The notes beneath the pieces are model-generated. The model was given only the letters and a program-made list of their open reading frames with translations. It did no database searches and was not told the origin of the DNA. A stretch of DNA of 64,000 bases. Origin: Stygiobacter sp. Its GTDB lineage: Bacteria > Pseudomonadota > Alphaproteobacteria > Rhodospirillales > Magnetospirillaceae. Within the stretch, counting starts at the first letter, position 1; the number at the start of each line of letters is the position of its first letter. The DNA is taken from assembly GCA_006218045.1 (NCBI GenBank), contig VBWB01000019.1, forward strand, positions 1 to 64,000, in the 5' to 3' direction. Positions 1 through 64,000 of the stretch are shown piece after piece. A program made the position numbers and the translations under genes.

Positions 1-126
1 TCCATAGATGTAGAACGTCGCGCTGCTCATTTGGTGCTCGCGGCATAGGTCGAGCACCGGCATGCCGCCCTCCGCCTGGCGCAGGATGGCCATGATCTGG
101 CCTTCCGTGAAACGACTCTTCTTCAT
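1..126 (-). mobile_element. IS3-family transposase OrfA, N-terminal part, cut by window edge
   Basis: Reading leftward from an ATG at 126, 42 codons run open to the window edge and give MKKSRFTEGQIMAILRQAE..., followed by a GGMPV-DLCREH-MSSATFY segment. This is the standard N-terminus of the OrfA helix-turn-helix protein of IS3-family elements, which acts with OrfB as the transposase. The last residues seen (YIYG) differ from the usual YKWR continuation, so the gene may already be interrupted here. The element end should lie to the right, somewhere around 180-215, where a C-rich/G-rich segment resembles IS3 termini, but I cannot fix the terminal repeat. Confidence 0.8.
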
Positions 127-262
127 CCGAATCTCCTCGTTCGATGAACCGAGAAAATTCTACGTTCAAAGCCCCTTACTTCCAGGGGGGATTACCGAGG
201 CCAACGGCACGGAGAAGGGATTTCCACATGCCCCGGATTATCGGAGACGGCGGATTCCCTGG

Positions 263-1261
263 CTATTCGGAGAGTTTTGGAAAGATTGGGGGGCAGCGAG
301 TGTTCGACACGACGGACCGGGGAGTGGTTCCGAAATGGTTGCGGAACCGGGTCGAGAAATGGGCTTGGCTGCTAAAGCCGCAGGCGAAGGCAATCTCGCA
401 AATCGACGGCTTCTTCCCTGCCACGACCGGGGAAGCCAAAAGGCGATGGGCCTCGGCCAGCCTGATTTTCATAAGAGTCTGCTCGAAACTAATCCCATGG
501 GCGTGAAACAGCTTGTGCAAGTAACGGGTTGAAATTTTCAGCACACTCGCGACCGTCTTGGGGGACAGCTCGGGATCGGCGAAGTTGTCGCTTATGAAAT
601 CCACGATTCGCTCATGAGTGATCGTGGCAAGTGACTTGTGCAGAGGCAAATCCATAGGGACGGCATGAGGTGTCTCCACCATGAGCGCGACAAGGTCGAT
701 CAGCGTCCGCTCCAGAACTTCGGAGGTCTCGCGAATGTCGAATTTCAGAAACTGGGCCGCCAACGTGCGGACAACCGGCACCAACAGGGGGTTGGCGAAA
801 TCAGTGCGTCCAGTGCAGTCGTCGATTCCCCTCACACGGGCGCGAAGAATATCACAAGGCATCATAATGGTTATATTTCTTGCGTAATCACCCGTCTCGT
901 AGGTATGAGGATCGAATGAATTGAATAAGCACACGGACCCTGGAGAAAGGTCGGCATCGCCACATTTCCGATGGAGTCTGCCATTCCCTTCATTTTGGAA
1001 CAGTAGTATAAAATACTCCTCATTATCACTATGTGTTTCAGACTTTCCTCTCCGTATCGAAATATTGTCATGAGTATGACAGCCGACAGATATATTGCCA
1101 TACCTGTGCGATTTTATCTCATTTATAATCCTTGGCTGTGACTTGTAGGTGATGTCCAAGGGGAAATACCTCTCCCTCATGATTTCCCGGAAATGACGAA
1201 GCCATTTTTCTGGTGGTACATCTTTACTGCTGAGAGTCCGTCGCATCTCCGCCCCCGTCAT
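263..1261 (-). CDS. AraC-family transcriptional regulator
   Basis: The 332-residue protein has an N-terminal cupin-like sensor region (about residues 40-200, of the AraC_binding_2 / FeaR-NphR type) and a C-terminal pair of helix-turn-helix motifs (about 215-318). The second HTH carries the family signature around FSSQAHFSTRFRNHFGTTP. Such proteins usually activate catabolic genes in response to small aromatic or aliphatic compounds; the ligand cannot be told from sequence. Base composition is visibly lower in GC than the rest of the window, and the gene lies between an IS3 fragment and a poly-G run, so recent acquisition is likely. No target operon is next to it: the next gene on the right is a sensor kinase on the other strand. 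The first ATG of the frame is used as start. Confidence 0.85.
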   Translation of the reverse strand: MTGAEMRRTLSSKDVPPEKWLRHFREIMRERYFPLDITYKSQPRIINEIKSHRYGNISVGCHTHDNISIRRGKSETHSDNEEYFILLFQNEGNGRLHRKCGDADLSPGSVCLFNSFDPHTYETGDYARNITIMMPCDILRARVRGIDDCTGRTDFANPLLVPVVRTLAAQFLKFDIRETSEVLERTLIDLVALMVETPHAVPMDLPLHKSLATITHERIVDFISDNFADPELSPKTVASVLKISTRYLHKLFHAHGISFEQTLMKIRLAEAHRLLASPVVAGKKPSICEIAFACGFSSQAHFSTRFRNHFGTTPRSVVSNTRCPPIFPKLSE

Positions 1262-1390
1262 CTTTCAACACTATCCCCTCGCGGGCAGAACCCAGACGGG
1301 AGTGCGCCCTGGTGAAAAATACAATGCTCTTGGCGGAAAGATCACCGTATCCTTTCGTATTAAAGTGACCGCATCAGGAGTTTCCGCTGC

Positions 1391-1418
1391 GGGGGGGGGG
1401 GGGGGGGGGGGGGGGGGG
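1391..1418. repeat. 28-base homopolymeric G tract
   Basis: Positions 1391-1418 are 28 consecutive G, followed at once by more G-rich sequence (CGGGCCGGGGG). The tract lies 28 bases upstream of the ATG chosen for the MASE3 kinase and 129 bases upstream of the AraC gene, in the 185-bp gap between the two divergent genes. A tract of this length is expected to be unstable in replication. It could modulate promoter spacing or the N-terminal frame of the kinase, or it could be a sequencing or assembly artefact. Confidence 0.95.
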
Positions 1419-1446
1419 CGGGCCGGGGGATCATTTTCGGCAGGGC

Positions 1447-3315
1447 ATGCTGCCCGCAGCGGCGCGGATACCCCTGGTGTCGGCCGTGATCCTCAGCCTG
1501 GTGGCGGTGGCGGGCGCCAACGCGCCGCCCGTGAACTTCTTTGAGTCCCCGTTCGCCTATCTGCCGCTCCATACCACTCTGGAAGTCGTCGCCATCGTGA
1601 TCTCCGCCATGGTCTGCGGATTGGGCTGGCACCAGCGGCTCTTTGCCAAGAGTTCGACGATGATCGTTCTTGGCGCCACCTTCCTGCCGGTTGCGGTGAT
1701 CGATCTGCTTCACACCCTGTCCTACCAGGGCATGTCCGATCTGGTGACGCCCAGCGGGCCGGAAAAGGCCATCAACTTCTGGCTGGCCGGCCGTGCCGCC
1801 GCCGCTGTCGGATTGCTGTCCATCGCCACCCTGCCCAGGCGGATATGGCCGGCCGCGTGGACGGTGGCGGCGTTCGCGGTGGCTGCCGGGCTTGTCCTGG
1901 CGGTGATCTGGATCGGCCTTTGGCATGCCGACTGGCTGCCGAGGACATTCGTGCCAGGGAAGGGGCTGACCACCGTCAAGGTGGCAAGTGAATACGCTCT
2001 GATGGCGCTGTACGGGGTATCGGCGGTTTTTCTGGCCCGGCGGGGCAGGGCTTCGTCCGAGCCGGGTCTATTCTGGCTGGCGGCGGGGGCGTGGACCCTG
2101 GCGGTGGGGGAAAGCTTCTTCACCCTCTATGCCCATGTCACCGACATCTACAACCTGCTGGGCCACGTCTACAAGGCGGCGGCCTACCTGATGATCTACC
2201 GCGCCTTGTTTATCGAGGGGATCCAGGCACCCTATCGGTTGCTGGCACGGGAAAGGGGCTTTCTTCGCGGCCTGCTGTCCAGCATTCCCGATCTGGTCTG
2301 GCTGAAGGATCCCAAGGGCGTCTATCTGGCCTGCAACCCGCAGTTCGAACGCTTCTTCGGCGCGTCCGAGGCCAAGATCGTCGGCAAGACCGATTACGAC
2401 TTCGTCGAGCGCGACCTTGCCGACTTTTTCCGGCGCAAGGACATGGAGGCCTTGGCCGCCGGCCGTTCCGTCATGAACCAGGAATGGATCACCTATGCCG
2501 ACAGCGGAAAATCCGTCCTGCTGGAAGTGATCAAAACGCCGATGCTGAATGACGACGGCAGTGTGGTCGGCGTCCTGGGCATTGGCCGCGATATCACCGA
2601 CCGCACCCGGCTGGAGGGGTCATTGCGCATGGCCAGCGCCGACCTGGAGCAATTCGCCTATGTGGCGGCCCATGATCTGCGCGAACCGCTGCGCACCATC
2701 AGCAGTTTCCTCACCCTGCTGGAACGGCGATATGACGACTCGCTGGACGCCGAGGCGCATCAATTCATCGCCTTCGCCCGCGATGGGGCCGCAACCCTGG
2801 ACCAGAAGATCCTGGACCTGCTGAACTACGCCCGACTTGGACACAACACGGGCGCCGTGGCGCCGGTGAGCCTGGCCGAGATTGTGGCCGAAACCGTCGC
2901 CAGCCTGAGACCTGCGATCGATGAGTCCGGGGCCGACATTTCGGTCGGCGGGGGCCTGCCCCGCGTCGCCATTCCACGTGAAGACCTTGTCCGGTTGTTC
3001 CACGACCTGATCGGCAACGCCATCAAGTACCGCGCCGCAGATCGGTCGCCGCGAATTCGCATCACCTGCCAGCCTGTTGACAATGGCTGGCAGATCGGGG
3101 TGAGCGATAACGGCATCGGTATCGAACCCCAGTATTTTGAACGCATCTTCATCATCTTCCAGCGCCTGCACACGGGCGACGCGTTCAAAGGAACCGGCAT
3201 CGGCCTGGCCACCTGCAAGAAGATCGTCGAATGCCATGGCGGGCGCATCTGGGTGGAGTCCGTTCCCGGTCAAGGGTCCACTTTCTTTTTCACGCTGCCG
3301 TCCGCGCCGTCCTGA
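1447..3315 (+). CDS. MASE3-PAS sensor histidine kinase
   Basis: The 622-residue protein starts with a multi-helix membrane region (residues 1-245) carrying DLLHTLSYQGM, a hallmark of MASE3 integral-membrane sensor domains. A PAS domain follows (about 265-385, ending GIGRDITDR), then a HisKA region with the phospho-acceptor His in AAHDLREPLR (about 415) and an HATPase region with NAIKYR, DNGIGIE and GTGIGLA. It should autophosphorylate in response to a membrane-sensed signal; no cognate response regulator is adjacent. The ATG at 1447 has no convincing ribosome binding site and follows the poly-G run. In this frame the only upstream stop is the TGA at 1366, so the N-terminus could begin further upstream if the tract length changes. 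A chemoreceptor gene follows 20 bp downstream, probably in one transcript. Confidence 0.85.
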   Translation: MLPAAARIPLVSAVILSLVAVAGANAPPVNFFESPFAYLPLHTTLEVVAIVISAMVCGLGWHQRLFAKSSTMIVLGATFLPVAVIDLLHTLSYQGMSDLVTPSGPEKAINFWLAGRAAAAVGLLSIATLPRRIWPAAWTVAAFAVAAGLVLAVIWIGLWHADWLPRTFVPGKGLTTVKVASEYALMALYGVSAVFLARRGRASSEPGLFWLAAGAWTLAVGESFFTLYAHVTDIYNLLGHVYKAAAYLMIYRALFIEGIQAPYRLLARERGFLRGLLSSIPDLVWLKDPKGVYLACNPQFERFFGASEAKIVGKTDYDFVERDLADFFRRKDMEALAAGRSVMNQEWITYADSGKSVLLEVIKTPMLNDDGSVVGVLGIGRDITDRTRLEGSLRMASADLEQFAYVAAHDLREPLRTISSFLTLLERRYDDSLDAEAHQFIAFARDGAATLDQKILDLLNYARLGHNTGAVAPVSLAEIVAETVASLRPAIDESGADISVGGGLPRVAIPREDLVRLFHDLIGNAIKYRAADRSPRIRITCQPVDNGWQIGVSDNGIGIEPQYFERIFIIFQRLHTGDAFKGTGIGLATCKKIVECHGGRIWVESVPGQGSTFFFTLPSAPS

Positions 3316-3335
3316 GTTTCTGTCGGAGAATCATC

Positions 3336-5039
3336 ATGTCCATTTACGACATCACCGGAAATTTCCGCATCGCCACCCGCATCTGGGCGGGCTTCATCGC
3401 CGTGCTGATGCTGCTGATCGGGGTGGCCGGAATCGGTTATTGGGGGGTGAACAGCGTGGGCGAGCATGTCGACGAGATTATGGATAGCGCCCATGAGACA
3501 CTCAAGATGCAGGCTATCGACCGCAATTTCGTCGGCGTGCGGCGCAACCAGATCGTTTGCGTTCAGTTGGGGCGGGAAAGCGCCCATGCGCAGCTTGAAA
3601 AGCGGCTCCGTCAAGTGCGCGACGGTCTGGCCGAATTCGCCAAGATCCCGGAGCTCAGACCGGATGAGGTGAAGGAGGTGGCGGCCATTCAGGCCAGTGT
3701 CGAGGCCTATAGCGGGATTCTCGATCAGGCGATCGCGGAACGCAGGCGCCTGGGCTTTGGCAAGGCCGCCAGCGGCGAGATCGCCCCCCGATGGGACGAG
3801 GATCTGGACAAGGCGGGCAATGCGGCCCGCGACCTGCTGGCAGCCTTCGTCGAGAGGAACCAGACCGAACTCGACCACATCATGGCCGATGCCGATGCCT
3901 TCGAGAAGCATACCGAGACGTTGGTGCTGGTCATATCGGCCCTCGCCCTCGCCCTGGGCGCTCTGCTGGCCTTCGGCACCGATTTCTCGATTTCGAATCC
4001 GATCCGCGCCATTACCACCATCATGAACAAGTTGAGGAATGGCGAGCGCCAGATCGATGTACCGTTCACCACCCTCAAAGACGAGGTCGGCGAAATGGCC
4101 TCGGCGGTCGCGGTGTTCAAGGAAAACCTGATCGAGGTCGAAAATCTGCGCGTCGAGCAGGAACGGCAAAAGGCCGAGGCAGAGATCGAGAAGAAGAGGT
4201 CCATCAACGAGCTGGCCGACAAGTTCGAGACCGGCGTCATGGGCATTGTCGGCTCGGTGTCCTCCTCCTCGCATCAGTTGCATGCCTCGGCGCAATCGCT
4301 TTCCGCCCTGGCGGAACAGACCCATCGCCAAGCGGCATCGGTGGCCTCCGCCTCGGAGGAGGCCTCGGCCAATGTCCAGACCGTGGCCTCGGCGACGGAG
4401 GAACTCTCCTCCTCGATCAGCGAGATCACCGCCCGGGTCGAGGATTCCGCTCATGTGTCGTCCAACGCGGTGGAGGAAGCCGCCAGGGTCAACCGGATGG
4501 TCCAGGGCTTGGCGGGGGCCGTCTCCAAGATCGGCGAGGTCGTCAGCCTGATCAACAATATCGCGGCGCAAACCAACCTGCTGGCGCTGAACGCCACAAT
4601 CGAGGCCGCCCGGGCGGGTGAGGCCGGAAAGGGGTTCGCCGTGGTGGCGGGCGAGGTCAAGAACCTCGCCAACCAGACGGGCCGGGCCACCGACGAAATC
4701 TCGTCGCAGATTTCCGCCGTCCAGCACGCGACGCGTGAGGCGGTCAGTGGCATCGAGGGCATTTCAGGGACCATCGCCAGGATCAGCGAGATATCGACCG
4801 CCATCGCCACGGCGGTCGAGGAGCAAAGTGCCGCGACCAGCGAGATCAGCCGCAGCGTCCAGCAGGCCTCCGAAGGCACCAGGCAGGTGACGGTGAATAT
4901 CGCCGGCGTGACCCTGGCCTCCACCGAGGCGGGGGCTGCCTCGCATCAAGTTCTCGACGCCGCCACCAATCTTTCGCAGCAGTCGGAGCGGTTGAAGACC
5001 GACGTTCATCGCTTCATCGAGCACCTGCGGGTGGGGTAG
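3336..5039 (+). CDS. Methyl-accepting chemotaxis protein
   Basis: The 567-residue chemoreceptor has a transmembrane helix near residues 15-37, a short periplasmic helical sensor of about 150 residues, a second transmembrane helix (about 192-212), a HAMP linker and a cytoplasmic signalling domain. The hairpin tip, [20 protein letters not shown], is the conserved CheA/CheW contact. The sensor resembles the four-helix-bundle class, but its ligand is unknown. I start at ATG 3336, preceded by GGAG and giving MSIYDITGNF, rather than an in-frame upstream codon inside the kinase gene. It lies 20 bp after the kinase, so the two may share a promoter. No che genes are nearby, so it must signal through a distant array. 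Confidence 0.92.
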   Translation: MSIYDITGNFRIATRIWAGFIAVLMLLIGVAGIGYWGVNSVGEHVDEIMDSAHETLKMQAIDRNFVGVRRNQIVCVQLGRESAHAQLEKRLRQVRDGLAEFAKIPELRPDEVKEVAAIQASVEAYSGILDQAIAERRRLGFGKAASGEIAPRWDEDLDKAGNAARDLLAAFVERNQTELDHIMADADAFEKHTETLVLVISALALALGALLAFGTDFSISNPIRAITTIMNKLRNGERQIDVPFTTLKDEVGEMASAVAVFKENLIEVENLRVEQERQKAEAEIEKKRSINELADKFETGVMGIVGSVSSSSHQLHASAQSLSALAEQTHRQAASVASASEEASANVQTVASATEELSSSISEITARVEDSAHVSSNAVEEAARVNRMVQGLAGAVSKIGEVVSLINNIAAQTNLLALNATIEAARAGEAGKGFAVVAGEVKNLANQTGRATDEISSQISAVQHATREAVSGIEGISGTIARISEISTAIATAVEEQSAATSEISRSVQQASEGTRQVTVNIAGVTLASTEAGAASHQVLDAATNLSQQSERLKTDVHRFIEHLRVG

Positions 5040-5124
5040 GAGCTACCGGGGGCGTCATCGAAGGGGATTGCGGTAGAAGGAATTCGAGAGGGGGCGGCCC
5101 ATTCGCGCCAGCCGCAAGGGGCCT

Positions 5125-5547
5125 TCACCCCGGCAGCCGGGACTTCATCTCGGCGGGGGTGAGGATGGGAACCGTGAACGAATCCGCCAGCGTCAGCAGG
5201 TCGCGGTCGCCGGTGACCAGCGCATCGGCGCGGCCCGCCAGAGCCAGCACCAGGAAGGGCTGGTCGAGCGGGTCGCGGCACTCGGGCGTGGTGGGCGGCG
5301 GCACCGGAATGGTGACCGTCTCGCACCACGGCAGGTAATCGGCCAACAGGTCGTCGCGGTCGGGTGCGGTCAGGCCGAATTTGGGATAGCCGAGGATCCG
5401 CAGCAATTCGGACACGGTGTCGCGGCTGGCCAGCGGCAGGATGCTCTCGGACTGCCAAGCCGACCGCAGCCATGTCATGGCCGCACTGCGGAACAGCAGC
5501 GCCGACAACAGCACGTTGGTGTCGAGCACAAGGCGGGGCGGACTCAT
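5125..5547 (-). CDS. PIN-domain toxin-like ribonuclease (VapC type)
   Basis: The 140-residue product opens with RLVLDTNVLLSALLF, the first acidic strand of PIN domains, and later has DPLDQPFLVLALAGRADALV-TGDRDLL, which holds the remaining acidic residues. It matches the group of putative toxin-antitoxin PIN proteins (COG1569-like), which are Mg-dependent RNases. The start codon overlaps the stop of the upstream AbrB-type gene by four bases (ATGA at 5544-5547), a typical antitoxin-toxin arrangement. Toxicity is inferred from family and context only. Confidence 0.8.
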   Translation of the reverse strand: MSPPRLVLDTNVLLSALLFRSAAMTWLRSAWQSESILPLASRDTVSELLRILGYPKFGLTAPDRDDLLADYLPWCETVTIPVPPPTTPECRDPLDQPFLVLALAGRADALVTGDRDLLTLADSFTVPILTPAEMKSRLPG

Positions 5548-5768
5548 CCGGGACGGCGGGCCCAGGAAACGGCGTCGGCGATGTCGGCCTCGGACAGGTT
5601 CAGTTCTTCCAGCTTGGTCCGGACGGCATCGGCGCGATTGATGCGCACCGGGGTCAGCACGATACGGCCGTTCTCTTCGACCACGTCGAAATATTCCGTC
5701 CCCTGGACGGCGGCGACCACCGCCTTGGGCAGGGTGAGCTGGTTCTTCGAGGTCAGCTTGGCGAGCAT
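5544..5768 (-). CDS. AbrB/MazE-like antitoxin of the PIN toxin
   Basis: The 74-residue protein begins MLAKLTSKNQLTLPKAVV, the swapped-hairpin AbrB/SpoVT DNA-binding fold seen in VapB and MazE antitoxins. Its C-terminal half (about 45-74) is charged and probably forms the toxin-binding tail. It is first in a two-gene unit with the PIN gene and overlaps it by four bases. Autoregulation by operator binding upstream of 5768 is usual in such pairs; I see no clear palindrome there. The ATG at 5768 is chosen because it places the conserved LTSKNQ segment at the N-terminus. Confidence 0.8.
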   Translation of the reverse strand: MLAKLTSKNQLTLPKAVVAAVQGTEYFDVVEENGRIVLTPVRINRADAVRTKLEELNLSEADIADAVSWARRPG

Positions 5769-5830
5769 GGCAAAATCCGCTGGTAAGGATGTAAGGAAAC
5801 AATAGTGCCCTCGGTTCGCGGATTCAAGGG

Positions 5831-6751
5831 CTACCCCATCCATCGCGACCGGATCGGTGCCAGAGCCGGGCGGGCGGCGGGGGCGGTCGCCATGGCCGGC
5901 GCCCCCCGTGTCGGCAGCATCGCCATCGCTGTGGTCTCGTCGTTCAGCCGCAGGCCCATGGCGACGAGGCCGTGCAGGGCGGCGGTGGCGTAGACGAAGG
6001 TGTCCAGCGCCTCGTTGCGCTCGCCGTCCCGCTTGGGCTGCCACGAGCGGATCGGGCGGCCCCGGTCGTAGCGGGTGATGACCCGCTCGGCGGTGAACTG
6101 GCGGAAATAGTCGGCATCCATCCGCCGGGGGAAATGGATGGCGCCGGGGCCGGGTTCGGTCAGGCGCAGGCGGGCATAGAGGGTGTCCTTGACCGCATCG
6201 ACGCCGACGATGAACAGCGGCACCTTGCCGCGCACGCGGGTGGGGCGCCGCGGCCAGACCGGGATGCCGGCGCCGCCACGGCCCTTGATCGCCCAGATGC
6301 GCCGCGCCAGCCGGGTGCGGCAGAATTCGTAGGCGGCCTTGGTGTGGTGGCCGCCGGTGTCGATGCAGGCGGCGCGGATGGGCAGGTCGGCGACGGATTT
6401 GGGATGGGCGAAGGTGGTGGCGAGATAGGAATCGAGATCGGCCCAGACGCGCGGGCCGGAGGGATCGCCCCACAGCACGCGATACTCCACCACCCAGGAT
6501 TCCTCGTCGGCGCCCCAGGCGATCACTTGCACCTCGAGCCGGTCGCCCCAATCCTCGCGCCGGGCCATCAGCGGATCGGCGGGCACGGCGTCGCCGGCCT
6601 GGTCCTCCCAGGATTCGCCCAGCTTGGTGTTCACCCACACCTGGAGTCGGGGCGGATCGGATTTGACACGGCCATGCTCGGTGGCGATCTCGGCCCTGGT
6701 CTCCCAGGGAGAATAGAGGGCCGAGAGGTGGAAACCGGCGGTGCGACCGGG
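5831..6751 (-). pseudogene. Phage terminase large subunit (GpA type), C-terminal fragment
   Basis: An open frame of about 307 codons runs from just inside a TGA at 6752-6754 down to a stop at 5831. It encodes the nuclease half of a GpA-like terminase: GFHLSALYSPW near its start, then VNTKLGESWEDQ, CIDTGGHHT, WAIKGRGG and a C-terminal RNEALDTFVYATAALHG. The N-terminal ATPase half, with its Walker motifs, is missing. The fragment begins seven bases past the rsr stop codon, so the break is sharp. No other phage morphogenesis genes are present, so this is a prophage scar. An internal GTG at 6640 could start translation, but a working packaging enzyme is not expected. Confidence 0.8.
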
Positions 6752-6758
6752 TCATCGA

Positions 6759-8363
6759 TCACCCCTTCAGAAATCCGGCCACCACCTGCGGCACGGCGGC
6801 GTCGAAGCCGGCGCAGCCGAGCGACAGCGGGTCATCGTCGGGCACCACCGAACCGGCATTGGCGGTTGCCGCCAGCACCACCGCCTTCGCTGCCGGATTG
6901 ACCGTTTCACGATACCGCTTGAGCGCCTGAATAGGATGCTGCCGACCGGCCCAGGTTTCGTTGTCGGTGATGACGACGATGGCATCGACCTCCAGCTTCC
7001 GCCCCAGCGCGTAAGCCATCGGCAAGGCGACATCCGTCCCACCCCGCCACCGGCCGAACAGGCGCACCACGTCGTCAAGCCGCTGGCGAGGGGTGAGCGG
7101 GGCGCTGTGCAGTTCGGTGTCGAAGGCCACCACCTCCACCTTTCGTTCGGTTCGCACGAAGCCCATCGCCATGGCCGCCGCCGCCTCCATGGCGGACAGG
7201 GTGGGCGAGCCGGCGCAGCGCGTGCCATGCATGGAACCCGAGACATCGACAGCCACGAGGAGGCGCTTGCCGGTCGGCTCGATGGTGGCGAAGGCCCGGT
7301 CGAAGGCGCCGTCGAGCGCGTCCACCACCGCCGGAACCGGAATCCAGCTCAGCTTGCCGCGTTCGCCGTGCCCCTGGGCATAGGTCTTGAGCGCCAACAG
7401 AACCTGCACCGGGTGAATCCTGGCGCGCGACAATGCCTCGCCGTCGGCGAGGCGTCGGATAACGGTCGCGGCGGCCTCGGAGCCAATGTTCAGTAGGCCC
7501 ACTTGGCTGAGCTTGCCCAGGTTGCGGATCAGCGCACCCAGCGGCATGTCGGCCAGCAAGGACTCCCACACCTCTGGTGCGGTCAGCTTTTCGGTCGGCA
7601 CGGCTTCGCGCGGCAATCTCCGGTCGCGGATGATCGCCGCCGCTTCGGTCGGCCCGCTCGCCTCACGGATCCGGTAGAGGCCATCGACCAGCGGGAAGGC
7701 GGCGCGGGCGGCGCCGATCGCATCCGCTTGGTTGGGGTGGGCGATCCAGTCGAACAGGATCCGCGTCGCAGCTTCGTCGGTCAGGGGGTGGGCGAGGCGC
7801 AGCAGGTCGCGCAGCGCCCAGCCGCCACGGTTCATGTACTTCACCGCCTGAAGCGCCAGCCGATCCGAGTCCTGGCTGGTGAACCACCGGGCCACGCCGC
7901 GTCGCAATCCTCGGCCCCAGCCGCGGAAGCCTTCGACCATGTCGGCGAAGGCCAGGATGTGGGTGCCGGTCCGGGCGACCAGGGGGATCGCGGACAGGGC
8001 AGCCCGGCGCGTCGCTTCGTCTTCCGCCGCCGCGGCCATGGCCAGCACGAACAGGGCAGGGTCGTTGCGCGGTGCCCGACCGGCCTGGCTGATTTCGACG
8101 GTGCGGGCGACCACCCGCCGGCCGTCCTCAATCAGGCATCGCTGCACGGCCATGGCGTTGTCGCGCGTCAACGCCCGTTCCCCCACGTAATAGGTGCCGC
8201 CCTCGGACCCCAGCAGCAGGAAGCGGTCGAGCCGCCCCCAATCGCCCACTTCATACCAGTGGCCGCCGGCATTGTTGGGACTTTGCCCCGGCAGCGGCTC
8301 GCTTTGCGGAACCGCGTTCTGGGGTACGGCCTGACGAAGGCTGAAAAGCCGTCGGTACGTCAT
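6759..8363 (-). CDS. rsr: Ro60-like TROVE-domain protein Rsr
   Basis: The 534-residue protein is a bacterial homologue of the Ro 60-kDa autoantigen. An N-terminal alpha-helical TROVE/HEAT-repeat ring covers about residues 15-345. A C-terminal von Willebrand A domain (about 355-534) carries a MIDAS motif in AVDVSGSMHG plus TDVALP and a later ITDNETW segment. Ro proteins bind Y RNAs on the outer face of the ring and structured or damaged RNA through the central hole; in bacteria they work with exonucleases in rRNA maturation and RNA decay under stress. Here the gene follows four Y RNA folds and rtcB in the same direction. A strong ribosome site (AAGGAGGG, seven bases before ATG) fixes the start, 27 bp after the last Y RNA. 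Co-transcription with rtcB is likely. Confidence 0.92.
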   Translation of the reverse strand: MTYRRLFSLRQAVPQNAVPQSEPLPGQSPNNAGGHWYEVGDWGRLDRFLLLGSEGGTYYVGERALTRDNAMAVQRCLIEDGRRVVARTVEISQAGRAPRNDPALFVLAMAAAAEDEATRRAALSAIPLVARTGTHILAFADMVEGFRGWGRGLRRGVARWFTSQDSDRLALQAVKYMNRGGWALRDLLRLAHPLTDEAATRILFDWIAHPNQADAIGAARAAFPLVDGLYRIREASGPTEAAAIIRDRRLPREAVPTEKLTAPEVWESLLADMPLGALIRNLGKLSQVGLLNIGSEAAATVIRRLADGEALSRARIHPVQVLLALKTYAQGHGERGKLSWIPVPAVVDALDGAFDRAFATIEPTGKRLLVAVDVSGSMHGTRCAGSPTLSAMEAAAAMAMGFVRTERKVEVVAFDTELHSAPLTPRQRLDDVVRLFGRWRGGTDVALPMAYALGRKLEVDAIVVITDNETWAGRQHPIQALKRYRETVNPAAKAVVLAATANAGSVVPDDDPLSLGCAGFDAAVPQVVAGFLKG

Positions 8364-8390
8364 CGTTTACCCTCCTTATGTGTCTGGTTG

Positions 8391-8471
8391 GTCCTGCCGG
8401 ACGTGTCGTTGGTTTCGGCCTTTCCAAGGCGTTTCGATCGCGGTAACCGAAACCATCCGGCCCGGCAGGAC
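8391..8471 (-). ncRNA. Y RNA candidate 4 (minimal, 81 nt)
   Basis: On the minus strand the ends pair perfectly over 10 bp (8462-8471 with 8391-8400). Inside, GGTTTCGG (8447-8454) pairs perfectly with CCGAAACC (8411-8418). Between the two helices lies the asymmetric internal loop typical of Ro-binding Y RNA stems, with the box GGGCCGGAT on the 5' side and ACACGTCC on the 3' side. The distal loop is only about 28 bases and has no tRNA-like part. It ends 27 bp upstream of the rsr start codon, so it could also sit in the rsr 5' leader. The fold was paired by hand; expression is not shown. Confidence 0.75.
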
Positions 8472-8473
8472 GG

Positions 8474-8479
8474 AAAAAA
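8474..8479 (-). terminator. T-run after the Y RNA 3 closing stem
   Basis: Six T on the minus strand follow the 9-bp GC-rich closing helix of the third Y RNA by five bases. The arrangement resembles an intrinsic terminator and could end a transcript carrying Y RNAs 1-3 before Y RNA 4 and rsr. Read-through or processing is equally possible. Confidence 0.4.
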
Positions 8480-8484
8480 CTGGC

Positions 8485-8608
8485 GGAGCGGGCGTGACGC
8501 GCGGCTGGACGTTCCATCGGACCCGGGCATCTCGGGTGTGGCGGCGATTTTCAGTCGCCTGCTGGCCGCCAGCCAGCTACCGGTGATCCAACCACTCCGG
8601 CCCGCTCC
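8485..8608 (-). ncRNA. Y RNA candidate 3 (124 nt)
   Basis: The ends pair perfectly over 9 bp (GGAGCGGGC at 8600-8608 with GCCCGCTCC at 8485-8493). The inner helix is GGTTGG (8588-8593) with CCAGCC (8503-8508), with one G-U pair. The 5' box GGGCCGGAG and the 3' box TCACGCCC match the other three members. The distal region holds three small hairpins (around GCTGG/CCAGC, GGCGA/TCGCC and ACCCG/CGGGT). It has a GGTAGCTGG stretch that faintly recalls a tRNA D-arm, but no T-arm is present, so I do not call it a tRNA mimic. Confidence 0.65.
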
Positions 8609-8618
8609 GGACTCAAGC

Positions 8619-8743
8619 GGTTCCTGGGCGTGTTGGCGTGGAACGGACGGATCATGCTCTACCAGCTAAGCTACGGCGCCTTGCGGCGTCGGCCGGACTC
8701 GAACCGGCGACACTGATAACCGTCCCACTCCGGCCCAGGAGCC
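8619..8743 (-). ncRNA. Y RNA candidate 2, YrlA-like with tRNA-mimic module (125 nt)
   Basis: The outer stem pairs GGCTCCTGGGC (8733-8743) with GCCCAGGAACC (8619-8629), 10 of 11 positions. The inner Ro-type helix pairs GTGGGACGG (8720-8728) with CCGTTCCAC (8638-8646), nine pairs with one G-U. The 5' strand then reads TTATCA, as in animal and bacterial Y RNAs (GGTTATC), and the 3' box is CCAACACGCCC. The distal end is a circularly permuted tRNA-like module (separate entry). This is the known plan of YrlA RNAs, in which the Y stem binds the Ro protein and the tRNA mimic is the effector-binding end. A tRNA finder could misread this locus. Confidence 0.85.
8656..8708 (-). other. Circularly permuted tRNA-like module inside Y RNA 2
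   Basis: In transcript order there is first a T-arm: stem GCCGG/CCGGC around the seven-base loop TTCGAGT (8692-8708), making a perfect B-box GGTTCGAGTCC. Next comes an acceptor-like stem, CGACGCC with GGCGCCG (8685-8691 and 8674-8680), six of seven paired, capped by a GCAA tetraloop at 8681-8684. Two bases, TA, correspond to tRNA positions 8-9. A D-arm, GCTT-AGCTGGTA-GAGC (8656-8671), completes the fold with its GG loop pair. Relative to a true tRNA the 3' half comes before the 5' half and the anticodon arm is replaced by the Y RNA stem. There is no CCA end. Confidence 0.88.
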
Positions 8744-8755
8744 GGAAAATAATGT

Positions 8756-8860
8756 CCGCCGGGCGTGTTGGCGGTCTTGGCGTGTTGACCACGGTGTTGG
8801 CCGTGGCGACCGGCGCTGTTCCGGTCCAGGAGCGATAACCAAAACCTTCCGGCCCGGCGG
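8756..8860 (-). ncRNA. Y RNA candidate 1 (105 nt)
   Basis: The ends pair perfectly over 9 bp (CCGCCGGGC at 8852-8860 with GCCCGGCGG at 8756-8764). The inner helix is GGTTTTGG (8839-8846) with CCAAGACC (8773-8780), eight pairs with one G-U, followed by TTATCG as in the Y RNA consensus. The 5' box is GGGCCGGAA and the 3' box GCCAACACGCCC, identical to that of Y RNA 2 over 12 bases. The distal part forms two 6-bp hairpins (GACCGG/CCGGTC and CCACGG/CCGTGG) rather than a tRNA mimic. It starts 40 bp downstream of the rtcB stop codon. Confidence 0.75.
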
Positions 8861-8899
8861 CCGTTGCACTCTTCTCTCACCTATTGGTGACAGTTCCGG

Positions 8900-10117
8900 T
8901 CACCCCTTCACGCAGACGACCTGCTTCAGCGTGTGGACGATCTCGACCAGATCGGCTTGGGCGGCCATGACCGCGTCGATGTCCTTGTAGGCGCCGGGCG
9001 TTTCGTCGAGCACGTCGGCATCCTTGCGGCATTCCACACCGGCGGTCGCGGTTGCGTGATCCTCCAGCGTGAACCGCTTCGTGGCGGCATTGCGGCTCAT
9101 GGCGCGTCCAGCCCCGTGCGAGCACGAGCAGAAGCTTTCCGGGTTGCCCTTGCCCCGCACGATGAACGACTTCGCCCCCATGGATCCGGGGATGATGCCG
9201 AGGTCGCCCGCCATCGCCCGCACCGCTCCCTTGCGGGTCAGCAGCACGGTCTGGCCGAAATGCTTCTCGGTATTGACGTAATTGTGGTGGCAGTTCACCG
9301 CCATTTCATCCACGCCGATGTCGGGGAAGAACCGCCCCAGCGCCAGCAGCACCGCGTCCATCATCAGTTGGCGGTTGGTACGGGCGAATCTCTGCGCCCA
9401 CGACACCGCGTGCATGTACTGGGCGAAATGCTCGGTCCCCTCGGGGAAATAGGCGAGGTCGGAATCGGGCAGGCGGATGAAGAACCGTTCCATGTCCTTC
9501 TTCGCCAACTCGACGAACACCGAGCCGATCCGGTTGCCGATGCCGCGCGAGCCCGAATGCAGCATCACCCAAAGGGCGCCGGACTCGTCCAGGCACAGCT
9601 CGATGAAGTGGTTGCCGGTGCCGAGCGTGCCCAGGTGTTCCACGGTCCTGCCGCTGGCCACCTTGGGCTGGGCCTCGCGGATGCGGGCGAAACCGGGCTC
9701 CAGTTCCGCCCAGGCCGCCGCGGCCGCCTCGGGCGGATCGCCCCAGCTGCCTCGGTCGCCGGCACCGCCGTTGTCGGTGCGCCCATGCGGCACCGCCGCC
9801 TCGATGGCGGTGCGGATGGGATGCAGATCGTCCGGCAGGTGCTCGGCCCGCACATTGGTGCGCACCGCTATCATGCCGCAGCCGATATCGACGCCGACCG
9901 CCGCCGGAATGATGGCGCCCTTGGTGGCGATCACGCTGCCCACCGTGGCGCCCATGCCCCAATGGACGTCGGGCATGGCGGCGACATGGTGGAAGACGAA
10001 GGGCAGGCCGGCGACGTTGCCCAACTGCTGCCGGGCCATGTCTTCGACCGGCACGCCGTTGGTCCACGCCTTGATCGGCACGCCGCCCTTGACGGGGATG
10101 TAATCGTAATTCGCCAT
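8900..10117 (-). CDS. rtcB: RNA-splicing ligase RtcB
   Basis: The 405-residue enzyme joins 2',3'-cyclic phosphate (via 3'-phosphate) and 5'-OH RNA ends using GTP and Mn2+. Conserved elements seen are DVHWGMGATVGSV, VGVDIGCGM (metal-binding Asp and Cys), GTGNHFIEL, MLHSGSRGIG, CHHNY (metal His residues), and SCSHGAGRAMSR with the His that becomes guanylylated. The length is typical of the 400-residue bacterial subfamily. The ATG at 10117, giving MANYDYIPVKG, follows GGAGGG by seven bases and is preferred over upstream in-frame codons that run through a hairpin. Neighbours are four Y RNAs and rsr downstream; there is no rtcA cyclase and no archease in the window. Function in repairing cleaved tRNA or rRNA is inferred from the family. 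Confidence 0.95.
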   Translation of the reverse strand: MANYDYIPVKGGVPIKAWTNGVPVEDMARQQLGNVAGLPFVFHHVAAMPDVHWGMGATVGSVIATKGAIIPAAVGVDIGCGMIAVRTNVRAEHLPDDLHPIRTAIEAAVPHGRTDNGGAGDRGSWGDPPEAAAAAWAELEPGFARIREAQPKVASGRTVEHLGTLGTGNHFIELCLDESGALWVMLHSGSRGIGNRIGSVFVELAKKDMERFFIRLPDSDLAYFPEGTEHFAQYMHAVSWAQRFARTNRQLMMDAVLLALGRFFPDIGVDEMAVNCHHNYVNTEKHFGQTVLLTRKGAVRAMAGDLGIIPGSMGAKSFIVRGKGNPESFCSCSHGAGRAMSRNAATKRFTLEDHATATAGVECRKDADVLDETPGAYKDIDAVMAAQADLVEIVHTLKQVVCVKG

Positions 10118-10152
10118 CTCGTTACCCTCCGGCCGCCCGACAAGCGGCCAAT

Positions 10153-10200
10153 AAAAAACCGACGCCCCTCCGAAGGCAAAACCTGCGGAGGGGCGTCGGT
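10153..10200 (-). terminator. Strong terminator/attenuator hairpin in the rtcB leader
   Basis: A perfect 15-bp GC-rich stem (10186-10200 with 10158-10172) around a 13-base loop is followed on the minus strand by six T (10158-10153). It lies about 35 bases before the rtcB ATG. It may end transcription from the two small upstream genes (10443-11153), or act as a conditional attenuator for rtcB. The flanking 10118-10442 stretch (325 bp without a gene) holds this hairpin, a repeated GATTGCACC (at about 10261 and 10229) and several GTGAC/GTCAC half-sites between 10336 and 10446 that could bind a regulator. Confidence 0.8.
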
Positions 10201-10442
10201 TCCAAACCAGCCCTGTATGCGGTGCAATCCGCCTACACGGCTCCCTCCCTGGAGCGGGTGCAATCACCCAGCACGAACATCAGGCACGCGGATAGGACCG
10301 CGGCTTTGATGTTGGCAGGATATGAGCGGAACCGTGTCACAGATGGTCACCCTTCAAGCGAAAGATGTAATTTTGTACAGTGACGGCGAGGCGTGGCGCA
10401 AGCCTGCATCCGGGCCGCGAATGGCAGGGGTGACCGAGTTTG

Positions 10443-10688
10443 TCACGTCGGCCGGTCGTCATCGTCAACGCTGCCAATCCACTCCCCGGGCAGGCACTGA
10501 TCCGGCTGCCAATCGAATGCCTCTTGAGCCGCCCAGAAAGCTTCAATCTCGTCTCTTGGCACGGGAGGGAACCATATCCACTCTCGGTAGCCGTAATCCT
10601 CTTCTACCGGAATGCAGAACTCCTCCCGGCACCGGCGTTTCAGGCTATCGATGCCCATGGGCACCCCGAATTCTAAGTTGGCGACCAT
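10443..10688 (-). CDS. Hypothetical 81-residue acidic protein
   Basis: I do not recognise this small protein. It is rich in Trp, Glu and Asp (for example YGYREWIWFPPVPRDEIEAFW), has two Cys near the middle, and ends in a run of Asp residues. There is no signal peptide or membrane segment. An alternative start is the internal Met at residue 11. It lies 33 bp downstream of another unknown gene and upstream of rtcB on the same strand, so it may belong to the RNA-repair operon, although a terminator-like hairpin separates it from rtcB. A longer frame on the plus strand (10322-10798) overlaps it and looks non-coding. Confidence 0.5.
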   Translation of the reverse strand: MVANLEFGVPMGIDSLKRRCREEFCIPVEEDYGYREWIWFPPVPRDEIEAFWAAQEAFDWQPDQCLPGEWIGSVDDDDRPT

Positions 10689-10721
10689 CTTGGTTGGTGG
10701 GTGTGTCCAAACTGGATACCC

Positions 10722-11153
10722 TTATGGCGAGTGAAGATTTGGTTCCGCCGGAACCTCGGTGTCGATGGTCCGGGTCACTTGCGGATCACGCCAGATAGCT
10801 TCCAGCAGAGGCCATTGCCGCGACCCAAAAGGCGACACCAGCCGGCGGACCGGCAAGGGGATGAGGGAAAAATAGGCGGCAAGGGCGGCGCGCGAGGCGT
10901 ACCAGGCTTCGTCGCGCGGGCCGTCGGGAAGCAGCCATGTTCCGTGGCGCCCCAGGACCGGGCGATCTGGTTCAAAGGGAATCCGGGTATTCTCATCCTC
11001 CAATGAAACGGTCCAGCACCCGAAAGTCTTGTCCCAGCGCCCATAAAGGCGACGCCATCGGTCGCCCTCCTCGATCAGAACATCATCCTCAAGCCGCCAG
11101 ATTGCGGCGTGCGGGGCATCTGTGGTCGCCATGGGCATGGGGGGGGCGTTCAT
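10722..11153 (-). CDS. Hypothetical 143-residue protein divergent from WYL regulator
   Basis: The family is unknown to me. The protein has a beta-rich N-terminal half (IWRLEDDVLIEEGDRWRRLY, then WDKTFGCWTVSL) that looks like a small barrel or sheet, and a C-terminal half with WLLPDGPRDEAWYASRAAL. No signal peptide is present. It is the first gene leftward from the intergenic palindrome shared with the WYL regulator, so it is probably controlled by it. Position suggests a role with RtcB and Rsr, but nothing in the sequence defines an activity. Confidence 0.6.
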   Translation of the reverse strand: MNAPPMPMATTDAPHAAIWRLEDDVLIEEGDRWRRLYGRWDKTFGCWTVSLEDENTRIPFEPDRPVLGRHGTWLLPDGPRDEAWYASRAALAAYFSLIPLPVRRLVSPFGSRQWPLLEAIWRDPQVTRTIDTEVPAEPNLHSP

Positions 11154-11187
11154 GTGGTCACCTTAACGCCCAGGGGTGACAGAATAG

Positions 11188-11242
11188 GACACGTTTTGTT
11201 CCGGTTGATGATCCGACCTTCATCCCATCATCAACACGTGTC
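11188..11242. promoter_or_regulatory. Nested palindrome between divergent genes, candidate WYL operator
   Basis: GACACG (11188-11193) mirrors CGTGTC (11237-11242), and inside it GTTGATGAT (11204-11212) mirrors ATCATCAAC (11227-11235), perfect over nine bases. The element fills the 125-bp gap between the unknown gene (start 11153) and the WYL gene (start 11279). It may be a two-part operator, or a hairpin in the WYL leader. Confidence 0.5.
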
Positions 11243-11278
11243 AGAATTGGCTCTGTTCGATGGAGAAAGGGGGACGGC

Positions 11279-12265
11279 GTGCGCTACGAGAAGGCCGACA
11301 ATCTGCTTCAACTGGCGCTGGAGATGCAGGCGGCGCGCGGCGGGCTGTCGCTGAAGGACATCGAGGAGAAATTCGGCGTCGGCCGACGCACAGCCATGCG
11401 CATGCGTGACGCGGTGCTGCGGAACTTCCCCCAATGCGAGGAGGTCGAGACCGACGAGCGCATCAAGCGCTGGCGCATACCGTCGGGCACGCTCGACCGC
11501 CTGATCAACTTCACCGCCGACGAACTGGCGGCCTTGGAGAGTGCCATCCGTCTGTTCGACCGCGATAATCGCGAGGGCGAGGCCGCCAGCCTGTCCGACC
11601 TGTCCGGCAAGCTCCGCGCCCTATTGAAGCCGGATGTCGCCCGCAAGGTCGAACCCGATCTGGAGGCGCTGCTGGAGGCCGAAGGGCTGGCCATGCGTCC
11701 GGGGCCGCGTCCCCGGATCAAGGTGCTGGTGGTCGAGGATCTGCGCGAGGCGATCAAGGCCTGTCGCAAGGTCCGCATCCGCTACCGCAACCGCCGCACC
11801 AGGAAGACCAACGAACGGCTGGTCCATCCCTATGGCTTCCTGCACGGCCATCGCAATTATCTGGTCGGCTGGCACGAGAACCCCAAGGCCAACGCCATCG
11901 CGCTGTTCAGCCTGCCCAATATCGAGTCCGTCGAGATTTTGTCCGACACCTTCGTGCGCGATCCAGGCTTCGACCTAGCCGCCTTCGCCGCCCGCTCGTT
12001 CGGCTTGTTCCAGGAGGAGCCCTACGACGTGGTCTGGCGCTTCGCCATGGAAGCGGCCGAGGATGCCGCCGACTTCGTCTTCCACCCCAGCCAAAGCCTG
12101 GAACGGCAAGACGATGGGGGACTGATCGTCCGCTTCAAGGCCGGCAGCGACCTGGAAATGGCCTGGCATCTCTACACCTGGGGCGACAAGGTCGAGGTGC
12201 TGGAACCGCCTCGGCTGGCCGAGATGGTCCACGGGCAAAGGACCGCGTGGCCGGCATTGCCGTGA
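11279..12265 (+). CDS. WYL-domain transcriptional regulator
   Basis: The 328-residue protein has an N-terminal winged helix-turn-helix (about residues 1-75, with GLSLKDIEEKFGVGRRTAMR), a helical linker, and a WYL domain (about 145-230) with the variant core NYLVGWHENPKANAIALFSL. A C-terminal extension (about 240-328, the WCX region) follows. WYL domains bind nucleic acid or nucleotide ligands and often govern genes for DNA or RNA damage and defence. The GTG start is chosen for its AAAGGGGGA ribosome site. The gene diverges from the unknown gene/rtcB/Y RNA/rsr group across a nested palindrome and probably regulates it, in the place where RtcR controls rtcBA in enterobacteria. That link is inferred from position. 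Confidence 0.88.
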   Translation: MRYEKADNLLQLALEMQAARGGLSLKDIEEKFGVGRRTAMRMRDAVLRNFPQCEEVETDERIKRWRIPSGTLDRLINFTADELAALESAIRLFDRDNREGEAASLSDLSGKLRALLKPDVARKVEPDLEALLEAEGLAMRPGPRPRIKVLVVEDLREAIKACRKVRIRYRNRRTRKTNERLVHPYGFLHGHRNYLVGWHENPKANAIALFSLPNIESVEILSDTFVRDPGFDLAAFAARSFGLFQEEPYDVVWRFAMEAAEDAADFVFHPSQSLERQDDGGLIVRFKAGSDLEMAWHLYTWGDKVEVLEPPRLAEMVHGQRTAWPALP

Positions 12266-12283
12266 GGGGCTGGAACCCAACGG

Positions 12284-12433
12284 CTATTCATCCTTTTCGC
12301 ATGCATCATGATCAAGCCACAGCAGCAGCAAGGTGGCCGCCAGTCCCGGTGAGGAGCGCACAAGGTCGCTTGCGCTCGACAGGAGCGCCAAGGCGAAGAT
12401 GGCTATGAACGCAAGAGCGGCGGCAAGCAGCAC
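12284..12433 (-). other. Hydrophobic reading-frame remnant
   Basis: The minus strand encodes WVLLAAALAFIAIFALALL followed by SSASDLVRSSPG and a second hydrophobic stretch ending DACEKDE, like one or two membrane helices. Its upstream end runs into an IS3 transposase scar, so it may be the C-terminal end of a small membrane protein cut by the insertion. No start codon or ribosome site belongs to it clearly. The rest of 12266-12734 holds only the transposase scar. Confidence 0.25.
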
Positions 12434-12435
12434 CC

Positions 12436-12700
12436 ACTGGTGTAGTATCGTTGCTCGGCCTCGGCGGGTGGGATGTTTCCGATGGGTTTGAGCAGGCGTC
12501 CGTGGTTGAACCCGGCGACCCATTCGAGGGTGGCGAATTCCACGGCCTCGAAGCTGCGCCTGGGACCTTTGCGATGGATCAGTTCAGCCTTGTGGAGGCC
12601 ATTGGTGGTTTCGGCGAGGGCGTCGTCGCAAGAGTCGCCGACACTTCCGACCGATGGCTGGTAATCCTCGTGCGTGTGGGCGCCCTGTTGGGAAAGGGTG
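12436..12700 (-). pseudogene. IS3-family transposase OrfB, C-terminal remnant
   Basis: The minus-strand frame carries SVGSVGDSCDDALAETTNGL, then EFATLEWVAGFNHGRLL and IGNIPPAEAEQRYY, the last part of the rve integrase core of IS3-family OrfB proteins. The usual sequence has GDSYDNALAE with the catalytic Glu, and that Glu is kept here. The N-terminal two thirds and OrfA are absent, so it is a dead fragment. It lies just beyond the stop of the large chemotaxis-like fusion gene. Confidence 0.8.
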
Positions 12701-12734
12701 TGGGCGGGTAAAAGCCTGGGACATGACGTCAATC

Positions 12735-15700
12735 TTAGGTTGCGGCCAGCGCCAACCGGGCCAGGGCCGGCAGCGATTTGCTGCCGGTTTTGCGCATGAT
12801 GGCGGCGCGGTGGTTTTCGACGGTGCGCTGGCTGATGCCCAGGTCGGCGGCGATGTTCTTGCTGGGATGGCCGGCCAGGACCATGTCCATGATCTGGCGC
12901 TGGCGCGAGGTCAATCCGGCCACCTGGCGGGCGGCGTCCTGGTGCCAGGCCAAGGCCTTGGTGGCATCGCGCGATTGTTCCAGGGCGCGCCATACGCTCA
13001 TCAACAATTCGTCACGCCCGACCGGTTTCTCGATGAAGTCGGTGGCCCCCGCCCTCATGGCCTGGACCGCCATGGGCACGTCGCCGTTGCCGGTGATCAT
13101 GATGGAAGGCAGAGTGTGGCCGCACTCGAGCAGCCGATGCAGCAACTCCAATCCGCTCATGCCAGGCAATGAGGCGTCGATCAACAGGCAGGCTTCGCCG
13201 CCGGGGCGATAGGCCGCCAGGAAGTCCTCGCTCGAGGCGAAATCGGCGACGCTCAGCCCCGCTTCCTCCAACACCGCCCGCAACGCTTCGCGGATATGCC
13301 GATCGTCGTCGACGACATGGATCAGCGGCTTGCCCGCAGGCATTGCGGTCATTCCCGCCGGGACCAGAGCGATGGCGCGGGGGAGAAGGCGGTCCAGCGC
13401 CTGCCGCAATTCCTTGATCTTCACCGGCTTATTGAGCTGGGCACAGTCGCCAAGAGCGATGTCGCGGGCAGCCTTGGTCGAGATGTCGCCGGTCAGGATC
13501 AGGGCCGGGATCGGGCGGCGCAGCCGTGCCCGTGCCTGGGTGGTGAAGGCAAGCCCATCCATGCCGCCGGGCAGATTGTAATCGGACAGGATCAAGTCGG
13601 GGGATTGCGGCTCGGCGGCCAGCAATTCCAGCGCCGCCATCCCGTCGGCGGCGCTCACCGTCCGGTGGCCGATTTCGGTCAGCACGTCGTTCAGCAATTG
13701 CCGTAGTTCCGGATCATCCTCGACCACGAGGATCAGGCCTGTGCGAGGAACACCGTCGGACGGGCGGTGGCCGCCGTCGATGGGGCGAGCGGCGGCCACC
13801 GTGTTCGACGGCATGGCGATCTCGATGGCGAACATCGAGCCCATCCCCAATCGCGACCGCACCTCGACGCGGTGGCCCAGCAAAGCCCCCAGACGCTGGA
13901 CGATGGACAGGCCCAATCCCAGGCCGCGGCTGCGTTCGCGGGCGGAATTGTCGAGCTGATGGTATTCGTTGAACACCGCCTCCAATTCGCCGGCTGGGAT
14001 ACCGATGCCGGTATCCCAGACCTCGAGGCGCAGCAGGCCGCGCCGACGGCGGCAGCCCAGCAGGATGGTGCCCGACCGGGTATATTTCAAGGCGTTGGAC
14101 AGCAGGTTGCGCAGCATCTGTTCCAACAGGCGCGGGTCGCTGTCGATGGACAGGCCGCAGGGGACCACGCGCAGGGCCAGGTTTTGCGCCTGGGCCTGAT
14201 AGACGAATTCCTCGCCTAAGCGTTCCAGCACCTGGTTGATGGGAAAGCGTTCCACGTCGGGACAGACGGTGCCGGCATCGATATGGTTGATGTCGAGCAA
14301 GGTGTTGAGCATGCCGGCCATGGCGCCCAGGGTCTCGTCGAGGCGGGAAACCAGTTTGTGAGCCTTTTCCCCTTCGACCGCCCGGGCCAGCAATGCCTGC
14401 AACAAGGTCAGGGTTTGCAACGGCTGGCGCAGGTCATGGCTGGCGGCGGCGAGAAAGCGTGATTTCGCCACATTGGCCGCTTGCGCCTTTCGCTCCGCTG
14501 CTTCCAGCGCGTCGGCGATGTGCCGGCGTTCGGTGGTGTCGGTAAAGGTGATGACGACGCCCTCGACGCCGTCATCGGGGGTTTGGTAGGGCAAGACCCG
14601 GCGGATGAACCATGCGCCGTTTTCCGCCTTGATCTCGCGTTCGATCGGGGTGGGATGGCGCAATACGGCTTGGGCGTCGTCCAGCAATTCGGCATCGGCT
14701 GCCAATGAGCGGAGATCGGCCAGCGGTCGACCGATATCGCCGGGGATAACGCGGAACAAGGCGGCGGTGGCCGGGGTGAAAAACCGGATATTCAGCCCGC
14801 TATCAAGAAACAACGTCGCCACGTCGGTGCTGCGCAGGATGTTTTCCAGATCGTTGGCCGTGGTGCGCTGGCGTTCCAGGGTTTCCTGAAGCTGGCTGTT
14901 CAGTGCGGTCAACTCTTCGTTCAGCGACTGCAACTCCTCTTTCGAGGTCAGCAATTCCTCGGTGGTGGACTGGTATTCCTCGTTGACCGACAAAGCCTCT
15001 TCATTGACCGCCTTTTGCTCCTCGCTCAGGGCTTCCAGGCTGTGGATGGCATCCTCAAGCTCGCCGCGGGTGGTCGCCAGCTCTCGCTCCAACGCGGCGA
15101 CTTCGGGGGCGTGGTGGGATGTTTCCGCCGGTTTGCCGCAATGCACGTGCGTCGCTTCGTCCTCGGACCGATCGACGAAACACACCAGCAGCAGGTTTTC
15201 ACCATCGCTGGCGATGGGCTGAAGGTGAATGTCGAAACTGACCGGCTTGCCGTCTTTGCTGATGCGACCGCCGGCGGTGATGATCCGGGTCTTGTCCTGG
15301 CCGGCCCGCTGGATGGCCGCATACAGTTTGACGCGCAGGTCGGATCGCGCCATGGCCAGCACGTCGTGGGAGGGGGGGCCCGGGGCCACCCGCAGATAAC
15401 GGTCCACCGGCCCGAGGGAATAAAGGCATTCGTTGCCGCTGTTGATCAGTACCGCCGCCGGGGCATAGGTGTCCATCACCAGCCGCCGGCACAACTCGGC
15501 CAAGCCGGCTTGGCGCGACGGCATCACCCCCGCTCCCGGGCTTGACGATGCCCGGGTGCCGTCGGCGCTACCGACGACAAAGCCGAATTCCCCCAACCGG
15601 CGGCTGCCGATATGGCGGTAAAGCCGTTCCGGTTTCGAGACCACCTCGAAGCGGTCGTCGGCGCTGCCAACATTTTCAGAACAGCCCAACACCAAGATGC

Positions 15701-17030
15701 CGCCCGGGCGCAGGGCGAAGTGAAAGACCGAAATCGCCTTGGCCTGGGCCTCGGGGCGCAGGTAGATCAAGAGATTGCGGCACGACACCAGATCCAGGCG
15801 GGAAAACGGCGGGTCGCTCAGGATGTCCTGAATGGTGAAGACCACCATGGACCGCAACTCGGGCGAGACGCGATAGCCATCGCCCTCCTTGATGAAGAAC
15901 CGGGCCAGGCGTTCCGGTGAAACCTCGGCGGTGATGCTGTCGGGGTAAAGGCCCTCGCGGGCGACGGCAATGGCATCGGCATCCACGTCGGAAGCAAAGA
16001 CCTTCAGCTTGACATTGCGCTGCCTGAGCGAGATTTCCTCGCAAAACAGCATGGCCAGGGAATAGGCCTCTTCGCCGGTGCTGCATCCGGCGACCCACAG
16101 ACGCAGCGCCTCGGGGGGCGTTTGCGCGCCGACCAGTTGGGGAATGAGAGTTCGTGCCAAGGTGTCGAACACCTTGGGATCGCGGAAAAAGCCGGTGACG
16201 TTGATCAGCAGGTCCTTGGCCAGAAGTTCCAGTTCGTCGCCATCGCCGCTTTTCAGCAGGGCGATATAGCGGTCCATGTCGCGGGCCTCGATCGAGGCCA
16301 GGGCCATGCGCCGCTCGATGCGGCGCTGTAAGGTGCCATGCTTGTATGACGTGAAATCGTGAACGGTTGCACGCAGCAGATCGATGATTTCCGCCAGGCG
16401 GTCCCCGACCGGCGGCGGCGGTGCGGTGGCCTCGGTCGCCGGACTTTGCTCCAGGTGTTTGATGTATTGGTCAAGGGCGGCGGCCATGTCTGCCAGCGGC
16501 AGCACCAGATCGACCGCGCCGGTTCGGATGGCGTTGCGCGGCATATCGGCATAGCCGGCCTCGCCTGGGGCTTGGGCGATGACCAGCCCGGACTTTTGCT
16601 TGATCGCCAGCACGCCCTGGCTGCCATCGGCCCCGGTCCCCGACAGGACGATGCCGACGGCGCGGCGGCCATAGTCCTGCGCCAGACTGCGCAGCAGAAC
16701 GTCGAAGGGCAGGCGGGTGCCGTGCCGGGCTTGGGGGGGCGACAGATGCAGGGCGCCGCCGCCTGCGGACAAGGATTGGCCGGGCGGGATCAGGTAGAGG
16801 TGGTCGGGCTCGATTCTCATGCCCTCGACGGCTTGCAACACGGTCATGGCGGTATGGCCAGCCAGCAATTCCACCATCATGCTGTCATGGGTGGGATCAA
16901 GGTGCTGGACCAGGATGAAGGCCATGCCGTGGCCGCCGGGCAGAACCCCCAACAGCTTGCGACAAGCCTCTAATCCACCGGCTGAAGCGCCGATTGCAAT
17001 GGTCAGGAGGGGCGAATCACGGTCACTCAT
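12735..17030 (-). CDS. CheB-CheR-PAS-histidine kinase-REC-REC-LuxR fusion protein
   Basis: This 1431-residue protein strings together a complete signalling path. First comes a CheB-type methylesterase (about 10-195; GASAGGLEA, QHLDP, SGTGADG), then a CheR methyltransferase (about 215-470; INVTGFFRDP, VAGCSTGEEAYSLAML, CRNLLIYL). A long coiled coil follows (about 650-745; repeated NEE/TEELL units), then a PAS domain (750-860), a HisKA with SHDLRQPLQ (about 880) and an HATPase domain (DTGIGIP, GLGLGLSIV). It ends in two receivers (about 1140-1255 and 1275-1385; VVEDD, LSDYN; VVDDD, LIDASLPGMSG) and a LuxR/FixJ helix-turn-helix (1380-1431; LTSRQRQIMDMVLAGHPSKN). The start at 17030 begins at the conserved CheB fold; an in-frame ATG at 17123 lacks support. 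Without a transmembrane part it is probably cytosolic. Confidence 0.92.
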   Translation of the reverse strand: MSDRDSPLLTIAIGASAGGLEACRKLLGVLPGGHGMAFILVQHLDPTHDSMMVELLAGHTAMTVLQAVEGMRIEPDHLYLIPPGQSLSAGGGALHLSPPQARHGTRLPFDVLLRSLAQDYGRRAVGIVLSGTGADGSQGVLAIKQKSGLVIAQAPGEAGYADMPRNAIRTGAVDLVLPLADMAAALDQYIKHLEQSPATEATAPPPPVGDRLAEIIDLLRATVHDFTSYKHGTLQRRIERRMALASIEARDMDRYIALLKSGDGDELELLAKDLLINVTGFFRDPKVFDTLARTLIPQLVGAQTPPEALRLWVAGCSTGEEAYSLAMLFCEEISLRQRNVKLKVFASDVDADAIAVAREGLYPDSITAEVSPERLARFFIKEGDGYRVSPELRSMVVFTIQDILSDPPFSRLDLVSCRNLLIYLRPEAQAKAISVFHFALRPGGILVLGCSENVGSADDRFEVVSKPERLYRHIGSRRLGEFGFVVGSADGTRASSSPGAGVMPSRQAGLAELCRRLVMDTYAPAAVLINSGNECLYSLGPVDRYLRVAPGPPSHDVLAMARSDLRVKLYAAIQRAGQDKTRIITAGGRISKDGKPVSFDIHLQPIASDGENLLLVCFVDRSEDEATHVHCGKPAETSHHAPEVAALERELATTRGELEDAIHSLEALSEEQKAVNEEALSVNEEYQSTTEELLTSKEELQSLNEELTALNSQLQETLERQRTTANDLENILRSTDVATLFLDSGLNIRFFTPATAALFRVIPGDIGRPLADLRSLAADAELLDDAQAVLRHPTPIEREIKAENGAWFIRRVLPYQTPDDGVEGVVITFTDTTERRHIADALEAAERKAQAANVAKSRFLAAASHDLRQPLQTLTLLQALLARAVEGEKAHKLVSRLDETLGAMAGMLNTLLDINHIDAGTVCPDVERFPINQVLERLGEEFVYQAQAQNLALRVVPCGLSIDSDPRLLEQMLRNLLSNALKYTRSGTILLGCRRRRGLLRLEVWDTGIGIPAGELEAVFNEYHQLDNSARERSRGLGLGLSIVQRLGALLGHRVEVRSRLGMGSMFAIEIAMPSNTVAAARPIDGGHRPSDGVPRTGLILVVEDDPELRQLLNDVLTEIGHRTVSAADGMAALELLAAEPQSPDLILSDYNLPGGMDGLAFTTQARARLRRPIPALILTGDISTKAARDIALGDCAQLNKPVKIKELRQALDRLLPRAIALVPAGMTAMPAGKPLIHVVDDDRHIREALRAVLEEAGLSVADFASSEDFLAAYRPGGEACLLIDASLPGMSGLELLHRLLECGHTLPSIMITGNGDVPMAVQAMRAGATDFIEKPVGRDELLMSVWRALEQSRDATKALAWHQDAARQVAGLTSRQRQIMDMVLAGHPSKNIAADLGISQRTVENHRAAIMRKTGSKSLPALARLALAAT

Positions 17031-17286
17031 GGTCGACGTGCTCGCGTGTATCCGCCTTCGGTTGAAAGCGGTGAGGAACACTATCACAATCCGGTCGAAA
17101 TGGCGGCGGTGGAATATACCCACCCGGAGCGGACTGAGTATTTTCCACGCCTGTAATCCCGCGCGCTGGGCTTTTATGGTGAGGTGTCGCGGACGGAGCT
17201 ATCCCGGTTCCGCTTTAGCCTCGTATGGCGCCAACGCGCTCGGGAAACAATTTGGCGCCATCGCGCCAGGGAAACAGGAAGAATCC

Positions 17287-17652
17287 ATGCAACCGCTTCA
17301 TGTCCTCGTGGTCGAGGACGACGCCATGATCGGTGCCGTGCTGGCCGAGATGCTGACGGAAATGGGTCACGCGGTGGACGGTATCGAAAGTACCGAGGCG
17401 ACGGCCATCGCCGCGGCGCATCGGTTGAAACCGCATCTGATGATCGTCGATGTCGGCCTGCTCGAAGGCAGCGGCGTTGCCGCCATGGAGGCGATCCTGC
17501 GGGTCGGCCCCCAGCCCCATGTGTTCATGAGCGGCGATGTTTCCCGGGTCAAGGTGTTGCGCCCAGGGGCGGTAACCCTGCAAAAGCCCTTCCGCGAATT
17601 GGATCTGTATCGGGCCATCCGTCGCGCCGTCGGCTCTGAAACCATCTGGTGA
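17287..17652 (+). CDS. Single-domain response regulator
   Basis: A 121-residue stand-alone receiver: MQPLHVLVVEDDAMIG has the acidic pocket, LMIVDVGLLEGSG holds the phospho-acceptor Asp, and LQKPFRELDL has the conserved Lys-Pro. There is no output domain, so it should act by protein contact or as a phosphate sink, as in CpdR- or DivK-like proteins. It is divergent from the CheB-CheR-kinase fusion (gap 17031-17286), so the two are likely partners. A GGAAG ribosome site lies just before the ATG. Confidence 0.9.
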   Translation: MQPLHVLVVEDDAMIGAVLAEMLTEMGHAVDGIESTEATAIAAAHRLKPHLMIVDVGLLEGSGVAAMEAILRVGPQPHVFMSGDVSRVKVLRPGAVTLQKPFRELDLYRAIRRAVGSETIW

Positions 17653-17660
17653 AGGTTTGG

Positions 17661-17671
17661 GTAGTTTCCGA
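17661..17671. repeat. Motif GTAGTTTCCGA, copy 1
   Basis: Exact copy of an 11-base motif, eight bases after the receiver stop codon and about 70 bases before the BON-domain gene. A short palindrome, CACCACGGTGGTG, follows at about 17680. Possible promoter or regulator site; see the copies near 30126, 31849 and 32681. Confidence 0.4.
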
Positions 17672-17739
17672 CGCTTACCACCACGGTGGTGTGTCGCCTA
17701 CGGTTGGTCTGAACTTATGTGGTCCACAGGAGAAACACC

Positions 17740-18057
17740 ATGGCTTATCAAAACAGGGGGGTGGGCAAGATCCTCGCGGTGCTCGCCGTCGTCGTCGCCC
17801 TTTCGGGATGCACGGTGTTTTCCGGGCGCGAGACGGCGGGGGAATACGTGGATGACGCCACCATCACCACCCGGGTCAAGGCGGCCATCTTCAACGATCC
17901 CGGACTGAAAAGCCTGGAGATCAGCGTTGAGACCATGCAAGACGTGGTGCAATTGAGCGGCTTTGTCGATTCGGCGCAATCCAAGGCCAAGGCCGGCGAA
18001 ATCGCCGGCAATGTCGAGGGCGTACGCCAGCTCAGGAACAATCTGGTCGTCCGCTGA
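17740..18057 (+). CDS. BON-domain lipoprotein
   Basis: The 105-residue product has a lipoprotein signal peptide with the lipobox LSGC at about residues 23-26 and one BON domain (about 40-105: DDATITTRVKAAIFNDPGL, then VVQLSGFVDS and GVRQLRNNLVV). BON proteins such as OsmY are periplasmic or membrane-attached and are induced by osmotic or envelope stress; they are thought to bind phospholipid. The ATG at 17740 has an AGGAG site seven bases upstream. It opens the stress-gene cluster leading to the glucan synthase. Confidence 0.88.
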   Translation: MAYQNRGVGKILAVLAVVVALSGCTVFSGRETAGEYVDDATITTRVKAAIFNDPGLKSLEISVETMQDVVQLSGFVDSAQSKAKAGEIAGNVEGVRQLRNNLVVR

Positions 18058-18121
18058 AGCCGATCCGATCCGATCCGCCCGGCAGCCGCCGCGTGGTTAT
18101 CCTGCCTTTGAGGAGACGCAA

Positions 18122-18262
18122 ATGGCGAAAAGCCAAAAACGCACCGGCCGTGAACCGAAAAAGCCGAAGGCTCCGGCCAAGAAGATCGTGATCTTGCCCC
18201 CCACCTTGGAAGACAGCCGGCAGAGCCCCAAAAAGAAGCCCTCGGCAGCGCCGAGGGCTTGA
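18122..18262 (+). CDS. Small Lys-rich protein
   Basis: A 46-residue, very basic protein starting MAKSQKRTGREPKKPKAPAK. It resembles the widespread short MAKGQ-RSNRE-KKPK hypothetical proteins of Proteobacteria, whose function is unknown. A good ribosome site (GAGGAG) supports translation. The last eight codons and stop form a perfect 11-bp hairpin that also serves as a terminator for the opposite strand. Cytosolic, probably nucleic-acid associated by charge; that is a guess. Confidence 0.7.
   Translation: MAKSQKRTGREPKKPKAPAKKIVILPPTLEDSRQSPKKKPSAAPRA
18230..18260 (-). terminator. Terminator of the tandem-repeat lipoprotein gene
   Basis: An 11-bp perfect stem (18250-18260 with 18236-18246) with a three-base loop is followed on the minus strand by CTTTTTGG. 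It lies about 60 bases past the stop of the lipoprotein gene and is embedded in the end of the small Lys-rich gene on the other strand. A second large hairpin (about 18272-18307) sits between the two convergent genes. Confidence 0.65.
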
Positions 18263-18317
18263 GGCGCCGTACCACGGGCCGCTTGGGAAAACCCGAACGG
18301 TCCGTGGATCACGACTT

Positions 18318-18791
18318 TTAGCGGGGGCCGCACTGGAACGAGACGGTCCGGCTGCCATTGGCGTTGGTGGTCACATTGGACATCACCTGCTGCGACCCGT
18401 TGTTCATGCAGTAAATCTGGGCGTTGCGCGACGCTTCCACCAGTTCCTGGTCGGTCATGTAGGTGTAGCCGGCATTGGGGTTGTATTGCGGCGGCAAAGC
18501 CGGCGGCTGCTGGGCACGCAGGCATTCAAAAACCACCAGCTTTCCGCCATTGGGCTCGGTCGAGAACGTCTTGGTCCGCGGAATGGATTGGTACTGGTTG
18601 CAGAACCCCGCCGCGCTCTGATTGGCCTGAACCAAATCCTGGTCGCCCAAATAGCTGTAGGTCACCGTCGGATTGCTGGGAACGGTCGATTGCACCTGTT
18701 GCGGCGACGAGGATTGCGGGGCGCAAGAGGCCACCATCAATCCGACGGCGATGGTGAGTCCGATCGGCGCCGCCAATGTGATGAACTTCAT
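18318..18791 (-). CDS. Lipoprotein with two tandem repeats
   Basis: The 157-residue protein has a signal peptide and a lipobox VASC at about residues 20-23. The mature part holds two related units of about 45-50 residues, each starting with a Tyr-rich YSYLGDQDLVQA / YTYMTDQELVEA segment and ending with two Cys (FCNQ...FEC; YCMN...FQC), which may form a disulfide in each unit. I do not know the family. The start at 18791 is preferred over the ATG two codons upstream because AGGAG is then six bases away. It converges on the BON/Lys-rich pair. Confidence 0.72.
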   Translation of the reverse strand: MKFITLAAPIGLTIAVGLMVASCAPQSSSPQQVQSTVPSNPTVTYSYLGDQDLVQANQSAAGFCNQYQSIPRTKTFSTEPNGGKLVVFECLRAQQPPALPPQYNPNAGYTYMTDQELVEASRNAQIYCMNNGSQQVMSNVTTNANGSRTVSFQCGPR

Positions 18792-18956
18792 TTTCATCTC
18801 CTGATGAATAGATATTTTGAATTTACCTGTGGACGTGATGTCGTAAATAAAGAGTATTCCTAAGTAAATATCTGGTGCAGGATCGGAAAGTACTCATTTG
18901 TTTTAAAATATTACTTATGTCATTATCGTATTTTGCTCATTAGAAGGGAGATTGAT

Positions 18957-19115
18957 GTGAGTTATCATTCCATGCCCATCGAAGCGATCGCGGCTCTGAT
19001 TTGCGGTGTTCTTATCCTCATCCAGCCGAGGCTGCTGAATTACGTTGTCGCCATTTATCTGATCGTCATCGGGGTTTTCGGCATCGCGCCTTACTTCATG
19101 TCCGGTCTCCGCTGA
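18957..19115 (+). CDS. DUF3096 small membrane protein
   Basis: A 52-residue protein with two membrane helices: PIEAIAALICGVLILIQPRL, then LNYVVAIYLIVIGVFGI. The central PRLLNYVVAIYLI matches DUF3096, a family of tiny membrane proteins often seen with stress genes; function unknown. The GTG start follows AAGGGAG by six bases. The 158-bp stretch before it is AT-rich and probably holds the promoters of this gene and of the divergent lipoprotein gene. Confidence 0.8.
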   Translation: MSYHSMPIEAIAALICGVLILIQPRLLNYVVAIYLIVIGVFGIAPYFMSGLR

Positions 19116-19140
19116 TCCGACCTTGATTGAAAGTAGCTTC

Positions 19141-22100
19141 ATGAATGTAATTCTCCGGCTGGTTCGCGGGCCTTGTCCGTTGTCGTCGCCCTGGAGCGAC
19201 ATTGCCCCGGTCCGGGAAGAACTGTTCGGGATCGAACGGTTGGAACAGCACGCGGAAAGCTTGGCCGCCGCCCAATCGGTGACGGTCCGGCCGCCGCCCG
19301 TTCTGTCCCTGCATGTCCGGCTGCGCGATAATGCGGCGGTTCTGCTGGCGGCTTACCGGGCCAGCGCCGCCGAGTTGGAGAGCGGGCGGGGCGAGGTTCC
19401 GGCGGCGGAATGGCTGTTGGACAATTACCATCTGGTGGAAGAACATATCCGCGAGATCAAGGACGACCTGCCGCCGGGCTATTACCGGCAATTGCCGAAA
19501 CTGGCGGACGGGCCGTTCGCCGGCTATCCCCGGGTGTTCGGCTTGGCCTGGGGCTTCGTCGCCCATACCGACAGCCATTTCGACCCCGACAGCTTTCGCC
19601 GTTTCGTCGCCGCCTATCAGCGGGTACAGCCGCTGACCATCGGCGAATTGTGGGCGGCGGCCATCACCTTGCGCATCGTCCTGGTGGAAAACCTGCGCCG
19701 GCTGGCCGACCAGATGAGTGCGGGGCGGCAGGCGCGGGCGGCGGCGGAGGCCCTGGCCGATCGTTTGCTGGCAACCGGCTGTGCCCGCTCGGCCCTGGAT
19801 GACGACATCGCCCAGCGTTCGACCGGGCCGCTCTCGGCGCTTTTCGCCGCCCAATTGGCGAAACGGCTGCGCGACCAGGATCCGCGTATCATGCCTGCCC
19901 TGGGCTGGCTGGAGGATCGGCTGCGGCTGCAAGGCGCCTCGGTCGACGATGTGGTGCGCGAGGCGCAGCAACGCCAGGGCGCTTCCAACGTCACCGTACG
20001 CAACATCATCACCAGCATGCGGCTGATTTCCGATATCGACTGGAGCGAGGTGTTCGAGAGCGTCAGTCTGGTGGATGCGCGGCTGCGCGCCGCCAGTCCC
20101 TTCGGCGCCATGGATTTCCATACCCGCAATCTTTATCGCAGCGCCATCGAAACCCTGTCGCGCGGGACCGCCTTGTCGGAACTGGCCATCGTCGACCATG
20201 CCCTGGCCGCCGCCGGGGCGGCAAGGGGCACCGCCACCGACGCCCTGGAGGCCGAACGCCTGGGTGACCCCGGCTATCATCTGATCGCCGGTGGCCGGCT
20301 GGCCTTCGAGCGCGCCATCGGCTTTCGCCTGCCGCCGCGGTTGCGCCTGGCCCGCTTCAACAGCTCCTTGGGCATCGGCGGCTATGTCGGCATGATCGCC
20401 GTGGCCACCTTGGCGCTGGTGCTGGGCGCCCTGGTGCTGCTGTCCGGCGCCGGCCTGTCCCCATGGTGGCTGGTGCCGGCCGCCTTCCTCGCCGTGCTGC
20501 CGGCCAGCGAGGTGGCCACCGCCCTGGTGAACCGCGCCGTCGCCTGGAGTTTCGGCGCCGTTACCTTGCCCGGGCTGGACTTGAAGACCGGAGTGCCGTC
20601 CTCGTTGCGCACCCTGGTGGCGGTGCCGACGCTGTTGACCGGCGAGGCCGATCTGCGCGAGCAGATCGAGCGGCTGGAGGTTCACCATCTTTCCGGCACC
20701 GGTGGCGATTTCACCTTTGCCCTGCTCACCGACGGGCTTGATGCCGAGAGCGAGATCGTCGACGGTGATGCCGCCTTGTTGGCGGTCGCCGTCCATGCCA
20801 TCGCCCAGTTGAACCTGATCCACGGCCCCGGCCCGTGCGGCGACCGCTTCTTGCTGCTGCATCGGCGCCGCCTGTTCAATGACGGTGAAAACAAGTGGAT
20901 GGGCTGGGAGCGCAAGCGCGGCAAGCTGCACGAGCTGAACCGGCTGTTGCGCGGCGCCACCGACACCAGCTTCATGGCGGTGGCCGGCATGGCGCTCTGT
21001 GTGCCACCCGATGTGCGCTATGTCATCACCTTGGACGCCGACACCCGGTTGCCCAGGGATGCGGCGGTGCGGCTGGTCGGTAAGATGGCCCACCCGCTCA
21101 ACCGTCCGCATTTCAGCCCCGAACAAGGCCGGGTGACGGACGGTTACGGCATTTTGCAGCCGCGGGTGACGCCGGCTTTGCCCATGACCTGCGACGGCTC
21201 GCCGTATCAGCGGGTGTTCTCGGCCCCCGGCGGCATGGACCCTTACGCGGCGGCGACCTCCGACGTTTACCAGGATCTGTTCGGCGAGGGATCTTATACC
21301 GGCAAGGGCATCTATGACGTGGATGTCTTTGAAGCCGCCCTGGCCGGGCGTGTCGCCGACAACACGCTGCTCAGTCATGATCTGTTTGAAGGGGTGTTCG
21401 CCCGGGCCGGCCTGACCTCGGATATCGAGGTGGTCGAGGATTTTCCGTCGCGTTACGAGGTGGCGGCCAAGCGCCAGCACCGCTGGATTCGCGGCGACTG
21501 GCAATTGCTGCCGTGGATTTTCGGGGCCAAGGCGCTGCCTTGCGTCGGTCGCTGGAAGATGCTGGACAATCTGCGGCGTTCGCTGCTGGCGCCGTTGACC
21601 CTGGCGGCCTTCGCCCTGGCCTGGATGTTGCCCGGGGCGGCGGCCCTGGATGCCAGTCTGTTGCTGCTGGCCAGCCTGGCCATCCCGACCGTGCTGCCGG
21701 TACTGTTGTCGGTGCTGCCCCATCGCGCCGGCATCGGCTGGCGCAGTCATGCCCGCACCCTTGTCGGCGATGGACGGGCGGCGGTCATGCAAACCCTGTT
21801 GTCGCTGGTGTTTCTGCCCGATCAGGGCTGGCGCGCCGGCGATGCCATCGTCAGAACCTTGGTGCGCCTGGGGGGAAGCCGTCGCCATCTGCTGGAATGG
21901 ACCAGCGCCGCCCAATCGTCGCGCTCTGCCCGCTTGGACGTCATCGGCTTTCAGCGTCAGATGGCCGGCGGCTCGGTGCTGGCGGCGGGCATGGCGGCGG
22001 CGGCGGTCACTCTGACACCGACCGCGTGGCCGGTGATCCTGCCCTTGGCGCTTTTGTGGCTGACGGCGCCGTTGGTCGCCCTGTGGGCCAGCCGGTCGCC

Positions 22101-25100
22101 GCCGGCCATCAACCGACTGAACATCACCGCCGCTGACGGGGACAGCCTGCGTCTGACCGCGCGGCGCACCTGGCGGTTCTTCGAGACCTTCGTCACCGCT
22201 GACGACAACATGTTGCCGCCGGACAATTTCCAGGAAAGCCCGCGACCGGCGGTGGCGCACCGGACATCGCCGACCAATATGGGGCTTTATCTGCTGTCCG
22301 CCGTCGCCGCCCGCGATTTCGGCTGGGCGGCCACCACCGAGACGGTCGAGCGTCTGGAAGCCACCTTGGCGACCATGCGGAAGCTGGCGCGGTTCAAGGG
22401 GCATTTCTTTAATTGGTATGCGACGCAAGACTTGCGTCCGCTTGACCCGGCCTATGTGTCCTCGGTCGACAGCGGCAATCTGGCCGGTCATCTGATCGTG
22501 CTCGCCAATGCCTGCGACGAATGGCGGGCCCAGCCGCTGGCTCCGACCATTCGCCACGGTATGGCCGACGCCCTTGGTTTGGCTCATGAGGCCTTGGCCG
22601 CCCTGCCCGCCGCCGGCGGTGGGAATGGGCGGCATTTCGCCTCCCTTCTGGCCGAGATCGAGACCCTGCTGATGGGGGCTCAGGCCATGGAAACCCTGCT
22701 GCCGGCCTTGAAACGGTTGGCTGACAAGGCGGCCAAGGCGGCCCATGCCGTGATCTCGACCATCGAGGATGACGGCTCGTCCGAGTTGGTGTTCTGGATC
22801 GAAGCCTTGCGCAAGGCCGTGGCCGAGCATGGTCGCGATCAGCATTGCCCGGTCGATGAACAGCGGCTCCTGGCGATCGCGAATACGGCGCGGCAGATGG
22901 CCATGGCCATGGACTTCGCCTTTCTGCTCGATCCCGAGCGCAAGTTGCTGTCCATCGGCTATAGCCTTGCCGACAACCGCCTTGACCTTAATTGCTATGA
23001 TCTGCTGGCCTCGGAAGCCCGGCTGGCCAGTCTGTTCGCCATCGCCAAGGGCGATGTGGGCACGCGCCACTGGTTCCGCCTGGGGCGTGCCGCCACCCCC
23101 TTGGGCAATGGTTCGGCCCTGATTTCGTGGTCGGGCTCCATGTTCGAATATCTGATGCCGTCGCTGGTCATGCGCGCCCCGGTCGGCAGCCTGCTGGAAC
23201 AGACCAACCGGCTGGTGGTGCGGCGCCAGCAGGATTACGGCCATTCCCTGGATATTCCGTGGGGCATCTCGGAATCCGCCTACAACGCCCGCGACATGGA
23301 ATTCACCTATCAATATTCCAATTTCGGCGTGCCGGGGCTGGGGCTGAAACGGGGGCTGTCGGATAACGTGGTGATCGCCCCTTATGCCACCGGTCTGGCG
23401 GCGATGATCGATCCCAGCGGCGCCCGGCGGAACTTCGCCCGGCTCGCCGAGATGGGCGGGCGGGGGCGCTATGGCTTTTACGAGGCGCTGGATTTCACCC
23501 GTGCCCGTCTGCCCGACGACGCCAGGGTCGCCATTGTGCGCGGCTTCATGGCCCATCACCAGGGAATGACCATCGTCGCCATCGCCAATACCCTGGACGA
23601 TGACCGCATGCGCACCCGTTTCCACCGCGAGCCGATGATCCAGGCCTGCGAATTATTGTTGCAGGAACGCATGCCCCGCAACGTGGCGATGGCCCATCCG
23701 CGGGCCGAGGAGGTCAAGGCCTCGGCCACCGACGCCATCACGGTGGCGCCTAATGTGCGCCTGTTGACCGCGCGGGTCGGCGGCGCCCCGGTCACCCATC
23801 TGCTGTCCAACGGTCGTTACGCGGTGATGCTGACCGCCACCGGCGGCGGCTATAGCCGCTGGCGCGACATCGCCATCACCCGTTGGCGCGAGGATGTCAC
23901 CCGCGACGATTGGGGTTCGTTCATTTTCCTGCGCGACACCCATGACGGTGCCGTCTGGTCGGCGGGCGTGCAGCCGACCGGCGGCGATTCCGACCATCAG
24001 CAGATCGTCTTCGGCGAGGATCACGCCGAATTCAGCCGCCGCGACGGCAGCCTGACCACCACCTTGGACGTTCTGGTGTCGGGCGAGGATGACGGCGAGG
24101 TGCGCCGCCTGTCGCTGGTCAACAGCGGCAGGCGCCCGCGCGAGATCGAGCTTACGTCTTATGCCGAGCTGGTGCTGACCACCCCTGACGCCGACAACGC
24201 CCATCCGGCCTTTGCCAAGATGTTCGTGCAGACCAGCTATCTGCCGGAATTCGGCGCCATCATCGCGACCCGTCGGCCGCGTTCGCCGGACGAAGGTCAG
24301 GTCTGGGCCGCCCATTTCGCCGTGGTCGAAGGCGAGATCACCGCCGACCCGCAATACGAATCCGACCGCGCCCGCTTTCTTGGGCGGGGGCGTGGCGTCG
24401 CCAATGCCGCCGCCATATTCGATGGGAGAAAGTTGTCCAACACGGCGGGGACGGTGCTTGATCCCATCTTCTCGTTGCGCCAGCGTCTCAACGTGCCGCC
24501 GGGCGAAACCGCGCGCATCGCTTTTTGGACCATCGTCGCCCCGACCCTGGCCCAATTGTTGGACCTGATCGACAAGCACCATGACCGCAACGCCTTTGAC
24601 CGGGCGCGGACGCTGGCCTGGACCCAGGCCCAGGTGCAGTTGCGCCATTTGGGCGTCAATGCCGACGAGGCGGCGGATTTCCAGCGATTGGCGGCGCCGA
24701 TCCTCTATGCCGATCCCCGCTTCCGCGCCCCGTCCGAGGCGATCATCCAAGGCGCCGGGCCGCAATCGGGACTGTGGCGGCACGCTATTTCCGGCGACTT
24801 GCCCATCGTCTTGCTGATGATCGACGACATCGAGGACATGGCTCAAGTGCGCCAATTGCTGCGCGCCCACGAATATTGGCGGATGAAACGCCTGAGCGTC
24901 GATGTCGTCATCATCAACGAACGGGCGTCGTCCTATGTGCAGGATCTTCAGGTCGCCATCGAGACGGCTCTGCGCAGCACGCCGTCGCAAGCGGGCTTCG
25001 GCGATGAGAACCGCCAAGGCTCGGTCCATGCCCTGCGGGCCGATCTGATCAGCCTTGAGGTCAGAACCTTGCTGCGATCGGTTGCCCGGGTATCGCTGAT

Positions 25101-27606
25101 CGCGCGGCGCGGCTCCATCGCCAACCAGCTCACCCGCATCCCCGATTTGCCGTATCCGCCGCCGCCGGTCCATCGCCGTCGTGCCCTGGGCGCCACACTG
25201 GAGCCGCCGGAGCTGGAGTTCTTCAACGGCCTGGGCGGTTTCGCCAAGGATGGACGGGAATACGTGATCCACCTGCGTTCCGGCCAAACCACCCCGGCGC
25301 CTTGGATCAACGTCATCGCCAATCCGGCTTTCGGCTTTCAGGTGGCGGCGGAAGGCAGCGGCTATAGCTGGGCGGAAAACAGCCGTGAAAACCAGTTGAC
25401 GCCGTGGTCCAACGATCCGGTCAGCGACCCTCCGGGCGAAGTTCTTTATGTCCGCGACGAGGAAAGCGGCGAATTGTGGACGCCGACGGCGCGCCCGATC
25501 ATGGATGGCGGCGACTATCTGGCCCGCCACGGTTTCGGCTATAGCCGCTTTGACCATCAGGCGGGCGGTATCGCCCTGGACCTGCTGCAATACGTGCCCT
25601 TGGCCGATCCCATCAAGATTTCGCGCCTGACCGTGACCAATCGAAGTGGGCGGGCGCGGCGACTGGCGGTCACCGCTTACGCCGAATGGGTGCTGGGCGG
25701 TGCGCGTGGCGCCTCGGGGCCGTTCATCATCACCTCGATCGATGACGGCACCGGCGCCATGCTGGCTCGCAATCCGTGGAATATCGGCTTTTCCAACCGC
25801 ATCGCCTTCGCCGATCTCGGCGGGCGGCAAAGCGCCTGGACGGCGGACCGCACCGAGTTTCTCGGCCATCACGGTGACCTGTCCGCCCCGGCGGCGCTGA
25901 CCGGCCCCGGCCTCTTGTCCAAGGCCGTCGGTGCCGGCCTCGATCCCTGTAGCGCCTTGCAAGCTGGGGTCGAGCTTGCCGCCGGCCAAAGCGTGGAAAT
26001 CGTCTGGTTCCTGGGGCAATGTCCGTCGCTGGCCGAGGCGCTGGCCCTGATCAGCCGCTATCGCAAGACCGATCTCGACGCGGTTTTGGCCGCGGTGACC
26101 GATCATTGGCGCACATTGCTGGGGGCGGTCCAGGTCAAGACGCCCGATCGCGCCATGGACATCATGGTCAACGGCTGGCTGCTGTACCAGACCCTGGCTT
26201 GCCGCATCTGGGCCCGGGCCGGGTTTTATCAGGCCAGCGGCGCCTATGGCTTCCGCGACCAGTTGCAGGACGGCATGGCCCTGACCTTCGCCCGGCCCGA
26301 GGAAACCCGCCGCCATCTGTTGCGCGCCGCCGCCCGCCAATTCGGCGACGGCGACGTCCAGCATTGGTGGCTGCCGCATAGCGGGGCAGGGGTGCGGACG
26401 CGGATTTCCGATGACCGGGTGTGGCTGGCCTATGCCGTCGCCACCTATGTCGGCTGTTCCGGCGACGGGGGGATCTTGGAGGAGATGCTGCCGTTTCTGC
26501 AAGGCCCGCGCCTGCACCCCGGCGAAAACGACGCGGTGTTCCAACCGATGACCGACGGCAAGCCGGCAACATTGTTCGAGCATTGCGCCCGTGGCCTCGA
26601 CCAGTGTCTGGACCTGACCGGCGAACACGGTCTGCCGCTGATCGGCACCGGCGATTGGAACGACGGCATGAACCGGGTCGGCGCCGACGGCAAGGGCGAA
26701 AGCGTCTGGCTCGGCTGGCTGCTGGCCCGCACCATCGACCTGTTCGCGCCGCTGGCCCCGCCGGCCGAGGCCGAACGCGTCCGCCGCTGGCGCGACCATG
26801 TCGCCCGCTTGCGCGACGGCATCGAGCGTCATGCCTGGGACGGGGCCTGGTATCGCCGCGCCACCTATGACGATGGAACCTGGCTAGGGTCGGAAGCGGG
26901 CGATGAATGCCGCATCGATTCCATCGCCCAATCCTGGGCGGTGCTGTCGGGTGCCGCCGATCCGGTCCGCGCCGCCACGGCGATAGCATCGCTGGAGCGT
27001 CACTTGATCCGCGACGACGATGGTCTGGCCTTGCTGTTCACGCCGCCTTTCGACCGGACCGAACGCGATCCCGGCTATATCAAGGGCTATCCCCCCGGTC
27101 TGCGCGAGAATGGCGGTCAGTACAGCCATGCCGGCATGTGGGCGATCCAGGCCTTCGCCCGCTTGGGGCAGGCCGACAAGGCGGCACGGTTGTTCGCCTT
27201 GCTCAATCCCATCAATCACGCCCGCGACGCGGCGGCGGTGGCGCGTTACAAGGTCGAACCCTATGTGCTCGCCGCCGACGTCTATTCCGTTCCGCCCCAT
27301 GTGGGGCGCGGCGGCTGGACCTGGTATACCGGCGCCGCCGGCTGGATGTATCGCGGCGCGGTCGAGGATATTCTGGGGATCAGCCGGCAAGGGGCCGTTC
27401 TGGTGGTCGCCCCTCGTCTGCCCGCCGGCTGGCCGGGATATCAGGTGACGGTGGATATGGCGACCGGCTATTGCCGCATTGTCGTTACCGCCCTGACGGA
27501 TGGCGAAGCCGGTGCAATCCTCGACGGCAAGGCGGTTCCCTGTCCCGATGGCCGGGTGCAGGTTGCTTTGGACGGCGGGCGGCATGATCTGCACATCCAC
27601 CTATGA
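19141..27606 (+). CDS. ndvB: Cyclic beta-1,2-glucan synthase
   Basis: The 2821-residue inner-membrane enzyme matches the size and order of Agrobacterium ChvB / Rhizobium NdvB. Residues 1-380 are a cytosolic region, followed by membrane helices (about 415-480) and a family-84 glycosyltransferase region with ITLDADTRLPRD and RQHRWIRGDW. More membrane helices lie at about 815-1000. The C-terminal two thirds hold glucan-binding domains and a GH94 phosphorylase-like domain (FRDQLQDGMA, GTGDWNDGMN, GRGGWTWYTGAAGWMYR) that sets chain length. It makes cyclic glucan from UDP-glucose for the periplasm, important in hypo-osmotic adaptation and host interaction. ATG 19141 is taken; a TTG 18 bases upstream is possible. 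Long open frames opposite this gene are shadows of its GC-rich codons. Confidence 0.95.
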   Translation: MNVILRLVRGPCPLSSPWSDIAPVREELFGIERLEQHAESLAAAQSVTVRPPPVLSLHVRLRDNAAVLLAAYRASAAELESGRGEVPAAEWLLDNYHLVEEHIREIKDDLPPGYYRQLPKLADGPFAGYPRVFGLAWGFVAHTDSHFDPDSFRRFVAAYQRVQPLTIGELWAAAITLRIVLVENLRRLADQMSAGRQARAAAEALADRLLATGCARSALDDDIAQRSTGPLSALFAAQLAKRLRDQDPRIMPALGWLEDRLRLQGASVDDVVREAQQRQGASNVTVRNIITSMRLISDIDWSEVFESVSLVDARLRAASPFGAMDFHTRNLYRSAIETLSRGTALSELAIVDHALAAAGAARGTATDALEAERLGDPGYHLIAGGRLAFERAIGFRLPPRLRLARFNSSLGIGGYVGMIAVATLALVLGALVLLSGAGLSPWWLVPAAFLAVLPASEVATALVNRAVAWSFGAVTLPGLDLKTGVPSSLRTLVAVPTLLTGEADLREQIERLEVHHLSGTGGDFTFALLTDGLDAESEIVDGDAALLAVAVHAIAQLNLIHGPGPCGDRFLLLHRRRLFNDGENKWMGWERKRGKLHELNRLLRGATDTSFMAVAGMALCVPPDVRYVITLDADTRLPRDAAVRLVGKMAHPLNRPHFSPEQGRVTDGYGILQPRVTPALPMTCDGSPYQRVFSAPGGMDPYAAATSDVYQDLFGEGSYTGKGIYDVDVFEAALAGRVADNTLLSHDLFEGVFARAGLTSDIEVVEDFPSRYEVAAKRQHRWIRGDWQLLPWIFGAKALPCVGRWKMLDNLRRSLLAPLTLAAFALAWMLPGAAALDASLLLLASLAIPTVLPVLLSVLPHRAGIGWRSHARTLVGDGRAAVMQTLLSLVFLPDQGWRAGDAIVRTLVRLGGSRRHLLEWTSAAQSSRSARLDVIGFQRQMAGGSVLAAGMAAAAVTLTPTAWPVILPLALLWLTAPLVALWASRSPPAINRLNITAADGDSLRLTARRTWRFFETFVTADDNMLPPDNFQESPRPAVAHRTSPTNMGLYLLSAVAARDFGWAATTETVERLEATLATMRKLARFKGHFFNWYATQDLRPLDPAYVSSVDSGNLAGHLIVLANACDEWRAQPLAPTIRHGMADALGLAHEALAALPAAGGGNGRHFASLLAEIETLLMGAQAMETLLPALKRLADKAAKAAHAVISTIEDDGSSELVFWIEALRKAVAEHGRDQHCPVDEQRLLAIANTARQMAMAMDFAFLLDPERKLLSIGYSLADNRLDLNCYDLLASEARLASLFAIAKGDVGTRHWFRLGRAATPLGNGSALISWSGSMFEYLMPSLVMRAPVGSLLEQTNRLVVRRQQDYGHSLDIPWGISESAYNARDMEFTYQYSNFGVPGLGLKRGLSDNVVIAPYATGLAAMIDPSGARRNFARLAEMGGRGRYGFYEALDFTRARLPDDARVAIVRGFMAHHQGMTIVAIANTLDDDRMRTRFHREPMIQACELLLQERMPRNVAMAHPRAEEVKASATDAITVAPNVRLLTARVGGAPVTHLLSNGRYAVMLTATGGGYSRWRDIAITRWREDVTRDDWGSFIFLRDTHDGAVWSAGVQPTGGDSDHQQIVFGEDHAEFSRRDGSLTTTLDVLVSGEDDGEVRRLSLVNSGRRPREIELTSYAELVLTTPDADNAHPAFAKMFVQTSYLPEFGAIIATRRPRSPDEGQVWAAHFAVVEGEITADPQYESDRARFLGRGRGVANAAAIFDGRKLSNTAGTVLDPIFSLRQRLNVPPGETARIAFWTIVAPTLAQLLDLIDKHHDRNAFDRARTLAWTQAQVQLRHLGVNADEAADFQRLAAPILYADPRFRAPSEAIIQGAGPQSGLWRHAISGDLPIVLLMIDDIEDMAQVRQLLRAHEYWRMKRLSVDVVIINERASSYVQDLQVAIETALRSTPSQAGFGDENRQGSVHALRADLISLEVRTLLRSVARVSLIARRGSIANQLTRIPDLPYPPPPVHRRRALGATLEPPELEFFNGLGGFAKDGREYVIHLRSGQTTPAPWINVIANPAFGFQVAAEGSGYSWAENSRENQLTPWSNDPVSDPPGEVLYVRDEESGELWTPTARPIMDGGDYLARHGFGYSRFDHQAGGIALDLLQYVPLADPIKISRLTVTNRSGRARRLAVTAYAEWVLGGARGASGPFIITSIDDGTGAMLARNPWNIGFSNRIAFADLGGRQSAWTADRTEFLGHHGDLSAPAALTGPGLLSKAVGAGLDPCSALQAGVELAAGQSVEIVWFLGQCPSLAEALALISRYRKTDLDAVLAAVTDHWRTLLGAVQVKTPDRAMDIMVNGWLLYQTLACRIWARAGFYQASGAYGFRDQLQDGMALTFARPEETRRHLLRAAARQFGDGDVQHWWLPHSGAGVRTRISDDRVWLAYAVATYVGCSGDGGILEEMLPFLQGPRLHPGENDAVFQPMTDGKPATLFEHCARGLDQCLDLTGEHGLPLIGTGDWNDGMNRVGADGKGESVWLGWLLARTIDLFAPLAPPAEAERVRRWRDHVARLRDGIERHAWDGAWYRRATYDDGTWLGSEAGDECRIDSIAQSWAVLSGAADPVRAATAIASLERHLIRDDDGLALLFTPPFDRTERDPGYIKGYPPGLRENGGQYSHAGMWAIQAFARLGQADKAARLFALLNPINHARDAAAVARYKVEPYVLAADVYSVPPHVGRGGWTWYTGAAGWMYRGAVEDILGISRQGAVLVVAPRLPAGWPGYQVTVDMATGYCRIVVTALTDGEAGAILDGKAVPCPDGRVQVALDGGRHDLHIHL

Positions 27607-27632
27607 CACCGGCCTTTTTATCCGGAGCTACT

Positions 27633-28106
27633 TTACCGCGCCACTTTCACCACGGTAACGTCAACGACCCGATTGCGTTGTTCCTCGGCTTCGTTGGCGG
27701 TGGATACCGCCTGTCGGCTTTCACCGGTCCAACTGGTATCGATACGGTCCGCCGGCACGCCGGCGGCGATCAGCGCATCGCGAACCTGATCGGCGCGGCG
27801 CTGCGACAGGGCGACATTGCCGGCGGTACTGCCGACACGGTCGGTCTTGCCGATGACCGTCACCCGGGTCAGACCGTTATTGGTGGCCACATGGGCGACG
27901 CTGTTGACCACCATCCGCCCACGGGAATCGATGTCGGTCTTGTTGGTATCGAAATAAATCTGATACCAGGCGCCGGCCAGTTCCGGCCCATCGGCCATGG
28001 GCGGGGCGGCGGCCTGGGTGGATTTCGGCTGTTCGGCACAGCCCGCCGCCAGGGAAAGGGCGATGGCGGCGGCGAGGGTCGGCAGAGTTTTCATCGAAGT
28101 GAACAT
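27633..28106 (-). CDS. OmpA-family lipoprotein
   Basis: The 157-residue protein has a lipoprotein signal (AAGC at about 22) and a C-terminal OmpA-like peptidoglycan-binding domain (about 45-157) with YFDTNKTDID, VTVIGKTDRVG and NVALSQRRADQVRDAL. It should tether the outer membrane to peptidoglycan. Its end faces the glucan synthase gene 27 bp away (convergent). ATG 28106 is used because GGAG stands six bases upstream. It is the last of a leftward run with a glycine-zipper protein and a larger OmpA protein. Confidence 0.88.
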   Translation of the reverse strand: MFTSMKTLPTLAAAIALSLAAGCAEQPKSTQAAAPPMADGPELAGAWYQIYFDTNKTDIDSRGRMVVNSVAHVATNNGLTRVTVIGKTDRVGSTAGNVALSQRRADQVRDALIAAGVPADRIDTSWTGESRQAVSTANEAEEQRNRVVDVTVVKVAR

Positions 28107-28141
28107 GGGAAACTCCATTCATGCGGTGGGCGCGGGCGCCG

Positions 28142-28384
28142 TCAGCGCCAGATCGGCCGACCGAGATTGATGTTCTTATCCTTGGTCAGGGCGCCGGTAC
28201 CGGCACCGACGGCGCCACCGATCAAGGCACCTTCCAGCGGCGCGCCGAGCATAAGTCCGCCAAGGGCGCCGACGCCGGCACCGATGCCGGCGCCGCTGAT
28301 GGCGCGGTCGCCGGTGGAAGATCCGCAGGCCGCTAGGCCGGCGGTGCAAACAAAGGCGGTAAGGGCGAGAATGATGGGTTTCAT
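28142..28384 (-). CDS. Glycine-zipper lipoprotein
   Basis: The 80-residue protein has a signal with lipobox LAAC and then a Gly-rich zipper ([20 protein letters not shown] and ALIGGAVGAGTGAL) that packs as two membrane-inserting helices, as in YMGG/SlyB-like proteins. Such proteins sit in the outer membrane and respond to envelope stress. It lies between two OmpA-type genes on the same strand with gaps of about 35 bp, so co-transcription is likely. Confidence 0.85.
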   Translation of the reverse strand: MKPIILALTAFVCTAGLAACGSSTGDRAISGAGIGAGVGALGGLMLGAPLEGALIGGAVGAGTGALTKDKNINLGRPIWR

Positions 28385-28422
28385 GATGTCTGTTCCTGTG
28401 TCGAAGCGGGACGGGGAAAGGT

Positions 28423-29325
28423 CTATTTTCCCGTCAACTCGATGGTGGCCCGACGATTCTGCGGTTCGCGCACGCCATCGGGAGTCTGGACGAACAGGTC
28501 GCTTTCCCCCTTGCTGTCGACGCTGATGTGACCGGCGGCGATGCCGCCATGGATCAAGGCCTGCTCGACCGCGTTGCCACGCCGGGCCGACAGTTTGTCG
28601 TTATAGCCGGGGGTGCCGGAGGTATCGGTATAGCCGGTGACCTTGATCATCCCCTGCTGTCCGCTGTTGATGGCTTTCAGGGCGCTGGCGATGATGCCGC
28701 GCGCTTCCGGCAACAGGTCGGCTTTATCGAAATCGAAGAAGACCAGATAATTGGTCGGCTTGGTATTTACCGCCGCGCCCTTGGCGGGGGCGGGTTGGGC
28801 GACGTCCATCCTGGGGCCGGCAGCGATCTGTTGCATGTTGGTCATGAACGCGCCGCGGCAGACGGCGATCTCGTCCATCTGCCAGCCTTCGTTCTGTTCC
28901 TGGACCCAGCAATCGAAATTGGTCAGGGCGGCGGCGCTCCATTGCGGTGCCCAGGTCTGGGCATCGCTGTCGAGCATGGCCATCAACCGCCCACGAGCAA
29001 TGTGCAGCTCTTTTTCAGCCGTCTTGTCGGCGATGTACCAATCGTCCAGCTTTTCCGGCAACGGAACCCGGCCTTCGGCGGCGACCAAGCCTTTCTTGGC
29101 GAACATCTGCGACGAGTTCCAGTCGTATTCGTCCCGTTCGTCTTGGGCGAGGACGCGGTAATTGGCGGTCAGCGCCTGGGTAAAGGGGGTGCCGCCCGGT
29201 CTGGCCTTGTTCAGTTCCTCCAACTGGTAGGTACTGCCCGGAATCAGGCCGTTGGTCGGGGTGCCGTTGCACGCCGCCAGCCCGCACAGCAAAAGCGGAG
29301 CCGCGAGCATCGTGTGGTTTTTCAT
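28423..29325 (-). CDS. OmpA-family outer-membrane lipoprotein, 300 residues
   Basis: A signal peptide with GLAAC lipobox precedes a 160-residue N-terminal domain of unknown fold (it includes RDEYDWNSSQMFAKKG and CWVQEQNEGWQ) and a C-terminal OmpA domain (about 190-300). The latter has YLVFFDFDKADL, VTGYTDTSGTPGYNDKLS and RRGNAVEQALI, the peptidoglycan-binding signature. It resembles OmpA proteins found next to glycine-zipper genes in other alphaproteobacteria. It appears to lead a three-gene unit with the glycine-zipper and the smaller OmpA genes. Confidence 0.88.
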   Translation of the reverse strand: MKNHTMLAAPLLLCGLAACNGTPTNGLIPGSTYQLEELNKARPGGTPFTQALTANYRVLAQDERDEYDWNSSQMFAKKGLVAAEGRVPLPEKLDDWYIADKTAEKELHIARGRLMAMLDSDAQTWAPQWSAAALTNFDCWVQEQNEGWQMDEIAVCRGAFMTNMQQIAAGPRMDVAQPAPAKGAAVNTKPTNYLVFFDFDKADLLPEARGIIASALKAINSGQQGMIKVTGYTDTSGTPGYNDKLSARRGNAVEQALIHGGIAAGHISVDSKGESDLFVQTPDGVREPQNRRATIELTGK

Positions 29326-29362
29326 GGGATTCTCCTGGGATACTGTGGCGAGGGGCGCTGGT

Positions 29363-29536
29363 TCAGGACGGCTTCAGAGTGTCTTCGATGGTGCCGATCA
29401 GATTTTGCGCCTTGCCTTCGGCCTGTTCGGCCTTGCCGTCCACTTGCAGTTTGGCGTCGCCAAGAACCTTGCCGACCGCTTCCTTGATGCTGCCTTCGAT
29501 CTGCTTGCCAGATCCGATGATGCGATTCTTGTTCAT
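29363..29536 (-). CDS. CsbD-family stress protein
   Basis: The 57-residue protein, MNKNRIIGSGKQIEGSIKEA onward, has the repeated K-x-x-G-x-x-KE-x-x-G pattern of CsbD proteins (GKQIEGSIKEAVGK and GKAEQAEGKAQN). CsbD genes are controlled by general stress sigma factors in many bacteria; the molecular role is unknown. It is followed after 38 bp by the OmpA gene and preceded by a DUF3309 gene, all leftward. Confidence 0.88.
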   Translation of the reverse strand: MNKNRIIGSGKQIEGSIKEAVGKVLGDAKLQVDGKAEQAEGKAQNLIGTIEDTLKPS

Positions 29537-29575
29537 GGTGCTAAGTCTTTCTTATGGTTTGGAAAAGTGATCCGG

Positions 29576-29731
29576 CTAAATCCGGCCCAGGAGCAACATG
29601 ACGATGACGACGATGAGAACCAGCCCCAGCAGGCTGCTGGGGTAGTAGCCCCAGTTGGTGCTGTGCGGCCATCGCGGCAGGGCGCCGATCAGGAACAGGA
29701 TGAGGATGACCAAAAGAATGGTGCCGAGCAT
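29576..29731 (-). CDS. DUF3309 small membrane protein
   Basis: A 51-residue protein: a hydrophobic helix (MLGTILLVILILFLIGALP), a WPHSTNWGYYPSS linker and a second helix ending LLLGRI. This is the DUF3309 pattern, common in alphaproteobacterial stress regions and of unknown role. It sits 39 bp before the CsbD gene on the same strand. Confidence 0.85.
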   Translation of the reverse strand: MLGTILLVILILFLIGALPRWPHSTNWGYYPSSLLGLVLIVVIVMLLLGRI

Positions 29732-29751
29732 GGTGGTTGCTCCCAAAGTAT

Positions 29752-29988
29752 TCAGGCCCGCCCTGATTGGGTACGGCCAGCAGCGCCCCAGGTCGCGATC
29801 TCCGGGCAGTCGATGCCCAGTCGCTTGATGTGGCGTAAAACGGCAAAGATCGAATCGGTGGGGCAGGCAACCGAGATGGTTTGTCCGTCCTCGGTGAGGA
29901 TGTGCATTTCAACGCAATGCTCATCCAGATAGGCGGCGAGTTCCATCGATATGGCGCGATAGCGGATCGGCAGATGCGAAGGGTTCAT
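29752..29988 (-). CDS. Hypothetical 78-residue protein
   Basis: Not recognised. The protein is soluble, with a central HILTEDGQTISVACPTDSIF beta segment and LRHIKRLGIDCPEIATW near the end. A strong ribosome site (AAGGAGG) supports the ATG at 29988. It heads the leftward stress run (this gene, DUF3309, CsbD, OmpA). The 227-bp gap to the next rightward gene is AT-rich and should carry divergent promoters. Confidence 0.65.
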   Translation of the reverse strand: MNPSHLPIRYRAISMELAAYLDEHCVEMHILTEDGQTISVACPTDSIFAVLRHIKRLGIDCPEIATWGAAGRTQSGRA

Positions 29989-30125
29989 GGCTGCCTCCTT
30001 TGGTATCTCTCTTTGCCACTAGTGTGAGTGTTGACAATAGGGTGGTAATTTCACGTGAGGCAGGGTCGGAAATTACGCATCTGTACATAGATGTGTGGAT
30101 ATAAATACAGAAGTTAGTATGATGG

Positions 30126-30136
30126 GTGTTTTCCGA
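30126..30136. repeat. Motif GTAGTTTCCGA, variant copy 2
   Basis: GTGTTTTCCGA, two mismatches from the motif, followed by TGCTGCCGC, which is shared with the copy at 32681 so that 16 bases (TTTCCGATGCTGCCGC) are identical. It is about 80 bases before the gene at 30216 and in the promoter gap of the divergent gene at 29988. Confidence 0.35.
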
Positions 30137-30215
30137 TGCTGCCGCTGATCCCGCCGTTATCGGTATGCTTGGTGGTCCGGGGGCGGGTCAATCGGGACGC
30201 AAGGAGATCGGCGAA

Positions 30216-30467
30216 ATGTTTTTTGGGCGCAAGGCATCGACCCCAGTCCAGGTGGGGGACCGCTTCATCAAGGCCGGTATCCGCTTTGGAACAGTGTGGG
30301 AAATCGTGCGGGTGTGGACGACCGAGGACCAATTACTGCATGCTCGTCTGAACAGCGTGGAAGACCACGGCGAAACCTTGGCGATTTCGGTCAAGACATT
30401 GGTCGATCGGCAATTCTTCATGCCGGTGCCGAGGCCGGTTTCATCGCTTTCCGGTGTTGTTGAGTAG
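30216..30467 (+). CDS. Hypothetical 83-residue protein
   Basis: Not recognised. The sequence MFFGRKASTPVQVGDRFIKA continues with VWEIVRVWTTEDQLLHARL and ISVKTLVDRQFF, a compact beta-rich pattern like a small SH3- or KOW-like barrel. There is no signal peptide. ATG 30216 has AAGGAG eight bases upstream, so the longer upstream frame from 30126 is not used. It opens a rightward run with a secreted PepSY-like protein and an LpxR-like protein. Confidence 0.65.
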   Translation: MFFGRKASTPVQVGDRFIKAGIRFGTVWEIVRVWTTEDQLLHARLNSVEDHGETLAISVKTLVDRQFFMPVPRPVSSLSGVVE

Positions 30468-30541
30468 ATTCCGGCCCTGCCGTCCGGTTTGGGGGTCGGG
30501 ATAGTGTTCGCCCAATGATCGGAACCGGCCAGAGGTGAAAC

Positions 30542-30841
30542 ATGCCCAAAGCACACGGACGAAAGTCATCTCGCTTATTGTTGGTCGCGGCCATGCTGGT
30601 GGTGGGCGCCGTTGGCTTCGCCCCCGTCACCGCGTGGGCGGCACCGTGCGAACCGACCGACAAGATCGATGGATCGACGGTCGAGACGGCCCGTCGGAAA
30701 ATTGAAAAAGCGGGATATCGCCAAGTCCGCAACCTGAAGAAGGGCTGCGACAATTTCTGGCATGGCACGGCGGTCAAGGACGGCAAGACCGTCAACATCG
30801 TCCTGTCGCCGCAAGGAACCGTGATGGCGGAAGGGGATTGA
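30542..30841 (+). CDS. Small secreted PepSY-like protein
   Basis: The 99-residue precursor has a Sec signal peptide (cleavage near AWA at about 32-34). The mature part, with ARRKIEKAGYRQVRNLKKGC and HGTAVKDGKTVNIVLSPQG, follows the helix-then-hairpin pattern of PepSY-type periplasmic domains. Two Cys could pair. The role is unknown; such proteins may inhibit proteases or sense envelope state. It precedes the LpxR-like gene by two bases, so the two are an operon. Confidence 0.7.
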   Translation: MPKAHGRKSSRLLLVAAMLVVGAVGFAPVTAWAAPCEPTDKIDGSTVETARRKIEKAGYRQVRNLKKGCDNFWHGTAVKDGKTVNIVLSPQGTVMAEGD

Positions 30842-30843
30842 GG

Positions 30844-31848
30844 GTGACCTCTCCCCTGCTGGTCGGGCTGGTTTCGGGCTGTGCCCTGCTGTCCATGACG
30901 TGCACGGCGTGGGCCGACGACGCCTATCGCTTCACGCTGCTGGAGGAGAACGATTCCCTTTACGCCGATTCCGACCGCCACTATACCCAGGGATTGCGCC
31001 TGTCGGTTCTTTCTCCGGTTCTTGCCCCGCAAGACGGTTGGAATGACGCCTTTGACCTGGTTTACGCCGTGGGCGGGTCCGCATCGGCCCGGCGTGTCAG
31101 CTTGTTCCTGGGGCAAAGCATTTTCACCCCCGAAGACACCGCCCTACAGCAGCCCGATCCGCATGACCGGCCCTATGGCGCCTGGCTTTATGCCGGGGCC
31201 AGCCTGCTTCAGGAAACCGACCGCCGCATGCTGGAAAACCTGGAACTCAGCGTCGGCTTGGTGGGGCCGGGGGCGCTGGGGCGGCAGACCCAGAACGATT
31301 ATCACCAGTTCATCGGTGTCGCCCAAGCCAATGGGTGGAAAAATGGCCTTCAGACCGAACCCGGGGTGATGCTGACCTATGAACGGCTGTGGCGGCTTTC
31401 CGTCCTCGGCGACGACGACAACGGCGTCGATATCGTACCGCAACTGGGGGCGAGTATCGGCAATATCTTCACCTATGCCGGTGGCGGCGCCTTGCTGCGG
31501 GTGGGCAAGAATTTGCGCGGCGATTACGGTCCAACCCGCATCCGTCCGGGCCTGTCGGGCACCGATTATTTCGACGGTGAGCATCTTGACGGCGCCTTGG
31601 GCTTTTATTTTTTCGCCGGTGCCCAGGGCCGGGCGGTGGGCCACAACATCTTTCTGGACGGCAATTCGTTCCGGCAAAGTCCCAGCGTCGACAAGAATAT
31701 TTTCGTCGGCGACATCCAGGCCGGGTTTTCACTGTTCTGGTCCAACGATTTCCACCTGACGGTCAGCGCCGTACGGCGCAGCCGCGAGTTTGAAGGCCAG
31801 AACTCTCCCGATCTGCTCGGTACGGCGTCGCTTGGTTTTTCATGGTGA
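30844..31848 (+). CDS. LpxR-like lipid A deacylase (DUF2219) outer-membrane protein
   Basis: The 334-residue precursor has a signal peptide (ending near AWA) and a beta-barrel pattern. It contains EENDSLYADSDRHYTQGLRL near the N-terminus, with the Asp and Arg/His positions of LpxR, DRPYGAWLYAG, and a C-terminal Trp after ASLGFSW. LpxR removes the 3'-acyloxyacyl group of lipid A in the outer membrane, depending on Ca2+. GTG 30844 is taken because AGGGG stands about seven bases upstream; a TTG at 30838 is possible. Together with the OmpA, glycine-zipper and glucan genes it suggests envelope remodelling. Confidence 0.88.
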   Translation: MTSPLLVGLVSGCALLSMTCTAWADDAYRFTLLEENDSLYADSDRHYTQGLRLSVLSPVLAPQDGWNDAFDLVYAVGGSASARRVSLFLGQSIFTPEDTALQQPDPHDRPYGAWLYAGASLLQETDRRMLENLELSVGLVGPGALGRQTQNDYHQFIGVAQANGWKNGLQTEPGVMLTYERLWRLSVLGDDDNGVDIVPQLGASIGNIFTYAGGGALLRVGKNLRGDYGPTRIRPGLSGTDYFDGEHLDGALGFYFFAGAQGRAVGHNIFLDGNSFRQSPSVDKNIFVGDIQAGFSLFWSNDFHLTVSAVRRSREFEGQNSPDLLGTASLGFSW

Positions 31849-31859
31849 GTAGTTTCCGA
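31849..31859. repeat. Motif GTAGTTTCCGA, copy 3
   Basis: Exact copy beginning one base after the LpxR-like stop codon and about 230 bases before the DUF5329 gene. The gap 31860-32084 shows no gene; it shares ATTAGTCATC with the later gap at about 32580. Confidence 0.4.
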
Positions 31860-32084
31860 TTCTGTCTCGGCGCCGATGAAAGCTTTTATCCTTCAAGCAT
31901 TAGTCATCGCCCCGGTCACCCGTACGCACGCGATCAAGACCGGGGGCGGAAGACTAAGACGTCGATCGTGAACTGAAGTTCCGCCCTACATCTGTTCGCG
32001 GTTTCGTCGATTCGGCGGCCATGGCACTCCCCCAAGCTGGTGCCACGGCCGCCGAATGCCACACCGGTCGCCGGATGATCCGCC

Positions 32085-32477
32085 ATGAAAACACTATCGC
32101 TTGTGGCCGCCACGCTGTTGGCGCTGCCTTGGCCGAACCAAGTGGTCCGGGCCGAAATGACGACAACAACCCAGACGGAAATCGGTCATCTGCTTGACCG
32201 GGTCGCCCAATCCTCATGCGAGTTCAACAGTGACGGGACATGGTATGGCTCGGTCATGGCGCATTTCCATTTGCGCGACAAGTACCGGCAAATGCAGGAA
32301 GAAGTCCTGATCAGCAGCACCGAGGAGTTCATCAGGAGCGTCGCCAGCGAAAGCGCCGACAGCGGCCAACCATACCAGGTGCGCTGTGACGGTGCTCCGC
32401 TGGTGACCAGCGGCCAATGGTTGGGCGCCGAACTGGCACGCTTCCGTCTCCGTTATACCGCCCGGCCAATGAACTGA
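32085..32477 (+). CDS. DUF5329 secreted protein
   Basis: The 130-residue precursor has a signal peptide (to about residue 23) and then IGHLLDRVAQSSCEFNSDGT, WYGSVMAHFHLRDKY, STEEFIRSVASESADSGQPY and CDGAPLVTSGQWL. These are the conserved blocks of DUF5329, a periplasmic family of unknown function; the two Cys probably form a disulfide. It sits alone between two motif-containing gaps and may have its own promoter. Confidence 0.85.
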   Translation: MKTLSLVAATLLALPWPNQVVRAEMTTTTQTEIGHLLDRVAQSSCEFNSDGTWYGSVMAHFHLRDKYRQMQEEVLISSTEEFIRSVASESADSGQPYQVRCDGAPLVTSGQWLGAELARFRLRYTARPMN

Positions 32478-32680
32478 CCCGTTGGGTCATTTCATGCCGA
32501 GACGGTGAGGCTCAAGCGCCGCTCGGGCTTGCCGGTCGGTTACGGCGCCTTCGGCGAGTCAAATGAAACGCCGACCGGTATTAGTCATCCCGGCAGCAAT
32601 GTCGGAGAATTTGACAGCCTTATGGGCGCGTCCAAAATAAATCACATATTTTCAATATGTTGCGCTCTCGGCGCAGACAG

Positions 32681-32691
32681 GTAGTTTCCGA
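32681..32691. repeat. Motif GTAGTTTCCGA, copy 4
   Basis: Exact copy about 60 bases before the gene at 32753. An AT-rich stretch (AATAAATCACATATTTTCAATATG) lies just upstream, so a promoter is plausible here. Confidence 0.4.
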
Positions 32692-32752
32692 TGCTGCCGC
32701 CGTGCCGGGCAAGTCCAGTACTGTTTGCCTGTCATGGGAGGCACGAGGGGGT

Positions 32753-32938
32753 ATGGGCCAGATCAGAGCGAGCGCCGCGCGCCTGCGGGAACGGGCCGAG
32801 AAATGCCGCCAATTCGCACGCGAGTCGCCTTCCCACGGGATCGCCTCCGAACTGGAGCGCCTTGCCGTCGATTATGATCAGGACGCGGCCCGTCTGGCGG
32901 ATGTCGATACGGGTCGAAATCAGCCGGCGACATCTTGA
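32753..32938 (+). CDS. Small helical hypothetical protein
   Basis: The 61-residue product has a single helical pattern, LRERAEKCRQFARESPSHG followed by ELERLAVDYDQDAARL. Many short alphaproteobacterial proteins share this R-A-x-x-C-R-x-x-A ... LA-x-x-Y-x-x-x-A outline; their function is unknown. ATG 32753 follows GAGGGGG. It precedes a small membrane protein gene by about 40 bp. Confidence 0.6.
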   Translation: MGQIRASAARLRERAEKCRQFARESPSHGIASELERLAVDYDQDAARLADVDTGRNQPATS

Positions 32939-32977
32939 ACAGCCCAGCCCGATCCGTCGGCGGGATAGGAGAACTTG

Positions 32978-33205
32978 ATGATGAACAAGCTATCGCTTTT
33001 CGGGCTGCTTCTGGCGGTGCTCGGTGCCATTTTTCTGGTGCTTCCTGGTTTTTCCACGCAGGAGACCCACGATGTCGCCCAAATCGGGGGCTTAACGGTC
33101 CAGGCACGGGAAAGCACATCCTACACCATCCCGTCCATGGTCAGCGGCACCGTTCTTGTCCTGGGACTGGTCCTGATCGGCGTCGGACTGTATCGCCGAC
33201 AGTAG
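32978..33205 (+). CDS. Two-helix small membrane protein (DUF3185-like)
   Basis: The 75-residue protein has an N-terminal helix (LSLFGLLLAVLGAIFLVLPG), a polar middle with DVAQIGGLTVQARES, and a C-terminal helix (VSGTVLVLGLVLIGVGLY). The layout and size resemble DUF3185 membrane proteins. AGGAG stands seven bases before the first of two ATG codons. Its 3' end touches an IS4-like transposase scar. Confidence 0.68.
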   Translation: MMNKLSLFGLLLAVLGAIFLVLPGFSTQETHDVAQIGGLTVQARESTSYTIPSMVSGTVLVLGLVLIGVGLYRRQ

Positions 33206-33206
33206 A

Positions 33207-33335
33207 TGATCCACTTGAAGAACAGCTCGATCCGCCAACGCTCTTTGCCGGCATCGACGATGCCCTTCCACCAAATATAATGCCCTTGTCGAAGACGTAG
33301 GTGGTGTCGGCGACGAGCGGAGCACGCCGCGCCAT
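33207..33335 (-). pseudogene. IS4-like transposase remnant
   Basis: Minus-strand translation gives PLVADTTYVFDKG in one frame and WWKGIVDAGKERWRIELFFKWI in the next. These are two separated motifs of IS4-type DDE transposases (FDKGYYDF-WW and RWQIELFFKWIKQ, holding the last acidic residue) now joined by deletion and shifted in frame. It lies between the small membrane gene and a chemoreceptor. Confidence 0.65.
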
Positions 33336-33362
33336 CGCGAATCCGCTTCCGCCCCGCGATTT

Positions 33363-35045
33363 TCAAGCGGCTTGGCCGGCTTCGCGCACACCGGACAGGA
33401 AGCTTTCCACGTGCCGGCGCAGGCTTTCCGCTTGGCTCGACAATTCACCGGCGGCGGCCAGCACTTCGTGCGCTGTATGGCCGGCGGTGGTGGCGGCGAT
33501 GCTGACCTGGGCGATATTGGCCGACACGTCATGGGTATCGTTGGCCGCATTCTCGATGGAGCGGGCGATCTCGTGGGTGGCGGCGGTCTGCTGTTCCACC
33601 GCCGCCGCCACTTCCGCCGAGGCGTGGCCGATCTGGCCGATGATGCCGACGATGGCATCGATGGCTTCCGCCGCTTCGCGGGCGCTGGCCTGGACGGCGC
33701 TGATCTGTTCGCTGATCTCCGACGTCGCCCGCGTGGTCTGGTTGGCCAGCGACTTCACCTCGCCCGCGACCACGGCGAAGCCTTTGCCGGCATCGCCGGC
33801 GCGCGCCGCCTCGATGGTGGCGTTAAGGGCCAACAGGTTGGTCTGGCTGGCGATCTCGCTGATCAGGCCGACCACCTCGCCGATGCGGTGGGTGGTCTGG
33901 TTCAATGATTCGACGATGGCGCTGGAATGCTGGGCCTGACTGACGGCGGAATTGGCGATCCGGGTCGAGGTTTCCACCTGACGGGCGATTTCCGCCTCGG
34001 TCGCCGACAATTCCTCGGTGGCGGCGGCCACCGTCTGCACGCTGATCGCAGCGCTGCCGGCGGCGCTGGCCACGTTGCTGGATTGCTGGCTGGTCTGGGC
34101 GGCGATGGCCGACATGCTTTGGCTGGTCGCCTGCATCTGGGTGGCGGCGCTGGCCACCGTCTTGATGATGCCGGCGGTGGTCTGCTCGAACTGGACGGTC
34201 AGTTCGGCGATGCGGGCCTGACGGCGCATCTGCACCTCTTGTTCGGCCAGACGGGCGGTGTTGGTGCGCTCGGCGGCCTCGACGTGATCGCGGAAGATGA
34301 CCAGGCCGCGGGCCAGGTCACCCACCTCGTCGACCCGTCCGGTATGGGCGATGTCGAAGCCGTGTTCGTCGTTGGTCAATCGTTTGATGGCGGTGGTGAC
34401 GTCGCCCAAGGGGCGGGTGATGGAGCGACCGATCAGGGTGGCGATCAGGCCGATTGCGGCGACCACCACCAGCACGCCCAGGCCGAACAGGCCGGCGCGG
34501 GTGGCGAAGGTGCCGTCGACGTCGTCGATATAGATGCCGGTGCCGATCACCCAGTCCCACGCGGCGAAGCCGGCCACATAGGACAGCTTGGGTACCGCCT
34601 TGTCCTGGCCCGGCTTGGGCCAGTCATAGGTGACGAAGCCGGCGCCCGATTTGTCCACCTCGGCGTTCATGCGACGGAACAGGTAACCGCCGGCCTTGTC
34701 CTGCATGGCGTCGACGCTGGTGCCGATCAGCTTGGCATTGGGATGGGCCAGCATGATCGAGCCGGTCTTTCGGTGCACCCACAGATATTCGGTGCCGTCG
34801 TAGCGCAGGGCCGACAATGCCGCCAAGGCCCGGGTCTGGGCGGCGTCGCGCGATAGCCGTCCCGCCTGTTCCTCGGCCTGATAATGGGCCAGCAGCGAGA
34901 GCCCCACCTCGACGATGTGCCGTGTCTTGGTCTCACGCCCCTCCATCAGGTCGCCGCGGGTTTGCTTCAGGGCCAAGCCGGCCACGACCAGGGTGCCCAG
35001 CATGGACACGGCCACGACCAGCCACAGGCGTCCACCTATGCGCAT
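33363..35045 (-). CDS. Methyl-accepting chemotaxis protein with single Cache sensor
   Basis: The 560-residue receptor has an N-terminal membrane helix (about 8-28), a periplasmic sCache_2-type domain (about 30-185; [53 protein letters not shown]), a second membrane helix (about 190-210), HAMP, and a signalling domain with [20 protein letters not shown]. sCache_2 domains often bind small organic acids, but the ligand is unknown here. The gene is monocistronic. A palindrome at 35127-35141 lies in its promoter region. Confidence 0.93.
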
Positions 35046-35126
35046 GATTCCATTCCTCCCGTCCGACGGTGATTTTTGTGACGCCGGTTAGGGAGGGGCT
35101 TATACGAATGGTTAGAATCGGTCAAT

Positions 35127-35141
35127 CATACTAATAGTATG
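35127..35141. promoter_or_regulatory. Palindrome CATACT-AAT-AGTATG
   Basis: A perfect 6+3+6 palindrome in an AT-rich gap, about 80 bases upstream of the chemoreceptor start codon and 30 bases beyond the stop of the polyphosphate:AMP phosphotransferase gene. It is a possible operator for the chemoreceptor. Confidence 0.4.
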
Positions 35142-35170
35142 GCATTTCACCTGCGATTATTGTTAATCGT

Positions 35171-36685
35171 TCATTTGCATTTTTTCAGGCCGGCTTCCAA
35201 TGCATCGCAGACTGTGCGCAATACTTTGACGCGGGCCCAGTTTTTGCTGTTGGCTTCAACCAGGGTCCATGGCGCGATCTGGGTCGAGGTCTGTTCGACC
35301 ATGTGATTGACGGCGGTTTCGTAGGCGCCCCATTTCTCGCGGTTGCGCCAATCCTCGTCGGTCAGCTTCCACTGTTTATATTCGATTTCGCTGCGCTGGT
35401 TGAAGCGGGCCAATTGCTCTTCCGGCGTAATATGCAGCCAGAACTTGCAAAGAACATGTCCGGCCTCGACGATCTGTTCCTCGAAATCGTTGATTTCACC
35501 GTAGGCCCGTTGCCAGGCATCGTCGGGGCAAAAGCCCTCGACCCGCTCCACCAGCACGCGGCCATACCACGAGCGGTCGAAGATGGTGACGCGACCGGCG
35601 CGCGACAGATGGCGCCAGAACCGCCACAGATAATGCTGGGCCCGCTCTTCCTCGGTCGGCGCGGCGATGGGGATGACCTGATAGTCGCGCGCGTTCAGGG
35701 CGTTGGTCAGACGGCGGATGGTGCCGCCCTTGCCGGCGGCGTCCCAGCCCTCGAACACCAGGACGGTGGATACGCCCTTATCCTTGGCCTTGCGGTGCAG
35801 GCTGGACAGGCGGGCGCGTTGTTCCTGCAATTTCTGGTTATAATCATCGCCGTCCAGGTTTTGCGTCATATCCAGCGATGACAGGATGGACGGCTGCTTG
35901 GTCAGGATTTCCGGCGGGGCCTTTTTGGCGGCCTTGGGTTTTTTCAGTTCGGCCGCCACCTTCTTTTGCGCTTCGCGCCGGTCGAGATGGGCGGTGATGG
36001 CGTCCTTCAGGATGTTGAGCACCACCGAATAGCGATAGCGGGCATCGGCGCCCTCGACGATGTGCCACAGCGCATGGCCCTTGGAGGTCTGCATGATCAG
36101 CCGTTCGGCGGCGCCGACGAACTTGTCGTACATCTTCCAGTGTTCCCAATCCACCGGGGTGACCTGCCAGGCGGTCAGCGGGTCGTCCTCCAGCTTTTTC
36201 AGCCGCTTTTTCTGGGCCTTCTTCGACAGGTGCATCCAGAACTTGATGACCAGGGCGCCGTCATCGGCCAGGGCTTTTTCAAAGTGGTTGATGCGGATCA
36301 GGCGTTCATCCATCTCGGCGACGCTGATTTGGCCATGGACCCGGTCCAGCAGCGGGGCGTGATACCACGACGACAGGAACATGCCGATCTTGCCCTTGGA
36401 CGGCAGATCGCGCCAAAAGCGCCAGAACGGCGGGCGGTCGGATTCCTCGTCCGACGGGCGGCCATAGGCACGGGTCACCGTCCAGCGCGGGTCCATCCAT
36501 TCGTTGAGCAGATTGGCGGTTTCGTTCTTGCCGGCGCCGTCGACGCCGCCGAAGACGATGATGACGGGGAAATCGGCCTCGCGCAGGCGGCGCTGCACCT
36601 CCAGCAATTCGGTGCGCAGTCCGGGCGCGATGGCGTCGAATTCCTCACGCGTGACCTTGCGGCCCAGCTCGGCAGCCTCGAACAT
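35171..36685 (-). CDS. pap: Polyphosphate:AMP phosphotransferase (two-domain PPK2 class II)
   Basis: The 504-residue enzyme has two PPK2 domains: residues about 10-235 (FGGVDGAGKNE Walker A, then RPPFWRFWRDLP) and about 270-500 (FEGWDAAGKGGTIRRL, HYLWRFWRHLSRAG, FDRSWYGRVLVERVEGF). Double-domain PPK2 proteins convert AMP to ADP with polyphosphate. In characterised members the C-terminal domain is catalytic; here both P-loops look intact. ATG 36685 (MFEAAELGRK) is preferred over an upstream in-frame codon at 36865, which would overlap the ubiD gene. Nucleotide recycling from polyphosphate fits stress or starvation. Confidence 0.92.
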   Translation of the reverse strand: MFEAAELGRKVTREEFDAIAPGLRTELLEVQRRLREADFPVIIVFGGVDGAGKNETANLLNEWMDPRWTVTRAYGRPSDEESDRPPFWRFWRDLPSKGKIGMFLSSWYHAPLLDRVHGQISVAEMDERLIRINHFEKALADDGALVIKFWMHLSKKAQKKRLKKLEDDPLTAWQVTPVDWEHWKMYDKFVGAAERLIMQTSKGHALWHIVEGADARYRYSVVLNILKDAITAHLDRREAQKKVAAELKKPKAAKKAPPEILTKQPSILSSLDMTQNLDGDDYNQKLQEQRARLSSLHRKAKDKGVSTVLVFEGWDAAGKGGTIRRLTNALNARDYQVIPIAAPTEEERAQHYLWRFWRHLSRAGRVTIFDRSWYGRVLVERVEGFCPDDAWQRAYGEINDFEEQIVEAGHVLCKFWLHITPEEQLARFNQRSEIEYKQWKLTDEDWRNREKWGAYETAVNHMVEQTSTQIAPWTLVEANSKNWARVKVLRTVCDALEAGLKKCK

Positions 36686-36758
36686 GATGAAAATCCCTTC
36701 CCACCCTATAACCAATGGTTTCGAGGCTATGCCTGATTTGGCCTTGCGGCAAGGGGGG

Positions 36759-38273
36759 CTATTTCCAGATGGGCTTGCCCGTTCCCGGCAATCCATACTC
36801 GGCCCAGCGCTTGCTGACGCTATCGACGACGTCCTGGTCCATCGCGATCTTTTCACCCCATTCACGCTTGGTTTCCGGCGGCCATTTGTTGGTGGCGTCC
36901 ATTCCCAGCTTGCCGCCCAGACCTGAGTCCGGGCTGGCGAAATCCAGGTAGTCGATGGGGGTGCCCTCGATCACGGTGATGTCGCGGGCCGGGTCCATGC
37001 GGGTGGACATGGCCCACATGACATCCTTCCAGTCGCGGGCGTTGATGTCGTCGTCGACGACGATGACGAATTTGGTGTACATGAACTGGCGCAGAAACGA
37101 CCACACCCCCATCATCACCCGCTTGGCGTGGCCGGGATAGGCCTTCTTCATGCTGACCACGGCGATGCGGTAGGAGCAGCCCTCGGGCGGCAGCCAGAAA
37201 TCGACGATTTCGGGGAATTGCTGGGTGAGCAGGGGGATGAACACCTCGTTCAGCGCCTCGCCCAGCACCGACGGTTCGTCCGGCGGGCGCCCGGTGAAGG
37301 TGGACAGATAGATGGGGTCGCGGCGCATGGTGATGGCCGAGACCCGGAACACCGGAAAATCCTCGACCGAATTGTAATAGCCGGTGTGGTCGCCGTACGG
37401 GCCTTCGGGGCCGAATTCGTCCAGCATGACGTGGCCTTCCAGCACGATTTCGGCCTCGGCCGGCACCTTCAGGGGCACCGTCTTGCAATCGACCAGTTCC
37501 ACCTTCTTGCCGCGCAGCAGGCCGGCGAATTGGTATTCGGACAAGGTGTCGGGCACCGGGGTGACGGCGGCCAGGATGGTGCCGGGATCGGCGCCCAAAA
37601 CCACCGCCGCCGGCATGGGGTCACGCTTGCCCTGGCCCCAGCGCTGATAATGCTGGGCGCCGCCCCGGTGCTTCAGCCAACGCATCAAGGTGGTGTTTTT
37701 ACCCGTCACCTGCATGCGGTAGATGCCCAGGTTGAAGGCGTCGCGCTTGTCGCCCTTGGGGTCGGGGCCTTGGGTGACCACCAAGGGCCAGGTGATCAGG
37801 GGCGCCGGCTCGCCCGGCCAGCAGCTTTGGATGGGCAGCCGCGACAAATCCACGTCGTCGCCGGTCAGCACCACCTGTTGGCACGGCGCCGAGCCCACGG
37901 TTTTCGGCTTCATCGCCATCACCGTCTTGATCAGGGGCAGCATTTCCATGGCCTCGCGCCAGCCGCCGGGCGGCTCCGGCTGCTTGAGGAAGGCCAGGGT
38001 CTCGCCCACTTCACGCAATTGATGGGGCTCGCGGTTCATGCCCCAGGCGACGCGCTCCACCGTGCCGAACAGATTGACCAGCACCGGCATGGCGTATTTG
38101 CCGCCATCGGGGCGGATGACGTTCTCGAACAATACCGCCGGGCCGCCCTCGGCCAGCAGGCGGGTCTGGATCTCGGTCATTTCCAAAGCGGGGGAAACCG
38201 GGGCGGTGACCCGTACCAGACGACCTTGGGTTTCAAGGTGGCGCATGAAGTCGCGCAATGAATCGTAAGACAC
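36759..38273 (-). CDS. ubiD: UbiD-family 3-octaprenyl-4-hydroxybenzoate decarboxylase
   Basis: The 504-residue protein matches UbiD in length and order, from [20 protein letters not shown] to the C-terminal [10 protein letters not shown] region. Conserved blocks are [37 protein letters not shown] and [13 protein letters not shown]. It decarboxylates the ubiquinone precursor using prenylated FMN supplied by UbiX, which is not in the window. The gene lies 73 bp upstream of the polyphosphate enzyme gene on the same strand and is divergent from the HD-GYP gene. Confidence 0.95.
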
Positions 38274-38431
38274 CGTACCCTCCGCGTTCTGACGCGCACA
38301 AGAAAGCGCCAGAAGCCATCGGGCGTCAACCCTACGACTTTAGACGCCTTGGCCTGAAAGGGGTTTGGCTGTACCCTGAAAGGTGTCCGCACAGGCCAAT
38401 TGCGGACAGGCCATACGGGGAGCAAGGGTAG

Positions 38432-40204
38432 ATGGCTGCCGCGTCGCAGGAACAACGTTATCGCACACTGATCGAACTGGGCATCGCCCTGTCGGCCGAA
38501 CGCAATCACAACCGGCTGATGGAAAAGATTCTGCTTGGCGCCAAGGCCATGACCAACGCCGATGGCGGGACTTTGTATCTGGTCACCGAGCACAAGGACG
38601 GCCTCAAGTTCGAGATCATGTTGAACGACACCCTGGACGTGGCCATGGGCGGCACCACCGGCAAGCCCATTCCGTTCCCGCCCTTGAGGTTGCATGACGA
38701 CCAGGGCAATCCCAACCACAAGAACGTGTCGTCCTATTGCGCCCTGTCGGGCACCACGGTGAACATCACCGACGCCTACGACGTGGACAAGTTCGACTTT
38801 TCCGGCACCAAGGCCTTCGATGCCAAGACCGGCTATCGGTCCAAGTCGTTCCTGACCGTGCCCTTGAAGAATTATGAAAACGAAGTGATCGGCGTGTTGC
38901 AGCTGATCAACGCGCGGGACCGCAAGAATACGGTCATCGCCTTTGGTCCCGACATCACGCCCTTGATCGAGGCCTTGGCGTCGCAGGCGGCGGTGGCGCT
39001 CGACAACCAGCGCCTGATCGAAGCGCAGAAACATCTGTTCAAAAGCTTCATTCAAGTGATCGCCGGCAGCATCGACGCCAAGAGCCCGTATACCGGCGGG
39101 CACTGCAACCGGGTTCCGGCCCTGACCTTCATGCTGGCCCGCGCCGCCTGCGAGCAGAAAGAGGGGCCTTACAAGGATTTCCACCTCACCGACGAGGAAT
39201 GGTACGAGCTCGAGGTCGCCGCCGGCCTGCACGATTGCGGCAAGGTGACGACGCCGGAATACATCGTCGACAAGGCGACCAAGCTTGAGACCATCTACAA
39301 CCGCATCCACGAAGTGCGCATGCGCTTCGAGGTGCTGAAGCGCGACGCGGTCATCGATTACCTGCAAGGGGTGCTGGCCGAGGAACAGCCGGAGACCGGG
39401 CTGAAAGCCGCCCTCGATGCCCGTCTGGCCGAGTTGGACGACGATTTCGCCTTCATCGCCGAATGCAATGTGGGCGGCGAGTTCATGGCGCCCGAACGCA
39501 TCGAACGGATGAAGCGCATCGCCGAGATCACCTGGACCCGGACCATCGACGACACCTTGGGCCTGTCCATCGACGAGATGCGCCGCCGTCACGGCGAGCA
39601 GCCGAAGCCGCCGGTGCAGGAAAAGGTGCTGTCCGACAAGGACTGGCACATCATTCCGCACGAAGTGGCCTTCGACCTGTCGCAATACGATGCCGAGGGC
39701 TTCACCATGCGGCCCTGCGCCCAGAAGTACAATCTGGGCGAAATCTACAATCTGTCCATCGGTCGCGGCACCCTGACCGCCGAGGACCGCTTCAAGATCA
39801 ACGAACACATCACCCAGACCATCCTGATGCTGAAGGCGCTGCCCTTCCCCAAATATCTGGCCCGGGTGCCGGAATGGGCCGGCGGTCACCACGAAAAGAT
39901 GGACGGTACCGGCTATCCCAAGAGCCTGACCCGCGAACAGATGAGCGACCCGGCCCGCATGATGGCCATCGCCGACATCTTCGAGGCGCTGACCGCCGCC
40001 GATCGTCCCTATAAAAAGCCGAAGACGCTGTCGGAATCGCTGAAGATCATGTCGTTCATGGTCAAGGACAAACACATCGATCCCGATCTGTGGGTCTTGT
40101 TCCTGCAATCGGGGGTGTGGAAGACCTATGCCGATCAATACCTGAAGCCGGAACAGGTGGATGCCGTCGATATCAGCCAGTACCTGCCCAAGGCGGCGGA
40201 ATAG
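38432..40204 (+). CDS. GAF-HD-GYP cyclic di-GMP phosphodiesterase
   Basis: The 590-residue protein has a GAF domain (about 15-190; ADGGTLYLVTE, VPLKNYENEVIGVLQLINAR) and an HD-GYP domain split by an inserted acidic region. The HD part (about 205-300) has the GLHDCGKVTTPEYIVDKATK stretch; after about 180 residues of insertion the GYP part follows (GHHEKMDGTGYP, about 490). HD-GYP enzymes cleave cyclic di-GMP, and the HD and GYP residues are present, so it should be active. The size of the insertion between HD and GYP is unusual; this variant is seen in GAF-linked members. Cytosolic, no membrane segment. Confidence 0.92.
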   Translation: MAAASQEQRYRTLIELGIALSAERNHNRLMEKILLGAKAMTNADGGTLYLVTEHKDGLKFEIMLNDTLDVAMGGTTGKPIPFPPLRLHDDQGNPNHKNVSSYCALSGTTVNITDAYDVDKFDFSGTKAFDAKTGYRSKSFLTVPLKNYENEVIGVLQLINARDRKNTVIAFGPDITPLIEALASQAAVALDNQRLIEAQKHLFKSFIQVIAGSIDAKSPYTGGHCNRVPALTFMLARAACEQKEGPYKDFHLTDEEWYELEVAAGLHDCGKVTTPEYIVDKATKLETIYNRIHEVRMRFEVLKRDAVIDYLQGVLAEEQPETGLKAALDARLAELDDDFAFIAECNVGGEFMAPERIERMKRIAEITWTRTIDDTLGLSIDEMRRRHGEQPKPPVQEKVLSDKDWHIIPHEVAFDLSQYDAEGFTMRPCAQKYNLGEIYNLSIGRGTLTAEDRFKINEHITQTILMLKALPFPKYLARVPEWAGGHHEKMDGTGYPKSLTREQMSDPARMMAIADIFEALTAADRPYKKPKTLSESLKIMSFMVKDKHIDPDLWVLFLQSGVWKTYADQYLKPEQVDAVDISQYLPKAAE

Positions 40205-40279
40205 TCGTCCGTTCTTTGATCGCGGTCTTTCCACCCCCTGAGGCATGATCTCTGCCGGGTTCATGGTTCTTTCCGCGGT

Positions 40280-40482
40280 CGCATATTATCGCCGCCTGAT
40301 GGCGTTCACAGGTACGGCGTTGTGAAAAGCGCGGTGCATTTCAGAGACCTTGCGGGCCATCAAGGGCGGCCAGACATGTGCTCTCCTCCTCCTTGCGGTG
40401 CCGCCGCAGTGTCACATTGCAGGCACCAACCGCCAACAAGGAGCGCAGATAACGGTCCCCGGCCTTGGTGATTGCCGAGTTT
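40280..40482 (-). pseudogene. IS110-family transposase, C-terminal remnant
   Basis: The minus strand reads ITKAGDRYLRSLLAVGACNV followed by TLRRHRKEE, the C-terminal Transposase_20 motif of IS110 elements, and stops at 40341. A shifted frame continues with ARKVSEMHRAFHNA. The 40205-40611 gap (407 bp) otherwise has no gene; it holds a GC-rich hairpin (GACCGGCT-GAGA-AGCCGGTC, about 40519-40538) of unknown role. Confidence 0.6.
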
Positions 40483-40611
40483 TCACCCAATATGTGATTC
40501 GGATGGTGCCGGTTTTCGAGACCGGCTGAGAAGCCGGTCGGTTGCTGGAGCCGGACAAGGCCGCCCTGGGTATGGCCTGACGTCTCCGCTGACGGCTGAA
40601 ATGGCGCGGGG

Positions 40612-42738
40612 TTACTCCGTGCCTTTTTTCATATCCCGCTCCGCCGGCAGGCTGAAGCCGAAAGTGGCGCCTTGGTCGGGGCCGGCGCTACGCCCCCAGA
40701 TGGTGCCGCCATGGGCGGCAATGACCGACCGACAAAGCGCCAGTCCGATACCGGAGCCGGTGATCCCACTATTGGGGTGCAGGCGCTGAAAGACCTGGAA
40801 CAGGCGCTGTTCCTCCGAGGGATCGAAGCCGCAGCCATTGTCGGTGAACTCGATGATCCAGAAAGCGTCATCCCGGCGGGCGCTGACCTTGATACGGGGG
40901 GCACGGTCCGCCGCCCGGTATTTCAGGGCGTTGCCGATCAGATTTTGCATGACCCGCATGATCTGGCTGGGATCGGCGGGTAAGGTGGGCAGGCTGTCGA
41001 CCGAGATGTCGGCATCACTGCTTTCGATGCTGGTGGCCAGATTGGCCAGGGCATCGGCGGCCACCATATTCAGGTCGGTGATTTCAAAGTGCCAAGCCTG
41101 TCGACGCAGGCGTGAATAATCCAGCAGATCGCTGATCATACGGGCCATGCGCTTGGCGCCGTCGACGGCATAGGTGACGAAATCGCGGCCTTCCTGGTCG
41201 AGCGCATTGCCATAGCGTCGTTCGATCAGCCCCACATAGTTGGCGACCATGCGCAGCGGTTCTTGCAAGTCGTGGGAAATGGTATAGGAAAAGCGTTCGA
41301 GTTCGGCATTGGACCGGGCCAGTTCCTGTTCCAGGCGTTTGCGCTCGCTGATGTCCTGCACGCTGACCAGGACCATGGCCTCGCCCTTGAGAAAGCCGAA
41401 GGCCGCCGATAACAGCGCGGTGAAGCGTTCGCCATCGGCTCGTTTCAGCACCGCTTCCAGGTTGCGCACGGTGCCGGTATTGATCAGGGATTCGACCATG
41501 CGCGAGCGGTCGATCGGGTTTTCCCAGAAATTGGGCGCCACCTTGCCGTAGGCCTCGGTTTGGGGCACCTGGAAAGCCTCGGCCGCCTGGGCGTTGATGT
41601 AGATCACCACCCCGTCCGAGCGGCGGGTGACCACCAGCGGCAAGGGCGAGATGTCGGCGATCAGGCGGAAACGTTCCTCGCTTTCCTGCAACGCTTCCAG
41701 GGATTGCTGCAATTCCGCCGTGCGGGTTTCCACCTCGCGCGACAGCGTGTCGATGTGGTCGCGTTCCGTCGCCCGCAGCCTTTCGGCTGCGCTTTGATGC
41801 TTGCGTTCCGCCCGGACCACGCCCCAGGCCAGCAACAAGATGGTGAAGGTCAAGGCCAGTTGGACGCCGCCATGGATCTGCGCCTCGCGCATCCACTGGC
41901 GCAGCAATCGCTCATGGCTGATGCCGACATTGACCACCAGCGGATAGCCGGGAACTTTGGTGAAACCCACCGTGCGCGGGGTATCGTCGGTGACGCTGAC
42001 CACTTCACGCACACTGCCGCTTTCGCCCAATTCACCATAAGCCTGAAACACCGCCGAACTGGTGATGGATCGACCGATGACTTGCGGGACGAAGGGATGA
42101 CGGGCGAACAGGACGCCGTCGGTGGAAAATACCCCGGCGGCGTCGCCATCGCCCGGGGTGGCGGCCCGCAGCGGGGCGGTCAGCAGATCGGGTTCCACCG
42201 CCATGCCGGCCATGCCAAGAAAGCGCCCGTCCGGGCCGATCACCGGACGCGAGGCGAACCAGGCCGTGGATTCGGTCAGCCGGTCCGTGGCCGGCGGCGA
42301 CAAGGCCATGCGCTGATCCGACCAGTGTCGGCGCTGATACTGGTAATGGGGGCGATCCGACACGTCCATCGGCAGCGTTTCGGCTTGCGGCTGATGACGC
42401 ACCACCTGACGCATGATGCCGTCGGCGTCGATCAGTCCCAGGGCGCGGATGTCCCTGGTTGTCGCCAGCTTGGGGCGTAGCGGTTCCAGGATTCCGGCAG
42501 GGGTGGGGCCGTCGGTGGGGATGCGGTTCACCGCTTCTTGCAGCAACTGATCCAGCAATTGCATGCTGGCCATGATCCGTTGGGCGGCGGCGTTGGCCAG
42601 AGCCTGCGCCAGTTCCTCGCCCGAATCGATATGGCGCTGGCGGGAATAGGCCAATTGCGCCGCCGACATGACGCTGGTGGTCAAGACCAGCGTGGCGGCT
42701 GCGATCCAGATGCGGAGGCTGCGGCTGCGGAAATCCAT
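40612..42738 (-). CDS. Membrane-bound Cache-PAS sensor histidine kinase
   Basis: The 708-residue kinase has an N-terminal membrane helix (about 10-30), a double-Cache-like periplasmic domain (about 35-285; DVSDRPHYQYQRRHW, RPVIGPDGRFLGMAGMAVEP), a second helix (about 292-312), a coiled-coil, and a PAS domain (about 360-475). HisKA has SYTISHDLQEPLRMV (His about 495) and the HATPase part has NAIKYR-like NALKYR, DNGCGFDP and GSGIGLAL. It shares the EPLR-type HisKA with the MASE3 kinase at 1447. No adjacent response regulator; the NarL-type gene at 43872 is a possible partner. A 13-bp tandem repeat lies just upstream of the start. Confidence 0.9.
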   Translation of the reverse strand: MDFRSRSLRIWIAAATLVLTTSVMSAAQLAYSRQRHIDSGEELAQALANAAAQRIMASMQLLDQLLQEAVNRIPTDGPTPAGILEPLRPKLATTRDIRALGLIDADGIMRQVVRHQPQAETLPMDVSDRPHYQYQRRHWSDQRMALSPPATDRLTESTAWFASRPVIGPDGRFLGMAGMAVEPDLLTAPLRAATPGDGDAAGVFSTDGVLFARHPFVPQVIGRSITSSAVFQAYGELGESGSVREVVSVTDDTPRTVGFTKVPGYPLVVNVGISHERLLRQWMREAQIHGGVQLALTFTILLLAWGVVRAERKHQSAAERLRATERDHIDTLSREVETRTAELQQSLEALQESEERFRLIADISPLPLVVTRRSDGVVIYINAQAAEAFQVPQTEAYGKVAPNFWENPIDRSRMVESLINTGTVRNLEAVLKRADGERFTALLSAAFGFLKGEAMVLVSVQDISERKRLEQELARSNAELERFSYTISHDLQEPLRMVANYVGLIERRYGNALDQEGRDFVTYAVDGAKRMARMISDLLDYSRLRRQAWHFEITDLNMVAADALANLATSIESSDADISVDSLPTLPADPSQIMRVMQNLIGNALKYRAADRAPRIKVSARRDDAFWIIEFTDNGCGFDPSEEQRLFQVFQRLHPNSGITGSGIGLALCRSVIAAHGGTIWGRSAGPDQGATFGFSLPAERDMKKGTE

Positions 42739-42770
42739 GACCTTGAACTGTCAACTCCCCCCAAAGTTCC

Positions 42771-42820
42771 AGGGACAAGTCCCAGGGGCAAGTCCCAGGG
42801 GCAAGTCCCAGGGGCAAGTC
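42771..42820. repeat. 13-bp tandem repeat, 3.8 copies
   Basis: Units AGGGACAAGTCCC, then AGGGGCAAGTCCC twice and a partial AGGGGCAAGTC run head to tail. Each unit contains a short GGGAC...GTCCC-type palindrome. The repeat lies 33-82 bases upstream of the sensor kinase start, so copy number could alter its promoter or leader. Next to it, TTGTGGC-AAG-GCCACAA (about 42840-42856) forms a hairpin near the end of folB. Confidence 0.9.
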
Positions 42821-42904
42821 ATTGTGCGGGGCCCCTTTAGTTGTGGCAAGGCCACAATTTATTGGATATGGCACCTATACTTCTGGGGGTTGTGCGTTAT
42901 TGAG

Positions 42905-43285
42905 TCAGTCGCGACGGCGCTCGATCTCGATGCCGACCGATGCGGCTTCGGCATAGACGTCCAGCTTCTCCGCCCGGATGCGCACCGAGCGGACCCGTTC
43001 ATCCACCAGGCACAGGGCGGCGATCTTTTCCGCCAGGGTTTCCACCAGATTGATGTGGCCTTCGGCCAGCAACCGCTTGATGCCGTCGATGACGTCTTCG
43101 TAGGATACCACGTTGGCGATGTCGTCGGAGGTGGGGCCGGCCTGTTCCAGCACCGCCATTTCCACGTTGATGCGCACCCGCTGCGGCGCCAGCAATTCAT
43201 GGGCGTGGATGCCGATCAGGCATTTCAGCACCAGATCACGGACCAGGATGCGATAGATCTTGGCATCGCCGTGCTTTGCGAACAT
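42905..43285 (-). CDS. folB: Dihydroneopterin aldolase
   Basis: The 126-residue protein carries the FolB pattern: YRILVRDLVLKCLIGIHAHE near the start, VVSYEDVIDGIK in the middle and LVETLAEKIAALCL with the conserved Glu and Lys of the active site. It makes 6-hydroxymethyl-dihydropterin in folate synthesis. The folK gene, which encodes the next enzyme, lies 12 bp upstream on the same strand, so the two form an operon. Confidence 0.92.
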   Translation of the reverse strand: MFAKHGDAKIYRILVRDLVLKCLIGIHAHELLAPQRVRINVEMAVLEQAGPTSDDIANVVSYEDVIDGIKRLLAEGHINLVETLAEKIAALCLVDERVRSVRIRAEKLDVYAEAASVGIEIERRRD

Positions 43286-43297
43286 GGAAAGTCTCTT

Positions 43298-43795
43298 TCA
43301 GGTCAGGGATTGGGCGGCGACGATCACTTGATCGTCGGCGGAATCGGGCAGTTCGGCCAGTAAGCGACCGATGGTGATGCGGGCCTGCGGGTGCACGATG
43401 GCGCCCGCGATGTCGGCCAGGGGGGCGAGGGCGAAGCGCCGTTCGCACAAGCGGGGGTGGGGGATGGTCAACTGGGGATGGTCCAGCACCACATCGTCAT
43501 AAAGCAGGATGTCCAGGTCGATCAGGCGGGGGCCGTAGCGATGCGACGCCACCCGGCCCAATTCCTGTTCCAGCTCCTTCAAGCGGACCAGCAGGTCCAA
43601 CGGCGCCAGCGTGGTGGCCAGGGCCACGGCCATATTGAGGAAGGAGGGTTGATCGGTGACGTAAAGCGGCGCGGTTTCGTAAAGGCGCGATTGGCCGCAG
43701 AGACGGCCCAGTCGGGCCAGGGCGTCGACGGCGATGCGCAAATTAGCCTGGCGGTCGCCCAGATTGGTGCCCAAACCCAGATAAACGCTTGCCAT
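43298..43795 (-). CDS. folK: 6-hydroxymethyl-dihydropterin pyrophosphokinase
   Basis: The 165-residue enzyme starts MASVYLGLGTNLGDRQANL and has YETAPLYVTDQPSFLN, the pterin-binding segment, and RYGPRLIDLDILLYDD, the Mg/ATP-binding HPPK signature. It transfers pyrophosphate from ATP to the product of FolB. ATG 43795 is chosen because it gives the canonical N-terminus and follows AGGAG. folB follows at once. Confidence 0.94.
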   Translation of the reverse strand: MASVYLGLGTNLGDRQANLRIAVDALARLGRLCGQSRLYETAPLYVTDQPSFLNMAVALATTLAPLDLLVRLKELEQELGRVASHRYGPRLIDLDILLYDDVVLDHPQLTIPHPRLCERRFALAPLADIAGAIVHPQARITIGRLLAELPDSADDQVIVAAQSLT

Positions 43796-43871
43796 TGCTC
43801 CTGCCCCTGGCGTTGGAAGGGCGCAACAATCCTCTAGAAACGCGGACAAGGCAAGGGGGGAGTGACGCGGG

Positions 43872-44558
43872 TCAGCCCGAGGCCAGAATCAGGGGGGCTG
43901 CCCAGCCCGACGACATGGCGATGCGAACCGCCTGGGCGCGGTTGGCGGCACCGATCTTGCGGTAGACGTTGCGCAGATGCACCTTGATGGTGATTTCCTG
44001 CAATTCCAGGGCGATGGCGATTTCCTTGTTGGTGCGGCCCTCGACCAGCAGCGCCAGGATTTCCGATTCGCGCCGCGACAATTTGTCGAAGGGGGCGGGA
44101 ATCTCGCCGGTGCGGGTGGGGGGCTGGGCCAGCGGCATCATCGGCATCTGTACCGAGACATCCTCGAAGAAGCTGGACGACGGCAGGTATTTTTCCCCCG
44201 ACAGCACCAGACGCAGGGCGTTGACCATGGCGGTGCCGCTGACCGTCTTGGGGATGAAGCCCGAGGCGCCGGCCTGAACGGCGGCGACCACGTGTTCGCG
44301 GGTGGAAAAGCCGGAAACGATGACCACGGGGACGTTGGGAAACTGCTTGCGCACCCTTTCCAGCCCCTTCAGGCCGTCCATGCCCGGCATCATCAGGTCC
44401 AGCAGGATCAGGCCCAGGGAGGGAGCGGTGGCGCCGACACTCAGGGCCTCGCTCAGATTGGCGGCATCCAGAATTTCTGCCGAGGCATCCAGTTCATGCA
44501 GGAACGGCTTCAAACCGTCCCGCACCAGTTTATGGTCGTCGGCGACCAGTATTTGCAT
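43872..44558 (-). CDS. NarL/LuxR-family response regulator
   Basis: The 228-residue protein has a receiver domain (about 1-120; MQILVADDHKLVRDGLKPFL, LILLDLMMPGMDGL, VIVSGFSTREHV) and a LuxR-type helix-turn-helix (about 160-220; LSRRESEILALLVEGRTNKE, EITIKVHLRNVYRKIGA). It probably binds DNA when phosphorylated. The hybrid kinase gene upstream (44643-46736), on the same strand 84 bp away, is the likely partner. The ATG at 44558 is preceded by GAGGAG. Confidence 0.92.
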   Translation of the reverse strand: MQILVADDHKLVRDGLKPFLHELDASAEILDAANLSEALSVGATAPSLGLILLDLMMPGMDGLKGLERVRKQFPNVPVVIVSGFSTREHVVAAVQAGASGFIPKTVSGTAMVNALRLVLSGEKYLPSSSFFEDVSVQMPMMPLAQPPTRTGEIPAPFDKLSRRESEILALLVEGRTNKEIAIALELQEITIKVHLRNVYRKIGAANRAQAVRIAMSSGWAAPLILASG

Positions 44559-44642
44559 CACACGCTCCTCACGTCCCGCCCGTCGGACCGCATTAATAAT
44601 GCTAAAGCATAGAGGGTCAATGAGCCCAGAACAATGGCAACA

Positions 44643-46736
44643 TCACGTTTGGGTAAATTCTTCGTCTCCGGGCGGTAACAGGAAGGTGGCGATGATCTCG
44701 CCCAATTTACCCAGGGCCACCGGCTTCTTCAGCACGGCGCAGCGGTCGTCTTGCAGGTTTTCCGCCAGTCTTTCGGTGGCCCCCAGGTGACCGGTGACGA
44801 TGACGATGGGCTGTAGGGGATCATATTCGCGCAATTGTTCGACCAGTTGTTCGCCGCCGCCTGACGGCATGCGCAAATCGGTGATGACCACATCGGCGGG
44901 GTCGTCGCGGAAGCGGGTCAGCGCCTCGGAACCACTGCTGCACAAGGTGACGCGATAGCCCATTTCGGTCAGATAGCGGCCCAGGGTCTCGGTGGCGGTG
45001 GTTTCGTCGTCCACCACCATGATATGGGCATCAATGGGGCAGGATTGCGGGCAGGATTGCGGCACCACCTGGGGTTCGTCATCGGCATCGATGGGCAGGG
45101 AAATGACGAAGCAGGCCCCCTGGCCGGTATTGTCCAGTTCCAGCCGCCCGCCCATGGCGTTGATGATGCCGAAGCTGACCGACAGGCCCAGGCCGGTGCC
45201 GCGTCCGGCTTCCTTGGTGGTGAAGAACGGCTCGAAGATGCGGGCGCGCACGGCGGGTGGAATGCCGGGGCCGTTATCGGCGACGCGGATGATCAGGCGG
45301 TTGCCGTCCTGGCGGGCGGTGACGGCGATTTCCGCCGCCCAGGCGTTGCCCACACCATTGTGTTCGCGTTTTTCCTTGAGCGCGTGATGGGCGTTGGACA
45401 ACAGGTTCATGACCACCTGCTCCAATTGGACGCGGCGGCCGCGCACCGGGATGGGGGTGTCGGGCAGGCGGGTGACCAGGGTGATCTCGTCCGGGCGCAA
45501 TTGGCCTTCCAGCACCGCCATGGCCGAGCGGGTGGCCGACATGGCGTCGAATACCTGCATGGGCGAATTGTCGCGGCGCGAGAAAATGCGGATATCGTCG
45601 ATGATCTCGGCGGTGCGCTGCGACTGGTCGGCGATCAGCTGAAATTGCTGGGCCTGCCATTCCGGCGTCGCCTTGCCGCGTTCGATGAACAGCAACGCCC
45701 CCTCGGCGGTCAGGCGGATGATGTTGAGGGGCTGCGACAATTCGTGCACCAGACCGGCGGCCATTTCGCCCAAGGTGGCCAGCTTGGCCGTCTGCACCAA
45801 TTGCTCCTGCACCTCGCGGCGGTCGGAAATGTCGCGGATCACCAGCAGGCGGGCCGGCTGGCCATGGAAGGTGATGGTGGTGGCCACCACTTCGGCGTCG
45901 AAAGCCGTACCGTCCAGGCGGATCATCTGATGTTCCGCCCGCACCCGCCCCGGTGGCGGGCGGGTGAAGCGCTCGATCAGGATGGGGTGTTCTTCCGGCG
46001 GGATCAGTTGCAGGATGGATTGGCCGACCAGCGACGACAGGCCATCGCCGAACACCTGCAAGGCCGCCGGATTGGCGAACAGGACCTCGCCCAGGGAATG
46101 GACCAGGATGGCGTCGGGGGTCAGTTCGATCAGCGAACGGTAGCGTTCCTCGCTTTCGGCCAGTTCGCGCACCGCCCGGTCGTGCTCGACCCGCATGCGC
46201 AAGGCGCCGATGCCGTAACTGAGGTTGCGGGCCAGATCCTCCAGCAGGCGGACGATGTCGGAATCGAAGGCGTCGGGTTCGCCGGCATAGATGACCAGGG
46301 CGCCGATCCGTTCGGCCACCTGCGCCAGCGGCAGGGCGATGCAGGAACGGAAGCCATGCTTGCGCACCGCGTCGCGCCAGGGGGCGAAGCGGGGGTCGGT
46401 TTCGGTGTCGACGGTGATCTGGGTGACGCCGGTGCGGATGGCGTTGCCGATGGGGCCGTGACCGCGGATTCCTTCGCCCCACGAGGTGCCGATCTCGTCG
46501 ACGTAATCGGTCCCCCAACCGGCCATGGCCATGGGGATGATCGATTGCCCGTCGTCGTTTTGGGCATAACCGACCCAAGCCAGCTTGAACCCCGCCACCT
46601 CGACGGCGATGCGGCAGATGTGTTCCAGCAGGGTTTTCTCGTCGGTTGCCCGCAGCAGAGCCTCGGTGGATCGGGTCAGAGTGGTGACGGCACGATCGAT
46701 CTGGCGAAGCTGATCGGCTACGGAATGGGCGATCAT
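44643..46736 (-). CDS. GAF-PAS hybrid histidine kinase with receiver
   Basis: The 697-residue soluble protein has a GAF domain (about 25-185; RSCIALPLAQVAERIGALVI), a PAS domain (about 195-310), and a HisKA of the NtrB-like type with GEMAAGLVHELSQPLNIIRL. An HATPase part (NLLSNAHHAL, DNGPGIPP, GTGLGLSVS) and a C-terminal receiver (about 575-690; MVVDDETTATETLGRYL, VVITDLRMPSGGGEQL) follow. A curious PQSCPQSCP duplication sits in the linker between kinase and receiver. With the NarL-type regulator just downstream it may form a phosphorelay. Confidence 0.92.
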   Translation of the reverse strand: MIAHSVADQLRQIDRAVTTLTRSTEALLRATDEKTLLEHICRIAVEVAGFKLAWVGYAQNDDGQSIIPMAMAGWGTDYVDEIGTSWGEGIRGHGPIGNAIRTGVTQITVDTETDPRFAPWRDAVRKHGFRSCIALPLAQVAERIGALVIYAGEPDAFDSDIVRLLEDLARNLSYGIGALRMRVEHDRAVRELAESEERYRSLIELTPDAILVHSLGEVLFANPAALQVFGDGLSSLVGQSILQLIPPEEHPILIERFTRPPPGRVRAEHQMIRLDGTAFDAEVVATTITFHGQPARLLVIRDISDRREVQEQLVQTAKLATLGEMAAGLVHELSQPLNIIRLTAEGALLFIERGKATPEWQAQQFQLIADQSQRTAEIIDDIRIFSRRDNSPMQVFDAMSATRSAMAVLEGQLRPDEITLVTRLPDTPIPVRGRRVQLEQVVMNLLSNAHHALKEKREHNGVGNAWAAEIAVTARQDGNRLIIRVADNGPGIPPAVRARIFEPFFTTKEAGRGTGLGLSVSFGIINAMGGRLELDNTGQGACFVISLPIDADDEPQVVPQSCPQSCPIDAHIMVVDDETTATETLGRYLTEMGYRVTLCSSGSEALTRFRDDPADVVITDLRMPSGGGEQLVEQLREYDPLQPIVIVTGHLGATERLAENLQDDRCAVLKKPVALGKLGEIIATFLLPPGDEEFTQT

Positions 46737-46847
46737 CGCGGCGGGAGGCCTTTCCCTGTCGGCGGGTTGGTGCCATACATGCTAGCGCGCGGCGGCGGCG
46801 GACGATAGGCTTTCATGGGATTAGCCGCCAGGGCAAAAAGGTGGGAT

Positions 46848-47513
46848 ATGCGAATCACGGGCTTATGCGTCGGGTTAATCTTGAATTTGGCCGTGGCGCT
46901 GCCGGCGGCGGCGGCCGAGCGGGCGCTCGACCTGCTGGATGCGGCGGTGGCGTTCACCGCCGATTTCACCGTGAGCGGTGACAAGGGCACCTATCACGGC
47001 AGCGTCTGGCACGCGCCGGGGCGCGAACGGCGCGATTTCTCCACCAAGGATGGCGGTCAGGCGGTGATCCTGCGTCGCGACACCAACAGCGCCTATCTGT
47101 TGAAGCCGTCGGGGCGCTGGTATGTGGGCCTGGGCTTTGCCGCCGTCGGCGCCCTGGCCGGCGGTATCGACGGGCTGACGGTGGAACGCACCCGTCAGGG
47201 CGCGGATACCATCGCCGGCATCAGGACCACCCGTTACAAGGTGGTCGGCAACGGCCCCAAGGGCAGCCGCTTCGACGGCCATGCCTGGTTCACCAATGAT
47301 GGGGTGATGATGAAGGCCGAGGGAACCGTGACGGAAAGCAATGGCCGTCGGTCCGAGGTGGCGACGGCCCTGAGCAATCTGCGTCTGGGCAAGGTGGATG
47401 AACGGATGTTCGAGTTGCCGGCGGGCTGGATGGGCATGGACCTGCGCTCGGTCCCGCCCGAACGTCTGGCCCAGGCCATCGAGGCCATGCGCCCGCTGCT
47501 GGAAGGGCGCTGA
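46848..47513 (+). CDS. Secreted hypothetical protein
   Basis: The 221-residue precursor has a Sec signal peptide ending near AAAA at about 22. The mature part has TADFTVSGDKGTYHGSVWHA, RRDFSTKDGGQAVILRRD and GIRTTRYKVVGNGPKGSRFD, a run of amphipathic beta strands like LolA/LppX- or DUF4412-type periplasmic lipoprotein-binding folds. I cannot name the family. ATG 46848 follows AGGTGGG. The gene is divergent from the hybrid kinase and is followed by an inverted-repeat element. Confidence 0.6.
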   Translation: MRITGLCVGLILNLAVALPAAAAERALDLLDAAVAFTADFTVSGDKGTYHGSVWHAPGRERRDFSTKDGGQAVILRRDTNSAYLLKPSGRWYVGLGFAAVGALAGGIDGLTVERTRQGADTIAGIRTTRYKVVGNGPKGSRFDGHAWFTNDGVMMKAEGTVTESNGRRSEVATALSNLRLGKVDERMFELPAGWMGMDLRSVPPERLAQAIEAMRPLLEGR

Positions 47514-47524
47514 GCAAGTTATTC

Positions 47525-47704
47525 GTGAAAAAGTCCTTCGCTGCGCTCAGTGTACTTTTCCCCGTTGATTTAAACGGAGAAAAATAGGCTTGGGGCGGCC
47601 CTGCGCCTATTTTTCGCTTTTACGTTTTACCGCCTTCTCGCACGGGTTTTCTCTACCCAAATCGGGGAAAAGTACACCGAGGCAAAGCCGAGGGACTTTT
47701 TCAC
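47525..47704. repeat. MITE-like element with nested inverted repeats
   Basis: Terminal arms of about 40 bp (47525-47564 and 47663-47704) are imperfect inverted copies: both begin GTGAAAAAGTCC when read inward and share GTGTACTTTTCCCCG-type sequence. Inside, GAAAAATAGGC (47579-47589) and GCCTATTTTTC (47605-47615) form a second perfect 11-bp inverted repeat. There is no open frame. The element sits between the ends of two convergent genes, where it may also terminate transcription. Confidence 0.75.
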
Positions 47705-47714
47705 GGACGACGAA

Positions 47715-48278
47715 TTACCAGAAACGGACGCGCCCGGTATCCAGATGCACGAATTTGGAGCCGGGATAGGTGCCGACGCCGCCGACCTTCAGCGATTTGG
47801 CGGCACGGCCGATCACCCGGGTGGTGGCGCCGGGGATGCGGATGTCCACCGCCTTGCCGCTCATGTGCAGGCTGCCTTGGGCGACGCCGTCGGTGGCCGC
47901 CGCCAGCACGGCGTTGGTGGCGGGCGAGCGATAGCCGGAAACGATGTGGATGGCGCCCTTGGAGCCCAGGCGGCGATGGGTGGCGGCCATCAGGTCCAGC
48001 AGGCGCGGGTCCATGGGATGGGTGTCGCCGGAACGATGGTCACGCAACAGCCGGCTGATCTGCGACAACGATTTGGCGATATAGCGACCATCGGCCCAAT
48101 AGACCGTCTTGACCCATTCACCGGTATGGATGTTGTAGAGGTTGAGCGCACGTTCCGGCATGGCACGAACCGCGGCTTCCAGCGGCGAGGTCAATACCAG
48201 CGTGGCGGCGGCACCGATACCCGCGCCCAAAAACAAACGGCGCGACAGGGTGTGATCGCCAGTGCGGTTCTGGTTCAT
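47715..48278 (-). CDS. DUF882 (M15-like) Tat-exported peptidase
   Basis: The 187-residue precursor has a twin-arginine-like signal (TLSRRLFLGAGIGAAATLVL) and a DUF882/peptidase M15 domain. The latter has HIVSGYRSPATNAVLAA, SLHMSGKAVDIRIPG and the terminal KFVHLDTGRVRFW, giving the His-Asp-His zinc ligands. Relatives (YcbK/MepK) cleave peptidoglycan cross-links, notably 3-3 links made by L,D-transpeptidases. The next gene upstream on the same strand is an L,D-transpeptidase, which supports that role. Confidence 0.9.
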   Translation of the reverse strand: MNQNRTGDHTLSRRLFLGAGIGAAATLVLTSPLEAAVRAMPERALNLYNIHTGEWVKTVYWADGRYIAKSLSQISRLLRDHRSGDTHPMDPRLLDLMAATHRRLGSKGAIHIVSGYRSPATNAVLAAATDGVAQGSLHMSGKAVDIRIPGATTRVIGRAAKSLKVGGVGTYPGSKFVHLDTGRVRFW

Positions 48279-48382
48279 GCGCTTTCCCCTCTTGACGGGG
48301 GAGACTCATACCATCGCCCAGGGGTGGGGAGTCAACCCGGAATCGGGTTGAGGAATTCCAAATCCGGCCGAAATGCGCACAG

Positions 48383-49981
48383 TCACTTTTTGGCGGGTTC
48401 CTGGCTGACCTGAGGCTGGGCGGGCTGTTGCCGGCGTTTCAGCGCCGTTTTCAGACGCGAATCGTGCCCATATAAATCCTCGCGGAAGTGCACGGTTCCG
48501 TCTTCGTCGGACCAGGCGGTCATATACAGAAGGTAAACGGTCAACGGCTTGTCCAGCTTGAGCGTGCGGGTGGTGTCGTCAAGCACCCACTCGTCCAGTT
48601 TGTCGGCTTGGGCCGGCAACAGCATCTTGGCCAGATCGGTGGGGCGTTCCAGGCGGATGCAGCCATGGGACAGGGCGCGGAAGATGCGACCGAAATACTG
48701 ACGCTTGGGCGTGTCGTGCAGATAGATGTCGTCGCCGTTGTCCAGGTTGAATTTAACCTGACCCAAGGCGTTGTCGCTGCCGGGCTTTTGCCGCAGACGA
48801 TAGGGAAACCTGGAATATTTCGACCAGTCGATGCCCAATCCCTGCGACTTTTCAAAGTCGCTGTCGAAGGCATCGAGGATGCGCATGTTGTTACTGGTCA
48901 GATAGCCGGGATCCTTGCGCAGCTTGGGCAGGATTTCCTTGGTGGCGATGGAGGGCGGCACCGTCCAGGTGGGGTTGATGACCACCGAGGTCATGGTGGT
49001 GGCCATGGTCGGCGTCTGGTGTTGGATATCGCCCACCACAACCCGCATGGCCATGTCGATGCGACCGTCACGGACCAGCTCGAAATGGGCGGCGGGCAGG
49101 TTGACGGCGACATGGGTGGCATCCAGCCGGCGCGGCATCCAGCGCCAGCGTTCCAGATTGGCGGCGACCTGACGGACGCGGTCCTCGGCGCTGATGTTGA
49201 GCGCGGTCAGGGTCTGCTTGCCGATGGCGCCGTCGGGGTCGATGCCGTGGCGGCTCTGGAACCGCTTCACCGCCTCGGTCAACGGGGCATCCAGGGTGTT
49301 GCCCAGGCTGTGACCGGCGGCCAGTTCGCCGGTTGCGATCAGGCGCTTGCGCACCAGGACGAGGCGCGCATCTTCCATGCCCGCCTTGATGGAGGGGCCG
49401 TCGGGGATGACCGGCCAGCCGCCATCGGCGGCCAGCTTTTCATAGCGGGCCAAGGCCGCCTTCAGGCGGTGATAGCCGGCATAGGCCGGTTGTACCGGGA
49501 TCAAGGTGGCGGCCAGATCACGCCCGGCGGCAAGGTCGCGCAAGATGGTGGCGCCGTCCAGCTTGGGCCGGATCTCCGCCCCCATGCCGCCGACCTGACG
49601 GGTGGGGGCGACGCGACCGATGGACAGATCGCGGGCGAAGCGCGCCAGGGTTTCGGAAATCAGCAGGTCACGGTCGTCGGCGTTGGCGCTGTCGGGCACC
49701 ACATAGGCCTGGGGACGCAAGCCCTCGCCGGCGGCGACCGCCTGGATTTGGGCCAGCAGCTTGTCGGCGCGCAGATGCGCCTCGCCCGACCACGCGGCCT
49801 TGAAGCCGCGCTCGCTGTAGAAACCACGGATTAGGTCGGTTTCCAGGGGGTGTTCCCCCACCTGAACGACGGCGCTGTCTTCGGCCAGGCGGGCGGCGAT
49901 GGAGGCCCGCGCATCGGCGCAGAAAAGCCCCGGCAGCAAAGCCAGGGTGGCAGCAACGTACAACGGACGGACAAAAGACAA
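48383..49981 (-). CDS. L,D-transpeptidase YcbB/LdtD family
   Basis: The 532-residue precursor has a signal peptide (to about residue 26), an N-terminal scaffold region, a peptidoglycan-binding domain (about 220-270; LTEAVKRFQSRHGIDPDGAI), and a YkuD catalytic domain (about 290-470). The active-site region reads YLHDTPKRQYFGRIFRALSH followed by GCIRL, with the catalytic Cys. YcbB-type enzymes make 3-3 cross-links in the periplasm, important when normal PBP cross-linking fails. The downstream DUF882 peptidase gene follows after about 105 bp. Confidence 0.93.
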   Translation of the reverse strand: MSFVRPLYVAATLALLPGLFCADARASIAARLAEDSAVVQVGEHPLETDLIRGFYSERGFKAAWSGEAHLRADKLLAQIQAVAAGEGLRPQAYVVPDSANADDRDLLISETLARFARDLSIGRVAPTRQVGGMGAEIRPKLDGATILRDLAAGRDLAATLIPVQPAYAGYHRLKAALARYEKLAADGGWPVIPDGPSIKAGMEDARLVLVRKRLIATGELAAGHSLGNTLDAPLTEAVKRFQSRHGIDPDGAIGKQTLTALNISAEDRVRQVAANLERWRWMPRRLDATHVAVNLPAAHFELVRDGRIDMAMRVVVGDIQHQTPTMATTMTSVVINPTWTVPPSIATKEILPKLRKDPGYLTSNNMRILDAFDSDFEKSQGLGIDWSKYSRFPYRLRQKPGSDNALGQVKFNLDNGDDIYLHDTPKRQYFGRIFRALSHGCIRLERPTDLAKMLLPAQADKLDEWVLDDTTRTLKLDKPLTVYLLYMTAWSDEDGTVHFREDLYGHDSRLKTALKRRQQPAQPQVSQEPAKK

Positions 49982-50111
49982 GGCTTTCTACTCGGACGGA
50001 ATTCACCTCAGCATGGGTATCGGGCTTGCCGTAATTTAAGTCAACGGTTGTCGCGGCCCCTTAGTGACGGCGCCGCGACACTGCGTCCGTTGTGCAACAC
50101 TTAAACTAGGG

Positions 50112-50531
50112 TCAACCCTGTAGCCAAGGCAGATTGTCGGCCTTCCACCCGGCCTTGCCGCCACGATGGCGAGCCTCGTCCAGCGGTCCTTCAAAGCCAT
50201 CGCTGATGTTCCAACATTCCTGATAGCCCAAGGACGTCATCAATTCCGCCGCCGCCTTGGAGCGCACGCCCGATCGGCACAGGAACAGAAGCGGCGTTCC
50301 GGCGGTGATGCCCTGGGCCGCCAATTGCTGGGCGAAGGCATCGTTCTTGGCCATGGTCGGGAAAACCTGCCACGACACCAAGATGGGCTGGGTTTCCAGG
50401 GACGACAGGTCGGGCAGGCCGACGAATTGCCATTCCGCCTGGGTGCGGACGTCGACCAGTCTGGCCTCGGGGATGGATTTCAGCTTTTCCCAGCTGTCGC
50501 GGGGCGAGAGATCGCCGCTATAGGTCGTCAT
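50112..50531 (-). CDS. Rhodanese-like sulfurtransferase
   Basis: A 139-residue single-domain rhodanese with ARLVDVRTQAEWQFVGLPDL and the active-site loop LFLCRSGVRS, where the Cys would carry a persulfide. Such proteins move sulfane sulfur. It is divergent from the sulfate-assimilation operon across a 145-bp AT-rich gap, so a shared sulfur-related regulation is plausible; no defined operator is seen. Confidence 0.9.
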   Translation of the reverse strand: MTTYSGDLSPRDSWEKLKSIPEARLVDVRTQAEWQFVGLPDLSSLETQPILVSWQVFPTMAKNDAFAQQLAAQGITAGTPLLFLCRSGVRSKAAAELMTSLGYQECWNISDGFEGPLDEARHRGGKAGWKADNLPWLQG

Positions 50532-50676
50532 TGCGCTTCCTTTCTACATATAGTCTAGTGGTGAATGGGATTAATATACACAAAAAACCGTTGTTTTGTA
50601 GATTATTGCGTGGTATTTCGTAAATAACAGTATGACATACACCTGATGTGGTGTGAATAACGAAAGGGTGCCTGCA

Positions 50677-52740
50677 ATGTTGGATGCCATCTCCGCCGAT
50701 CCGGTCCTGGCCGAGCCGCTGGTGCGTGACGCCGACCTGGCTGAATACCGTTCCGCCTTGGCCCGGCATCGGCACGGCGAATGGGATGCCGAGCGCTTCA
50801 CCGCCTTTCGCCTGCGTTTCGGCGTCTATGGGCAAAAGCAGCCGGGCGTGCAGATGGTCCGCATCAAGATCCCCGGCGGGCGGCTGTCGCCGGCGTGGCT
50901 GCGCACCATTGGCCAGGCCAACCGCACCTATGCCCGGGGTGATGCTCATCTGACCACTCGTCAGGACGTGCAGATTTATTCGGTGCCGCTGGATCAAAGC
51001 CCCGATCTGCTGGAACTGCTCTATGCCAACGGCATCACCACCCGCGAAGCCTGCGGCAATACCATCCGCAACCTGACCGCCTGCGCCCTGGCCGGTGCCT
51101 GCCCGCGTGAGTTGGTGGATGCCGGCAAGGTGGCTGACCAATTGGCCCGCGCCTGGCTGCGCCATCCCCTGGTGCAGAACATGCCGCGCAAGCTGAAATT
51201 CACCGTCTCCGGCTGCGCCACCGATTGCGGCCATTCATCCATCCACGATCTGGGCTTCATCGCCATCGAGAAGGACGGCCGGCGCGGCTTCCGCATCCTG
51301 GCCGGCGGCGGTCTGGGCAGCCAGCCGCGTGCGGCGGTGGAAGTCCTGCCCTTCGTCGCCGAAACCGATCTGCCGGCGGTGATCGAGGCCCTGGCCCGCC
51401 TGCATCAGCGTTATTCCGACCGCCGCAACCGCAATGCGTCGCGGGTCAAGTTCGTGGTCAAGCGCTTCGGCGAGGAAAAGTTCCGCACCCTGTTCGTCGA
51501 GGAATTCGAGCGGGTGCGCCAACTGCCCCAGCGTCCGTGGGCCGGACTGGACTGGCGTGACGGGGCCGAGGCCCCGGTATCGCGTGCCCCGGTCGGGCTG
51601 ATCGCCGCCCATGACGGCAGCACCGCCGTCTCGGTGCTGGTGCCTTTGGGCATCCTGTCGTCGGATCAGTTGGACCGTCTGGCCGAGATCGCCGAAGCCG
51701 CCGGTGTCACCGATCTGCGTGCCACCCGCGAACAGAATCTGGTGTTCCTGGGCGTTGCCGCCGACAAGGTGGGGGCGGTGGTCGACGGTGTCACCGCCAT
51801 CGGCTTGCAGGTGCCGGACTCGGCGGAACAGGCGCCGACGGTGATTTCCTGCCCTGGTACCACCACCTGCCGCATCGGCATCACCAATTCGCAAAGTTTC
51901 GCCCGTCAGGCCTTGGCCAGCGCCCTTAACGATCCCTTGGCCAAGGGCGTCAGCGTTCATGTCTCCGGCTGCCAGAATTCCTGCGGTCTGCACCATGTGG
52001 CCGATTTCGGCCTGCACGGTGCGGCCAAGAAGGTGGAAGGCCGGGCCACGCCCCATTACCAACTGCATTTCGGCGGCGACGCCAATGCCGGCCTGGTCGG
52101 TTTGGGTGGCCCGACCATTCCGGCCAAGCTGGCCGACCAAGCCTTGGCCCTGCTGCGCCGGGCCTTGGCCCAAGGCCGCCATAACGGTGAAAGCGTGCGC
52201 GCCTGGGCCGAGCGGCTGGGTCAGGACGGCATCGCCGCCATTCTCGCCCCCTTGGACGCCAGCGCCGCCGACGGTCTGTTCGTCGATTGGGGCGACGCGG
52301 TGGACTTCCCCGGCGCCCCCCAGGCCAAGGGCGAATGTGCCGCCCCCTTCGCCATGGATCTATGCTACGCCGATCTGGCCGACGATGCCCTGATCTCCAC
52401 CGACCGCCACCTGATCGCCGGTCTGGTTGATGTCGCCCGTGATGCTGCCGCCGACGCTCAAGCCTTTGCGCTGCGCCGTCTGCTGCACGCCCGTGGCATC
52501 GCCACCGAGGACGGCATCGCCATCGGCGCCTTGCTGCCGCAGGTGGCGCAGGTGTGGGCCGATTCCCCGGTCATCGCCCTGGCGGTGGCGCAGGCGGACA
52601 AGGCTCAGGGGCTGGACGCCCAGGCTTACCGCGAGGCGGTGGCCTATCTGCTGGACAGCGTCGCCGAGGCCATCGCCGCCCCGGCTCCGATCGTGGCAGA
52701 GGTGGGCGACATCAACGCCTTGCTGGGGGCGGCGCAATGA
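50677..52740 (+). CDS. cysI: Sulfite reductase hemoprotein (nitrite/sulfite reductase family)
   Basis: The 687-residue protein has two ferredoxin-like plus siroheme/Fe-S repeats. The first half has TRQDVQIYSVPL and SGCATDCGHSS; the second ends in the siroheme-Fe4S4 motif CPGTTTCRIG and SGCQNSCG. It reduces sulfite to sulfide with six electrons; the electron donor is not encoded here. About 125 C-terminal residues, after about 560, are an extra helical domain (ISTDRHLIAGLVDVARDAAA, AQAYREAVAYLLDSVAEAI) that I cannot assign. ATG 50677 has GAAAGGG eight bases upstream; a GTG at 50653 is possible. cysH overlaps its stop by four bases. Confidence 0.9.
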   Translation: MLDAISADPVLAEPLVRDADLAEYRSALARHRHGEWDAERFTAFRLRFGVYGQKQPGVQMVRIKIPGGRLSPAWLRTIGQANRTYARGDAHLTTRQDVQIYSVPLDQSPDLLELLYANGITTREACGNTIRNLTACALAGACPRELVDAGKVADQLARAWLRHPLVQNMPRKLKFTVSGCATDCGHSSIHDLGFIAIEKDGRRGFRILAGGGLGSQPRAAVEVLPFVAETDLPAVIEALARLHQRYSDRRNRNASRVKFVVKRFGEEKFRTLFVEEFERVRQLPQRPWAGLDWRDGAEAPVSRAPVGLIAAHDGSTAVSVLVPLGILSSDQLDRLAEIAEAAGVTDLRATREQNLVFLGVAADKVGAVVDGVTAIGLQVPDSAEQAPTVISCPGTTTCRIGITNSQSFARQALASALNDPLAKGVSVHVSGCQNSCGLHHVADFGLHGAAKKVEGRATPHYQLHFGGDANAGLVGLGGPTIPAKLADQALALLRRALAQGRHNGESVRAWAERLGQDGIAAILAPLDASAADGLFVDWGDAVDFPGAPQAKGECAAPFAMDLCYADLADDALISTDRHLIAGLVDVARDAAADAQAFALRRLLHARGIATEDGIAIGALLPQVAQVWADSPVIALAVAQADKAQGLDAQAYREAVAYLLDSVAEAIAAPAPIVAEVGDINALLGAAQ

Positions 52741-53429
52741 GTCACGTGGATTACAGCGCCGCCTACGGCCACCTGTCCGGCAAGAACCTGATCGAGGTCA
52801 TGGCCCATCAAGTGTTCCCCGGCAAGTTGGCGGTGACCTCGTCCTTCGGCGCGGAATCCGCCGTATTGCTGGATCTGGTCGCCCAGGTGGACCCGTCCAT
52901 TCCGGTGGTCTTCCTCGATACCGGTGAATTGTTCGACGAAACCTTGGAATACCGCTACCGGCTCGAGCGCCAGTTGGGCCTGACCAATGTTTTGGTGGTG
53001 CGCCCGTCGTCGGAAGATTTGGCCGAGGCCGAGGATTTGTGGCGCACCGACCATGACCGCTGCTGTTATTTGCGCAAGGTGCTGCCGCTGGCCCGCGCGG
53101 TCGAGGGCTTCACCGCCTTGATCGACGGGCGCAAGCAGGCCCACGGCTTCGACCGTCAGGCCTTGTCCACCGTCCAGGTGGCGGGCGGGGTGGTCAAGAT
53201 CAGCCCATTGGCCAATTGGGGCGAGGACGAGGTGCAAAAGGCCTTCGTCGCCCGCAATCTGCCGGCCCATCCGCTGGTGGATCAGGGCTATCGCTCCATC
53301 GGCTGCTGGCCGTGCACGCGTCCGACCAAGCCGGGCGAATCGGCCCGGGCCGGGCGCTGGGCCGGCAGCGCCAAGACCGAATGTGGAATTCATACCCTTG
53401 TCCTTGGCCGCGACGGCGCCGGGATCTGA
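52737..53429 (+). CDS. cysH: Adenylylsulfate (APS) reductase, iron-sulfur type
   Basis: The 230-residue protein has [16 protein letters not shown] (nucleotide-binding loop), the Cys pair in [28 protein letters not shown] and the C-terminal TECGIH with the catalytic Cys. The CC plus CxxC pattern binds a 4Fe-4S cluster and marks the APS-using bacterial/plant type rather than the cluster-free PAPS reductase. It turns APS into sulfite for CysI. ATGA overlap with cysI shows tight coupling. Confidence 0.93.
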
Positions 53430-53439
53430 CGGAAAGAAG

Positions 53440-54243
53440 ATGATGAACGATCTCGACCAATTGGAAGCCCAATCCATCTACATCTTCCGCGAAGCCTTCA
53501 ACCGCCTCGACAAGATCGCCATGCTGTGGTCCATCGGCAAGGACAGCAACGTCATGCTGTGGCTGGCGCGCAAGGCTTTCTTCGGCCATGTGCCGTTTCC
53601 GGTGCTGCATGTGGATACCAGCTACAAGATCCCGGAAATGATCGAATTCCGCGACAAGGTGGCGAAGGAATGGAAACTGCCGCTGATCATCGGTCAGAAC
53701 AAGGTGGCGCTGGCGGCCGGCATGCACCCCGATCAGGGCCGGGTCACCTGCTGTTCGGCCCTGAAGACCGAGGGGCTGAAGGCGCTGCTGGCCGAACACG
53801 GCTTTACCGGCGTCATCGCCGGCATCCGCCGCGACGAGGAGGGGACGCGGGCCAAGGAACGCGTATTCAGCCCGCGCAACGACACCAATGAATGGGACGT
53901 GCGCGACCAGCCGCCGGAATTCTGGGACCAGTTCAAGACCGATTTCGCCCCCGGCACCCATTTGCGCATCCATCCGCTGTTGGCCTGGACCGAGTTGGAC
54001 GTGTGGCGCTACATCGCCCGCGAGGGCATCCCGGTGGTCGATCTTTATTTCGCCAAGAACGGTCGGCGCTATCGCTCGTTGGGCTGCGCCCCGTGCACCG
54101 GCTCCATCGCCTCGACCGCGTCCACCGTCGACGAGATCGTCGAGGAGTTGGAGACCACCAAGACGTCCGAGCGCGCCGGCCGCGCCCAGGACAAGGAATC
54201 CGAAGATGCCTTCGAGCGGCTGCGCGCCGCCGGCTACATGTAA
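53440..54243 (+). CDS. cysD: Sulfate adenylyltransferase subunit 2
   Basis: The 267-residue protein contains [20 protein letters not shown], the PP-loop for [19 protein letters not shown], and the end [10 protein letters not shown]. It forms ATP sulfurylase with CysN, making APS from sulfate and ATP. It starts 10 bp after cysH and is followed 18 bp later by the cysN-cysC fusion. Confidence 0.95.
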
Positions 54244-54261
54244 GCAAGGGACGCCCCACTC

Positions 54262-56112
54262 ATGTCCAATACCCCGCTCAAGATCGTCGTCGTCGGCCAT
54301 GTCGACCACGGCAAGTCCACCCTGGTCGGCCGCCTGCTGCACGAAACCGGCGCGCTTCCCGAAGGCAAGGTGGAATACCTGAAGGAAGTCTGCGACAAGC
54401 GCGGCATGCCGTTCGAATGGGCCTTCGTCATGGATGCGTTGCAGGCCGAACGCGACCAGGGCATCACCATCGATACCTCGCAACTGCGTTTTCATACCGG
54501 CAATCGTCCGGTACTGATCATCGATGCCCCCGGTCACAAGGAATTCCTGAAGAACATGATCACCGGCGCCGCCTCCGCCGAAGCCGCGGTGCTGGTCATC
54601 GACGCCCATGAAGGCGTGCAGGAACAATCCCGCCGCCATGGCTACCTGCTGCATCTCCTGGGCCTGACCCAGATCGCCGTGGCCGTCAACAAGATGGATC
54701 TGGTCGATTGGTCGCAAGCCCGCTTCCAGGAAGTGGAGGCGGAAATCCGCGCCTATCTGGCCGGTATCGGCGTCGTCCCCACCCATGTGGTGCCGGTATC
54801 GGCGCGTGGCGGCGATAACATCAACGCCGCTTCGGAAAAATCGGCCTGGTACCAGGGGCCGTCGGTGATCGGCGCGCTCGACGGCTTCGCCGCCGCGGCA
54901 AGCGCCACCGATCTGGCTTTGCGCCTGCCGGTGCAGGACGTCTATAAGTTCGACAGCCGCCGCATCATCTCGGGTCGCATCGAAAGCGGGCGCATCAAGG
55001 TGGGCGACCGCCTGACCTTCTCGCCCTCGGGCAAGTCGGCCCGCGTCGCCAGCATCGAAGGTTGGGCCGGGTCGGATATCACCGTGCTCAGCGCCAACGC
55101 CGGCCAATCGGTGGGCGTCACCCTGGACGAGCCCATTTTCGTCGAGCGCGGCCAAGTGGCCCATCTGGCCGATGCCGCGCCAGCCCTGGCCCACGAAATC
55201 CGCGCCCGCGTGTTCTGGCTGGGCCGCGACCCGCTGGCCCTGGGTGACCGCCTCAAGCTGAAACTGGCCACCGCCGAATATCACGTGGAAGTGGCGGCCA
55301 TCGAGCGCGTCATCGATGTCGAGGATCTGGGCAGCCATCAGGGCGCCCAGGTCGGCCGCAACGCCGTGGCCGAGCTGGTGTTACGCTCACGCGGGGCCAT
55401 GGCCTTCGACACTTTCGGCGACAATGCCCGGCTGGGCCGCTTCGTCCTGGTCCACGGCTACGACATCGTCGGCGGCGGCATCGTCGGCGACGCCCTGGAC
55501 AACCGCAACATCTTCCAGGTGGATCACAAGGTGACGGCGGAAGCCCGGGCGCGGGCCAACGGCCACAAGGGCGGCGTGTTGTGGCTGACCGGCCTGTCGG
55601 GCGCCGGCAAGTCGACCATCGCCATGGAACTGGAACGCCGCCTGTTCCAAAAGGGCTGGCAGGTCAACGTGTTGGACGGCGACAACGTCCGCCATGGCCT
55701 GTGCAGCGATCTGGGCTTCAGCCACGAGGACCGCACCGAAAACATCCGCCGCGTCGGCGAGATCGGCCATCTGTTCGCCAAGGCCGGCATGCTGGTGATC
55801 ACCGCCTTCATCAGCCCCTATCGCGCCGACCGCGACCGGGTGCGCGCCATCGACGCGGAGGCCTTCCACGAAATCCACGTCGCCACCGGTCTGGACGAAT
55901 GCGAACGCCGCGACCCCAAGGGCCTGTACAAAAAGGCGCGCAAGGGCGAGATCGCCGATTTCACCGGCATTTCCGCCCCCTACGAGGCGCCGGAAAATCC
56001 TGAATTGGCCTTGATCACCGACGGCAAGTCGGTGGAGGAAACGGTCACCGAACTGGTCGCCTATGTGGAAGCCCGGTTCGGACGCAACGCGGTGGAGAGC
56101 ATGACCGCCTGA
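54262..56112 (+). CDS. cysNC: Bifunctional sulfate adenylyltransferase subunit 1 / APS kinase
   Basis: The 616-residue fusion has a CysN GTPase half (1-420; [23 protein letters not shown]) and a CysC APS kinase half (about 430-616; [53 protein letters not shown]). CysN drives APS synthesis by GTP hydrolysis; CysC makes PAPS. As CysH here is of the APS type, the PAPS may serve sulfation instead. A terminator follows eight bases after the stop codon. Confidence 0.95.
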
Positions 56113-56119
56113 CACCAAG

Positions 56120-56158
56120 CAAGGGGAGCGGATCATACCTTCGCTCCCCTTGTTCTTA
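56120..56158 (+). terminator. Terminator of the cys operon
   Basis: CAAGGGGAGCG (56120-56130) pairs perfectly with CGCTCCCCTTG (56142-56152), 11 bp, followed by TTCTTAT. It begins eight bases after the cysNC stop codon. Confidence 0.8.
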
Positions 56159-56225
56159 TCCCAGGATGAACCCAAAGTAAGGTGAACAGGTAATACCAAA
56201 AAATAAGACGTGACAGGGAGTGCGC

Positions 56226-57923
56226 GTGGCGAACAACCGGCTCCGAATCAGACTTGGCCCCGAGGAGGTGCCGTTCAAGCGGCGCGCCGTGTTAGGCCGC
56301 CTGCGCTCGCGCATCAGCGAATTGGAGCTGGCGCAAAAGGAAGCCAATGCCGCCCGCGATGCCCTGCTGGCCACCACCCGCGCCTTGCGGGAGAGCGAAG
56401 AGCGTTATGCCCTGGCCATGCGCGGCCCCAACGAGGGCTTGTGGGACTGGAACCCGATCAGCAAGGAATTGTACCTGTCGGCCCGGCTGCTGGCCATTTT
56501 GGGCTTTTCCGGCGAGACCGTGCGCACCACGTCGCACGATTGGCTGAAGATGGTGCATCCCGATGACCGGGTGCCCTATCAATCCACCCTGGTTACCTAC
56601 CTCAAGGGCCAAACCGACCATTTTGAAAGTGAATACCGGGTCCGCGGCCGCAATGGCGAATATCGCTGGATCTTGTCGCGCGGTCTGGCGGTACGCGATG
56701 AAAACGGCATCGCCACCCGCATGGTCGGCTCGTTGGGCGACGTCACCGACCGTAAAAGGCGCGAGGCGGTGCTGCGGGCCAGCGAAGCCCGCTTCCGTTC
56801 CCTGGTCGAGGCGGCGGCCAGCATCATCGTCGTCGTTGGCGCCGATGGCAGGGTGCGCGAATTCAACCGCGAGGCCGAGCGCATGTTCGGTCTGTCGTCC
56901 GCCGCCGCCATCGGTCGGGCCTGGAGCAATATCCTGGACAGCAATCGGGTCGGTCAGGACGGCGACCGCTTCGATCAGTGGCTGGAGCAGGTGCGCAAGG
57001 GCTGGCAGGTGCGTGACCGTGAAACCGTGCTGGGTCAGCACATCGTGTCGTGGAATCTGGCACCGCTGACCGACGATGACGGCATCGTCATCGTCGGTCA
57101 GGACATCACTCAACGCCGCCGGGCGGAAACCGCGCTCAGGCAGGCCAACGATCTGCTGGAATACCGCGTCGCCGCCCGCACCGCCGAGGTGGAGACGGCA
57201 CGCCATCAGGCGGAAGAAGCCAACCGCGGCAAAAGCGAGTTCCTGGCCAATATGAGCCACGAATTGCGCACGCCCTTGAATGCCATCATCGGCTTTTCCG
57301 ACGCCATGCGCCTTGGGGTGATGGGGCCGGTGGAAAATCCGCTCTACGCCGAATACGTCCGGGCCATCTGGGAATCGGGCACTCATCTTTTGTCCATCAT
57401 CAACGACGTCCTCGACCTGTCCAAGGTCGAGGCCGGTCACTTCGATCTGGCCCCCGAATGGCTGCCCTTGACCCCCTTGGCCGAGCAGGTGATCCGGCTG
57501 ATGGCGGAAAAGGCCATGCGCCAGCGGCTGGAATTGCGTTTGCAGGTGGAAGGTGACCCCGGTCACGCTTTGGTCGACCCGCTGCGGCTGAAGCAGGTTC
57601 TGTTCAACCTGCTGGCCAATGCCGTCAAGTTCACTCCTGCCGGCGGTCATGTCATTCTGTCCTTGGGCCGCGATGAGAGCGGCAGTTGGATCAAGGTGGC
57701 CGATTCCGGCATCGGCATGAAGGCGGAAGACATCGACCGGGTGCTGGAACCCTTCGTCCAGATCGATTCCCACCTGAGCCGGTGTAATATGGGTACCGGG
57801 CTGGGCCTGCCTTTGGCCAAGCGCTTCATCGAGTTGCATGGCGGCACTCTGGTTCTGACCAGCCAGCCGGGGCAAGGCACGGTGGTGACCATCCGTCTGT
57901 CGCCGGCCATGGCGCTATGCTAG
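56226..57923 (+). CDS. PAS-PAS sensor histidine kinase
   Basis: The 565-residue soluble kinase has a short coiled-coil N-terminus, a PAS/PAC domain (about 55-185; YRVRGRNGEYRWILSRGLAV), a second PAS (about 190-305), and a HisKA with SEFLANMSHELRTPLNAIIG. The HATPase part has NLLANAVKFT, DSGIGMK and GTGLGLPLAKR. No receiver or membrane part is present. GTG 56226 is preferred over the GTG six bases upstream because AGGGAG then stands five bases away. It is followed by glutathione reductase after 33 bp; no functional link is obvious. Confidence 0.88.
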   Translation: MANNRLRIRLGPEEVPFKRRAVLGRLRSRISELELAQKEANAARDALLATTRALRESEERYALAMRGPNEGLWDWNPISKELYLSARLLAILGFSGETVRTTSHDWLKMVHPDDRVPYQSTLVTYLKGQTDHFESEYRVRGRNGEYRWILSRGLAVRDENGIATRMVGSLGDVTDRKRREAVLRASEARFRSLVEAAASIIVVVGADGRVREFNREAERMFGLSSAAAIGRAWSNILDSNRVGQDGDRFDQWLEQVRKGWQVRDRETVLGQHIVSWNLAPLTDDDGIVIVGQDITQRRRAETALRQANDLLEYRVAARTAEVETARHQAEEANRGKSEFLANMSHELRTPLNAIIGFSDAMRLGVMGPVENPLYAEYVRAIWESGTHLLSIINDVLDLSKVEAGHFDLAPEWLPLTPLAEQVIRLMAEKAMRQRLELRLQVEGDPGHALVDPLRLKQVLFNLLANAVKFTPAGGHVILSLGRDESGSWIKVADSGIGMKAEDIDRVLEPFVQIDSHLSRCNMGTGLGLPLAKRFIELHGGTLVLTSQPGQGTVVTIRLSPAMALC

Positions 57924-57956
57924 GCTGAGCCTTTGTCGTCAGCGGGAGCATTTTCC

Positions 57957-59336
57957 ATGTCCGGTTTTGATTTCGACCTTGTCACCATCGGCGCCGGTTC
58001 GGGCGGGGTGCGCGCATCGCGCATGGCCGCGCGGCTGGGCAAAAGGGTGGCGGTGGCCGAGGAAAGCCGGGTCGGCGGCACCTGCGTCATGCGCGGCTGC
58101 GTGCCGAAAAAGCTGCTGGTCATGGGCGCCCATATGGCCGAGGACATCGCCGATGCCGTCGGTTTCGGCTGGGATTTGGGCGCGGTGTCGTTCGATTGGG
58201 GGCGGCTGGTCAGCGCCAAGAATGCCGAACTGAACCGGCTGGAGGGCGTCTATAACCGCATCTTGCGCGATTCCGGCGTCACCGTGCTGGAAGGCCGCGG
58301 CACCGTCGTCGACGCCCACACCGTCGAGGTGGTGGGCAAGCGTTATTCGGCTGAAAACATCCTGATCGCCACCGGCGGGCGCCCGTCCTTGCCCAAAATT
58401 CCCGGTATCGAGCACGCCATCACCTCGAACGAGGCCTTGGACCTGCTGCAATTGCCCAAATCCATGGCCATCGTCGGCGGCGGCTATATCGCGGTGGAAT
58501 TCGCCGGCATCTTCAATGCGCTGGGCGTCAAGGTGACGCAAATCCTGCGCGGCGAGGCGACGTTGCGTGGCTTCGACCAGGATATCCGCGCCGCCCTCGA
58601 CGAGACCCTGGTGGCCAAGGGCGTCGATCTCAGGCGCGAAACCCAGGTGCTGTCCATTGAAAAGGTGGCGGGCGGCTATGATCTGCGGCTGTCGGGGGAC
58701 GAAACCCTGCGCGTCGATCTGGTCATGTACGCCACCGGACGCGCCCCCAATACCAATGGTCTGGGTCTGGTGGATGTGGGCGTGCAGATGGATGAAAACG
58801 GCGCTATCGTCGTCGATGAGTTGTCCCACACCTCGGTGCCCAGCATCTGGGCCATCGGCGACGTCACCGACCGCATGAACCTGACCCCGGTGGCCCTGGC
58901 CGAGGGCATGGCCCTGGTGCAGACCCTGTTCCTGGGCAATCCGACCACTGTCGATTACAGCAACGTGCCCACCGCCGTATTCTCCATGCCGACCATTTCC
59001 ACCGTCGGCCTGACCGAGGAACAGGCGCGCGCCAAAGCGGGCTGCGCCATCGACGTCTATGTGTCGCGCTTCAAACCCATGAAGAATACGCTGTCGGGCC
59101 GCGATGAACGCATGCTGATGAAGATGATCGTCGAGCGCGCCACCGACCGGGTGCTGGGCATCCACGTTTTGGGGCCGGACGCGGCGGAAATGGTCCAGGG
59201 CTTCGCCGTGGCGCTGAAATGCGGGGTGACCAAGGCGCAGATGGATGCCACCATCGGCATTCACCCGACGGCAGCGGAAGAACTGGTGACCATGCGCGAC
59301 AAACGCCCCGATCCCAGCCCGGAATGTTCGGAGTAG
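57957..59336 (+). CDS. gor: Glutathione-disulfide reductase
   Basis: The 459-residue flavoenzyme has the FAD-binding start FDLVTIGAGSGGVRASRMAA, the redox disulfide in GGTCVMRGCVPKKL, an NADPH region around AIVGGGYIAVEFAG, YATGRAPNT, and the C-terminal GIHPTAAEE with the His of the partner subunit. It restores glutathione from its disulfide with NADPH. ATG 57957 follows GGGAG and gives the expected N-terminus; an in-frame ATG eight codons upstream is less likely. Confidence 0.94.
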   Translation: MSGFDFDLVTIGAGSGGVRASRMAARLGKRVAVAEESRVGGTCVMRGCVPKKLLVMGAHMAEDIADAVGFGWDLGAVSFDWGRLVSAKNAELNRLEGVYNRILRDSGVTVLEGRGTVVDAHTVEVVGKRYSAENILIATGGRPSLPKIPGIEHAITSNEALDLLQLPKSMAIVGGGYIAVEFAGIFNALGVKVTQILRGEATLRGFDQDIRAALDETLVAKGVDLRRETQVLSIEKVAGGYDLRLSGDETLRVDLVMYATGRAPNTNGLGLVDVGVQMDENGAIVVDELSHTSVPSIWAIGDVTDRMNLTPVALAEGMALVQTLFLGNPTTVDYSNVPTAVFSMPTISTVGLTEEQARAKAGCAIDVYVSRFKPMKNTLSGRDERMLMKMIVERATDRVLGIHVLGPDAAEMVQGFAVALKCGVTKAQMDATIGIHPTAAEELVTMRDKRPDPSPECSE

Positions 59337-59341
59337 TGTCG

Positions 59342-59572
59342 ATGGAGAAGGATTTCTCTGAGAAGTCTGATGCTTGGCTCGAAGGGATTGCCGCCCTTGG
59401 GACGCATCATCCCGATAAAGGCGGAGCCATTGCCGAAATCAAGCGGCGAGATCGCAAAGAACATAATGCCTTAGCTAAAAAAAACCTGTGGACTGCTACA
59501 ATTGCGGCCCTTGCCGGCGCGGCGGCGGCGATAGCGGCAATTGTCTCTGCCGTCTCCGATTGGACAAAGTAG
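59342..59572 (+). CDS. Small protein with C-terminal membrane helix
   Basis: The 76-residue product has a charged N-terminal part (MEKDFSEKSDAWLEGIA, then GGAIAEIKRRDRKEH) and one hydrophobic Ala-rich helix (ATIAALAGAAAAIAAIVSAV). The family is unknown. It starts six bases after gor and may be translated with it. Confidence 0.55.
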   Translation: MEKDFSEKSDAWLEGIAALGTHHPDKGGAIAEIKRRDRKEHNALAKKNLWTATIAALAGAAAAIAAIVSAVSDWTK

Positions 59573-59597
59573 GGTCGCAGAGATTCGATAATTGGAG

Positions 59598-59900
59598 ATG
59601 AGTGTCTTGCTTGCGCTCGACCACATCCTTGAACATCTACGAGCCATACAGCCGGAACTGCGGCGACGCTACCCGCTGCGCTCGCTCGGCGTGTTCGGCT
59701 CTTATGCCCGTGGTGACCAGGGGGCGGACAGCGATGTCGATCTGCTGGTGGAACTGGGCGACGACATGGACTTGCTGGCCTATGCCGGCTTGCAGCAAGA
59801 GTTGAGCGACGCCCTGGGCCTGCCCGTCGATCTGGTCGAGCGCGAAGCCTTGCGTCCGCGCATCGCCGCGCAAGTGCTGGCGGAAGTGGTGCCGGTGTGA
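59598..59900 (+). CDS. mntA: MNT-type nucleotidyltransferase antitoxin
   Basis: The 100-residue minimal nucleotidyltransferase has LRSLGVFGSYARGDQGADSD with VDLLVEL, the GS...DxD active site. MntA proteins modify the Tyr of HEPN toxins (RX4HXY motif) by adenylylation. The next frame encodes just such a HEPN protein, starting within the stop of this gene. The ATG at 59598 directly follows GGAG, so a nearby TTG (59607) is an alternative start. Confidence 0.85.
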   Translation: MSVLLALDHILEHLRAIQPELRRRYPLRSLGVFGSYARGDQGADSDVDLLVELGDDMDLLAYAGLQQELSDALGLPVDLVEREALRPRIAAQVLAEVVPV

Positions 59901-60240
59901 GGCGTGATCCTGCCGCTTGCCTGGCCGACATGCGGGGACGCAAGGCTTCGCGCTAAGTTTCGTCGAGGGCATGGATTTTCACGCTTTCGCCGCTGACCGC
60001 AAAACCCAATATGCGGTTTTGCGGGCGCTGGAAGTCATCGGCGAAGCGGCCAAGCGGGTTCCCGACGACGTGCAGCAGCGCTTCCCGGATATTCCCTGGC
60101 GGCAGATCATCGGCATGCGCAATATCATCGCCCATGATTATTTGGGAATCCGGCTGTCCCGTGTTCATGCGACCGCTGTGGATTTCTTGCCTGTGCTGGT
60201 GGCCCGACTGCCAACCATGATCGATGAAATAGCGCCGTAA
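59897..60240 (+). pseudogene. hepT: HEPN toxin gene with N-terminal frameshift
   Basis: GTG at 59897 overlaps the mntA stop and starts the expected HEPN N-terminus (RRDPAACLADM), but the frame ends at TAA 59954-59956. The rest of the HEPN domain continues in another frame: FVEGMDFHAFAADRKTQYAV, EVIGEAAKRVPDDVQQRFPD and the catalytic RNIIAHDY (RX4HXY). One base appears lost (or two gained) between about 59930 and 59953. Translation might restart at TTG 59917 or ATG 59971, giving an N-truncated RNase domain with its active site intact. Confidence 0.75.
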
Positions 60241-60463
60241 GGGTAAGTTGGACTGATGCCCTCCTCCTATGGAATCCGGTAGTCCAGGCATCTCCACACC
60301 CAGTAATTGAATATCATTCTTGCCGGCCGGGTGTGTGCGAGTGATGTATGCATTAAAGTGTGTGCGAAACGCATAAAATAATATTTTTAGTAGTTGATTC
60401 GCCTGTAATCTCTCTGACGGTGAATCGCATCATGCGGTTCGGCGATGAAAAGTGGAGGGGCTC

Positions 60464-61729
60464 ATGGCGACTTACGATCTGACGCAGACCGTTTTCCTGT
60501 TCAATTTTCTTAGCAACGCCGCCAGCAATGTCAGCGGCGACGCCCAGCAATTGGCGGGGTTCCTGCAAATGGCGGTGACCAATGGTGGCCGCTGGTACGA
60601 TGCCAAGACCGGGAACACATTGGTGGTCAACGGTTTTATCCAGAACATGAACGCCGCGTTGGCGGGCGGGGACTGGCGCCTGGAATGGGGGCCGGGGGTG
60701 TTCCAGCAAGACGGCGACGAGGCGCAGAACACCCTGTTCGTGGTGTACTCGCCCAGCCTCGACACTTATGTGGTGGCCATGGCCGGCACCAATCCGCATT
60801 CGGTCTACGACTGGTTGGTCGAGGACGCCTCGGTGGGGCCGCAGGACATGGCGGTGTTCCCCGTCGCCAGCGGTCCGCGCAAGCCCGACAAGGTGGCGGC
60901 AAACCAATCCCAGGTGCAGGTGTCGCACGGCACCGCCATCGGTATTCATAACCTGCTCACCGGTCTGGTCGATTCAAACGGCGACGGGCTTGACCTCAAG
61001 AGGTTTCTGTCCAGCCTGAAGGCCACGTCGGGATCACGGATGATCTTTACCGGGCACAGCCTGGGTGGGGCGCTGTCCTCGACCCTGGCGTTGCAGATGT
61101 ATCTGGAACTCAAGACCAACTGGCGCGACAACGGTGGTGCGGTTCTCGCCCTGCCCACCGCCGGCCCCAGTCCGGGCAACGCTACCTTCGCCGGGTCATG
61201 GGGCGACGTCTTTACCCCGGTGGCGGTGCCGGCTACCAATACCGGCAACCAAGTCACCAATCTCAACGTGCTGGTTTACGACACCCAGGACGTGGTGCCC
61301 CATGCTTGGGACTTCATCCTCAGCCTGGATTCGGTGCCGACCAATGGTCAGTATCCCAATCCCGACATGCCCAGCTATTTCTATGATCATGCCGGTCTGA
61401 TCAAGCAGACCGTGCAAACCCAACTGGGGCAATTGTCGGGCCTGTGGGTGAAGCCGTTGTGGCAATTGGTGCAGGGCGCCCAGGACAAGGGAACCGGCGG
61501 CTATATGAAGCGGCTCCCCAACGCGGCCGGTTTGACGGGTAGTTTCCCGCTGACGTATTGGTCGTCCAAGAAACTGGATTGGCAGCAATGGTCGCCGCCG
61601 ACGAATAACGTGTTCGACGCCTTCGCCGGCTTCGGCGAGGGACTGGGTCTGGTCCACGTCTGGCAGTACCATCAGTTCTTTGCCATTGATCCCCAGGATA
61701 TTGTCCGCACCATCGAACCGGCGACATAA
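60464..61729 (+). CDS. Class 3 lipase-like alpha/beta hydrolase
   Basis: The 421-residue protein has the nucleophile elbow RMIFTGHSLGGALSSTLALQ (Ser about 200). A likely Asp lies in LVYDTQDVVPHAW, and a C-terminal His in HVWQYHQFF, the layout of lipase_3 proteins. No Sec signal or membrane helix is seen, so export, if any, is by another route. GGAGGGG three bases before ATG 60464 fixes the start. The 223-bp gap upstream is AT-rich, with a GTGTGTGCGA repeat, and probably holds the promoter. Confidence 0.82.
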   Translation: MATYDLTQTVFLFNFLSNAASNVSGDAQQLAGFLQMAVTNGGRWYDAKTGNTLVVNGFIQNMNAALAGGDWRLEWGPGVFQQDGDEAQNTLFVVYSPSLDTYVVAMAGTNPHSVYDWLVEDASVGPQDMAVFPVASGPRKPDKVAANQSQVQVSHGTAIGIHNLLTGLVDSNGDGLDLKRFLSSLKATSGSRMIFTGHSLGGALSSTLALQMYLELKTNWRDNGGAVLALPTAGPSPGNATFAGSWGDVFTPVAVPATNTGNQVTNLNVLVYDTQDVVPHAWDFILSLDSVPTNGQYPNPDMPSYFYDHAGLIKQTVQTQLGQLSGLWVKPLWQLVQGAQDKGTGGYMKRLPNAAGLTGSFPLTYWSSKKLDWQQWSPPTNNVFDAFAGFGEGLGLVHVWQYHQFFAIDPQDIVRTIEPAT

Positions 61730-61813
61730 GACGGGGTGGCACGCGGCCCGGCATCAGGATAGAACGGAAGGGGCGCTGTGTGTGGCGTCCCTTCCTGCCG
61801 TTCAAGGTGTGCC

Positions 61814-62689
61814 GTGCTCGATTACGATTTCCCCCTGTGGCGTCCGCCCAGCGAAGGCGACAACCTGATCATCCAGGCGACGTTGGGCTGCCGGTTCAAC
61901 GGCTGCACCTTCTGTTCCATGTACAAGGTCAAGGAGTATCGCGCCCGCGATCTCGCCGCAATCTATGACGACATCGCCGCCGCCGCCCTGGTCTGGCCCG
62001 ATGCCCATCGGGTGTTTCTGGCCGATGGCGATGCCTATAACCTGCCCACCGATCATCTGGCCGCCATTTGCGACCGTTTGGCGGCGACATTCCCCAACCT
62101 GCAACGGGTCACCGCCTATGCGACGCCGTTCAATCTGTTGGGCAAAAGCGTTGCCGAAATCCAGTTCCTCAAGACCAAAAAGCTGTCGCTGGTCTATGTC
62201 GGCATCGAAAGCGGTTCGGACTTCTTGCTGAAAAAGATCAAGAAGGGCAATGCCAGGCAGATGCACGACGGTTTGGCCCGCGCTGCCCAAGCCGGGCTCA
62301 AGGTGTCGGCCACGGTGATCACCGGTCTCGGCGGGCAGGCCCATTGGCAACAGCACATGGACGAGACGGCGGACCTGATCAACAAGGTGCCGGTGACGTT
62401 CTTGTCCACCTTGCAACTGCGCCTGGCCGACGAGGTCGAGGACCGTTTCATGGAAAAATTCGGCGAGCCGTTCCAATGGCAGGATGATGCAGCCGTCCTG
62501 CTGGAAATGCGCCGGCTGGTGGAGCGGCTCGACCCGCCCAGCCCGGTGATCTTCCGTTCCAACCATGCCAGCAACGCCTTGCCCTTGGCCGGTACCTTGC
62601 CCAAGGACAAAGCCCGCGTCTTGGCCCAGATCGACCAAGCCATCAGTATGGGCGGTGGACTTCGGCCCAAATGGATGCGAGCTTTATAA
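61814..62689 (+). CDS. Radical SAM protein
   Basis: The 291-residue protein has the cluster motif CRFNGCTFC in TLGCRFNGCTFCSMYKVKEY (CX4CX2C spacing), followed by LADGDAYNLPTDHL, AYATPFNLLGKS and SLVYVGIESGSDFLL. It belongs to a group of stand-alone radical SAM proteins (COG1032-like) whose reaction is not known. The GTG at 61814 begins the conserved LDYDFPLWRPPSEG segment; an upstream in-frame start at 61778 has less support. It follows the lipase gene by 84 bp. Confidence 0.85.
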   Translation: MLDYDFPLWRPPSEGDNLIIQATLGCRFNGCTFCSMYKVKEYRARDLAAIYDDIAAAALVWPDAHRVFLADGDAYNLPTDHLAAICDRLAATFPNLQRVTAYATPFNLLGKSVAEIQFLKTKKLSLVYVGIESGSDFLLKKIKKGNARQMHDGLARAAQAGLKVSATVITGLGGQAHWQQHMDETADLINKVPVTFLSTLQLRLADEVEDRFMEKFGEPFQWQDDAAVLLEMRRLVERLDPPSPVIFRSNHASNALPLAGTLPKDKARVLAQIDQAISMGGGLRPKWMRAL

Positions 62690-62847
62690 GGATTCTGAAA
62701 GTGCTGCCTAAGAATTGAGCCGACAGATCAGGGATTGCGCATGGTGTTGCTGCGCACATCGCCAAGACCTTTGAAAGGCAATGGTTTTCCCCAGGCACGC
62801 CGGTTGCATTGGCAAATTCGACAGTGATAACAAGGAATGGAGAGGGA

Positions 62848-64000
62848 ATGGCCTACGATGAAATGAAGTCCCAGGCCGGCGGCGTTCGCGCTCCATACCG
62901 GACATACGAGAATTGGTTGCTGTCGCTGCCCCCTGATCTGCTGCGCCGCAAGCACGAAGAAGCCGACATGCTGTTCCGGCGTCTGGGCATCACCTTCGCC
63001 GTCTATGGCGACGAGGACGGCACCGAGCGTCTGATCCCCTTCGACACCGTGCCGCGCATCATCGCCGCCAAGGAATGGAAACATCTGTCCACCGGCTGTT
63101 GCCAGCGCGTGCGCGCGCTCAATGCCTTTTTGACCGATCTCTATCACGGCCAGGATATCCTGAAGGCCGGCATCATCCCCAAGGAACATGTGCTGACCAA
63201 CAACATGTTCCGTAAGGAGATGATGGGTATCGACGTGGCCCGCGACGTCTATGTGCACGTGGCCGGCATCGATCTGGTGCGCACCGGCGAAAACGATTTC
63301 TATGTGCTCGAGGACAATCTGCGCTCGCCGTCCGGGGTTTCCTACATGCTGGAAAACCGGGCGATGATGATGCGCCTGTTCCCCGACCTGTTCGCCCGCC
63401 ACCGGGTGGCGGCGGTGGACGATTACCCCGATATCCTGATCAAGAATCTGCGTTCGGTGGCGCCGTCCAAATGCAAGGGCGACCCCACCGTGGTGATGAT
63501 GACGCCCGGCTATTACAATTCCGCCTATTTCGAGCATGCCTTCCTGGCCGAGCAGATGGGCATCGAACTGGTTGAAGGCCGCGACCTGTTCGTCTCCGAC
63601 GGTCTGGTGTGGATGCGCACCACCCGTGGCCCCAAGCGCGTCGATGTGATCTATCGCCGCATCGACGACGATTTTCTCGACCCCGACGCCTTCAACCCGG
63701 ACTCCACCTTGGGCGTGCGCGGCCTGCTCGAGGTCTATCGCAACGGCGGGGTGACCCTGGCCAATGCCATCGGTACCGGCGTCGCCGACGACAAGGCCAC
63801 CTATACCTACGTCCCCGACATGATCCGCTTCTATCTGGGCGAGGAACCCATTCTCAACAACGTCCCCACCTGGCGGCTGGAGCGCGACGACGACCGCAAA
63901 TACGTGCTCGAGCATCTGGGTGAGCTGGTGGTCAAGGAAGTCCAGGGCGCCGGCGGTTACGGCATGCTGGTGGGGCCGACCTCGACCAAGGCGCAGATCG
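62848..64000 (+). CDS. Circularly permuted ATP-grasp protein (N-terminal 384 residues)
   Basis: Begins at ATG 62848 (GAGAGGGA just upstream) and runs off the window end in frame. The sequence has HVLTNNMFRKEMMGIDVARD, YVLEDNLRSPSGVSYMLENR, VMMTPGYYNSAYFEHAFLAE and KEVQGAGGYGMLVGP, the blocks of the COG2308 / DUF404-407 family with permuted ATP-grasp topology. Members are usually followed by an alpha-E (COG2307) gene and a transglutaminase-like protease, possibly for peptide ligation; those genes would lie beyond the window. The 158 bp before it hold no gene. Confidence 0.9.
   Translation, partial: MAYDEMKSQAGGVRAPYRTYENWLLSLPPDLLRRKHEEADMLFRRLGITFAVYGDEDGTERLIPFDTVPRIIAAKEWKHLSTGCCQRVRALNAFLTDLYHGQDILKAGIIPKEHVLTNNMFRKEMMGIDVARDVYVHVAGIDLVRTGENDFYVLEDNLRSPSGVSYMLENRAMMMRLFPDLFARHRVAAVDDYPDILIKNLRSVAPSKCKGDPTVVMMTPGYYNSAYFEHAFLAEQMGIELVEGRDLFVSDGLVWMRTTRGPKRVDVIYRRIDDDFLDPDAFNPDSTLGVRGLLEVYRNGGVTLANAIGTGVADDKATYTYVPDMIRFYLGEEPILNNVPTWRLERDDDRKYVLEHLGELVVKEVQGAGGYGMLVGPTSTKAQI

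Follow-up and report, generated by a model that had tools for sequence, protein, structure and literature searches.

Known bacterial RNA repair operons have, in the available portions of two published accounts (PMC7790460, PMC9879122), the gene order rsr-yrlB-yrlA-rtcB-rtcA. The available part of the source on Listeria phage CKA15 (PMC12282133) describes an Rsr-like gene preceded, at no more than 2 kb, by abundant non-coding transcripts of the same orientation, and the putative Y RNAs there are not firmly assigned. Excerpts of further sources (PMC8394870, PMC4726728, PMC9569102, PMC7824862, PMC3997798) belong to the same background. Among the literature matches listed, from partial texts and a search short of the field's main papers, neither a Y RNA in an rsr leader nor autoregulation by Rsr was found; the frequency of the leader position is counted here, and we make no claim of priority for it.

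The DNA analyzed here (the window, a stretch of 64,000 nucleotides from Stygiobacter sp.) carries on its minus strand rtcB (10117-8900), four Y RNAs (Y1-Y4) and rsr (8363-6759), in that order. The locus resembles those of Salmonella YrlA and YrlB and of the D. radiodurans Y RNA in that Y4 has a Y-type lower-stem motif, is encoded beside rsr and rtcB, and has in Y2 a sister with a tRNA-like module. It departs from the YrlA/YrlB operons in having four Y RNAs, in the order rtcB-Y1-Y4-rsr, and in placing directly before rsr a Y RNA devoid of a tRNA-like module, and from known RNA repair operons in that the divergent neighbor (11279-12265) encodes a WYL protein and not RtcR. Putative Y RNAs upstream of an rsr-like gene on the same strand are a feature shared with CKA15, as far as the available part of that account goes. 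Our preferred reading, to which we assign a probability of roughly 0.6, is that Y4 is a minimal Y RNA, the last of four in tandem, that is most likely co-transcribed with rsr and processed to a free Y RNA.

The rtcB-Y-rsr locus

Y RNAs were sought on both strands of the window with a script that scores a lower stem, a CGRA-type loop, an upper stem and GGTTA (the Y-like search), and with two covariance models: R1, from an alignment (A3) of 12 leader Y RNAs from IMG/VR loci where Rsr shares no more than 52% identity with that of the window, and R2, from an alignment (A4) of 117 Y RNA matches that took in the window's own locus (L010) among its training sources. R2 matches all four Y RNAs of the window, and R1 matches Y1, Y4 and Y2 (E 1.6e-5 to 6.9e-5) and not Y3. 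Y1 (8756-8860, minus strand), with a Y-like score of 44.9, is followed by ACATTATTTT and has a weak Rfam match, at 28.3 bits against a gathering score of 38, to the nematode RNA family RF01656. Y2 (8622-8740, minus strand; score 43.8) is YrlA-like, a tRNA mimic with T-arm sequence before D-arm sequence, and matches RF02553 (YrlA) at 46.7 bits and an E of 2.9e-9, below the gathering score of 69; an ordinary tRNA gene was rejected as a reading of its tRNA-like part, as ARAGORN finds no tRNA in the window. Compared with positions 4609-4741 of the related locus L001, Y2 keeps the lower stem and differs strongly in the apical module: that of the window mimics a tRNA, with T- and D-arm, and that of L001 is a T-arm-like sequence in different surroundings. 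Y3 (8484-8609, minus strand) folds into a long form with extra hairpins in its apical part. Its score of 37.6 alone is not above the best shuffle (40.6), and its support comes from its place between Y2 and Y4 and from its R2 match (32.2 bits, E 0.0039). The lower stem of Y3 is followed, 4 nt on, by a TTTTTT run (8474-8479, minus strand), which is kept in L001 and is absent between the last two Y RNAs of genome G042 (L061/L167).

The rsr gene (6759-8363, minus strand) encodes a Ro60-like TROVE and vWA protein of 534 residues, with PF25045 and PF05731 above cut-off, that is matched over nearly its full length by the solved D. radiodurans Rsr (2nvo, E 6.6e-107) and vertebrate Ro60 (1yvp, E 2.3e-108); the match to NF041674 has an E of 1.6e-139, but its 466 bits fall short of the curated cut-off of 900. 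A Shine-Dalgarno-like (SD) sequence, AAGGAGGG (8370-8377, minus strand), read directly, begins 13 nt after the 3' end of Y4. The gene is rare in the host family, matching in 4 of 55 genomes, one of which has a remnant only; Magnetospirillum sp. UT-4, close to the window genome, has an Rsr 95% identical. The remnant (L062, L063; G047:C74:9335-9658), in another genus of the family, is 97-98% identical to the window's protein and has residues 66-487 missing, and R2 lists no Y RNA across the surrounding 10 kb (L175).

Upstream of the array, rtcB (8900-10117, minus strand) encodes an RNA ligase (PF01139, E 4.9e-131). Its leader (10118-10330) is strongly structured (z -6.9), with a long GC-rich hairpin and then TTTTTT just before the rtcB start, an arrangement that is also present in L176 and looks like an attenuator or terminator. 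Farther upstream are two small minus-strand ORFs, 10446-10688 (81 aa) and 10725-11153 (143 aa), neither of which has a match in Pfam or NCBIfam at E up to 0.01. In G042, rtcB is directly preceded on its own strand by tRNA-Gln and tRNA-Phe genes (L167, 5651-5816), with a tRNA-Cys-like sequence, without an ARAGORN call, farther upstream; these are possibly spare tRNAs in an RNA repair operon. Downstream of rsr, the next same-strand ORF (5834-6640) is a phage terminase GpA nuclease-domain piece, followed by a MazE-like/PIN pair. Because this terminase piece adjoins the locus and a near-identical copy of the UT-4 locus (L011) occurs on an IMG/VR contig, the operon may border a prophage.

Y4 and its place before rsr

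Y4 (8391-8471, minus strand) consists of a 12-bp lower stem (8471-8460 with 8402-8391, including one G-U pair), an internal loop of CGGA (8459-8456) and ACGACAC (8409-8403), a 9-bp upper stem (8455-8447 with 8418-8410), and an apical part of 28 nt (8446-8419) that holds no tRNA-like module. Its lower stem is the longest of the four in the window (12 versus 9, 8 and 10). The initial annotation had proposed a minimal Y-type hairpin with a bare loop just upstream of rsr, which these data bear out on the minus strand, and perfect stems of 10 and 8 bp, which are corrected here to 12 and 9 pairs. It was also right that TTTTTT lies after Y3 and before Y4, but the helix starts 2 bases and not five after that run, and the interval of 8391-8479 assigned to Y4 takes in the run itself (8479-8474). 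The distance of 27 bp to rsr agrees with our reading: Y4 ends at 8391, the spacer occupies 8390-8364 (minus strand; 27 nt, identical in the close relative L001), and the ATG is at 8363.

Y4 is a genuine Y RNA. It has the lower stem, the C-G-R-A-type internal loop and the upper stem ending in GG before TTA that make up the bacterial consensus in the present comparison, and it is encoded beside, and 27 nt upstream of, a TROVE/vWA Rsr gene; the tRNA-like effector module with T and D arms that marks YrlA (RF02553) is lacking. In the Y-like search it scores 54.2, the maximum for both strands of the window, and its predicted fold alone (-43.9 kcal/mol, z -4.9) is equaled by 0 of 200 shuffles. R1 matches it at 37.4 bits (E 2e-5 for 64 kb), and R2, with the window's own locus in its training set, at 49.5 bits. 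At the gathering threshold Rfam gives no match in the window, and a search of 8300-8950 at the looser limit of E up to 5 gives a YrlA match for Y2 and none for Y4. A hairpin arising by chance and having no Y RNA function might be imagined in so GC-rich a genome, and the Y-like search does return many weak matches in the window, and 6-16 from each shuffle of the minus strand; however, Y4 tops the window and exceeds the best scores of 10 dinucleotide shuffles of the minus strand (26.3-40.6), is matched by a covariance model derived from other loci, and has a motif and a position that recur in relatives. Covariation over the 117 Y RNAs of A4 is strong, with 18 of 18 model pairs changing on both sides and 94.0% of cells pairing versus 61.1% when shuffled, and 16 of 21 pairs in the 12 leader Y RNAs of A3, counts that lean towards structure since both alignments were picked or aligned by pairing. 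We regard a chance hairpin as very improbable. Nor does Y4 have the form of an intrinsic terminator or attenuator, as no T-run follows its hairpin.

Leader Y RNAs among Rsr clusters

To count how often a Y RNA precedes rsr, R2 was run on 132 of 176 loci; those outside the run were by eye near-duplicates, truncated or partial matches, or superseded by longer stretches. Matches with E up to 0.05 were counted (287 of the 328 listed at E up to 1), the dropped rows being 37 weaker ones and the window's own four, which are copies of L010. Removal of L152 and its 4 matches, for which the rsr start could not be set, gave 131 loci and 283 matches, and these loci fall into 108 Rsr clusters at 80% identity. 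Start codons of rsr were chosen by script from SD, codon and alignment, which may misplace some gaps by a few codons.

A Y RNA in the leader position before rsr is common. Y RNAs lie upstream of rsr in 75 of the 108 clusters and only downstream in 6, and 27 have no Y match. In 44 of the 108 (with a genome locus as representative in ten and an IMG/VR contig in 34), the last Y RNA ends 13-58 nt before the rsr start (median 26.5), a number that may be too low, with weaker uncounted rows near the gene match in L105, L133, L150, L100, L030, L033, L036 and L037; in 31 of the 75 clusters with upstream Y RNAs the last is more than 60 bases from rsr. None of the 283 assigned matches at the 131 loci is antisense to rsr. 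The arrays are tightly packed, with a median gap between Y RNAs of 15 and 99 of 149 gaps no longer than 30 nt, and the median distance from the Y 3' end to the SD is 13 nt (measured in 43 of the 44 leaders). A short Y RNA precedes rsr by 26 nt in L001 (Rsr 95% identical to the window's), by 28 nt in L167 (76%), by 32 nt in L170 (about 60% over the 226 residues compared) and by about 20 nt in L012 (52%), and a Y RNA of the tRNA-mimic type precedes it by 33 nt in L174 (63%).

T-runs follow 6 of the 44 leader Y RNAs and 16 of the 180 others, against about 2.7% and 2.2%, respectively, at random positions in the same upstream regions. This excess is consistent with attenuation, in which Y hairpins with T-runs act as leaky intrinsic terminators that yield many Y RNAs per rsr message, and in which Rsr on a nascent stem could tune read-through; the terminator in the window would be the T-run of Y3, and Y4-rsr the part reached by read-through. 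Y3 (CCAGTTTTTT) and Y1 carry T-run tails, and L101 and L156 have a conventional-looking hairpin and T-run between the last Y RNA and rsr, by which their arrays may be ended before that gene. Most Y RNAs, Y4 included, nevertheless have no T-run, there is none between the last two of G042, the hairpin loops are long for intrinsic terminators, and the Y3 run begins 4 nt after the stem. Our terminator scan covered loops of 3-8 and could neither flag nor exclude Y hairpins. On balance, attenuation is an improbable account of the array.

Transcription and possible control of rsr

No sigma-70-like promoter was found on either strand of 8300-11300 by a simple consensus scan, which is blind to other promoter types and from which 0.7 matches would be expected by chance. 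Between rtcB and Y1, a pattern scan identified an operator-like palindrome, GGTGACN7GTCACC (8886-8904, minus strand), at the same place in L001 and L167; an earlier reading with a 6-base spacer was wrong, the correct spacer being 7. A near-perfect copy lies upstream of rtcB (10429-10447) and one-mismatch copies at 10334-10351 and 11175-11192, so that copies are spread around the rtcB-Y-rsr locus and also precede the divergent WYL regulator. The four sites give 6 strand matches versus 1.24 expected, a number reached in 0 of 100 shuffles, in a control that is not blind, the pattern having been chosen after the sites were seen; genome-wide there are 13 exact strand matches at 9 sites, two at this locus. 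The palindrome at 8886-8904 is possibly a regulatory site for the Y array and rsr, and it may be bound by the divergent WYL protein.

Y4 would lie in the rsr leader whether transcription starts near the palindrome or reads through from rtcB. This position is likely because Y4 is in the sense orientation to rsr, the gap is 27 bases, no sigma-70-like promoter was found, and the arrangement recurs in 44 of the 108 clusters. Against a single transcript for the array and rsr, the scan turned up no sigma-70 promoter to mark out the unit, and the T-run after Y3 could reduce read-through, partly separating Y1-Y3 from Y4-rsr.

The initial annotation went further and proposed Y4 as an autoregulatory leader, of which the leader position stands as likely. 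Ribosomal protein operons are an example of autogenously controlled leaders. The window is like them in that the probable leader of rsr holds an RNA of the kind that the encoded protein targets, with position and strand that fit; it differs in that Y4 looks like an ordinary family member and has a position that is not conserved across relatives. Under autogenous control Y4 would be the operator through which the level of Rsr follows the supply of Y RNA: once free Y RNAs were saturated, Rsr would bind Y4 in cis and either keep the 30S subunit from loading at the SD, 13 nt off, or direct cleavage of the leader. The frequency and closeness of leader Y RNAs accord with this, as do the stems that end 13-17 nt before the start in L094, L131, L139, L090 and L159, a distance at which bound protein would be expected to collide with the 30S subunit; from this geometry, hindrance of ribosomes by Rsr bound to Y4 in cis is plausible. 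The unchanged 27-nt spacer in L001 would also fit a leader function, but is a weak sign because the rsr third codon positions differ at only 62 of 534.

Comparative tests of form, evolution, masking and spacing give no sign of a dedicated operator. As to form, the short type is not significantly enriched in leaders (27/44 versus 91/180 of the others, p 0.24); that the slot favors the minimal form has no support from either of two detectors run on overlapping loci, the other giving 18/25 versus 52/94 (p 0.17). The T-arm motif is present in 15 of the 44 leader Y RNAs and 69 of the 180 others (p 0.73). A quick FastTree of Rsr, covering 106 of the 108 representatives and leaving 31 of its 103 branches open, shows a labile leader state, with 24 changes over 80 rows against a shuffled mean of 26.6 (29 of 200 shuffles have 24 or fewer), and the short and long forms among 43 leaders change 14 times (shuffled mean 13.8). 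Orthologues thus do not conserve an element at this place, and in addition to the 31 clusters whose upstream Y RNAs include no leader, 6 have Y RNAs only downstream. Masking of the ribosome-binding site by Y4 was rejected, since the window's SD has a predicted unpaired value of 0.66 whether or not Y4 is included (0.55-0.63 when more upstream RNA is added), and over the 44 leaders predicted accessibility is 0.44 with the Y RNA versus 0.45 without it (p 0.44), so that no RNA switch is visible. The median distance from Y RNA to SD (13) resembles one more gap between Y RNAs (15). Stem strength leans slightly towards an operator: leader lower stems score 19.7 versus 18.3 for others in the same array (p 0.06) and are strongest in 16 of 39 arrays (11.8 expected), and that of Y4 is the longest in the window. 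Taken with these tests, autogenous control through Y4 is unlikely, if far from negligible.

We favor instead the reading of Y4 as an ordinary member of the array, because leader Y RNAs are not significantly distinct in type and the tree shows the leader position to be labile. Y1-Y4 and rsr would most likely form one transcript, by read-through from rtcB, by a start near the palindrome before Y1, or both. The 12-bp lower stem and CGGA loop of Y4 would be the part bound by Rsr, and processing would release Y4 as a free Y RNA without a tRNA-like effector module which, carrying no tRNA mimic, could occupy or gate Rsr. Its location 27 bases before the ATG would reflect tight packing of the array with room left for a ribosome-binding site.

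A broader proposal is that leader-embedded Y RNAs are a widespread and repeatedly evolved feedback device in bacteria and phages, in which Rsr reads the supply of free Y RNAs through their competition with the Y RNA in its own message, stopping translation or triggering leader cleavage when the free Y RNAs are exhausted; we consider this doubtful. How Ro60-type proteins are balanced with Y RNAs is unsettled in the parts of the literature surveyed, and the 44 of 108 clusters in which a Y RNA stops a few bases short of the ribosome-binding site of rsr offer a simple system in which cis feedback could be examined. The array displays short and tRNA-mimic Y RNAs side by side, and the leader slot accepts either.
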